Source: Bacteroidaceae bacterium (GTDB taxonomy: Bacteria; Bacteroidota; Bacteroidia; Bacteroidales; Bacteroidaceae). Taken from it: a stretch of 37,822 bases of DNA. The stretch's first letter is position 1, and each line of letters opens with the position of its first letter. The DNA lies in the NCBI GenBank assembly GCA_024401305.1, contig JAKSLI010000030.1:1-37822 (forward strand), written 5' to 3'. The notes below the pieces were generated by a model. That model searched no databases. It saw only the letters and a list, made by a program, of their open reading frames with translations, and was not told the DNA's origin. This document shows, one piece after another, positions 1 through 37,822 of the stretch. The position numbers were made by a program, and so were the translations under genes.

Positions 1-194
1 GCAGAGAGTTCGCGGTTGCATGGCTTGCACCAAGTAGCGAAAAAGTCGATGATGAACGGCTTGCCATCGTTGGAAAGTTCTGCTGTGTTAATTGTTTTTC
101 CATCGATAGTCTTCAAGTTCACTGATGGAAGTTGAGCGAAGGCAGCAGTGACGCTGAGCATCATGACTGCGAGTATAGCAAAAATCTTTTTCAT
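1..194 (-). CDS. TlpA/ResA-like secreted thioredoxin (partial, 3' end outside window)
   Basis: Only the first 64 codons are in the window. They begin with a clear signal peptide (MKKIFAILAVMMLSVTAAFA, then Q) and run into a thioredoxin fold start: a short beta strand, then FIIDFFATWCKPCNREL, which holds the active-site C-x-x-C (WCKPC). Signal peptide plus this motif is typical of TlpA/ResA-type periplasmic thiol-disulfide oxidoreductases, which reduce disulfides in the cell envelope. The start ATG lies about 80 bases behind a Bacteroidetes-type -7 box at 273-280. The rest of the protein, and so the exact subfamily and partner, cannot be seen. Confidence 0.8.
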   Translation of the reverse strand, partial: MKKIFAILAVMMLSVTAAFAQLPSVNLKTIDGKTINTAELSNDGKPFIIDFFATWCKPCNRELS

Positions 195-272
195 ATTCTC
201 TTGGATTTTTTAGTTGTTGGGTAATAATTTGTTTAATGTTTTAATGCTTAGAGTATATACACATTTCGCGTG

Positions 273-280
273 CAAATGTA
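273..280 (-). promoter_or_regulatory. Promoter -7 box for the thioredoxin gene
   Basis: On the minus strand the bases read TACATTTG, an exact match to the Bacteroidetes -7 consensus TAnnTTTG, about 80 bases before the thioredoxin start codon. The matching -33 position reads TTTC rather than TTTG, so only the -7 element is convincing. Confidence 0.5.
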
Positions 281-417
281 CAAAAAATAATGATGTTACC
301 GAAATTTTAACCTTTTTTATTACTTCAACTTTGACGAAAGGGACTGCTTTGGAGTGTTTTGCTCGTGCTTTCACTCTTTTATACTGCACTACTGACTGAT
401 TTTCATGGGGTTAAATG

Positions 418-466
418 GAGAGAAAAATAAAACAGGAAGAAAGCCGAATAGGCCTTCTTCCTGTTA
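418..466 (-). terminator. Rho-independent terminator of secDF
   Basis: A 15-base stem with one mismatch pairs 431-445 with 451-465 around a 5-base loop. Reading the minus strand, it is followed by TTTTATTTTTCTC. It lies about 55 bases after the secDF stop codon. Confidence 0.8.
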
Positions 467-521
467 TTGTTTGCAGCAACTGTTGCGTAGAAAAGTAGCT
501 GCAGGATAATGTTCAGAGTTA

Positions 522-3518
522 TTACTTCTCTTCTACTGCATCGTTGATGCCTGCTTCCTGGATCTTCTTGCCAAGGAGGAGGTAAGATACTGGAGCTGCG
601 ATGAAGATAGAAGAGCATGTACCGAATACAACACCGAGAATCATTGCGAATGAGAAGCTGCGGATGCTATCACCACCGAGGATGAAGATACAGAGCAATA
701 CGAGCAATGTAGATACAGAAGTGTTGATTGTACGAGCGAGAGTCTCGTTGAGTGAGTTGTTGAAGTTCTGCTGGAGATCACGCTTTGCATGGAGCTTGAG
801 GTTCTCACGGATACGGTCGAATACAACCACCTTGTCGTTGATAGAGTAACCAACTACTGTAAGGATTGCACCGATGAATACCTGGTCGATCTCGAGTGAG
901 AATGGCACAAGACCCCAAAGTGCTGAGTACATGCCGATTACGAAGAGTGTATCGAGTGCGAGGGCTACGATGGCACCGAGAGAGAAGCGCCAGCTGTTGA
1001 AGCGAACCATGATGTAAACGAAGATGAAGAGCAACGCAACGAGCACTGAGATGAACGCCTTGTAAGTGATGTCCTTAGCGATAGATGGACCAACCTTTGT
1101 AGAACTGATGATAGAACCGCCTTCGCGAACGTCTGGGTTCTTGAAGTCGTCAATGTTCTGCTGTGTTACGAAGCCACCCTTCTTGAGGGCATCGTAGAGC
1201 TTCTGCTCACATTCGTCGTCGATAGTTGGGCTGTTAGACTCAATCATGTAGTTTGTAGATACACGGATAGTCTTGCCGTCAGTACCGATAGCGAGAGCTG
1301 ATGTAGAAGCCTCTGGATAAGCTGCAGTGAGGAGAGGACGAACCTGCTCTGGCTCTACAGCCTTGTCGAATGCTACGATGTAGTTGCGACCACCAGTGAA
1401 GTCGATGCTTGTAGAAAGACCCTTGGTAGCAAGGCAAGCAGCGAATGCGAGTGCAACAATACCTGCGAATGTGAATGACTTCTTGTAGATACCCATGAAG
1501 CGGAACTTAGTGTTCTGCATGAAGTTCTTAGAGATGCCAGTGATGAATGTGAGGTTGAGCCACTTATCCTTAGCAAGCTGCTTCTCGTAAATCATACGAG
1601 TGAGGAACACTGCTGTGAAGAATGAGCAGACGATACCAATCATGTATGTCCAAGCGAAACCCTTAACAGGACCTGTACCAATGAAGAAGAGGATGAGACC
1701 TGTACCGAAAGATGTTACGTTTGAGTCGAGGATTGCTGAGAATGCGTTACTGTAACCGAGCTGAACTGCTTCCTTCACGTTCTTGCCGCCACGGAGTTCT
1801 TCCTTGATACGCTCGTAGATAAGCACGTTAGCATCCACCGCCATACCGAGTGTAAGTACGATACCGGCAATACCTGGCATAGTAAGAGCAGCCTGGAATG
1901 AACAGAGAATACCGAGAGTGAAGAAGAGGTTCACGAGAAGTGCGCTGTTAGCAAGCATACCTGGCTTGAAGCCGTACATTGCAACCATGTAGAACATGAG
2001 GAGAACGAAGGCAACAATGAATGATACGATACCCTGCTGGATAGACTGTGCACCGAGTGTTGGACCTACAACTTCTTCCTGAACGATACGAGCAGGAGCT
2101 GGCATACGACCTGACTTCAATGTATTAGCGAGGTCCTTAGTATCCTGGATAGTGAAGTTACCTGAGATTTCAGACTGACCGCCAGGGATTTCGCCGTTAA
2201 CGCGAGGTGCAGAATAAACAGCGTCATCGAGTACGATAGCGATAGCCTTACCGATGTTAGCCTTTGTAAGAGCAGCCCAACGACGAGCACCGTCAGAGTT
2301 CATTGTCATTGAAACTGTTGGCTTGCTTGTAGTCTGGTCGAACTTGTCCTCAGCGTTTGTCACAACATCACCCTCAAGTGGAGCACGGCCGTTAGACTGT
2401 GTGATGCGGAGAGCGTGGAGCTCGTAGATGTTAGAGCTTGTTGTGATGTCTGTTGGCTTTGCACTCCAAAGGAGCTTCATGTCAGCAGGGAGAATCTGCT
2501 TTGCGAGGTCAGACTGGAGAACCTTATTAATAATAGCTGTATCGCGTGCGCTCGCGAGACCTACAGTTGAAAGTCCGCCTGGCATCATGCTGAGAGCAAC
2601 CATTGGGTTCTTCTTCTTTGCAGCCTCTAATTCAGCAGACTGCTCGCCAGCCTTGTCTGCATTGCCTGTGTTGAGCTTGGCAGCAACATTCTTTGAAGAA
2701 TCAGCCTTCTCGACAGCCTGAGCAACAGCAGCAGTGTCAGTAGCTACAGTGTCTTCCTCAACAGCAGTTTCGCCGTTAGCCCAACGAGTAGAGAGCTGGT
2801 TGAGGTAAGGGATAGCCTCGTCTGAATTGTAAGTCTCCCAGAACTCAAGGTTTGCAGAACCCTGGAGAAGCTTACGAACACGCTCTGGCTCCTTAACACC
2901 TGGCATTTCAACCATGATGCGACCGTCCTGGCCTTCGAGCTTCTGGATGTTAGGCTGAACAACGCCGAACTTATCGATACGCTGACGAACCACATTGTAA
3001 GAGTTGTCGATAGCTTCCTGAACAGATTCGCGGAGAGCTGCAATTACCTGGTCGTCAGTGCTCTGAGTAGAAACCTTACCCTTGAGCTGCTGAGTAGCGA
3101 AGATCTCTGCGAGCTTGCGGCCAGCAGCGTTCTTCTTCCAAGCATTGTAGAAGAGAGTAACGAAATCGTCCTGACTTGTTTCTTCTTCCTTCTTTGCTTC
3201 CTGCATTGACTTAACGAAAGCGTCGTCCTTCTTGTGGTCAGCGAGTGTTTCCACAACATCAGGAACAGAAATCTCAAGGATAACATTCATACCGCCCTTG
3301 AGGTCAAGACCAAGACCGATCTGTGTTTCGAGACAGTCATGGTAAGAATAGACTCCGAGATAACTTACAGAGTCCTTGTAGTTCTGCTGTGCGATTGGAT
3401 CCTTAATCTTCTCAGCTTCGCTGTCATAATAGCTTGTGGCAGCAGAGAATGAAAGATAAAAGATACAAACAAGTGTGAGCAACACAGCTACTACTGTTAC
3501 TAGTCCTTTGTTTTGCAT
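522..3518 (-). CDS. secDF: Fused protein translocase subunit SecDF
   Basis: Subunit of the Sec translocase accessory complex, which uses the proton motive force to help exported proteins clear the SecYEG channel. At 998 residues it is the single-chain SecD-SecF fusion usual in Bacteroidetes. The N-terminal half has a leading membrane segment, the SecD motif GLGLDLKGGMNV (near residue 70), periplasmic domains, and GMAVDANVLIYERIKEELRGG in the membrane region. A low-complexity Ala/Thr/Asp/Lys-rich stretch near residues 255-310 is inserted in the SecD periplasmic part. The second half has the SecF signatures DFTGG and VVGYSINDKVVVFDRIRENL. The gene is monocistronic: a promoter lies upstream and a terminator downstream. 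Confidence 0.97.
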   Translation of the reverse strand: MQNKGLVTVVAVLLTLVCIFYLSFSAATSYYDSEAEKIKDPIAQQNYKDSVSYLGVYSYHDCLETQIGLGLDLKGGMNVILEISVPDVVETLADHKKDDAFVKSMQEAKKEEETSQDDFVTLFYNAWKKNAAGRKLAEIFATQQLKGKVSTQSTDDQVIAALRESVQEAIDNSYNVVRQRIDKFGVVQPNIQKLEGQDGRIMVEMPGVKEPERVRKLLQGSANLEFWETYNSDEAIPYLNQLSTRWANGETAVEEDTVATDTAAVAQAVEKADSSKNVAAKLNTGNADKAGEQSAELEAAKKKNPMVALSMMPGGLSTVGLASARDTAIINKVLQSDLAKQILPADMKLLWSAKPTDITTSSNIYELHALRITQSNGRAPLEGDVVTNAEDKFDQTTSKPTVSMTMNSDGARRWAALTKANIGKAIAIVLDDAVYSAPRVNGEIPGGQSEISGNFTIQDTKDLANTLKSGRMPAPARIVQEEVVGPTLGAQSIQQGIVSFIVAFVLLMFYMVAMYGFKPGMLANSALLVNLFFTLGILCSFQAALTMPGIAGIVLTLGMAVDANVLIYERIKEELRGGKNVKEAVQLGYSNAFSAILDSNVTSFGTGLILFFIGTGPVKGFAWTYMIGIVCSFFTAVFLTRMIYEKQLAKDKWLNLTFITGISKNFMQNTKFRFMGIYKKSFTFAGIVALAFAACLATKGLSTSIDFTGGRNYIVAFDKAVEPEQVRPLLTAAYPEASTSALAIGTDGKTIRVSTNYMIESNSPTIDDECEQKLYDALKKGGFVTQQNIDDFKNPDVREGGSIISSTKVGPSIAKDITYKAFISVLVALLFIFVYIMVRFNSWRFSLGAIVALALDTLFVIGMYSALWGLVPFSLEIDQVFIGAILTVVGYSINDKVVVFDRIRENLKLHAKRDLQQNFNNSLNETLARTINTSVSTLLVLLCIFILGGDSIRSFSFAMILGVVFGTCSSIFIAAPVSYLLLGKKIQEAGINDAVEEK

Positions 3519-3560
3519 TTTTTATTTAATTTTAGTTATTATTTACGAACATAAAGCGTG

Positions 3561-3568
3561 CAAAAATA
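3561..3568 (-). promoter_or_regulatory. Promoter -7 box for secDF
   Basis: The minus strand reads TATTTTTG, matching TAnnTTTG, 43 bases before the secDF start. A T-rich stretch occupies the -33 position. The box sits just beyond the terminator of the gene upstream. Confidence 0.5.
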
Positions 3569-3586
3569 CAAATAATTGTAAAAATA

Positions 3587-3619
3587 CGAAAAAAATCAAG
3601 GATATTTTGCATCCTTGAT
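3587..3619 (-). terminator. Rho-independent terminator of the EEP gene
   Basis: A perfect 9-base stem (ATCAAGGAT at 3595-3603 with ATCCTTGAT at 3611-3619) is followed on the minus strand by a run of T. It lies about 55 bases after the EEP-family stop codon and separates that gene from secDF. Confidence 0.8.
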
Positions 3620-3673
3620 TAATGTAACTCTATAATATTTGCTGTTTTGTACACTCTTTCATGGGTAAAAAGC

Positions 3674-4756
3674 TTACTTTTCCACTCTTGTTAAGTATGT
3701 GATGATTGGGTAGTGGTCGGAGAAATCAACGGTGTTATCAACATAACATTTTACCACTTCAAAGTCGTCGGAACAGAACGCATGGTCTATTCTCACATAC
3801 ATCGCATTGTTGGTGTATGAGAAGCCTGTGAAGAGTCCGCGCTTAGCATAGCAATCCGTAAGTTTCTGGTCGATTAGGTAGTGGCTATAGGATAGGGGAG
3901 GGTCGTTGAAATCGCCTACGACGATGGTGTTCTTTGCATTGTCGCCAATGACTTTCGCCACTGCCTCTGCTTGTGGTTGGCGCTTGACGGCAGCATCTCG
4001 GATGAAGCTGAAGATGCGCTTTGAACCCTGCATGCTTTCCTCGTCTTCAAAAGCATTCTTCATATACGCCTTGAAGTCTTGCCTGTCTTTGCTCTTTATG
4101 TTGATTGACTCAAAATGGTTGTTGATGACCCGAAGTGTCTTTCCCTGATACTCCACATAGAAACATGCGCTGAGATTGTTGTCAGAGTCGTATGCTATAG
4201 GTTCGCATTTCTTGATAGGAGTCTTGCTCAGGACAGTCACAGCAGTGCCTTTGTCGTCTTTTCCGTAAGTGTCAATGTATTTGAAATGTGGCTCAAGCTT
4301 CTCTCTTGTTTCTGGCTTGAGATAAGCTTCTTGCAGACAAATGATGTCAGCATCTACTTCATGCAGATACTCAATGACCTTGTAGATGGTGCCTGTGTCA
4401 GCTCCTTCTATCAATGGATCATGGAATGTGTGGACATTGTATGAAACAATCTTCAGTGGTTTCTCCGCAGGTTCTTCGTCAGGCGATGTCACAGGAGCAT
4501 ATTTCTGCATTGGAACATAGCCTACGATGAGTGTGAAAAGGGAGATTAGCGAGTATTTCTTTGAGAAGAAGAGCCAAAAGAACATGAATAGGAAGACACC
4601 AACAGCGAATCCCGGGAAGGCAAAGTTTGCTAAGGCAATGGTGGGGTGTTCCACAGGCGGTATAACATAGCTATAACCCGTGAAAAGAAAGCCTGCGCAG
4701 ACAATGACATTAAGCATTATCAGCGGCCAACTGATTATTTTCTTTAGTATTGCCAA
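3674..4756 (-). CDS. Membrane-anchored endonuclease/exonuclease/phosphatase (EEP) family protein
   Basis: A 360-residue protein with three hydrophobic segments in the first ~90 residues, followed by a DNase I-like EEP domain. The domain motifs appear in order: KIVSYNVHTFHDP, ADIICLQE (metal-binding Glu), VINNHFES, VVGDFND (Asn/Asp of the active site), IDHAF and SDHYPI (catalytic His). The family hydrolyses phosphodiester bonds in nucleic acids or phospholipid/inositol head groups. The substrate here cannot be read from sequence. The membrane anchor, with the domain probably facing the periplasm, argues against a DNA repair role. It starts 19 bases after the nitroreductase stop, so the two are probably co-transcribed, and it ends at a clear terminator. 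Confidence 0.85.
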   Translation of the reverse strand: MAILKKIISWPLIMLNVIVCAGFLFTGYSYVIPPVEHPTIALANFAFPGFAVGVFLFMFFWLFFSKKYSLISLFTLIVGYVPMQKYAPVTSPDEEPAEKPLKIVSYNVHTFHDPLIEGADTGTIYKVIEYLHEVDADIICLQEAYLKPETREKLEPHFKYIDTYGKDDKGTAVTVLSKTPIKKCEPIAYDSDNNLSACFYVEYQGKTLRVINNHFESINIKSKDRQDFKAYMKNAFEDEESMQGSKRIFSFIRDAAVKRQPQAEAVAKVIGDNAKNTIVVGDFNDPPLSYSHYLIDQKLTDCYAKRGLFTGFSYTNNAMYVRIDHAFCSDDFEVVKCYVDNTVDFSDHYPIITYLTRVEK

Positions 4757-4775
4757 TATGGTCGGTACTTAGTGT

Positions 4776-5297
4776 TTACCACTTGTTCAAGTGCACATTC
4801 TCCCACTTGAGCTTGTCCTCATTCTGAGGCTTGCGCTCAGTTTCCTTGTGTCCAAGACCTACGATGCAAAGCACATTCTGATTCTCTGGAATGTCCAGAA
4901 CGCCGCGAACAACTTCCTCTGCGTTTGTTCCATCAGGAAGAGCGCGCTTGTGAATCTGGCACCAGCAAGCACCAAGTCCAAGTTCCTCCGCCTGAAGAAG
5001 CATGCCGTAAGCAGCGATAGAGCCGTCCTCTATCCAGCAGTCGTTCTCGAGAGTGTCGCCACAAACTACGACAGCAAGTTTGCTGCCTTTGAGAAATTCG
5101 CCGCCCATAGCTTTTGAGTCGGCTAGTTTTTCGAGGTCAATCTTGTCTTCTACGACTACAAAGTGCCATGAACGCTTGCTCTTTGATGATGGAGAAAGGA
5201 GTGCAGCGCGAAGGATGAGCTGTACATCGTCTTGTGATATTTCGTCGGCAGTGAACTTTCTGTGGCTGCGACGCTTGAGTAATAAGTCTTTAAGCAT
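4776..5297 (-). CDS. Nitroreductase family protein
   Basis: A 173-residue FMN-dependent oxidoreductase-like protein. It opens with the family's N-terminal signature (LKRRSHRKFTADEIS), has LLSPSSKSKRSWHFVVVED in the FMN-binding part, and IAAYGMLLQAEELGLGACW in the central helix. Such enzymes form dimers and reduce nitro compounds, quinones or flavins with NAD(P)H; the natural substrate is unknown. The start codon follows a purine-rich stretch that is itself the end of the large inverted repeat at 5304-5475, so that repeat supplies the ribosome-binding region. It is followed at 19 bases by the EEP gene. Confidence 0.88.
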   Translation of the reverse strand: MLKDLLLKRRSHRKFTADEISQDDVQLILRAALLSPSSKSKRSWHFVVVEDKIDLEKLADSKAMGGEFLKGSKLAVVVCGDTLENDCWIEDGSIAAYGMLLQAEELGLGACWCQIHKRALPDGTNAEEVVRGVLDIPENQNVLCIVGLGHKETERKPQNEDKLKWENVHLNKW

Positions 5298-5303
5298 AAA
5301 TAA

Positions 5304-5475
5304 GCCTCTCCCCCCAGCCCCCTCCCCGATTATGGGGAGGGGGAGTGATATGTTTTGTGGGAGGAATTATATCACTTGGTTTATTATGTATTTATATTGC
5401 CTCTATCCTGTAAATACACTTAAGTGTAACTACTCCCCCTCCCCATAATCGGGGAGGGGGTAAGGGGGGAGAGGC
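5304..5475. repeat. 172-bp intergenic element with nested inverted repeats (MITE- or REP-like)
   Basis: The ends (5304-5345 and 5433-5475) are inverted copies of each other: 28 bases pair perfectly and another 12 pair after a 2-3 base interruption. Each arm also contains its own hairpin: a 10-base C-rich/G-rich stem around a 6-base loop. The 87-base centre is AT-rich and holds a perfect 12-base palindrome, ACACTTAAGTGT, near 5418. The element fills almost the whole gap between the TonB-receptor stop (5478) and the nitroreductase start (5297). No coding sequence was seen in it. Confidence 0.8.
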
Positions 5476-5477
5476 CT

Positions 5478-7889
5478 TTAAAATTCAAATGTGACCTTTG
5501 CATTAAGCATTCGGCCGGTGAGATAATTAGGTACGGCGTACTGATGGTTTGTGACATCCGTTACCCAGTAATAGCTGTTTACATTGTTGATTCCAAGGAG
5601 GTTAAGGCAATCAATGCCAAGCCAGATGTTGCGGAAGAAGGCACGATGACCCTTGCGCTTGTTCTTCTGGGTAACCTCCCAATCCTTTATCTCCTGCTCG
5701 TTGTTGAGAAGTCGGTATGACATGCCGGCATCCACTCGCTTGTAAGCTGGAGCGCGGAATGGCATCTGCGAGAGATCGCGGTGGGGAGCGCCGAAAGGCA
5801 AACCGTCAGCGTATGCTATCTTCACGGACATCTTCCAGCGGTCGGTACCAGGGAAATAGTCGGTGAAGAAGAGATTGATGGCGTATCGCTGGTCTGAAGG
5901 CATCGGAATGCTCTTGCCGTTGAGATTCATGCGGGTGTTCATGAGCGAGAAGGATATCCAAGAGTCGGTGCCTTCCACGAACTCTCCGTAGAGTTTCATG
6001 TCCAATCCCATTGCGTGGCCGCTAACTTGCTGTGATGCGTCGTAAACAATCTTTACATTATTTACACTGTACGGAATGAGGTTCGAGAGCAACTTATAGT
6101 AAGCTTCTGCCGAGAACTTGAACTTTCTCTCGGCAAGTTTGAAGCGATAGTCGTAGGCAGCAATGAAATGAATTGAGCGTTGCGACTTGATCTTCTCGTT
6201 GAGTCGGGCGTAAGTGATTCCGTCGGTAGTTATCGTGTCACGAAGTTCCTTGAAGAAAGGCGCCTGATAGTAGATGCCCGTTGCGAAACGAAGTGTTACA
6301 TCGTTGTTGTAAGCAGGCACGACGGCAAGCGAAACACGTGGCGAAAGGATGCTTTCGTGATTGAAGTTCCAATGGGCAAAACGCAAGCCGTAGTTCAATG
6401 TGTAGAACGCATTCTCTCCTGGAGACATCCATTTGTAAGTGTCTTGCACGAAGGCTTCCACACGATTGGCTTTCAGTTCGTTGCGCGCATTGAGCGAATA
6501 AATCATGTCTAGTCGGTCGCCTGTGTGTGGCATTGTGTAGCCGGCAGAGTCGCGCATCTCGTATTCCTTGCTGTGCTCCTGGATGTGTTCCATCTTGTAT
6601 GTGAGTGCAGCAAGCCAGTCATGGTGCTGGTTCTTGTGCTGGAAAGACAGCTTGAGACTCTTTACATCAGCCTTCAGGTAGTTGCGGGCATGCTCTGCGT
6701 AAGTTCCAACGCCGAGATTTTCGGAAGTTTCTGTCTGTGTGAGCCAGTATTGTCCTTGTATATCGTATTTCTCCTGCTCGTTTGTGCGGAATGCAGAGCC
6801 GAGAATTTGCAGTTTCGTCTTGTCGGAAATGTTGTAAGTGAGTGCTGCACTTCCAAAATATGTTCGGAAGATGTCTTTCTCCCAACCGTCGAAATACACC
6901 TTGAAGCTCTTCACGCTTTCGAGTGTTCCGAACTTTGTCTCGCGACTTTCAGGCGTGAAATTGTAGTGGTTGTCGGAGATGTCACCGAGGAGTTCCAACT
7001 TCCAGCGTTTTGTCGGTTCGTAGGTGAGGTAGGTCTGGTAGTCAAGGAAGTTAGGATCGTACTCTGCCTTGTTGTCGCCTCCTCCGAGCATCATCTTGTT
7101 TGTCTTGTAGCGAATGCCGTTCTGCCAAGAGAACTTCTTGTTGCCGAAGCCCATGTGAGCAGAACCTCCGAGCAAGCTTCCCGTCACGGCAGCTTCGAAA
7201 GGCTTTGGCTTCTTGTATGTGATGTTCAGGGCAGATGACATCTTGTCGCCATACTTTGCCTCGAAACCACCAGTAGAGAAATCCACGCGCTCAACCATGT
7301 CCGGGTTGATGATGGAAAGTCCTTCCTGCTGACCACTACGCACAAGGAACGGACGGTAAATCTCCACATTATTAATATATACGGAGTTTTCGTCGAAAGA
7401 ACCGCCGCGAACATTATATTGTGAAGACAGTTCATTGTGAGTGGAAACGCCTGCCTGCTGCTGAATCATCTCTTCCACGGCATTGCCAGTAGTGGAAGGT
7501 CCACGCTTAACATCTTCAATGTCAAGCTTTTGCGACTGGTTTGTTTGGCGTCTTTCCTCAGTTACCGTAATTTCCGAGAGATTTTTGTTGTCATCGGAAA
7601 GTTGGATGAGAAAGGTCTGCTTGCCTTTCGGATTGCGGAGAACGCGAATCTTTGTCTTATAGCCAACAAGAGAGTATCTCACGACAACACTATCTGCAGT
7701 ATTTGCCGTGAGAACATATTCGCCTTGGAGGTTGGTCATTGTGGCTTTTCCTTGACTCGGAATTGCTACGGAACAGAACTCAATCGGGCTGCCGCTGTTG
7801 TCTGTGACGCGGCCTTGCAGAGTGAATGTCTGTGCGTTGATGCCAAGGAAGGCGAAGAGAAGGGGCAATATGAGGAGGAGCTTCTTCAA
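5478..7889 (-). CDS. TonB-dependent outer-membrane receptor with carboxypeptidase-regulatory-like domain
   Basis: An outer-membrane beta-barrel importer. After the signal peptide come a CarboxypepD-reg-like domain (about residues 20-100 from the start used here: FTLQGRVTDNSGSPIEFCSV), then the plug (AVEEMIQQQAGV, YNVRGGSFDENSVYINNVEI), and a barrel ending in the aromatic residue typical of outer-membrane proteins (LNAKVTFEF). No SusD-like partner lies nearby, so the ligand is unknown. I chose the TTG at 7889 because it gives a standard signal peptide (MKKLLLILPLLFAFLGINA, then Q). A GTG at 7925 would add 12 residues encoded by the intergenic hairpin repeat at 7903-7933, which is non-coding elsewhere. 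It follows the response regulator in the same direction. Confidence 0.88.
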   Translation of the reverse strand: MKKLLLILPLLFAFLGINAQTFTLQGRVTDNSGSPIEFCSVAIPSQGKATMTNLQGEYVLTANTADSVVVRYSLVGYKTKIRVLRNPKGKQTFLIQLSDDNKNLSEITVTEERRQTNQSQKLDIEDVKRGPSTTGNAVEEMIQQQAGVSTHNELSSQYNVRGGSFDENSVYINNVEIYRPFLVRSGQQEGLSIINPDMVERVDFSTGGFEAKYGDKMSSALNITYKKPKPFEAAVTGSLLGGSAHMGFGNKKFSWQNGIRYKTNKMMLGGGDNKAEYDPNFLDYQTYLTYEPTKRWKLELLGDISDNHYNFTPESRETKFGTLESVKSFKVYFDGWEKDIFRTYFGSAALTYNISDKTKLQILGSAFRTNEQEKYDIQGQYWLTQTETSENLGVGTYAEHARNYLKADVKSLKLSFQHKNQHHDWLAALTYKMEHIQEHSKEYEMRDSAGYTMPHTGDRLDMIYSLNARNELKANRVEAFVQDTYKWMSPGENAFYTLNYGLRFAHWNFNHESILSPRVSLAVVPAYNNDVTLRFATGIYYQAPFFKELRDTITTDGITYARLNEKIKSQRSIHFIAAYDYRFKLAERKFKFSAEAYYKLLSNLIPYSVNNVKIVYDASQQVSGHAMGLDMKLYGEFVEGTDSWISFSLMNTRMNLNGKSIPMPSDQRYAINLFFTDYFPGTDRWKMSVKIAYADGLPFGAPHRDLSQMPFRAPAYKRVDAGMSYRLLNNEQEIKDWEVTQKNKRKGHRAFFRNIWLGIDCLNLLGINNVNSYYWVTDVTNHQYAVPNYLTGRMLNAKVTFEF

Positions 7890-7902
7890 GAGGGAAGATA
7901 GT

Positions 7903-7933
7903 CCCGAAGCTGACGCTTCGGGCACGGGGGCTT
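7903..7933 (-). repeat. Modular hairpin repeat, subfamily 1, copy a
   Basis: On the minus strand, AGCCCCCGTGCCC is followed by a palindrome with stem CCGAAGC/GCTTCGG. It lies between the response-regulator stop and the receptor start. A partial leader, CCACCGTATC, directly follows the response-regulator stop codon. It is near-identical to the copy at 31394-31424. Confidence 0.75.
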
Positions 7934-7952
7934 ACCTTTTTAGATACGGTGG

Positions 7953-8678
7953 TTATTCCTCGTCTGGATGGAGGTTGTCAACATCAATGATGCGAAGCTC
8001 GCAAGCACGAGTGACAAGGCGAGTGGCATTGATGCCGATGCCGAAGTTTCCAGAAGGGAAGAGCTTCTGGATGAGTTCGTTCTGACGCTTCTCCAAACTC
8101 TTCACGCCGAAAGGCATTCCGCGGAGATTAGTTATCTGCTCCTTCGTGTAACCAAGGGCGAGATGGCGAAGGAAACGCTCGTCGTATTCATCAATATCGT
8201 AGTTTACAAGAGCATCGCCACGCATCATTTCCGTGTTTACGCTGCGCTTGTAACGATTGATGATCTTTTCCATGATAGGCTGGTTGAATACCATTCGCTT
8301 GCCTTTCATAACAGAAATCACATCGTTGCGAGTGAGCAGTTCGCCGCTCTTAAGTGAAATTCCGTCGCAACCGGCGTCGAGAACATCTACCCAGAGCTTC
8401 TCGTTATGAATCTCTCCTGTGAAGATGATGATCTTCACTTCCGGATATTTCTGCTTGCACTCGCGACAAATCTCCACGCCGATTGTTGTGGAACCGCCGA
8501 GACCGAGGTCAAGGAGCAGAAGATCAGGCTGCTGCTTGTTGATGATTCGCCAGAATTCAGTTTCGTTCTGAGCGGTGCCAATAATCTCAGCTTCAGGGAT
8601 TTCTGCTTTTATGAGGCCTTCAGTGCCTTTCAGTTCGAGAGGCACATCTTCTACGATAATGATTTTGAAGTTGTCCAT
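7953..8678 (-). CDS. Response regulator with N-terminal receiver domain
   Basis: A 241-residue two-component response regulator. The receiver domain (about 1-125) is complete: acidic pair E10/D11, phospho-acceptor D57 in LLLLDLGLGG, T87 in IIFTGE, and K110 in SLKSG. The C-terminal part (about 160-241) has a helical segment, DERFLRHLALGYTKEQITNL, reminiscent of the LuxR/FixJ helix-turn-helix, but the match is loose. It is therefore best called a probable DNA-binding regulator. No histidine kinase is adjacent, so it is an orphan in this window. Its start is preceded by two tandem hairpin repeats and its stop is followed by a third, in a run from hisB to the TonB receptor. Confidence 0.82.
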   Translation of the reverse strand: MDNFKIIIVEDVPLELKGTEGLIKAEIPEAEIIGTAQNETEFWRIINKQQPDLLLLDLGLGGSTTIGVEICRECKQKYPEVKIIIFTGEIHNEKLWVDVLDAGCDGISLKSGELLTRNDVISVMKGKRMVFNQPIMEKIINRYKRSVNTEMMRGDALVNYDIDEYDERFLRHLALGYTKEQITNLRGMPFGVKSLEKRQNELIQKLFPSGNFGIGINATRLVTRACELRIIDVDNLHPDEE

Positions 8679-8698
8679 GGGGTGTTTATGGATTTTGA

Positions 8699-8729
8699 CC
8701 TCGCATGAATGCGAGGGAACGGTGGCTAT
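8699..8729 (-). repeat. Modular hairpin repeat, subfamily 1, copy b
   Basis: On the minus strand, AGCCACCGTTCC is followed by a palindrome with stem CCTCGCAT/ATGCGAGG. It lies 20 bases before the response-regulator start codon. It shares its leader exactly with the neighbouring copy at 8734-8764, but has an unrelated stem sequence. Confidence 0.75.
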
Positions 8730-8733
8730 TGAA

Positions 8734-8764
8734 CCAACGGATAAGCGTTGGGAACGGTGGCTAT
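8734..8764 (-). repeat. Modular hairpin repeat, subfamily 1, copy c, overlapping the hisB stop
   Basis: On the minus strand, TAGCCACCGTTCC is followed by a palindrome with stem CCAACG/CGTTGG. The TAG is the hisB stop codon, so the element begins inside the stop. Together with copy b it makes a tandem pair between hisB and the response regulator. Confidence 0.75.
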
Positions 8765-9828
8765 AGAGTGCCTTTTGTTGAAGGGAGGTTGAAATTGTAG
8801 ATGTCGCGGCGCACAGCGTTCTTTATTGCGCGAGCAAGAGCCTTGAAGATGCCTTCTATCTTGTGATGCTCGTTCTCGCCGCGTGCCTTTATGTAGAGGT
8901 TCATCTTTGCTGCGTCGGAGAAACTCTTGAAGAAATGGAGGAACATCTCCGTTGGCATGTCGCCGACCTTCTCGCGTTTGAACTCTGCGTCCCACACAAG
9001 CCATGGGCGACCACCGAAGTCGAGTGCCACTTCGCATTGGCAGTCATCCATTGGAAGGAAATATCCGTAGCGTTCAATGCCACGCTTATCGCCGAGAGCC
9101 TTGAGGATGCACTCGCCGAGAGCGATGCCGGTATCTTCTATCGTATGGTGTTCATCGACATTGAGGTCGCCTTTCGTGTGAACATAAAGGTCGAGGTTGC
9201 CGTGCTTGCCGATTTGTTCAAGCATGTGGTCGAAGAAACCGAGGCCGGTTTCGATGTCGCATTTGCCGGAACCGTTCAGGTCAACGGATACCTTTATCTG
9301 GGTTTCCTTTGTGTTACGCTCAACAGTTGCTTTGCGTTCGCCAGCGAAGAGGATCTCTGCGATGCCGTCCCAATCGAGGTCGGCTGAGAGGATGAGGGAT
9401 TTGCAACCGAGGTTTACGGCAAGTTGAGCGTCGGTTTCGCGGTCGCCGATGACATAGCTATTGGCAAGGTCGTATTCAGGATTGTTGATGTATTCCGTGA
9501 GCATACCTGTGCCTGGCTTGCGGCAAGGGTGATTGTCCTCAGGGAAATGACGGTCAATATGAATCTTGTCAAACACAACACCTTCGCTTTCAAGGGTTTG
9601 GAGCACGAAATTGTGTGTTGGCCAGAATGTTTCTTCTGGATAAGAGTCAGTGCCAAGTCCGTCCTGGTTGCTTACCATGACGAACATGAAGTCGGTCTTT
9701 TCGCGGATGAAAGCGAGATTCTTGAAAACGCCTTTCTTGAACTTGAGTTTCTCCCAAGCGTCAATCTGCTCGTCTTCTGGCTCCTCGATTAGAGTGCCGT
9801 CGCGGTCTATGAATAGTATCTTTTTCAT
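8761..9828 (-). CDS. hisB: Bifunctional histidinol-phosphatase / imidazoleglycerol-phosphate dehydratase
   Basis: Catalyses two steps of histidine biosynthesis in the cytoplasm. The N-terminal HAD phosphatase half (about 1-165) has FIDRDGTL (D8 and D10) and VSNQDGLG. The C-terminal IGP dehydratase half has [30 protein letters not shown] and [18 protein letters not shown], the metal-binding His/Glu motifs. In the phosphatase half the zinc loop of E. coli HisB (C-x-H-x5-C-x-C) reads D-x-H-x5-H-x-C, so the classical site is altered. I start at the ATG at 9828, which overlaps the stop of the small upstream gene by 4 bases; an upstream in-frame start at 9855 would add nine residues. No other his gene is in the window. 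Confidence 0.95.
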
Positions 9829-9983
9829 TGTAATTTTATCGTTCCGCCTATCCATTCCGTAAAGGGTTCTTCTTCAGAGAATTCGTAGATGCGAAGGATG
9901 TTGCCGTTGTCATCTCGTTCAACGATTGCTTGGCGGTATTCCTTGCCGTTATGGATTACGCGGTTGTAGGCTTTGCGGGTCAT
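9825..9983 (-). CDS. Small 52-residue protein translationally coupled to hisB
   Basis: An open frame of 52 codons starting [20 protein letters not shown] and ending in [10 protein letters not shown]. It fits exactly between smpB and hisB: its TGA overlaps the hisB ATG in an ATGA arrangement, and its start is 30 bases after the smpB stop. The residues are charged and look like a compact soluble protein ([19 protein letters not shown] suggests a beta hairpin). I do not recognise the family. The tight coupling and the absence of any gap argue that it is real. Confidence 0.65.
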
Positions 9984-10013
9984 AATGATTACTGAGAGCA
10001 AAGAATGGATGTG

Positions 10014-10493
10014 CTAATATCTCTTAACAGCGCGATCCATCTCGCGGCGGTCTTCCTTGTCCTTCAAGGTGGCGCGCTTGTCATACTGCTTCTTACCGCG
10101 TGCAAGGGCGATGTCAACCTTTGCGCGTCCCTTTTCGTCAATGAAGACAAGTGTTGGGATGAGGGTGAGGCCAACAGCCTTGAGATCTTCTTTCAGTCGG
10201 TAGATCTCCTTCTTCTTGAGCAGCAGTTTGCGGTCACGTTTTGGGGCGTGGTTTGAGAAAGAACCATAGAAATATGTGGAGATGTTCATACCTTTCAACC
10301 ACACCTCGTTGTTGTGGATGTAGCAATAGGTGTCCACAAGCGATGCCTTACCGAGACGGATTGACTTTATCTCCGTTCCGGTAAGCACGATTCCTGCAGT
10401 ATATTCATCGACGAAGAAGTAGTCGAACGATGCTTTCTTGTTGCGAATCTGCACCGGACTCTTCTTTCGAAGTTCAAGTTGTTCCTTATTCAT
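10014..10493 (-). CDS. smpB: SsrA-binding protein SmpB
   Basis: Binds tmRNA and delivers it to stalled ribosomes for trans-translation. The 159-residue length and the motifs are those of the family: [31 protein letters not shown] at the N-terminal beta barrel, the conserved [10 protein letters not shown], and a basic C-terminal tail ([26 protein letters not shown]) that enters the ribosomal mRNA channel. Its start lies 8 bases inside the end of the ABC transporter gene, so it is probably translated from the same transcript. The tmRNA gene itself is not in the window. Confidence 0.97.
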
Positions 10494-12219
10494 TTACAGT
10501 TTCAGATGTATTGCTTTCTTCAGCATTCTCTTCCTTTGCACGCTTGGCAGCAAGGCGATCGAGAGTGAGGATGTTGTCAGAATACTGGCAGACAGAAGTT
10601 CTGTGAGTAACGAAGATCACGGTCTTGTCTTGCTTAGCGAGGATGTTATGCAGAAGTTTCTCTTCCGTAGCAATGTCGAGAGCTGATGTTGATTCGTCGA
10701 ATACCATGAGAGAACCGTCACGAAGGAGAGCGCGGGCAATGGCGATACGCTGTGCCTGACCTTCTGAAAGTCCGATACCATTCTCGGATACTTTCGTCTC
10801 AAGACCTTCGTCCAGTTCGCTTACGAAGTCGGCACATGCCATTTCAAGGGCTTCTGCCATCTCCTCGTCAGTGGCATCAATCTTGCCGAGAAGCAGATTC
10901 TCGCGGATTGTACCGTTCATGAGCGTGTTGCCCTGTGGCACATAGACGATGTTTGTTCTGTGCAAGTGCATGAGTTCCTCCTCACACACATTATTATATA
11001 TAGAGACCTTTCCTTCGTTCGGCTTGATGAGCGCAAGAATCATTCGAAGGAGAGTGGTCTTTCCAGAACCGGTTTCTCCAAGGATGACATTGCAAGTAGC
11101 AGGCTTGAAGTCGAAAGTAAGGTTTTCAAGTACATTTCTGTGCTTCTCGTCGTCATCGTAAGCAAATGACACATTCTCAACCTTGATACCAACAGCACCT
11201 TCGAGCTTGCGTGCATTGCCCTGCTCTTCCATGTTGCCTTCCTCAAGCTTGCGGAGACGCTCCACGGCAGTAAGCACATGAACGAAAGCAGGAATAAGGC
11301 TGGCAAGACTCATTGCAGGTCCCTGAACCTTTGAAACGAGCTGGAGGAATGCTGTCATGTCACCGAAAGTGAGTTGCCCCTGCTGCATGAGCAATGCTGA
11401 ACCACAGAACGCGATGAGGTAAGTTCCAGAGAATCCGGCTGTCATCACGAGGTTAACGCCTACGGAGAACTTTGTACGTTCAACAACCTTGCGGCGAAGT
11501 TCCTTGTGCGACTTCTTGAGCTTGTCAACCATTGCCTCCTCTTTCTCCTGTGTCTTGATGAGAGTGCGGTTCTGCACAGAGTCCTGAAGAACGCTCTGGA
11601 TTTCAGAGTCAGAGTCTCTTACATCCCTGTTGAGCTTTCTCATCTTGCGCATATAGAACTTGCTACCCACCACGAAAGCAGGGAAAACGATGAGGATGAG
11701 AAGGGCAACACGATTGTCCATTGTAAACAGATACCAGAAGGCACTGATGAACATAGTGAGGGTTGACAGCGTACTTGGAATCGTTACCGTAAGGAATGTA
11801 ACAGCTTGGTTTACATCCGATTCAAGACGGTTTATCATATCACCACTATGCATCTGGCCCTTGCCTTTCCATTCTGCGTGGAGAATAGTGGCAAGCATAC
11901 GCTGCTGCATGCGGTTTTGTGCCTTTACGCCAAGTATTGCACTCACCCATGTGCTGGCAATGCTCAGTCCTACAGATGCCAGAATAAGTCCTGCCATGAT
12001 GAGAACAGCCGAGATGACCGAGCCTTCCTTTATGTTGGAAGCAATGTCGATGGCGTTCTTCACGGCCCAAACCTGGCTAAGTGAGATGGCAACGCCAATC
12101 ATGCCAAGAGATGCATTGATGCAAGCCTGGAGTCTGTTTCCCTTCCATGACTTCCAAAGCCATTTTATCTCCTGTATGTAGTTGTCAGGTATCTGTTGTT
12201 CGAAAAATGGAATTTTCAT
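10486..12219 (-). CDS. ABC exporter, fused permease and ATPase
   Basis: A 577-residue half-transporter. About residues 1-320 form a six-helix ABC transmembrane domain; the rest is the nucleotide-binding domain. Walker A is GETGSGKTT, the Q-loop lies in YVPQGN, the signature is LSEGQ (instead of LSGGQ), Walker B is [12 protein letters not shown] and the H-loop His is in VTHRT. This is the MsbA/lipid- or drug-exporter type, working as a homodimer or with a partner. The substrate is unknown. The C-terminal 20 residues are charged and probably disordered. It lies between engB (14-base gap) and smpB (overlap) and so looks like part of a housekeeping operon. Confidence 0.92.
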
Positions 12220-12233
12220 CGTTGTTGTCCTGT

Positions 12234-12827
12234 TTAATTTTTGAGGATTTCTTCAATATAGTTCAGCAATTCATCGCGTCCGGTTTTCTTGTCGGAGCTG
12301 GTCACGAAGATAGGAGGCAGTTCCTCCCAGGTTTCAAGGAGTTTCTTCTTGTAGTCTTCCACATTTGCCGCAGCCTTTCCCTTCGAAAGTTTGTCGGCTT
12401 TTGTGAATACTATTGAGAATGGCACGCCGCTTTGTCCGAGCCATTCTGTGAATTCGAGGTCAATCTTCTGTGGTTCAAGGCGAATGTCAATGAGCACGAA
12501 GAGGTTGACAAGTTGCTCGCGCTGAAGGATATAGCCCGAGATCATCTGCTCAAGCTTCTGCACTACGCTCTTTGAACGCTTTGCAAAGCCATAGCCAGGG
12601 AGGTCAACCAAGTACCACTCCTTGTTGATGATGAAGTGGTTGATGAGCAGAGTCTTGCCTGGAGTAGCGGAAGTCTTTGCCAATCCCTTGCGCTTTGTGA
12701 GCATGTTTATCAAGCTGGATTTGCCCACATTGGAACGACCGATGAAGGCAAATTCAGGCTTGTTGTCCTTTGGGCACAGGCTTTCGCGCGGTGCACTAAG
12801 TGTATATTCTGCGAATGTTATTTCCAT
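12234..12827 (-). CDS. engB: Ribosome biogenesis GTPase EngB (YihA/YsxC)
   Basis: A small TRAFAC GTPase needed for assembly of the large ribosomal subunit. It shows [12 protein letters not shown] (G1), a threonine in SATPGKT (G2), DLPGYGFA (G3), TKADK (G4) and TSSDKKTG (G5). About 197 residues is the usual length. I take the ATG at 12827; a TTG four codons upstream lies inside the hairpin repeat and is less likely. The hairpin CAAGAT-TTC-ATCTTG lies just before the start, in the same position as a related hairpin before glgB. Confidence 0.95.
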
Positions 12828-12835
12828 AATTTTGT

Positions 12836-12890
12836 TCAAGATTTCATCTTGAGGGTAAAGGCTAAAAGCCTCGCGGCTTTAGTCGCGAAC
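12836..12890 (-). repeat. Modular hairpin repeat, subfamily 2, between POT transporter and engB
   Basis: On the minus strand, directly after the transporter's TAG, a hairpin (TCGCG/CGCGA) is followed by CTTTTAGCCTTTACCC and a second hairpin (TCAAGAT/ATCTTGA), then ACAAAATT and the engB ATG. The piece CTTTTAGCCTTTACCC plus TCAAG recurs exactly before glgB at 16636-16655. It fills the whole gap between the two genes. Confidence 0.75.
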
Positions 12891-14423
12891 CTAGCAAACC
12901 TTCTCAAGGCGCTTCATGATAGAGAACATGAAGATTGCTGAGAGGAGGCAGAGCACGGCGAATACGCTCCAAACCACTGTGAGAGGAAGATCGCCCCAAA
13001 GGAGACCACCTACTGCTACGAGCTGGTTGCCGAGAGCTGTTGCTACGAACCAACCGCCCATCATCATACCCTTGAGCTTTGGAGGAGCAACCTTTGATAC
13101 GAATGAGATACCCATTGGAGAAAGGAGAAGTTCGCCGAAGGTAAGGATGAGGTAAGTTACGATGAGGTAGTTTGGAGAAACGAATGTTGCAGCATCGCCA
13201 GCAGCCTTCTGCTCGTTAGGAGTAAGAAGACCCATACATCCCCATGCCATGAAGAAGAATGCTACGGCAGCAACGATCATACCGTAAGCAATCTTGCGAG
13301 GTGCTGATGGTTCCTTGCCTTTTGCTGCAAGTGAACCGAAGATAGCCATGCTTACAGGAGTGAGGGCTACAACATAGAATGGGTTAAACTGCTGGAAGAT
13401 AGGAGCTTCGTAGCTTACTGTAGCGCCGTTTACGCTTGTATATTGCCATGCAAGATAGCCTATGAGAGCTACAACGATTGCAGCACAGATACCCTTTGCC
13501 TGTCCTGACTTGCTCTGGAAGAAACCAAAGCCAGCGTAAACGAGAACCATAACGGCTGCCATGTTGAAGAGGTTCTTGCAGAACTCTGTGTCGAACGCCA
13601 TTACCTGCCAATCCTGATGAGTGTTCTTCATTGTGAACTCGTCAGCGAAGTAAGTGAGAGAAAGACCGTTCTGGTGGAATGCCATCCAGAAGAACACAAC
13701 TACAGCAAATACGAGAACGAGTGCGATGACGCGCTCCTTAGTCTGCTCCTTAGTGAGTTCCTCTACTGGTGCTGCCTCGCCTTCCTTCTTCTTGCCACCT
13801 TCCACATGACGGAAAGTAGAGCGGAATGCGTAGTAGATTACCATTGAGAGGATGAGAGAGAAGCAAGCCACGGCGAAAGCGAAGTGGTATGCGTCATTCT
13901 TCTCATAACCGATGCTCTGGGCGTAGTCCATGATCTTCACAGCAGCTGTTGGAGCGATGAACGCACCGAGGTTGATAGCCATGTAGAAGAGTGAGAATGC
14001 TGCATCACGCTTGCTTGAATATTGTGGGTCGTCGTAGAGGTTACCTACCATTACCTGGAGGTTACCCTTGAACAAACCTGTACCGAAACTGATGAGGAAG
14101 AGTGCTGCGAGCATAGCTGCCATAGCCACGCCGCCGCCACCGAGAGGTATTGCAAGGCATACATAGCCGAGGAACATTACGACAACGCCGATGGTAACGC
14201 ACTTACCGAAACCAATCTTGTCCGCGAGGATACCGCCCACGAGAGGGAGGAAATAAACGAGCATGAGGAAAGAGCTGTAGATGGTTCCTGCTGTTCCTGG
14301 CTCAAGTCCGAAGTTAGCTCTGAGGAAGAGCGCGAATACTGCGAGCATTGTGTAGTAGCCGAAACGCTCGCCTGTGTTGGCAAGGGCAAGTGCCCAAAGT
14401 CCTTTTGGTTGATTTTCAAACAT
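12891..14423 (-). CDS. Proton-dependent oligopeptide transporter (POT/PTR family)
   Basis: A 510-residue major-facilitator-superfamily symporter that takes up di- and tripeptides with protons. It has the N-terminal helix signature NTGERFGYYTM and the loop FGTGLFKGNLQVMVGNLYDD, and about 12-14 hydrophobic helices in total. The E-x-x-E-R motif of well-studied members reads N-x-x-E-R here: the second Glu and the Arg are kept but the first Glu is Asn. Helices near residues 280-420 differ from the shorter MFS proteins, as usual for the family. A promoter lies 35 bases upstream; the gene heads the run towards engB. Confidence 0.92.
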   Translation of the reverse strand: MFENQPKGLWALALANTGERFGYYTMLAVFALFLRANFGLEPGTAGTIYSSFLMLVYFLPLVGGILADKIGFGKCVTIGVVVMFLGYVCLAIPLGGGGVAMAAMLAALFLISFGTGLFKGNLQVMVGNLYDDPQYSSKRDAAFSLFYMAINLGAFIAPTAAVKIMDYAQSIGYEKNDAYHFAFAVACFSLILSMVIYYAFRSTFRHVEGGKKKEGEAAPVEELTKEQTKERVIALVLVFAVVVFFWMAFHQNGLSLTYFADEFTMKNTHQDWQVMAFDTEFCKNLFNMAAVMVLVYAGFGFFQSKSGQAKGICAAIVVALIGYLAWQYTSVNGATVSYEAPIFQQFNPFYVVALTPVSMAIFGSLAAKGKEPSAPRKIAYGMIVAAVAFFFMAWGCMGLLTPNEQKAAGDAATFVSPNYLIVTYLILTFGELLLSPMGISFVSKVAPPKLKGMMMGGWFVATALGNQLVAVGGLLWGDLPLTVVWSVFAVLCLLSAIFMFSIMKRLEKVC

Positions 14424-14457
14424 ATCTTTGTCTTGTTTTTATATATACATTTGGGCG

Positions 14458-14465
14458 CAAAGTTA
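14458..14465 (-). promoter_or_regulatory. Promoter -7 box for the POT transporter run
   Basis: The minus strand reads TAACTTTG, an exact TAnnTTTG match, 35 bases before the transporter start. No clean TTTG is seen at the -33 position. It is probably the first promoter for the run towards engB. Confidence 0.55.
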
Positions 14466-14951
14466 ATGAATTTTTGCTTAAACTGTGCGTTTTCCGAAGG
14501 AAATTTGCTTTTTCATTGGGTTTGGTTAAGATTTTGCATGCTTTTGCGAGAAATTCCTTGGTGGAATCTGACAAAATAGTATCAGCGTTGCCAATGGATG
14601 CCAGAAGCTTATTTCCCGACTTTTGCAACTTCTTCATAATCAAAGACTTAGGGATTGTAAAAATATCTCTATGAGTTTTGGGTAAAAAGTCATAGAGTTT
14701 TGACTCGTTTTCCTATGAGTTTTTGGTCGTTTTCCGCTGAGTTTTTGTTCGAAACTCATAGCAAAGCAAAAAAGAAGCCGAAATGAGACTTTTTGAAGTG
14801 TGCTTTTGACAAAATAGTATCAGTGCGGAAAGTGGTTTGTTTTTCGCAAAAAAAGTTGGAGAAAAATGATGCAAAAAGAATAAATACAATAGTTTTTTAT
14901 TAAAAAAAACAAAAATCTTTTGAAAAATTTTTCACTCTCAATAAAAATGTT
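14466..14951. other. Divergent intergenic region with short repeats, no gene seen
   Basis: This gap lies between the divergent POT and MORN genes. It holds a 17-base direct repeat (TGACAAAATAGTATCAG at 14569-14585 and 14808-14824). Between the copies is a run of four imperfect units of about 22 bases built on TATGAGTTTTTGG (14670-14760). The stretch 14830-14950 is very AT-rich. Open frames here cover promoter sequence and have no recognisable content. Confidence 0.6.
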
Positions 14952-14959
14952 TAATTTTG
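14952..14959 (+). promoter_or_regulatory. Promoter -7 box for the MORN-repeat gene
   Basis: TAATTTTG matches TAnnTTTG 19 bases before the GTG start, implying a very short leader. The -33 region is only T-rich. Confidence 0.5.
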
Positions 14960-14978
14960 GCAAAAATATACGAACAAA

Positions 14979-16025
14979 GTGAAGAAAAGCACAATATATA
15001 TAATAGCATTTTTCGCGTTCTTTGCGCTGCCGATGTCTGCGCAGAGAATTTCTCTCGGCACTTGCGAGACCAAGGATGGCGGCGAGTATAACGGAGAGAT
15101 GGTTGCCGGCAGACCGCAGGGAAAAGGTACTGCTGTGTATCCTAACGGCGATGTCTTCGAAGGCAACTATGAGAAGGGTCGTCGTGAGGGTTATGGCGTT
15201 TATACTTTTGCAGATGGCGAGAAGTATGAGGGCCAGTGGATACAGGATCATCAGCACGGTAGAGGTATTTTCCACTTCTCAAACGGCAACAAGTACGATG
15301 GACTTTGGTACAAGGACAACCAGCAAGGCCACGGTGTGATGTACTATTTCAACGGAGATAAGTACGATGGCGACTGGTATATGGACAAGCGTCACGGCGT
15401 GGGCAAATACACTTACCAAAACGGTGCTTTCTATGATGGTCAGTGGCGTGATGATGTAAAGACCGGCCAAGGCATCTTCTATTGGGCTGATGGCACAACC
15501 TACAAGGGTCAGTGGCTCAACAACAAGCGCTCGGGAAAGGGTACAAACCAGTATTCTGACGGCGATGTCTATACAGGTCAGTGGCTCAATGATGTGCCTC
15601 ATGGCAAGGGTGTTTATCGCTTTAGCAACGGCGATACTTACGAAGGCGATTATGTTAATGGCCGTCGTACGGGTGAAGGTATCTACACTTCACTGAATGG
15701 CGACAAATATACGGGTCGTTTCCTCAATGGTGAGAAGGACGGTTACGGCGAGATGCATTTCCGCAATGGCGACCTCTACCAAGGCTACTGGAAGAACGAC
15801 ATGCAGAACGGTCGCGGACGCTTCTCTACAAAGGACGGCAGCGTGCTGGAAGGCACTTTCACAAACGGCATCCCTAACGGTGATTTCGAGATAAGGGAAG
15901 CAAGCGGCGCCAAGTTCCGCGGACCATATAAGGACGGCAAGCGCCACGGACGCTTCATCGAACTCGACGAGAGTGGCAAGCGCACTGTCGTTGACTATGT
16001 GAATGGCGAGCCTGTACAGAATTAA
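14979..16025 (+). CDS. Secreted MORN-repeat protein
   Basis: A 348-residue protein with a GTG start giving a good signal peptide (MKKSTIYIIAFFAFFALPMSA). Nearly all of the rest is a run of about 13 MORN repeats of 23 residues, each of the form Y-x-G-x-W-x-x-x-x-x-x-G-x-G, for example KYEGQWIQDHQHGRGIF. MORN repeats form an elongated beta-hairpin solenoid used for lipid or protein contact. Bacterial versions are mostly uncharacterised, so no specific role is claimed. The last two repeats (near residues 290-335) are degenerate. The protein is probably periplasmic or outer-membrane associated. It is followed by 21-base tandem repeats and the YhcH-like gene. Confidence 0.85.
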   Translation: MKKSTIYIIAFFAFFALPMSAQRISLGTCETKDGGEYNGEMVAGRPQGKGTAVYPNGDVFEGNYEKGRREGYGVYTFADGEKYEGQWIQDHQHGRGIFHFSNGNKYDGLWYKDNQQGHGVMYYFNGDKYDGDWYMDKRHGVGKYTYQNGAFYDGQWRDDVKTGQGIFYWADGTTYKGQWLNNKRSGKGTNQYSDGDVYTGQWLNDVPHGKGVYRFSNGDTYEGDYVNGRRTGEGIYTSLNGDKYTGRFLNGEKDGYGEMHFRNGDLYQGYWKNDMQNGRGRFSTKDGSVLEGTFTNGIPNGDFEIREASGAKFRGPYKDGKRHGRFIELDESGKRTVVDYVNGEPVQN

Positions 16026-16027
16026 CA

Positions 16028-16100
16028 GTCATCCGTCATTACTCATCTGTCATCCGTCATTACTCATCTGTCATTACTCATTACTCATCCGTCATTACTC
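16028..16100. repeat. 21-bp tandem repeat array (about 3.5 units)
   Basis: Two identical 21-base units (16028-16048 and 16049-16069, starting GTCATCCGTCATTACTCATC) are followed by one variant unit (16070-16090) and a half unit. The array starts 2 bases after the MORN-gene stop and ends 12 bases before the next start codon. Confidence 0.85.
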
Positions 16101-16112
16101 AAAATTCAAAAT

Positions 16113-16553
16113 ATGATTATCGACACTATCGACCAGCTTGCTTATTATGCAAGCGTTAATCCACTCTTTGCTGATGTGGTGGAGTATCTTAAGAACAACG
16201 ATCTCAACGCTCTTGAGGAAGGCAAGTACGAAATCAAGGGTGCTGACCTTTTCGTAAACATAACTACAGCCAAGGCGAAGACCAAGGAAGAAGCTGTGCT
16301 TGAAACGCATCGCAAGATGATTGATATCCAGATTCCTCTCTCTGCAGAGGAAACTTACGGCTACACTCCTCTTTGCGACCTTCCTGACCTTGAGTACAAT
16401 GAGGCTAAGGACATCATCAAGTATGAGGGTCTTGCTCAGACATACGTTACTTGTAAGCCTGGTCAGATGGCTATCTTCTTCCCTCAGGACGGCCATGCTC
16501 CATGCATCTCAGAAGAGCCTGTAAAGAAGGCTATTTTCAAGATTAAAGCATAA
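16113..16553 (+). CDS. YhcH/YjgK/YiaL family protein (DUF386)
   Basis: A 146-residue protein of the cupin-like DUF386 family, which includes E. coli YiaL/YjgK/YhcH. It shows the family's metal-site segments ETHRKMIDIQ (near residue 70) and FFPQDGHAPCI (near residue 125). Relatives are linked to sialic-acid or other sugar metabolism and to the EbgC subunit, but the reaction is not settled for most members. It starts at an ATG 12 bases behind the tandem-repeat array. It is followed by the composite hairpin repeat and glgB in the same direction, so it may be co-transcribed with glgB. Confidence 0.88.
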   Translation: MIIDTIDQLAYYASVNPLFADVVEYLKNNDLNALEEGKYEIKGADLFVNITTAKAKTKEEAVLETHRKMIDIQIPLSAEETYGYTPLCDLPDLEYNEAKDIIKYEGLAQTYVTCKPGQMAIFFPQDGHAPCISEEPVKKAIFKIKA

Positions 16554-16557
16554 TTAT

Positions 16558-16670
16558 TCGCAGCAGCTGCGAGGCTAAAGGGTAATGGCTAAAGGGTAAA
16601 GGCACCATCCGGATGGGAAGCCTTTAGCCTTTAGCTTTTAGCCTTTACCCTCAAGTTTCGCGAAACTTGA
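16558..16670 (+). repeat. Composite hairpin repeat, subfamily 2, between the DUF386 gene and glgB
   Basis: Three palindromes are seen in order: TCGCAG/CTGCGA at 16558-16572, the perfect 12-mer CCATCCGGATGG at 16605-16616, and the perfect 20-mer TCAAGTTTCGCGAAACTTGA at 16651-16670. Between them, GGCTAAAGGGTAA-type units on the left are inverted relative to GCCTTTAGCC/GCCTTTACCC units on the right, so much of it can fold into one large hairpin. The last module, AGCCTTTACCC plus palindrome, lies 13 bases before the glgB start and matches the element before engB. Confidence 0.8.
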
Positions 16671-16683
16671 ACATAATGAATTT

Positions 16684-18705
16684 ATGGCTAAAAAAACAAA
16701 AAAACACATTAAGATCGTACAGAACGATCCATATCTAGAACCGTTTGAAGATACCATTCAGGGACGCCATGACCACGCCGTTTGGATGGAATATAACCTC
16801 ACTCAGAACGGCAAGCGCACTCTCTCTGAGTTTGCTAACGGTCATCAGTATTTCGGACTTCATCGCACAGAGAAAGGCTGGGTGTTCCGCGAGTGGGCGC
16901 CTAATGCCACTGAGATGTATCTCGTAGGCGACTTCAACGATTGGCAGCCTACAGAGAAATACAAGGTAAAGCGCATTCAAGGCACAGGCAACTGGGAGCT
17001 GAAGCTTGGCGTTCGTGCTTTGAAACATGGTCAGCTCTACAAGATTCTCGTTCGTTGGGAAGGTGGCGAAGGCTTGCGCATTCCTGCTTGGTGTCGTCGT
17101 GTTGTTCAGGATGAGAATACAAAGCTCTTCTCAGCCCAGGTTTGGAATCCAGAGCCTTACGTTTGGAAGAAAAAGACTTTCAAGCCAAATACCAATCCGC
17201 TCCTTATCTACGAATGTCATATCGGTATGGGACAGGACGCAGAGAAGGTTGGAACATACGCTGAATTCCGCGACAATGTTCTCCCACGCGTTATAAAGGA
17301 TGGTTACAACTGCATCCAGGTTATGGCTATTCAGGAGCATCCTTACTACGGCAGTTTCGGCTATCATGTGAGCAACTTCTTCGCTGCCTCTTCACGTTTC
17401 GGTACTCCGGAAGACCTCAAGTCACTCATCGATACTGCGCATCAGAATGGCATCGCCGTTATCATGGACCTCGTTCATTCTCACGCTGTGAAGAACGAAC
17501 TTGAAGGTCTTGGAAACTTCGCCGGAGATCCTGACCAGTATTTCTGCAAGGGCGATCGCCGTGAGCATAATCAGTGGGACAGCCTTTGCTTCGACTATGG
17601 CAAGAATGAGGTGCTCCACTTCCTTCTTTCAAACTGCAAGTACTGGCTTGACGAATTCCATTTCGATGGTTTCCGCTTCGATGGCGTAACATCAATGCTC
17701 TATTATAACCATGGTCTTGGCGTGGATTTCTGCGGTTATGCAGACTACTTCCACGGAGGTCAGGACGAGGATGCCATCTACTATCTCATGCTTGCCAACA
17801 AGCTTATCCACGAGGTAAACAAGAATGCCATCACTATTGCAGAAGAAATGTCTGGTATGCCAGGTCTTGCTGCGAAGTTTGCCGACGGTGGTCTTGGTTT
17901 CGACTATCGCCTTGCCATGGGTATTCCTGACTATTGGATCAAGATGATCAAGGAGAAGCAGGACGAGGACTGGGGTGTGTTCGACATCTTCTGGAAGATG
18001 ACCGACCGCCGTCTTGATGAGAAGACGATCTCTTACGCGGAGTCTCACGACCAGGCTCTCGTTGGCGATAAGACAATCATATTCCGTCTTGTGGATTCTG
18101 ACATGTACTGGCATTTCAAGAAGGGCGATGAGAACGATGTTGCCAATCGTGGTATTGCCCTGCATAAGATGATTCGTCTCGTAACGGCTTCTACAATAAA
18201 TGGTGGTTATCTGAACTTCATGGGTAATGAGTTCGGACATCCAGAATGGATTGACTTCCCTCGCGAAGGTAACGGTTGGAGCCATCAGTATGCTCGTCGT
18301 CAGTGGAATCTCGTTGACAATAAGGAACTCTGCTACCACTGGCTTGGCGACTTCGACCAGCGTATGCTTGAGGTTCTGAAGATGCAGAAGAATATCCAGA
18401 AGACTCCTGTTCAGGAAGTATGGCACAGCGACGGCGATCAGGTTATTGCCTACACTCGTGGCGACTTGCTCTTCGTGTTCAACTTCTCGCCAACACGCTC
18501 ATTCTCCGACTATGGTTTCCTTGTCCAGAAAGGCTCTTACAAGGTTGTCCTCAATACAGACTCAAAGGACTTCGGCGGCTTCGGCTTCTCTGATGACACC
18601 ATCGAGCACTTCACTAACTTCGATCCAGAATATGCTGAAGACAGCAAGGAATGGCTCATGCTCTACATCCCTGCGCGTTCAGCCGTTGTGCTGAAGAAGC
18701 AGTAG
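16684..18705 (+). CDS. glgB: 1,4-alpha-glucan (glycogen) branching enzyme
   Basis: Introduces alpha-1,6 branches into glycogen in the cytoplasm. A 673-residue GH13 protein with an N-terminal CBM48-like domain (FREWAPNATEMYLVGDFNDW, near residues 68-87). The catalytic barrel carries region I VIMDLVHSHA, region II FDGFRFDG with nucleophile D333, region III TIAEE with E387, and region IV SYAESHDQ with H455/D456. Overall spacing and the motif GMGQDAEKVGTYAEF resemble the eukaryote-like branching enzymes (GH13_8) more than the E. coli type. That fits with the GT3 glycogen synthase elsewhere in the window. The start is set by the ATG 13 bases after the palindrome. Confidence 0.95.
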   Translation: MAKKTKKHIKIVQNDPYLEPFEDTIQGRHDHAVWMEYNLTQNGKRTLSEFANGHQYFGLHRTEKGWVFREWAPNATEMYLVGDFNDWQPTEKYKVKRIQGTGNWELKLGVRALKHGQLYKILVRWEGGEGLRIPAWCRRVVQDENTKLFSAQVWNPEPYVWKKKTFKPNTNPLLIYECHIGMGQDAEKVGTYAEFRDNVLPRVIKDGYNCIQVMAIQEHPYYGSFGYHVSNFFAASSRFGTPEDLKSLIDTAHQNGIAVIMDLVHSHAVKNELEGLGNFAGDPDQYFCKGDRREHNQWDSLCFDYGKNEVLHFLLSNCKYWLDEFHFDGFRFDGVTSMLYYNHGLGVDFCGYADYFHGGQDEDAIYYLMLANKLIHEVNKNAITIAEEMSGMPGLAAKFADGGLGFDYRLAMGIPDYWIKMIKEKQDEDWGVFDIFWKMTDRRLDEKTISYAESHDQALVGDKTIIFRLVDSDMYWHFKKGDENDVANRGIALHKMIRLVTASTINGGYLNFMGNEFGHPEWIDFPREGNGWSHQYARRQWNLVDNKELCYHWLGDFDQRMLEVLKMQKNIQKTPVQEVWHSDGDQVIAYTRGDLLFVFNFSPTRSFSDYGFLVQKGSYKVVLNTDSKDFGGFGFSDDTIEHFTNFDPEYAEDSKEWLMLYIPARSAVVLKKQ

Positions 18706-18735
18706 TGCAGCAGAAAGGCATTTTCCTATATAGAT

Positions 18736-18800
18736 AAACGTAAAATTATCGTAAAATTATTCGTAAAATATATGAACGGTTTTATGGAAATTTTACGTTT
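18736..18800 (+). terminator. Probable glgB terminator with short repeats
   Basis: AAACGTAAAATT (18736-18747) and AATTTTACGTTT (18789-18800) form a perfect 12-base stem, followed by GTTTGTTTGTT. The loop is long and contains further copies of CGTAAAATTAT. The long loop lowers confidence. Confidence 0.5.
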
Positions 18801-18852
18801 GTTTGTTATAAAAGCTCAATGTTTCTTTATTGTTTGCAAAACAAAGTAAAAT

Positions 18853-20796
18853 ATGAAAACTTGCAAAAACTTATTATTGATAATTCTGTTGAACTTCGTT
18901 TTCGTCGTTTCTCATGCACAGTCGAACGGCACTCTTGTTCCGTTCAGCCAGGGAAGCAAGATGGGTTATCGCACAGCGGATGGAGTGACAGTGATAGAAC
19001 CTGCCTTTGATAAGGCAGCTCCCTTTTGTGACTTGAAGGTTGCCATCGTTGGTAATGGTGACGAGATGTGGGTCATTGACCTGCATGGCGATGCTGTTTC
19101 GCCACATTTCAAGGAGGTGATGTATGAAGAAGAGGTCGGCGTATTCAAAGTTCTTGAGAAGGATGGCTTCTGGAGCATATATGACAACAAGTTTACACCT
19201 CTCATAAAAGGCGACTATGTGATGCTTGACCATGTGAAGGATGGATTCTATTGGTGGTTCAAGACTGCATCAGGAAGTGTGGGTGCGGTTACGGTTACAG
19301 GAATTGTTGTGGGTGGAACGGTAGCGGACAATATCGGTTTCTACGAAGGTTGGAAGAACATACCGGAAAAGACATACAACAATTTGAAGATAAACAGTGA
19401 GTATATGTCAAATTCCTTCTTCGTATGCTCCAAGGATGGAAAGAGTGGCATTGTTAATTTCATGGGCAACCTTGTTGTGCCGATGACCAATAAGGACGAA
19501 AAACAATTGCAGAAGAGTGCGGAATCTTATCTGAAGAAAAACAAGAAAGTTCTGTCATTATCCTCTGCAACTCCGCTTAAGTTAGTGAACGATAAAATGT
19601 TAATGGATGCGAACAAACGCAATAGCCTAGAATCTTCGCAGAAGCTCTTTCCGCAAGAATATGTCTTGCCAGCACCTATTGAAATCGTTTCCAAGAAGGG
19701 AGGCAAGTTCTTGGCAAAGCAAGGAAAGAATATTTCTGAGGGATTCTCTAAAATAGAGAAACTTGGAGGCGGCGGTTTTATTGTGACAAATGCTAAAGGC
19801 AATCAGGGTGTCTTCAACAGATATGGCGAGCAAACCGTGAAATGCAACTCAAAAGTGGAACTATTTCACAAGGAATACGGTTACTATAGCTATACCGTGG
19901 ATGATAAGATGGGTATTGTGAACGACAAGGGAAATGTGGTTCTTCTGCCTTTGTATTATTCCGTATTCCCTTATAGCGAGTCGATAGTGGCGATAGACGA
20001 GAATGACAATGCTTCTTTGATAAGCAAGGATGGAAAGGACCTTATCCCTGTTGGCAAATATACAAAGGTGGAGTACAATCAAGAAGGATTGTTCGGACAT
20101 TTAATGTTCTATGATATGGACTTCTTTGCAAGTATTGATCCCCAGACGGGCTTAGAGAATGAGCCAACGCTGCACCGAACAATGGTGACTCATGCCCAAA
20201 CGCTTGGAGCGGACTCTCCATTGAGAGGAGCCATATATGTTTGGGCAGGAATGTTTGACCCTGACCACAAGGTTGAATATCTCTTGCTACAAGGCAAGCA
20301 GTATGATGAGGAGAACAATGAAATCTTGGCGGAAAGGAGCTACAAGGAAGCTGCCAACATGGGCAGTGAGGAAGCGAAGGCTATCCTGAAAAAGAAGAAG
20401 AACGACAGAATAATGACTGCCTTGGAAGCTGTAGGTCAGCTCCTTACAGATGCCGGAACTGCCATGAGCATGATGAATCAATCCTCAGGTGATGTGCAAA
20501 CAAGTGGTGGTAAGCACGATAAGGCTTATTATCAATCCATGTACAATAAATGGGAAGCCAAGGTGGCATCGTTCTTTGGCTCAACAACTCTTTTAGGAGG
20601 CTCGGGAGTTGACAAAGCTGGAAACATCAGAGGCAATGCCGGTGGAACGAAAACCAGTGGGCAAGCTTTCGTGGGAATGAACCAGAACGTCAGACAGGCG
20701 CAGCGCCGAATGAGGGAGGTCAGGAACGAGGCAAAGAGAGCAGGCTTCACTATTCAGATGTCAAAATGGGAAACAGCCAAGGCTACTTACAAATAA
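18853..20796 (+). CDS. Secreted WG-repeat protein
   Basis: A 647-residue protein with a signal peptide (KNLLLIILLNFVFVVSHA, then Q). It has several WG-type repeats, for example KMGYRTADGVTVIEPAFDK, GFWSIYDNKFTPLI, KSGIVNFMGNLVVP and KMGIVNDKGNVVLLPLYY, covering about residues 25-430. The C-terminal third has a Sel1-like helix pair (RSYKEAANMGSEEAKAIL, near residue 500), then a Gly/Ser/Asn-rich and Arg-rich tail. WG-repeat proteins are common in Bacteroidetes and mostly uncharacterised; a surface or periplasmic binding role is an inference. The gene stands alone between the glgB terminator and its own strong terminator. Confidence 0.8.
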   Translation: MKTCKNLLLIILLNFVFVVSHAQSNGTLVPFSQGSKMGYRTADGVTVIEPAFDKAAPFCDLKVAIVGNGDEMWVIDLHGDAVSPHFKEVMYEEEVGVFKVLEKDGFWSIYDNKFTPLIKGDYVMLDHVKDGFYWWFKTASGSVGAVTVTGIVVGGTVADNIGFYEGWKNIPEKTYNNLKINSEYMSNSFFVCSKDGKSGIVNFMGNLVVPMTNKDEKQLQKSAESYLKKNKKVLSLSSATPLKLVNDKMLMDANKRNSLESSQKLFPQEYVLPAPIEIVSKKGGKFLAKQGKNISEGFSKIEKLGGGGFIVTNAKGNQGVFNRYGEQTVKCNSKVELFHKEYGYYSYTVDDKMGIVNDKGNVVLLPLYYSVFPYSESIVAIDENDNASLISKDGKDLIPVGKYTKVEYNQEGLFGHLMFYDMDFFASIDPQTGLENEPTLHRTMVTHAQTLGADSPLRGAIYVWAGMFDPDHKVEYLLLQGKQYDEENNEILAERSYKEAANMGSEEAKAILKKKKNDRIMTALEAVGQLLTDAGTAMSMMNQSSGDVQTSGGKHDKAYYQSMYNKWEAKVASFFGSTTLLGGSGVDKAGNIRGNAGGTKTSGQAFVGMNQNVRQAQRRMREVRNEAKRAGFTIQMSKWETAKATYK

Positions 20797-20797
20797 T

Positions 20798-20832
20798 AAA
20801 AAGGCGTAGGTCAACAACGACCTACGCCTTTT
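20798..20832 (+). terminator. Rho-independent terminator of the WG-repeat gene
   Basis: A perfect 10-base GC-rich stem (GGCGTAGGTC with GACCTACGCC), extended by A/T pairs, surrounds a 6-base loop and is followed by TTTT. It starts directly after the stop codon and could work in both directions. Confidence 0.9.
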
Positions 20833-20858
20833 CTATTGAGAATTTAAATGTTTTGTGG

Positions 20859-20927
20859 TTACATGTTTACTGAAACTGCCTTTCCGCTATAGTCAACAGA
20901 CTTCATTGCCTTGGCTGCGTCGGCAGG
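20859..20927 (-). pseudogene. Remnant of the 3' end of a GH31-type gene
   Basis: The last 22 codons before a TAA read PADAAKAMKSVDYSGKAVSV, then NM. The C-terminus of the GH31 enzyme at 24661 reads SANAAKAMKSVDYSGKAVSM, then KL. The match, including the stop position, is close at DNA level too (for example TATAGTCAACAGACTTCATT in both). Upstream the frame runs directly into the dispersed repeat at 20927. This is a gene tail left after loss of the rest, or a duplicated end of the nearby GH31 gene. Confidence 0.75.
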
Positions 20928-21058
20928 GATTGTAGGGACGGTTCTCCTATCCGCAAAAATGTATAAACCATCTGCGCCATCTGCTTCATCTGCGAGAAAA
21001 GAAATACCCTCAGCGTGAATGGGGTGTTCTCTCGCAGATGAAGCAGATGGCGCAGATG
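20927..21058. repeat. Dispersed repeat, copy 1, with perfect 29-bp inverted arms
   Basis: Contains the 43-base core (20934-20976) found in three places in the window. The core runs into an inverted repeat: 20969-20997 pairs perfectly with 21030-21058 over 29 bases. The arms are made of 9-base units of the CATCTGCGN type. No protein function is seen. Confidence 0.85.
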
Positions 21059-21138
21059 TTTTTATGTGATGCAGCCCCAATGAAATGCGGGCACAGAAGA
21101 AAACGGTTTTGAATATGTGAAATAAATCTCCCTATTTC

Positions 21139-21169
21139 TTTGGAGAATAAAAATAAAGTGCTAACTTTG
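21139..21169 (+). promoter_or_regulatory. Promoter for the DUF4160/DUF2442 pair
   Basis: TTTG at 21139-21142, a 19-base spacer and TAACTTTG at 21162-21169 make a full Bacteroidetes promoter, 17 bases before the ATG. The surrounding 52 bases recur at 21733-21784 with three differences. Confidence 0.8.
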
Positions 21170-21186
21170 CAGCAAAATAATATATT

Positions 21187-21438
21187 ATGCCAGAGATAGT
21201 TCGCTTTTATGGAATTGTGATAAAAATGTTCTTCAAACCTAAAGAACATGAACCTTCGCATATTCATGCTATCTATAATGAGCATGTGGGAATTTTTAAC
21301 ATCCAAACATTCGAGATGATGGAAGGAGACCTTCCAAAGATAGCCCAACGACTTGTTAAGGAATGGCTTGAAACCCATAAAGACGAACTTCAAGATATGT
21401 GGGACAAGCAGATCATCACAAAACTTCCTCCACTATGA
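21187..21438 (+). CDS. DUF4160 domain protein
   Basis: An 83-residue protein matching DUF4160: MPEIVRFYGIVIKMFFKP followed by the His-rich motif EHEPSHIHA and a helical C-terminus (IAQRLVKEWLETHKDELQDMW). The family's biochemical role is not established. Genes of this family are often followed by DUF2442 genes, as here. Its stop codon overlaps the next start in an ATGA arrangement, so the two proteins are probably made in fixed ratio. It has its own full promoter. The size and pairing resemble toxin-antitoxin modules, but that is inference. Confidence 0.85.
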   Translation: MPEIVRFYGIVIKMFFKPKEHEPSHIHAIYNEHVGIFNIQTFEMMEGDLPKIAQRLVKEWLETHKDELQDMWDKQIITKLPPL

Positions 21439-21737
21439 TTCCCCGAATTAAAAGCATATCTCCTCTTTACAACTACCGTCTGTCTGTTGAATTTGACGAT
21501 GGTAGGAAGGTGGTCTATGATGTGTTGGAGGATATAGAAACCATCCCCGCCTTTGCTGCCTTGCGGTCAACCTTCGGCTTATTCAACCAAGTGCAGCTCG
21601 ACACTAGCCGCACTTGCGTATATTGGAACGACGAGATAGATCTTGCTAGCGACACCATATATGAATATGGAGTAGAAACCGAAACTGAACTGGTAGGCAT
21701 TGTAGCCGAAGCCGATGGCCCTGAATATGGTAAATAA
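21435..21737 (+). CDS. DUF2442 domain protein
   Basis: A 100-residue protein starting at the ATG that overlaps the DUF4160 stop (MIPRIKSISPLYNYRLSVEF). The DUF2442 pattern is complete: a beta strand pair with FDDGRKVVYDV, then FGLFNQVQLD, then VYWNDEIDLASDTIYEYG. The function is unknown; it is probably the partner of the DUF4160 protein. The in-frame start 12 codons earlier lies inside the DUF4160 gene and is unlikely. Confidence 0.85.
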   Translation: MIPRIKSISPLYNYRLSVEFDDGRKVVYDVLEDIETIPAFAALRSTFGLFNQVQLDTSRTCVYWNDEIDLASDTIYEYGVETETELVGIVAEADGPEYGK

Positions 21738-21750
21738 TTCTCCCTATTTC

Positions 21751-21781
21751 TTTGACGAATAAAAATAAAGTGCTAACTTTG
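21751..21781 (+). promoter_or_regulatory. Promoter for the 91-residue hypothetical gene (duplicate of the 21139 promoter)
   Basis: TTTG at 21751-21754, a 19-base spacer and TAACTTTG at 21774-21781. The segment 21733-21784 is a 49-of-52 match to 21121-21172, so it arose by duplication. Confidence 0.8.
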
Positions 21782-21818
21782 CAGACGAAATGTAATCTTT
21801 TTTAAGAATAGAAGTCTG

Positions 21819-22094
21819 ATGGAAGAGAACAACAATATAGTTTCAGAACCAACAATGGCATACGGTACTAGCCAGGTTCTTATGACAATGCCTCTTGCTG
21901 ATATGGAATATGCAAGTTCCGTAGCGAAGCAAAGGGGATGGCACATCGTGGTGTTGCCTCAAAAGGCAAAGCGCCAGATAAAAGAAACGATGAAACCATC
22001 CCAAACTCTCTGTGGCATAATCTCATTACCAGAGGATTTCGACTATAAGAAAGAACTGTTAGACGCATTGGCAGAAAAGTACTTGTTTTTTTAA
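21819..22094 (+). CDS. Hypothetical small protein
   Basis: A 91-residue soluble protein behind a good promoter (about 37 bases from the -7 box). The first ~25 residues are polar. They are followed by PLADMEYASSVAKQRGWHIV, a helix-turn-strand, and a C-terminal helix (KKELLDALAEKYLFF). It has no signal peptide or membrane segment. I do not recognise the family. Its size and its position behind a promoter duplicated from that of a DUF4160/DUF2442 pair would suit an antitoxin-like protein, but nothing in the sequence proves it. Confidence 0.6.
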   Translation: MEENNNIVSEPTMAYGTSQVLMTMPLADMEYASSVAKQRGWHIVVLPQKAKRQIKETMKPSQTLCGIISLPEDFDYKKELLDALAEKYLFF

Positions 22095-22114
22095 ACCAAT
22101 TAAGTAGAATCACA

Positions 22115-22624
22115 ATGAAAAGGTATAGAGTTATTATTACCATAATTCTGTTGTTCATATTAATCATTGCTCATTCAATAGCTATGACATTAATAAAGAA
22201 TGAAGATTTTATAGGTACATATAATATTGCAGAGGTCAAATCAGGTATTATGCTGGAAATTAATGGTTCTTCTACAAGGCTTATTGATAAAAAAGAAGAC
22301 AAAACAATAGTCTGTGGTATAGATTCCATTAATGCTGGGGACGATGTTATTTATGGAAAATGTAGTAATGGATATTTCTTATTGACTATTTCTGACAGAA
22401 AGGTAATTTACAGTTCAATTCCAATGCCTCAGTATTTTGCTGATATTTTATTTACTCCGAGGGAATATTATGCAGAAATGACAGAATGTATTGACAATAT
22501 TGGACAGATTTTGTTAATATTTTGTGCAATAGTAGTAATAACAATAGGGTTGAAAAAAGGACAGGAAGGACAGGGGACAGATACTGTACCACCACCTTCT
22601 ACTAAAGAACAACCTCGCCTGTGA
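22115..22624 (+). CDS. Hypothetical membrane protein
   Basis: A 169-residue protein with an N-terminal hydrophobic segment (VIITIILLFILIIAHSIAM, about 6-24) and a second one near the C-terminus (ILLIFCAIVVITIGL, about 130-146). About 100 residues lie between them and a polar tail follows (GQEGQGTDTVPPPSTKEQ). The part between the segments is probably an extracytoplasmic domain rich in short beta strands. I do not recognise the family. It starts 20 bases after the previous gene, so it is probably in the same transcript. Base composition is more AT-rich than in the core genes, as in the whole stretch 21.1-23.5 kb. Confidence 0.55.
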   Translation: MKRYRVIITIILLFILIIAHSIAMTLIKNEDFIGTYNIAEVKSGIMLEINGSSTRLIDKKEDKTIVCGIDSINAGDDVIYGKCSNGYFLLTISDRKVIYSSIPMPQYFADILFTPREYYAEMTECIDNIGQILLIFCAIVVITIGLKKGQEGQGTDTVPPPSTKEQPRL

Positions 22625-22666
22625 GTAACAAACGTAATATAGAATAATAACCCTAACATTATAAAA

Positions 22667-22789
22667 ATGAAAAAGTTATCTATTATCCTTTCTTTCCTTT
22701 TAGTGGCAGCAATGGCTAGGATTGTAGGGACGGTTCTCCTATCCGCAAAAATGTATAAACCATCTGCGCCATCAGCGTCATCAGCGTGA
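22667..22789 (+). pseudogene. Signal-peptide start of a secreted protein gene, cut off by the dispersed repeat
   Basis: The ATG begins a good signal peptide (MKKLSIILSFLLVAAMA). At codon 18 the frame enters the dispersed repeat at 22719 and stops after 40 codons. The rest of the gene is missing. It starts about 40 bases after the membrane-protein stop. Confidence 0.6.
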
Positions 22790-22848
22790 AAAAGAAATGT
22801 CTTCAGCATGAATTGGTTGTTTCTCTCGCAGATGCTGCGGATGGCGCA
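22719..22848. repeat. Dispersed repeat, copy 2
   Basis: Shares the 43-base core (22726-22768) with the copies at 20934 and 23319. The following arms have the same layout as copy 1 but have drifted: units CATCTGCGC, CATCAGCGT, CATCAGCGT on the left, with the right arm at 22822-22848. Confidence 0.8.
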
Positions 22849-22926
22849 AATTGCATTGAAAAAACGCTCACAACTCTCCACCTCTCCGCAAGGGATATAT
22901 AAGTTATTGAAACATAATGATTTGCA

Positions 22927-22958
22927 GTTGCGGAGAGTTTGCGCAAACTCTCCGCAAC
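22927..22958. repeat. Perfect 32-bp palindrome
   Basis: Sixteen bases (GTTGCGGAGAGTTTGC) are followed at once by their exact reverse complement. CCGCAAACTCTCCGC recurs directly afterwards (to 22976), and CTCTCCGCAA also occurs upstream near 22883. There is no T-run, so it does not look like a terminator. Confidence 0.85.
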
Positions 22959-23005
22959 TTTCCGCAAACTCTCCGCATCATTATTATGGGACTTAAAGAC
23001 CATAA

Positions 23006-23044
23006 CTGTGGCACTTACGCATCGTATCTGTGGCACTTACGCAT
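23006..23044. repeat. 17-bp direct repeat, two copies with 22-bp period
   Basis: CTGTGGCACTTACGCAT occurs at 23006-23022 and 23028-23044. It is followed by a small hairpin GCAT-GAAAAA-ATGC with a T-run. ACTTACGC recurs near 23085. Confidence 0.75.
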
Positions 23045-23163
23045 GAAAAAATGCATTTTTTGAGGCAAAAGTCTAAGGAATACTTACGCGAGTATGCGTT
23101 ACGCAATTTTGTATAATTGAGAGAAAATTATTAGATTTTTATCGGAAATAAAAATAAAAGATG

Positions 23164-23171
23164 TAACTTTG
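23164..23171 (+). promoter_or_regulatory. Promoter -7 box ahead of 33-bp tandem repeats
   Basis: TAACTTTG matches the -7 consensus. The bases before it (AAATAAAAATAAA) resemble those before the promoters at 21162 and 21774. Transcription would begin near 23177, the first base of the repeats. Confidence 0.5.
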
Positions 23172-23176
23172 CCGAC

Positions 23177-23264
23177 AAAAGTCGCCCGAAAAAGTGTGAG
23201 AATCATACAAAAAGTCGCCCGAAAAAGTGTGGTGATTACGCAAAAAGTCGCCCGATTTTGTGTT
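23177..23264 (+). repeat. 33-bp tandem repeat, two full and one partial copy
   Basis: The core AAAAGTCGCCCGAAAAAGTG begins at 23177, 23210 and 23243; the third diverges after GTCGCCCGA. The period of 33 keeps frame, giving the repeated peptide VARKSV, but no start codon lies downstream of the predicted transcription start. Coding is therefore doubtful. Confidence 0.8.
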
Positions 23265-23318
23265 TTTAATACTAGCATAAACCTGATTTTCAGCCAAATA
23301 CAAGGATACAAGGATAGC

Positions 23319-23361
23319 AGGGACGGTTCTCCTATCCGCAAAAATGTATAAACCATCTGCG
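23319..23361. repeat. Dispersed repeat, copy 3 (core only)
   Basis: The 43-base core is identical to copies 1 and 2, followed by GAGAAAATTG. The inverted arms are absent, so this copy is truncated or represents a minimal unit. Confidence 0.85.
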
Positions 23362-23442
23362 AGAAAATTGAACATTAAAAGCGCTGATTAAACGATTCTG
23401 GTTAGGAAATTAGTCTAGGATTGCTTTTTTAGTGTCAAAAAT

Positions 23443-23473
23443 TTTGTTGTTTATAAAAGAATATCTAACTTTG
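23443..23473 (+). promoter_or_regulatory. Full promoter with no protein gene behind it
   Basis: TTTG at 23443-23446, a 19-base spacer and TAACTTTG at 23466-23473, the same form as the promoters at 21139 and 21751. The only frame behind it is an 8-codon one at 23481. Confidence 0.75.
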
Positions 23474-23479
23474 CAGTAG

Positions 23480-23575
23480 AAAATGATGAGAGTTGCATAT
23501 AGGCGATAAGCTCCGCAACCGTCGTTCAATATAATGCCGTAAGTTCTTTTTGGAGTTTACGGCATTAATATTTTT
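23480..23575 (+). ncRNA. Candidate small RNA (about 95 nt)
   Basis: Bounded by a full promoter (23443-23473) and a hairpin with T-run (23532-23575). Inside, GTTGC near 23492 can pair with GCAAC near 23515 to form a 5' stem. The last ~20 bases are antisense to the 3' end of the protein gene 23557-24045. No protein of useful length is encoded. Confidence 0.4.
23532..23575 (+). terminator. Terminator of the candidate small RNA
   Basis: AATGCCGTAA (23533-23542) pairs with TTACGGCATT (23557-23566), followed by AATATTTTTA. On the minus strand the hairpin is not followed by T, so it works mainly on plus-strand transcripts. The loop of 14 bases is long. Confidence 0.55.
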
Positions 23576-24045
23576 ATCATTTCTTCAATCTCCCGTCGTG
23601 TCTGCCTACTTGCGTTCACCCTCACAGCGTTGCCATAGAAAACGATGTAGCAATCGGTAATTGCCATATTGTCAAAATCTTTCTTTCTTCGTGAAATGTA
23701 TTTAGACAATTCAAAAGCCCTTACTTGCATAATGTGCTCGTCCAAATCGATAACGACCACTTTACACCCTTGTTTCTTGGCGGACTTGAATCCAGCTGTG
23801 ACACCCTTTTCTCCCATGATGCCTTTACGGTCGCCTAATTGATTGCAGATAGTGTATTCAGGATTCTTGTGTCCAAAGGAAATGCTATGTGGGTTAATCT
23901 CAATAACTACGTCATCAAACGAATTCAAGATGGCACGAGCTGCGCGTATGTTACTCTGCAACTCATTCTGATCAGCATGAGTACTAATAAGCAGACGTTC
24001 ACCATAGAGTTCGTCTTCGTAGTATTCTGGTTCTATTTCTTGCAT
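23557..24045 (-). CDS. Hypothetical protein, possibly related to CdiA C-terminal/phage tRNA-nuclease domains
   Basis: A 162-residue soluble protein with no signal peptide. The middle part, NPEYTICNQLGDRKGIM, then a Lys-rich helix GFKSAKKQG and the strand CKVVVIDLDEH, followed by a helical segment and DCYIVFYGNAVRVNASR, resembles the fold order of CdiA-CT-like and phage-associated BECR-type tRNA-nuclease domains. No catalytic residues can be assigned with confidence. It stands alone, not fused to a large exoprotein, and no immunity gene is adjacent. The stop codon lies inside the hairpin that ends the opposite-strand candidate small RNA. A weak -7-like box (TAATTTTA on the minus strand, 24065-24072) lies upstream. 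Confidence 0.5.
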   Translation of the reverse strand: MQEIEPEYYEDELYGERLLISTHADQNELQSNIRAARAILNSFDDVVIEINPHSISFGHKNPEYTICNQLGDRKGIMGEKGVTAGFKSAKKQGCKVVVIDLDEHIMQVRAFELSKYISRRKKDFDNMAITDCYIVFYGNAVRVNASRQTRREIEEMIKILMP

Positions 24046-24135
24046 TTTTTGTGATTAGGTGATGTAAAATTACTATTTATTTCTGAAAAAAGATATTATT
24101 TCCGAAAATATCTCAGTGATGTTTACATCAATCTA

Positions 24136-24414
24136 TTATTCGTATGTTGAAATACAATACCAAATAAGGTACATGATTCCTGCAGTCCACAGAAGTGCAA
24201 TCAAGGGAATAAGTATGCGGAACTTCCAGTGTTTTGTCTTGTGTCTGAATACCTTCATGCCAAGCCAAGCCCCATAAGGTCCACCGGCTAATGCTACTAG
24301 CAGAAGTGCGGCTTCAGACACTCGCCATTCATGCCTCTTTGCCTTTCTTTTGTCATAACCATACATGACGAAGGCAACGAGATTTATTATGAGAAATAAA
24401 GCAATAATAAACAT
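24136..24414 (-). CDS. DUF1294 family membrane protein
   Basis: A 92-residue protein from the ATG at 24414 (MFIIALFLIINLVAFVMYGYDKRKA). It shows the DUF1294 signature: YGYDKRKAKRHEWRVSEAALLLVALAGGPYGAWLGMKVFRHKTKH, then a last membrane helix. Two to three membrane helices are seen; the function is unknown. The longer frame from 24507 adds a 31-residue N-terminus that does not fit the family and lies across an intergenic hairpin region, so I reject it. Confidence 0.85.
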   Translation of the reverse strand: MFIIALFLIINLVAFVMYGYDKRKAKRHEWRVSEAALLLVALAGGPYGAWLGMKVFRHKTKHWKFRILIPLIALLWTAGIMYLIWYCISTYE

Positions 24415-24485
24415 AATATTTTGTTTAATTCTGATAATTCTGATTAACGGGAAACGGGGAATGGACGTACCCCTACTTAACAACA

Positions 24486-24514
24486 CGAGGGGGTGACGAA
24501 TGGTCACCCCCTCG
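24486..24514 (-). terminator. Strong intergenic hairpin after the GH31 transcription unit
   Basis: A perfect 12-base stem (CGAGGGGGTGAC with GTCACCCCCTCG) around a 5-base loop, 31 bases after the small membrane-peptide stop. There is no real T-run on either strand, so it may be a terminator, an mRNA 3'-end stabiliser or part of a repeat. Confidence 0.5.
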
Positions 24515-24545
24515 CGCGTAATATATTATAATGTGTAGTTAGATT

Positions 24546-24626
24546 CTACAAGTAGAAGAAACATGCAGCAATTGCACCGACTATCAGACCGATAATCAAG
24601 CCTTCAATGAATGTCTTTTTCTTCAT
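24546..24626 (-). CDS. 26-residue membrane peptide
   Basis: A short frame starting MKKKTFIEGLIIGLIVGAIA and ending in CFFYL: three lysines, then one hydrophobic helix with a G-x-x-x-G pattern. It lies 34 bases after the GH31 stop and just before a strong hairpin, in the same direction. The lysine-flanked single helix is typical of small membrane proteins. It is too short to identify by family. Confidence 0.5.
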   Translation of the reverse strand: MKKKTFIEGLIIGLIVGAIAACFFYL

Positions 24627-24660
24627 TATTCAAATTTGAATTACTTGTTTGCTGATTTCT

Positions 24661-27555
24661 TTAGAGCTTCATGCTGACAGCCTTGCCGCTATAGTCAACA
24701 GACTTCATTGCCTTTGCTGCGTTTGCTGAAGTCTCGCCCTTCTTCTGAAGGATAATGTTGAACTTGCGGTTCTTGAGCTGACCATTGAATGAGCCCTTTG
24801 TATCACCGATTGTGACAGTCTTTGAAGCATTGTCGTAAGAGATGAGGATTGTAGCGTACTTACCCTTCTCGTAGTTGTAGTTAGTACCTTCATCCTCGTA
24901 CATCTCGAACTGACCATCAGCGCCGTCGAAGATAGTGATTGTGATGAGTTCGCCCTTCTTCTCGTCGCTCCATTCCATATCCTCGCCCATAGGAAGGATA
25001 GCGCCTTCTGGTGCAAATACTGGGATTGACTCGTAAGGAGCATCAGCCTCGATAGTCTGACCGCCAGCGTAGAACTTACCGTCGCGGATGTCATACCAAC
25101 CCTTCTGCTTTGGAAGGTAAACCTCACGAGAGCGAGCGCCGTAGTAACCTACAGGACAAGCCATGATAGAAGGACCGAACATCCACTGATCCTTGATGTT
25201 CTCTACGTTCTTGTCGCCGTTGAAATCCATGATGAGACCGCGCATCATAGTGTAGTCCTTGAAGTGTACCCAACCTGCCATAGAGTAGATGTAAGGCATC
25301 ATGCGGTAGCGGAGCTTGTGGTAGCTAACGATAGACTCGTAGCAAGGATGTCCCTGAGGAGCGATGTTCCAAACCTCGCGGAGAGGCCACTGACCGTGAG
25401 CACGGTAGAGAGGAATGAAGCAACCGAACTGGTTCCAGCGGTTCTGGAGCTCGCGCCATTCCTTGAGGTCTTCTGTCTCAACGCCTGTCTGATCAAATTC
25501 CTTCTGTGCAGCCTCATAGCGCTTCTCAACGCAGAAACCGCCCTGGTCCATACCCCACATTGGGAGACCGGCGAGAGAGTAGTTGATACCGGCAGTCATC
25601 TGGGCACGCATATCTTCCCAACGAGTACCGATGTCGCCAGACCATGTGGCAGTAGAGTAACGCTGCTCTCCTGCGAAACCAGAACGAGTGAGGAGGAATA
25701 CACGAGTATTGTTGTTTACAGAGCGCTGTCCGTTGTAGATAGCGTCAGCATTTACGATAGAATATGCGTTGAAGTACTCTGTAGAAGAACCGAGAGCTGT
25801 AGGACCACAGAGAGCCTTGCGGTACCACATTGGAGTACAGTCGCGAACGTTTGGCTCAGAAGCGTCCATCCACCAAGCGTCGATGCCCTGCTTGTACTTT
25901 GTGTAGAGGTTGTCGTTCATCTGCTTCCAGAAGAGCTTGCGAGCGCCTGCTGAGTAAGCATCATAGAATGAACCAACATAACCAGGACCTACCCAGTCCT
26001 TGATCTGGTCCTTAACAGCCTGACCATACATCCAACCCTTAGCGTCGAGAGCCTTGTAGTTGTCTGTGTTGCAGTAGAACTTAGGCCAAACAGAGATCAT
26101 GAAACGACCGTTCATGGCGTGAACTGAGTCAAGCATAGCCTGTGGATTAGGGAAACGAGCAGCCTCGAACTCATGGCTACCCCACTGATCCTCTGGCCAG
26201 TAGTTCCAGTCCTGAACGATAACGTCGATTGGAATATGACGCTTGCGGAACTCGCCGAGAGTCTGCTCGATGTCCTCTGAAGTCTTGTAACGCTCGCGTG
26301 ACTGCCAGAAACCGTAAGACCACTTTGGATAGACGGAAGCCTTACCAGTAAGTGTACGGTAACCAGAGATAACCTCGTCAGCATTTTGACCAGCGATGAA
26401 GTAGTAATCCATGTCGCGTGACATCTCGCTCCAGATGCTCATCATGCCCTGCTCCTTCTCTGAACGAGGAGTTGCAGCACGGAGAGAACAATAAGCAGCG
26501 CCACCGTCTGGTTCCCACTCGATACGGATAGGAGTCTTCTTGCCCTTCTTGAGAGGACAAACGAACTTGTATGAGTTAGGGTTCCAAGCTGTACGCCAAC
26601 GCTCAGTAACGACCTCTTTGTTGTCGATGAACATGCGAACATAGCCTGAATAGTAAGCGAGCCAACGGTAGTTGCAGTCAACTGGTGACTCGATATAACC
26701 TTCGAAAGTTACCTTAGAACCATCGAGAGCGATTTCCTTTGGAAGACGGTCAAGTTCGAAAGCGTGGTCGTAATATACAGAATCCTCCTCGCGAACAACC
26801 TTCTTGCCCTTTGCATCCTTATAAGTTACTGTAAGACCGCCACGAGAACCGCCACGGTTGTAAACCTTGAATGCCTTAGAAAGCTGCTGATAATCCTCAG
26901 GATTACCCCAGCGGCAGTAAGAGTAGCTATCCCAAAGTACGCCGTAGTTCTTGTTTGAGACCACGAAAGGAACGCTCACCTTTGTGTTGTACTGGAAGAG
27001 TTCCTCGTTCACGCCCTTGTAGTTGATGTCCTCTGATTGGTGCTGACCGAGACCATAGAAAGCCTCATCTTCAGGAGACTCGAAGAGAGCGTGCCATGTC
27101 CAAGCGTTGCGTTCTGTTTCTGTGAGAGAGCCTACGCCAACCTCATTCTCAGGAACAGAGAAGCGCTTGAATGTCTTGCCCTTTGCTGCTTCGTCGAGAA
27201 GAACCTTGCCGGAAGCGTCCTTGAAAGTGATGCGACCAGTCTGCTTGTCAACAACAGCCTGAACATTCTTTGCCTTTACGATGACTGTGTTGCCAGCTTC
27301 CTCTACAGTGAAGTTTGCCTTAGCCTTCTGAGGAACGATGATGAGGCTCTTCTTTGTTGGGAACTGCTCTTCAGGAGTAGCAACAACACGGATGATGTTG
27401 TCGTTCACTACCTGTAACTTTACAAGTTTCACAGCCTCGTCAGCCTGATTGTCAAGCTTCACTGTGATGCCGTTTGTGCTCTTTGTGTAGCTTGCAGCGC
27501 TTGCGATTGTAGCGCATGAAAGCAGGAGAGCCGAAAGTAATGTTTTTATTTTCAT
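24661..27555 (-). CDS. GH31 alpha-xylosidase / alpha-glucosidase with PA14 insert
   Basis: A 964-residue secreted glycoside hydrolase. A signal peptide (MKIKTLLSALLLSCATIASA; the LLSC could also be a lipobox) precedes an N-terminal beta-sandwich. A PA14-like domain is inserted at about residues 255-360 (SVYYDHAFELDRLP to IRIEWEPDGG). Then comes the GH31 barrel with nucleophile D564 in WWMDASEPN and acid/base D641 in TWSGDIGTRWEDM, and C-terminal beta domains. This architecture is that of Bacteroidetes alpha-xylosidases acting on xyloglucan fragments; an alpha-glucosidase role is possible given the glycogen genes nearby. It is preceded by its own promoter and followed by a 26-residue membrane peptide. 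Its C-terminal tail recurs as a remnant at 20859. Confidence 0.93.
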   Translation of the reverse strand: MKIKTLLSALLLSCATIASAASYTKSTNGITVKLDNQADEAVKLVKLQVVNDNIIRVVATPEEQFPTKKSLIIVPQKAKANFTVEEAGNTVIVKAKNVQAVVDKQTGRITFKDASGKVLLDEAAKGKTFKRFSVPENEVGVGSLTETERNAWTWHALFESPEDEAFYGLGQHQSEDINYKGVNEELFQYNTKVSVPFVVSNKNYGVLWDSYSYCRWGNPEDYQQLSKAFKVYNRGGSRGGLTVTYKDAKGKKVVREEDSVYYDHAFELDRLPKEIALDGSKVTFEGYIESPVDCNYRWLAYYSGYVRMFIDNKEVVTERWRTAWNPNSYKFVCPLKKGKKTPIRIEWEPDGGAAYCSLRAATPRSEKEQGMMSIWSEMSRDMDYYFIAGQNADEVISGYRTLTGKASVYPKWSYGFWQSRERYKTSEDIEQTLGEFRKRHIPIDVIVQDWNYWPEDQWGSHEFEAARFPNPQAMLDSVHAMNGRFMISVWPKFYCNTDNYKALDAKGWMYGQAVKDQIKDWVGPGYVGSFYDAYSAGARKLFWKQMNDNLYTKYKQGIDAWWMDASEPNVRDCTPMWYRKALCGPTALGSSTEYFNAYSIVNADAIYNGQRSVNNNTRVFLLTRSGFAGEQRYSTATWSGDIGTRWEDMRAQMTAGINYSLAGLPMWGMDQGGFCVEKRYEAAQKEFDQTGVETEDLKEWRELQNRWNQFGCFIPLYRAHGQWPLREVWNIAPQGHPCYESIVSYHKLRYRMMPYIYSMAGWVHFKDYTMMRGLIMDFNGDKNVENIKDQWMFGPSIMACPVGYYGARSREVYLPKQKGWYDIRDGKFYAGGQTIEADAPYESIPVFAPEGAILPMGEDMEWSDEKKGELITITIFDGADGQFEMYEDEGTNYNYEKGKYATILISYDNASKTVTIGDTKGSFNGQLKNRKFNIILQKKGETSANAAKAMKSVDYSGKAVSMKL

Positions 27556-27580
27556 ACGGTTAGTTAGTATTTGTTTTGTG

Positions 27581-27611
27581 CAAAATTACAAAATAATAGC
27601 AAGAATACAAG
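27581..27611 (-). promoter_or_regulatory. Promoter of the GH31 gene
   Basis: On the minus strand, CTTG at 27611-27608, a 19-base spacer and TAATTTTG at 27588-27581. The -7 box is exact and the -33 box has one mismatch. It lies 26 bases before the start codon. Confidence 0.65.
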
Positions 27612-27704
27612 TATTTTTGAACAAAAAGTGTCAATATTGTGCAAACTTCTCTCTTTGGTCAATTTTGAAGTTTATGTTTTTTTGCCATGATAGCAACGAA
27701 CTCG

Positions 27705-28592
27705 CTATTTCTTCTCGTATTCTTCCGCCCTTCGTTTTATCTCCATAAATTCATCCAAATATAAAGAACTTTCATCATACATGAATGGATTGTCATTAAA
27801 TGCTTCCTTGTCTCTGACAGCAGCAGGATGTTCCAAGACTCCATAAAGAATCATTGTGCGTCCAAGAGCTCCCTCGCCAATGGAATCCAAACTCTTAGGC
27901 AAGGTTATCGTGGTGAGATTTCTACACTTGTAGAATGCAAGTGACTCTATGCTTTCCACGCCCTCCGGTATCTCCAGTGAGTCAAGGTTCTCGCAACACA
28001 GGAATGCGCCATGAGCTATGGTCTTCAACGAATTAGAGAGATTGACCGTGCGAAGTGTCTTGCAATTGAAGAAAGCGTGACTCTCCATTATCTTCACGCT
28101 GTTTGGAAATGATATTGTCCATATATTCTGGCAGTCGGCAAAAGCCTTTTCCCCAATCTCCTTAACGCCATTTGTAATGACTACATAGGTAAGCTTACGA
28201 CAATCCTCGAAAGCACTCTTCCCTATCCTCTTTACACTACCAGGAATGATTACGGAAGTCAGTTCGCCAGACGACTTGAACACACCTTGCGCAATGCTCT
28301 TTACGCCTTCACGGACTATAAGAGTCTTGATAGTCTTGCTTTTCCATGGTATTCCTCTACCGACAAGGCTGGCCTTGTCGTAAGTCCACATCGGACCATC
28401 GCCGTAGATTTCCAGCGCTTTCGTTCTTGCGTGGTATTTCCACATGACGTGTTTACCGCACTTTCCAGAGTCAACTTCCTCAACTTTAGGAACTTGACTT
28501 CCAAAGAGAGAGGTTGGAACAGATGGGAGAAATGCGTGGCTGGCAGCTGTTGCCATTATATATAAAAGGAATATAGATAATATTTTCTTCAT
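27705..28592 (-). CDS. Secreted BspA-type leucine-rich repeat protein
   Basis: A 295-residue protein with a signal peptide (MKKILSIFLLYIMATAASHA) and about seven LRR_5/BspA-type repeats of 23 residues, for example LTSVIIPGSVKRIGKSAFEDC and LDSLEIPEGVESIESLAFYKC. BspA-like repeats are found in surface proteins of oral and gut Bacteroidetes and can bind host or bacterial surface molecules; the target here is unknown. There is no visible C-terminal sorting domain. I use the ATG at 28592 because the longer frame from 28619 would start within the promoter's -7 box at 28617-28624. The gene stands alone, with a promoter upstream. Confidence 0.87.
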   Translation of the reverse strand: MKKILSIFLLYIMATAASHAFLPSVPTSLFGSQVPKVEEVDSGKCGKHVMWKYHARTKALEIYGDGPMWTYDKASLVGRGIPWKSKTIKTLIVREGVKSIAQGVFKSSGELTSVIIPGSVKRIGKSAFEDCRKLTYVVITNGVKEIGEKAFADCQNIWTISFPNSVKIMESHAFFNCKTLRTVNLSNSLKTIAHGAFLCCENLDSLEIPEGVESIESLAFYKCRNLTTITLPKSLDSIGEGALGRTMILYGVLEHPAAVRDKEAFNDNPFMYDESSLYLDEFMEIKRRAEEYEKK

Positions 28593-28616
28593 GGGAAAGA
28601 TGTTGCTTGATGGTTG

Positions 28617-28646
28617 CAAAATTACTAATTTTTTCGGTTCTACAAA
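28617..28646 (-). promoter_or_regulatory. Promoter of the LRR gene
   Basis: On the minus strand, TTTG at 28646-28643, an 18-base spacer and TAATTTTG at 28624-28617. It decides the start of the LRR gene: an upstream in-frame start at 28619 would not be transcribed. Confidence 0.7.
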
Positions 28647-28668
28647 AGAAAATAGGCTTTTTTGTTAA

Positions 28669-28706
28669 GAAACAAAAAGAGCGGCACCGAAAGGTGTCGC
28701 TCTCCT
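28669..28706 (-). terminator. Rho-independent terminator of glgA-glgP
   Basis: A 10-base stem (28679-28688 with 28693-28702, one G-T pair) around a 4-base loop, followed on the minus strand by TTTTTG. It lies about 90 bases after the glgP stop; nothing else is seen in that gap. Confidence 0.85.
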
Positions 28707-28793
28707 GAATAGCTATTAACTTGTTAATATAAAGATTAAGGTCGGCCGAAGCTTGCCCTGTAATCTTCGATTGAAATTGTGGGTTTCAATTTA

Positions 28794-31352
28794 TTAGCCG
28801 ATCCACTTCACGTAAGCGAAGTCCTGACGGTGTGGAAGGAGGTCGTTCTTAGGGAACATGCGAACGGCAGTCTTGAATGTACCTGCGTGCTCAGCCTGGC
28901 AAGTAGTCTCGAATGTGTAGAGATTGCCTTCCTGCTTAACGAGCTCGAATGGGTGAACAGCACCGATAACTTCCTCGCCGTTAGCATTTGTGCGGAGAGC
29001 AACAAACTCAAGACCTACAACATCGTTGAGACCCTGCTCGTCGATAGTGTAAGATACCTTGTACTTCTTACCTGTCTCCATGCCTGTTGATGGAACCTCA
29101 GTAGTAGAAGCTACAACGTTGATCTTGTCCCAACGCTCTGCAACGAGTTCCTTCCAAGCTGCGATTTCCTTAGCTACCTTGTTGTTGTCAGCCATGAGCT
29201 TAGCAGCACGCTCAGCCTGTGGGCAGTAGAAACGAGTGTAGTAGTCGTCGAGCTGACGCTTCATTGTGTAGTGAGGAGCAATCTGAGCGATAGAGTTCTT
29301 GATAACCTTCAACCAACCCTCTGAGTAGCCCTTCTTGTTCTTGTTGTAGTAGAGAGGCATGATCTCGTTCTCGAGGAGACCGTAGATAGTAGCAGCGTCG
29401 AGCTGATCCTGGTAACCCTGGTTCTGGTAAGTACGCTTCTCTGTGAGAGCCCAACCAGCACCTTCGCGGTAACCTTCGTACCACCAACCGTCAAGAACTG
29501 AGAGGTTTACAACACCGTTCATCTCTGCCTTCTCACCTGATGTACCAGATGCCTCGAGTGGACGAGTTGGAGTGTTCATCCAGATATCAACACCTGAAAC
29601 GAGACGACGAGCAAGACGCTGGTCGTAGTCCTCAAGGAAGATGATCTTGCCGAGGAACTCAGGACGCTGAGAAATCTCGTAGATCTTCTTGATCAAGCCC
29701 TGGCCAGCACCATCAGCTGGGTGAGCCTTACCTGCGAAGAGGAATGTAACAGGGTAGAGTGGGTTGTTGACGATCTTTTCAAGACGCTCAAGGTCAGTGA
29801 AGAGGAGGTGAGCACGCTTGTAAGTAGCGAAACGACGGCAGAAACCGATAGTAAGACCGTTAGGGTTGATCTTCTCAAGGAGAGATACAACGCGTGAAGG
29901 GTCGCCCTGGTTCTTGAGCCATGTCTCACGGAACTTAACCTTGATGTAGTCAGCGAGCTTAACCTTTAGAGCCATACGAGTAGCCCAAAGTTCCTCGTCT
30001 GGACAGTTGTAGATGCCCTGCCAGAGTTCAGCGTTTGACTGATCGTTATAGTAGTTAGCGTCGAGATACTTAGCGTAGATCTTGCGCATTTCAGTAGCAC
30101 ACCATGTTGGGAAGTGAACACCGTTAGTTACATAACCTACAGAGTTCTCTTCTGGGAGGTAGCCGTTCCAGATGCCAGCGAACATCTTCTGTGATACCCA
30201 GCCGTGGAGCTTAGATACACCGTTTACGCCCTGACAAGTGTTGATAGCGAATGTTGACATAGAGAACTTCTCGCCCTTGTCGTCTGGGTTTGTACGACCC
30301 ATGCCGATGAACTCGTCCCAAGAGATGCCGAGGAGCTGTGCGTAGCCACCCATGTACTTGCCGAAGAGAGCCTCGTCGAAGTAGTCGTGACCAGCAGGAA
30401 CTGGAGTGTGGCAAGTGTAAAGACCAGAAACGCGAACGAGTTCCATAGCCTGGTTGAAAGAGTAACCTTCCTTGATGTAGTCAACGAGGCGCTGAACGTT
30501 AGCGAGAGCAGCGTGACCTTCGTTACAGTGGTAGATGTCCTTCTTGATGCCGAGAGCCTTGAGAGTGAGCACACCACCGATACCAAGGAGAATCTCCTGC
30601 TTGAGACGGTTCTCCCAGTCACCACCGTAGAGAGCGTGAGTGATAGGACGGTCGTACTCAGAGTTGAGCTCGTTGTCTGTATCGAGGAGGTAGAGAGATA
30701 TACGGCCTACGTTAGCACGCCATACGTATGCGTGAACAGTGTAGTTCATATAAGGAACATCAACTACGAGTGGGTTGCCGTTCTGGTCAAGCTGACGCTC
30801 GATAGGGAGAGTGTTGAAGTCCTGTGCATCGTAAACGGCAATCTGCTGGCCATCCATAGAGAGGCTCTGCTTGAAGTAACCGAAACGATAGAGGAAACCA
30901 ACTGCACACATATCAACATTAGAGTCAGAAGCCTCCTTGAGGTAGTCACCAGCAAGCATACCGAGACCACCAGAGTAGATCTTAAGTACCTGTGAGATAC
31001 CGTACTCCATACAGAGGTAAGCTACTGAAGGACGAGTAGTGTCTGGCTTAACATCCATATACTCACGGAAGAGCTTGTAGAGGTCGTTAACCTGCTTCAT
31101 GAGCTTCTTGTCCTGAGTGATTTCCTCGAGGCGCTGGTAAGAGAGACGCTGAAGGAGGAGTACTGGGTTGTGTTCAACCTCTTCGTAGAGGTCTTCGTCA
31201 AGTGCACGCCAAAGGTCACGAGCTTCATAGTTCCAAACCCACCAGAGGTTGTGAGCGATTTCGTCGAGACACTTCAATGGTTCAGGGAGATTAGACTTAA
31301 CGGCTGTCTCCTTCCACTGAGTGGCGTTAACATAGTTTGCTTTGATTTTCAT
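28794..31352 (-). CDS. glgP: Alpha-glucan (glycogen) phosphorylase, DUF3417/GT35 type
   Basis: Releases glucose-1-phosphate from glycogen in the cytoplasm. An 852-residue protein with the N-terminal DUF3417 domain ([20 protein letters not shown], residues 22-41) of the TarP/MalP-like alpha-glucan phosphorylases. It has the GT35 motifs [43 protein letters not shown] and [14 protein letters not shown], where K608 should bind pyridoxal phosphate. About 90 residues at the C-terminus form an extra beta-rich domain. It follows glgA by 73 bases, which hold hairpin repeat copy d, and the pair ends at a terminator. Synthase and phosphorylase on one transcript implies joint control of build-up and breakdown. 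Confidence 0.94.
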
Positions 31353-31393
31353 ATTATCTTGGTTTTTAGTTTTTAGTTCTTGGTTATTGGGGA

Positions 31394-31424
31394 TCCGAAG
31401 CTGATGCTTCGGACACGGGGGCTT
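31394..31424 (-). repeat. Modular hairpin repeat, subfamily 1, copy d
   Basis: On the minus strand, AGCCCCCGTGTCC is followed by a palindrome with stem CCGAAGC/GCTTCGG. It lies directly after the glgA stop codon (TAA, then AAAGCC) and before glgP. It is close to copy a at 7903, 23 kb away. Confidence 0.75.
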
Positions 31425-31425
31425 T

Positions 31426-33099
31426 TTACTTCTTCAAGACCTTCTTTCTTGCATCAGCCTTGGTGAGGGCGATGTCGTAAGCCTTGTAGTAATACTGGAT
31501 GAACTCGCTCCAGAGAGCCTTCTTCGAAAGCTTCTCGGCAGCAGCGCGACACTTCTTGCGGTCGGCATCTGTCATGAGAGCGTATTCAACGACTGTATCC
31601 TTGATATAGTCGGCAACTTCAGAGAAGTTGTAATCGGTACGATGGATAACCTTCACGCCGTCCTTGAGCTCACCATTGTGACCGAAGACTGTGTTTGCCC
31701 AAAGACCGAAACCTGCGAGGTCTGTTGTGATGCAAGGCACCTTGAATGCTACTGCCTCAAGTGGAGTGTAGCCCCATGGTTCGTAGTAAGAAGGGTAGAT
31801 GCAGAGGTCGTTGCCGAGAACCACATCATAATATTTCATGTCAACGATGCCGTCTTCACCAGTAAGGTAGCAAGGGAGGAAGATGATCTTTACGCGGTCT
31901 TCCTTGCGGTTCCACATATCAAGATACTTGAGTTGTCCGAGCACATTGTCGTGCGACATGTTGTGGAGCCAGTGGGTGATGAGTGGGCAATCGAGAGCAG
32001 TGTCGAAAGTCTTCTTTTGCTTGAGACGCTCCTGGAGATCCTGACGAGGTTCGCCAACCCATCCCGGAACTTCGATGAATGCGAGAATCTTCTTGTCGGC
32101 GATGCGCTGGTCGCGGAGCAGGCGGTTCATTGACTCAATGAATACGTCAACACCCTTGTTGCGGAACTCATAGCGACCAGAAGTAGAAACTACGAGAGTG
32201 TCCTTGTCGAATGTTTCGCCTGTAAGAGCGTTTGCAATCTCGAAGATGCGCTTGCGGGCAGCATTGCGCTTGCGAGTGAAGGCAGCACCGCGTGGCACGA
32301 AGTCATCCTCGAAACCGTTAGGAAGAACAACGTCAACCTCCTTGTCCATCAACTCCTTGCACTCGCGAGCAGTGATGTCAGAAACGGTTGTGAAGCAGTC
32401 AACGTGCATTGCTGTCTGCTTTTCGATAGAGTGCTTACTCTGCATATTGAGTTCTCCTGCCATCTGGTCGCCATTGTAAGCGAAGAGATAGTCGTAGAGA
32501 GGCTTGTTGTTTCCGGCGATTGAACGACCGATAGAAGTAGCGTGAGTAGTGAAGATTGTACCGATCTGTGGGAGCTTCTTGTTGATATAGAGAGCACCGA
32601 GACCAGTCATCCATTCGTTTGCCTGATAAACGCACTCTGTATCGTCGTCGAGGCAGAAGTTGTAGAAGCTTTCCACAACGAGAGCTGCTGCGTAAGAGAA
32701 CATTGAGGCCTCGTCATAGTCGCCGTAAGCGTGGAGTGAATCTACCTGGTAGTTCTCCCAAAGCCAACCGTAGATCTCGTTCTTCTTCACGAAATAAGGA
32801 TGGAAATCAACGAGCACAGCGATAGGTTCGCCAGGGATTGTCCAGCGACCAACCTTTACGATAAGGCCTTCATCGTCAGCCTTCTTGCGCCAATCGGCCA
32901 AAAGTTTCTTGTCTTCCTTGAAGTAAGGACACTTCTTTTCGCCCCAACAGTCAGGGCCAATGAAGATAACCTTGTCCTTGTTTGTTTCCTGTAGAGTTTT
33001 TGCGCGAGTAGAGAGCACGGTATAAATACCGCCAACTTTGTTGCAAACTTCCCAGCTTGACTCAAAAATGTACTCTGGTTGTTTCAATCCTTTTACCAT
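31426..33099 (-). CDS. Glycogen synthase, GT3 (eukaryote-like) family
   Basis: Extends alpha-1,4-glucan chains from a nucleotide-sugar donor in the cytoplasm. The 557 residues match the GT3 family known from fungi and animals, not the bacterial GT5 Glg[23 protein letters not shown] (K21-V-G-G for sugar-nucleotide binding), [13 protein letters not shown], and [15 protein letters not shown] with the paired glutamates E440 and E448. The N-terminal phosphorylation region and C-terminal regulatory tail of eukaryotic enzymes are absent. GT3 synthases are usual in Bacteroidetes. It is first in the glgA-glgP transcript, with a promoter about 90 bases upstream and a leader containing two hairpins. Confidence 0.93.
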
Positions 33100-33104
33100 G
33101 ATTA

Positions 33105-33160
33105 ATTAGGAGTTGATAGCTACTCCATAGCTTCAATGTGGGATGCTTGTTCCCACTATT
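33105..33160 (-). promoter_or_regulatory. Structured 5' leader of the glycogen synthase gene
   Basis: Two hairpins can form in the mRNA leader: GTGGGA/TCCCAC around 33140-33158, and GGAGT/ACTCC at about 33109-33126, the second ending some 10 bases before the ATG. They could influence translation. No known riboswitch is recognised. Confidence 0.35.
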
Positions 33161-33186
33161 TATATTCACCGATGAAAATTCGAGTG

Positions 33187-33194
33187 CAAAATTA
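33187..33194 (-). promoter_or_regulatory. Promoter -7 box for glgA-glgP
   Basis: The minus strand reads TAATTTTG, an exact match to the -7 consensus, about 90 bases before the start. There is no good -33 TTTG at the usual spacing. Confidence 0.5.
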
Positions 33195-33308
33195 TACAAA
33201 AAAATATTGCTATTTGCCTAATATTTAATGAAATATAAAGCGATTTAACTTTTTTTGACAATGGTCAAAGCACAAAATATCCGCTTGCAATGTGTATGTT
33301 ACAAACAA

Positions 33309-33344
33309 TAAGAGCTATGAGCAGTTGTTTGCCCATAGCTCTTA
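33309..33344 (-). terminator. Terminator of the SPOR-esterase operon
   Basis: AAGAGCTATG (33310-33319) pairs with CATAGCTCTT (33334-33343), extended by GC pairs, followed on the minus strand by ATTGTTTGT. It lies about 16 bases after the esterase stop. Confidence 0.75.
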
Positions 33345-33359
33345 GCTTGTGTTTTGAAG

Positions 33360-34181
33360 CTATTCAATGTTGTCGAAAATGTCGTCTTCCGGATAGAAAT
33401 TGCGTACCATATTCTGGCTGTATGCGCGGTTGAGTGTGGCATTGTCGATGGTGAAAGTCTTGTCAATGCGACGCTCTAGAAGCGTGTGGCAGAACAGCCA
33501 GTCGTAGGTGTCGAGCTGATAGAACAAGCGTGCTGGACGACCATGGTCAATGCCGGGAAGTTCGCTGTATAGCAGCAGACTGCTGTCGTAGTTGCTTCTG
33601 ATGCCAGAAACCACCTTGCGCGACTCGTTCACTGGAACAGCGCGGTCGGCAGTTCCGTGCACAATCCAAAGCGGAACCTTCGAAAGTCCTTCGTAAGTCT
33701 TTGCCGAACAACCGCCGCAAAGAGCCATTGCCGCAGCCACTTTCTCAGGATAGGTGTTTACGAAATCCATTGTTCCGTAGCCTCCAAGGCTCATGCCGAG
33801 AACAAAGATACGAGTCTTTTCCACGCGGTAATGGCTTTCCATGTACTCAATGACATCCAAAATCTTACGCGGACTCCATGCGCCACCAGGGTTCTGCGGT
33901 GCTACGCAGATGGCTTCCAGCTGAAGTCCTTTCTCTATTGCGGCGATGGTTCCGTAAGAGCGAACGCGGTCAAGGTTCGTTCCGCAAAGACTCCTTCCGT
34001 GCAGGAACACCACGAGCGGCATCTTGTCCTCGCTGTCGTTGTAGAAATATGGAGTCGTAACCCAGAAGTTGTAGCCGCCGCTTATCACGCCGCGCTTCGC
34101 CTCCAGGTTGTATGACTTCTCTTGTGCAAACGCTGTCAAGGCGCCAATACACATTATTAATATAATTACAAATCTTCTCAT
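33360..34181 (-). CDS. Secreted alpha/beta-hydrolase (esterase, PHB-depolymerase-like)
   Basis: A 273-residue protein with a signal peptide (MRRFVIILIMCIGALTAFA, then Q). The alpha/beta-hydrolase core has the oxyanion segment VVFLHGRSLCG, the nucleophile elbow GMSLGGYG, the acid in HGTADRAVP and the His in GIDHGRPA: a complete Ser-Asp-His triad. It resembles the single-domain esterases annotated as PHB-depolymerase-like or CE1-like, which in Bacteroidetes often remove acyl groups from plant polysaccharides; the substrate is not known here. It starts 20 bases after the SPOR-domain gene and shares its terminator. Confidence 0.85.
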   Translation of the reverse strand: MRRFVIILIMCIGALTAFAQEKSYNLEAKRGVISGGYNFWVTTPYFYNDSEDKMPLVVFLHGRSLCGTNLDRVRSYGTIAAIEKGLQLEAICVAPQNPGGAWSPRKILDVIEYMESHYRVEKTRIFVLGMSLGGYGTMDFVNTYPEKVAAAMALCGGCSAKTYEGLSKVPLWIVHGTADRAVPVNESRKVVSGIRSNYDSSLLLYSELPGIDHGRPARLFYQLDTYDWLFCHTLLERRIDKTFTIDNATLNRAYSQNMVRNFYPEDDIFDNIE

Positions 34182-34201
34182 AACATTAAGACCTCATAAC
34201 C

Positions 34202-34594
34202 TCACCACTTCGGCATAAGGCTGTAAGGCTCGCCGTCGTTGCCTATGCCTCGCTCTACGCAGAGTGCAAGTTCCTTGCTGGTCCAGATCCATGCGTTTGT
34301 GACACCACCGGTATAGTCGTAAAGCTCCTTGACTTTCTTCTTAGCCTTGGCTTTGCTGTAGTAGCCGTCAGTGCATACGCGATATGTGGTCTTGCCTTTT
34401 ACATTAACCTTGTAGATGTTGCCATAGACGATGTCGCCAGGAGCATTGTTGTTGAACTGCTGTGCCTGTTCGAGACTTGTAAAGCTGCCAACTACCACAT
34501 AATAGATGGTCTTGGAACTGCTTTTCTTCTGGTTGTTGCCCCATACGCAGACCACTGCGAGGAGCATTGCGATTGCAAGAGCGAGTCTTTTCAT
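34202..34594 (-). CDS. Secreted SPOR-domain protein
   Basis: A 130-residue protein with a signal peptide (MKRLALAIAMLLAVVCVWG) and one SPOR domain (about 30-85: YYVVVGSFTSLEQAQQFNNN, then YKVNVKGKTTYRVCTDGYYS). SPOR domains bind glycan strands of peptidoglycan lacking stem peptides, often at the septum. After the domain comes a 45-residue extension with DAWIW-like aromatics (NAWIWTSKELAL). It is probably periplasmic and is co-transcribed with the esterase. Confidence 0.82.
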   Translation of the reverse strand: MKRLALAIAMLLAVVCVWGNNQKKSSSKTIYYVVVGSFTSLEQAQQFNNNAPGDIVYGNIYKVNVKGKTTYRVCTDGYYSKAKAKKKVKELYDYTGGVTNAWIWTSKELALCVERGIGNDGEPYSLMPKW

Positions 34595-34652
34595 AATTAT
34601 TAATTTAGAATGGTAACGATTTATAATTAGGCACTAAACCACTGATTATTAT

Positions 34653-34801
34653 TTAACCGCAGATTCAACCTAATTTACGCAGATTGAACCAAATTTATTT
34701 TTATAATTGAACCAAAATTGTCGCCACGCGCAGCATCTTTTGAATTATAAAACAAAATTATCTGCGTGAATCTGCGTCAATTTGGTTGAATCTGCGGTTA
34801 A
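34653..34801. repeat. 149-bp intergenic inverted-repeat element
   Basis: 33-base ends (34653-34685 and 34769-34801) are inverted copies with two mismatches, starting TTAACCGCAGATTCAACC. Inner segments (TTTTTATAATTGA and TGAATTATAAAAC) also pair, so nearly the whole element can fold as one hairpin. It starts 12 bases after the prfC stop on the minus strand and may end prfC transcripts. Confidence 0.8.
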
Positions 34802-34812
34802 AAGTCTATGCC

Positions 34813-36411
<1,599 letters not shown>

Positions 36412-36451
36412 CTATTTGATTTACGATTTACGGATTTACAATTTTCGGGTG

Positions 36452-36483
36452 CAAAGGTACGATTAAGCGAGCGAAAAACCAAA
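36452..36483 (-). promoter_or_regulatory. prfC promoter P1
   Basis: On the minus strand, TTTG at 36483-36480, a 20-base spacer and TACCTTTG at 36459-36452. It lies about 41 bases before the prfC ATG. Confidence 0.75.
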
Positions 36484-36526
36484 TTTATTTGAGTTTTTCC
36501 GAGCGTGAGTACCTTAGAACGGAGTT

Positions 36527-36558
36527 CAAAATTACGAATAAGTGAGCGGAAAAGCAAA
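36527..36558 (-). promoter_or_regulatory. prfC promoter P2 (duplicate of P1, 75 bp upstream)
   Basis: TTTG at 36558-36555, a 20-base spacer and TAATTTTG at 36534-36527. The surrounding ~35 bases match the P1 region with few changes (ACGATTAAGCGAGCG versus ACGAATAAGTGAGCG on the plus strand). Confidence 0.7.
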
Positions 36559-36559
36559 T

Positions 36560-36796
36560 TCATGCTCCTATACCGCCATTTGTCACTAACGAAAGGGGGG
36601 TGACAATTTGTCCCCACCCTTTTGCGAGTTCAGGGTCACGTCTGCGCATTTTCTTGATGTAGTCTGTAGGATTGACACTTTCCGGCAGCAATGCTACTAC
36701 ATCAACAACAGAGAAATACCATTGTTCTTCCTCGTCGTCCCAAATAGAACGCACTTTACGTGACTGAAAAATCTGTAATTGTTCGTGCTTGCCCAT
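36560..36796 (-). pseudogene. Truncated BRO-N (phage antirepressor-like) gene
   Basis: Seventy-eight codons beginning MGKHEQLQIFQSRKVRSIWD and continuing EEEQWYFSVVDVVALL, then KMRRRDPELAKGWGQIVTPL. This is the start of the BRO-N domain found in phage antirepressors and related chromosomal proteins. Family members go on for 60 or more residues after this point; here the frame ends with GGIGA and a stop next to the duplicated prfC promoter, so the 3' part is lost. Its own promoter (36875-36882) is still present. Confidence 0.75.
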
Positions 36797-36874
36797 ATTT
36801 TTCGTTGTTTATTCGTTGGTGCCAGCATCAGCCCCTTGAACTATGGGTAGCTCATGCATCTACGTTACTGGGTG

Positions 36875-36882
36875 CAAAATTA
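36875..36882 (-). promoter_or_regulatory. Promoter -7 box of the truncated BRO-N gene
   Basis: The minus strand reads TAATTTTG, an exact -7 match, about 80 bases before the BRO-N start. Confidence 0.45.
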
Positions 36883-37005
36883 CCCAATTAAACATTAACC
36901 GCCAAACATTTCCATGATTATTCCTCGTAGAGCCATGACATTCGTTTTCCTATTGCCGGAATTGTCTTCTCTTCGACTGTATGTTTCATGTAAACCTCTT
37001 GAGTT

Positions 37006-37031
37006 GTGTCCAACTTCTTGGGCTCACTTCA
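37006..37031. mobile_element. Possible relic of an IS3-family terminus
   Basis: GTGTCCAACTTCTTGGGCTC followed by ACTTCA resembles the right-hand ends of IS3-family elements, which carry GTGTCCAACTT plus a G-rich stretch and CAGTTCA. No transposase frame is next to it. If real, it is a solo end. Confidence 0.3.
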
Positions 37032-37072
37032 ACTTGTTGGTACAGCGTCCCCTTAACTAGTTGAGTATAGAA

Positions 37073-37693
37073 TCACTCTGCCAATCCACTTTCAACAAAG
37101 GTATCATATGGATTAGTAGTTAAAACGGGGAGGGAGAACACTTTACCATCATATGAGCAACTATAATACACAGGATCATATATTAACACCGGAGTCTGCC
37201 ATTCCATGTTTTTGTTATCATAGTATCTTGAAAAAGAATGACAGCTGTTATTTAAGCCATCAAATTCTGTTATTCGTCCACTAGGGTGAAACAAATTCCC
37301 AAACTTATGGATAAATCTACGATCCACATGCTCATTTGATAAAAGTAAAAGATTTTCATTGTTAATAGCAGCGTAACCAATTATTCGTTTTCCCATACCG
37401 ACAACATGATTTTCCATCAGTGTTTCTTTGTCAACATTTGCAAAATCAAAGGTAGAAATCGAATCAAAAGCATTAATCTCGACAAATGCTATTTTTGTCT
37501 TTTCGGCTTCTCTTACCTTCATGGACATCTGCATAAAACTATCACATATTGCAAAAAACATTGTGTCATCTATAATAAACTCTTCCAATCTATTTATGTG
37601 GTTTTCATGAACCTGATTACATGAACAGATTACAAATAACAGTACTAATGTACTAATTTTTCTTATTTTTTTTATAGTTTCCATCTTATTCAT
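37073..37693 (-). CDS. Hypothetical lipoprotein
   Basis: A 206-residue protein with a lipoprotein-type signal sequence: basic start, hydrophobic STLVLLFVIC, then CSCNQ with a likely lipidated Cys near residue 25. The mature part is mixed alpha/beta with segments such as TKIAFVEINAFDSI and IIGYAAINNENLLLL. I do not recognise the family. The start could be either Met1 or Met4. Composition is AT-rich compared with neighbouring housekeeping genes. No clear promoter is seen; the upstream region holds the edge hairpins. Confidence 0.55.
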   Translation of the reverse strand: MNKMETIKKIRKISTLVLLFVICSCNQVHENHINRLEEFIIDDTMFFAICDSFMQMSMKVREAEKTKIAFVEINAFDSISTFDFANVDKETLMENHVVGMGKRIIGYAAINNENLLLLSNEHVDRRFIHKFGNLFHPSGRITEFDGLNNSCHSFSRYYDNKNMEWQTPVLIYDPVYYSCSYDGKVFSLPVLTTNPYDTFVESGLAE

Positions 37694-37729
37694 TTTCTCA
37701 TCGAATTATTATGCCAAGTGTGAACATGA

Positions 37730-37797
37730 ACGGTTCTCCTTCGCGTTATTCATTTCATTCCGTATCGTAGAACCGTCCGTGTGCCACGAGCGCACAC
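37730..37797. repeat. Two hairpins at the window edge
   Basis: ACGGTTCT (37730-37737) pairs with AGAACCGT (37769-37776), and GTGTGC (37779-37784) with GCACAC (37792-37797). They follow one another closely and suggest a structured RNA or element end. The context is cut by the window. Confidence 0.45.
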
Positions 37798-37822
37798 ATC
37801 TATATATGAGGGTTGGCTACCC

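Follow-up and report, generated by a model that had tools for sequence, protein, structure and literature searches.

A many-copy hairpin family with a conserved leader and freely varying, self-paired stems, associated with one clade of Y1 transposases in a Prevotella-like genome

TnpAREP proteins act on REP hairpins in single-stranded form, and for the group 3 pairs Sm and Mb, changing stem bases to their complement had limited effect, mismatches strongly cut cleavage, and activity depended critically on particular loop bases (PMC8266576, in the sections available). CGTC-tagged repeats have been reported in Bacteroidetes (PMC3733652, available part), and structured RNAs are known, some of them in Prevotella near uvrC (PMC8040213, available part). 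A literature search by title and opening lines, with supplements and most subscription journals outside its scope, found no description in Prevotella of the family presented here; earlier notice is possible.

We analysed a contig of 37,822 nucleotides (JAKSLI010000030.1, C40; hereafter the window, meaning this whole stretch) from a Bacteroidaceae genome of 3.2 Mb in 115 contigs that is 86% complete. It carries an element of about 30 nt in which a leader, AGCC[A/C]CCGT[T/G]C, precedes a hairpin with a 6–8 bp stem and a loop of about 4 nt. The initial annotation had claimed four copies sharing a leader while differing in stems that nevertheless pair with themselves. All four were recovered on the minus strand by a covariance model (R1), and each has AGCC[A/C]CCGT[T/G][C/T] followed by a stem beginning CC. 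The stems do differ and do self-pair (CCTCGCA/TTCA/TGCGAGG, CCAACG..CGTTGG, and CCGAAGC/GTCA or ATCA/GCTTCGG). The features are:

7902..7933, minus strand: copy A, leader AGCCCCCGTGC, stem CCGAAGC, loop GTCA (R1 E 5.7e-9); its neighbours, by Pfam, are a response-regulator gene and a TonB-receptor-like gene
7946..7955, minus strand: possible decayed leader TAACCACCGT without a hairpin (one-mismatch leader match at 7954)
8697..8728, minus strand: copy B, leader AGCCACCGTTC, stem CCTCGCA, loop TTCA (R1 E 5.2e-8)
8732..8763, minus strand: copy C, leader AGCCACCGTTC, stem CCAACG (R1 E 8.4e-9); contains the hisB TAG
31393..31424, minus strand: copy D, leader AGCCCCCGTGT, stem CCGAAGC, loop ATCA (R1 E 5.3e-8)

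The reported overlap between a leader and the hisB stop is real: the first bases of copy C are the hisB TAG, and the called gene ends at 8761. Copies C and B, in that order, form a tandem pair spaced 35 nt apart, and copy D lies 1 nt past a glycogen-synthase stop, ahead of a phosphorylase gene (neighbours by Pfam). A start within a few bases of a stop codon, also claimed, holds for two of the four copies and fails for the other two (19 and 32 nt). The possible decayed leader overlaps the TAA of the response-regulator gene and gave no R1 match at E ≤ 0.1. No Rfam family was found in the window at the gathering score. A different, G+C-rich palindrome, CCCCCTCCCCGATTATGGGGAGGGGG, occupies 5316–5345, and runs of imperfect repeats of the GGCTAAAGGCTAAAAGCTAAAGG type occur in the gaps at 16600–16660 and upstream of the match at locus L011.

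R1 was built from 43 copies picked partly for pairing. The genome-wide covariance search that the initial annotation had proposed returned 116 matches at E ≤ 0.01 in the 3.2 Mb and 130 at E ≤ 0.1; the 116 were classified and the 14 with E between 0.01 and 0.1 left out. The leader is itself found beyond chance expectation, since the pattern AGCCMCCGTNNCC has 40 matches in the genome compared with 6 for its reversed form. Because the model copies were partly selected for pairing, we used these 40 leader-only copies, which include one match without such a stem (L018), as a clean pairing test. Among them, 241 of 280 stem cells pair, whereas in 2000 shuffles of the 3′ arms the count averages 178 and never exceeds 201. 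In 28/40, the other arm of the copy is a perfect complement of its four variable stem bases (5.9 when shuffled, maximum 12). The second loop position is T in 38 of the 40. In the 100 full-length (32-nt) matches, 27 different six-base 5′ arms occur and the loop T is present in 97. The leader tetramer over the 116 matches is CCGT in 87, CTGT in 19, CAGT in 6 and another in 4, and GT[AG]G occurs within the first 14 nt of none of them. Close same-strand pairs, the only pairs listed for this genome, are direct tandems 33–42 nt apart, with one pair 60 nt apart. As a whole, the observation made in the initial annotation is confirmed.

The family extends to related genomes. Matches at E ≤ 0.01 were found in 25 of 60 same-genus genomes, our own included, and in none of 40 genomes from other genera; copy counts in the relatives were obtained with stricter filters and are lower bounds. 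Of 28 classified loci in relatives, 16 are coding in the sense direction and in the ATVP frame described below, 1 is sense in another frame, 3 are antisense and 8 were called intergenic, although at least two of these eight (L095 and L099) lie within a Y1 transposase gene and several of the weakest are poor matches. Host genes in relatives, as read from their proteins, include those for alanyl- and methionyl-tRNA synthetases and exonuclease VII. In two relatives the copies are clustered: all nine in G037 are on the plus strand of one 104-kb contig (C37), and 7 of 20 in G040 are on a single contig (C33). A mobile island or a binning mix is possible in both cases.

One relative, G045, is a complete chromosome. 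Its family is uniform, a GCGAT stem core being common to 27 copies selected by leader. Their outermost pair is C-G in 13, A-T in 8, G-C in 3 and T-A in 3, with no mismatch, in a tally taken from stretches around R1 matches, so that badly paired copies elsewhere could be missed; a 28th row, a shifted, off-register match, was left out. Of its 24 R1 copies, 23 were fetched, and ten of these have genes of their own strand on both sides, the rest being convergent, opposed, antisense or at a Y1 gene. We also tried a reading by replication strand. By hand count, the G-rich strand carries 19 of the 27 copies, a further copy at a boundary being scored as not on it (one-sided p 0.026, with copies that are not independent), which is suggestive only, and the reading was not retained. 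The overall GC skew, sampled at 20 points, flips sign near 1.0 and 2.8 Mb and the skew at four-fold sites disagrees; a post hoc split into half-genomes places 23/27 copies together but is mismatched to the skew.

In our own genome, 66 of the 116 copies are intergenic and 50 are inside called genes. The claim that all copies lie in gaps is thus correct for the four window copies and incorrect genome-wide. Genes were called with a codon-model caller that missed the Y1 genes of G045 (L302), L095 and L099, so copies inside those three genes were tallied as intergenic. The sense-strand bias noted for the window copies extends to the genome: 59 of the 66 intergenic copies lie between two genes of their own strand, 3 between two genes of the opposite strand, 3 where only the downstream gene is on their strand, and 1 with none called downstream. 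Counted as gaps, with the copies of each gap merged, these classes number 49, 1, 3 and 1. One gap between minus-strand genes (G000:C62:15467-15894) holds three plus-strand copies, an exception to the sense rule. Intergenic copies have a median distance of 31 nt to the stop upstream and 43 nt to the start downstream. Inside genes, 48 copies (30 genes) are sense and 2 (2 genes) antisense. Sense bias is weaker in G045 than in our own genome, and a strict sense rule is doubtful because orientation is mixed both in G045 and at the Y1 genes.

All 48 sense coding copies are read in one frame, GCC-ACC-GTT-CCC, giving A-T-V-P (ATVPxxxxSG-like), and the two antisense copies encode EADASGTV and PDANASGTVA. 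This frame lock is not forced by stop codons, because five of the six frames are mostly open: of the full-length copies that code in sense, 42, 40 and 38 are free of stops in the three sense frames, and 23, 42 and 37 in the antisense frames (this count uses 32-nt matches only, which are 42 of the 48 sense coding and 56 of the 66 intergenic copies). Neighbouring copies are spaced by a multiple of three in 12/12 coding cases against 3/12 intergenic ones (Fisher 3e-4), and by 36 nt in 9 of the 12 coding cases. Small residues abound in both of the frames that this genome uses, sense ATVPEASASG and antisense PEADASGTVA, and tolerance of the peptide plausibly sets the frame. Such tolerance does not explain the sense bias (30 genes versus 2; 59 intergenic copies versus 3). 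Even if 70% of sites are assumed to favour the sense direction, p is 1e-3 for genes and 8e-7 for intergenic copies, with copies that are not fully independent.

The 32 host genes comprise 30 scanned against Pfam, ArgS, which was compared with solved structures, and L136, which was left out. Methionine synthase (at two sites), PriA, ComEC, a GH43 enzyme and a CbiG-methylase fusion have copies that separate Pfam domains. In QueA, a pseudouridine synthase, a carbon-nitrogen hydrolase, a polyprenyl synthase and an ABC-F-like protein, copies are located within a domain; the RecQ copy is at the end of the zinc-binding domain. The ArgS insert is missing from all 29 other same-genus orthologues aligned. 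It sits in a length-variable stretch, with a net gain of 8 residues over most orthologues and edges that are not clean. On the 3′ side of hisB, no R1 match was found in any of the 80 relatives fetched, 30 of which were also displayed; the set contains four R1 matches at E ≤ 1, none at a hisB 3′ end. Among the hisB relatives fetched, the closest come from Prevotellaceae assemblies, the best at 81% identity. Conserved synteny 3′ of hisB was considered, and none was seen among these relatives.

The initial annotation had also advised looking for a RAYT/TnpA-REP transposase. Our own genome has two Y1_Tnp matches above the Pfam cut-off, in ORFs of 326 and 411 aa, and both proteins match the NCBIfam model for REP-associated tyrosine transposases below its cut-off. 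Pfam Y1_Tnp matches 16 of 24 members of this Y1 family at E ≤ 1. By a profile of these two proteins (A2), 32 of 60 same-genus genomes and 1 of 40 others have the family. With the same profile, about six divergent Y1-family loci appear in our own genome, on contigs C34, C72, C85, C87, C88 and C91. The family is carried by 15/15 same-genus genomes with at least two copies of the hairpin, compared with 17/45 of the rest (Fisher 1e-5, ignoring phylogeny); with a threshold of one copy, the figures are 20/25 and 12/35.

Hairpins are also physically linked to the transposase genes. The 31 Y1 loci examined are those from 30 of the 33 genomes with a match, one locus each, plus L031 from our own genome. 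At E ≤ 0.003, 8 of the 31 have a copy within the Y1 gene or no more than about 150 nt from it (L177, L165, L163, L179, L169, L180, L166 and L183). L169 has three copies, one 5′ of the gene, one inside and one 3′. Relative to the Y1 gene, copies are sense at L165, L177, L179 and L180 and antisense at L163, L166, L169 and L183, the antisense copy being inside the gene at L163, L169 and L183 and beside it at L166. Six loci (L163, L165, L169, L177, L180 and L183) have a copy inside a Y1 ORF that remains open; by position, the first five lie between the HUH and Y motifs and that of L183 near the C-terminus. The own-genome copy adjoining the Y1 gene L031 is degenerate (E 0.27) and is absent from the locus scan at E ≤ 1. 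The eight linked loci and L031 all group in one 11-row clade of a tree built from 25 Y1 proteins (support 100/98), and the 14 rows outside it have no R1 match at E ≤ 0.1, the nearest being a weak match near L172 (E 0.15). Clade and linkage are associated (Fisher 2.7e-5), a value that uses 9 of 11 and includes the weak own-genome copy. Six loci (L181 and L184–L188) were left out of the tree by an ORF filter, and none of them has an R1 match at E ≤ 1.

An alignment of 24 Y1 rows (326–469 aa) has H98, H100, Y166, N170, P171 and R173 invariant, with motifs PDH[LIM]H and mostly Y[LV]xDNPRR. The closest Y1 type, taken as a stretch at least 64% identical to L031, is present in G001 and G009, where the strict scan found no copy at E ≤ 0.01 (G009 has one beside the Y1 gene), and absent from four genomes with 5–11 copies (G059, G033, G050 and G022). 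We considered a DprA-like C-terminal domain in the Y1 protein and keep it only as a lead, as the profile matches are weak (IS200/605 E 0.075, DprA E 0.68). In the proteins of L031, L162 and L169, the Y1 part is followed by a conserved domain that matches the DprA profile very weakly.

We conclude that the element is probably a REP-like mobile hairpin, non-autonomous and dependent on a RAYT/TnpAREP-like Y1 transposase for its movement. Copy number, covariation, the loop T, the frame lock, absence from orthologous sites, and association and linkage with one Y1 clade are direct observations; from them we infer mobility and the role of the Y1 protein. A same-genus transposase of the HUH (Y1) type would bind the element as single-stranded DNA. 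It would read two conserved features, the leader (usually CCGT[T/G]C) and T as the second loop base, and would need a paired stem rather than particular stem letters. Copies with matching arms would be mobilised and amplified, so that stem subfamilies drift while pairing is kept. As the core's length of 30 nt is divisible by three and most of its frames lack stops, copies landing in protein loops or linkers could survive, the tolerated frames being innocuous (ATVPxxxxSG and, from the opposite strand, PEADASGTVA). The constancy of leader and loop T, beside a stem that varies but stays paired, fits the measured specificity of group 3 TnpAREP (PMC8266576). The sense bias is not readily given by replication-strand targeting or peptide tolerance alone, and insertion into the non-template strand or selection at the RNA level are candidate causes. 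A single-strand transposase might target the exposed non-template DNA of transcribed genes, so that insertion tracks transcription, with arm-onto-arm hairpin copying adding new stems; this would account for 48/50 sense coding copies and for 59 versus 3 copies in co-directional gaps, but we regard it as rather doubtful.

The interpretation offered in the initial annotation is partly supported. Its REP-like half gains from the many copies, the associated Y1 transposase family and the copies adjoining and inside Y1 genes. Its other half, a stop-codon-linked mRNA element for 3′-end processing or coupling, is unsupported as a general function. The hairpin and leader could act in operon transcripts, in stability, 3′-end formation or coupling, and be selected in the sense direction, as the excess of copies (or gaps) flanked by own-strand genes and the short distances to stop and start codons would suggest. 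Yet 50 of the 116 copies are inside genes and translated in frame, which argues against an element dedicated to stop codons or mRNA 3′ ends, and the absence of a copy at hisB in the 80 relatives and the mixed orientation in G045 point the same way. A terminator reading was likewise set aside: 7700–8950, a region spanning three of the four window copies, has no terminator-like site on the sense strand, and two such sites overlap copy A on the other strand. We consider an mRNA element unlikely.

Arm concordance could also arise by quasi-palindrome correction, in which template switching during replication copies one arm onto the other, with neither selection nor a transposase, and recombination and slippage spread the copies. 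The four Watson-Crick pair types at one position in the 27 G045 copies, with no mismatched intermediate, and the existence of tandem arrays are what this process would leave, but transposition of paired copies only would likewise leave no intermediates. Correction accounts for concordant arms, not for dispersal into 32 genes and about 50 gaps, and leaves the tie to one Y1 clade unexplained; we consider it improbable. Still less credible, to the point of being very improbable, is a linker repeat (ATVPEASASG-like) selected as a peptide, with the hairpin as by-product and intergenic copies as pseudogene remains. The single frame of the sense coding copies and their 36-nt spacing would suit it, but a peptide has no need of stem pairing, the host proteins are unrelated, 66 copies are intergenic, and 9 of the 12 intergenic spacings are not divisible by three.

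If the mobile-hairpin reading is right, a Prevotella-like genome has had peptides put into about 30 proteins, which by their domains include putative ArgS, RecQ, PriA, ComEC and MetH. The palindromes of Rickettsia are a parallel case of in-frame insertion into genes, alike in how they work without the present family being a member. The family also provides a large natural set of stem variants for one transposase family, which makes a rule of reading leader and loop while requiring only pairing of the stem directly testable.

Among known systems, the hairpin shares with REP/RAYT a dispersed palindrome, a genomic Y1 HUH transposase and a repeat at the transposase gene (only weakly so in our own genome). 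It has no GT[AG]G tag at the 5′ foot of the stem, its leader is about 11 nt, and its stem letters vary widely inside one genome. Subclass 2.4 is alike in several respects (Quentin et al. 2018, PMC6006769, available part): a short, many-copy hairpin with a conserved 5′ foot, repeats beside and inside the Y1 HUH gene, and in-frame copies both between the HUH and Y motifs and in other genes. Here too, insertions between these motifs keep the transposase gene open. The motifs themselves differ, being DH[LIM]H and mostly Y[LV]xDNPRR here and NH[IFV]H and YIxNNP in the sections of that paper available. Group 3 Sm and Mb resemble the family in their perfect short palindrome and in the requirement of Mb for T at loop position 2, but have a GTAG foot and come from Stenotrophomonas and Marinomonas (PMC8266576, available part). 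The CGTC-tagged REPs and rickettsial RPE-4 and RPE-6 have comparable stems (8 or 9 bp), loops (4 or 5) and in-frame gene copies, some in DNA repair genes (PMC3733652, available part). Instead of a CGTC, TGTC or CCTC end motif with A-T pairs at the stem base, the family has a CGT[T/G] foot, and stem-base pairs 2 and 3 are C-G in 43 and 40 of 43 rows, all preselected for CCGT[T/G][C/T]C. A Y1 transposase is linked to the present family, whereas the available part of that report found none dedicated to CGTC REPs. As in REPIN/BIME doublets, one inverted pair exists, in G045 (L306), whereas the close pairs of our own genome (same-strand pairs only being listed) are direct tandems. We consider the family a variant assembled from known REP/RAYT parts, set apart by how they are combined, by the lack of a GTAG tag and by its free stems.
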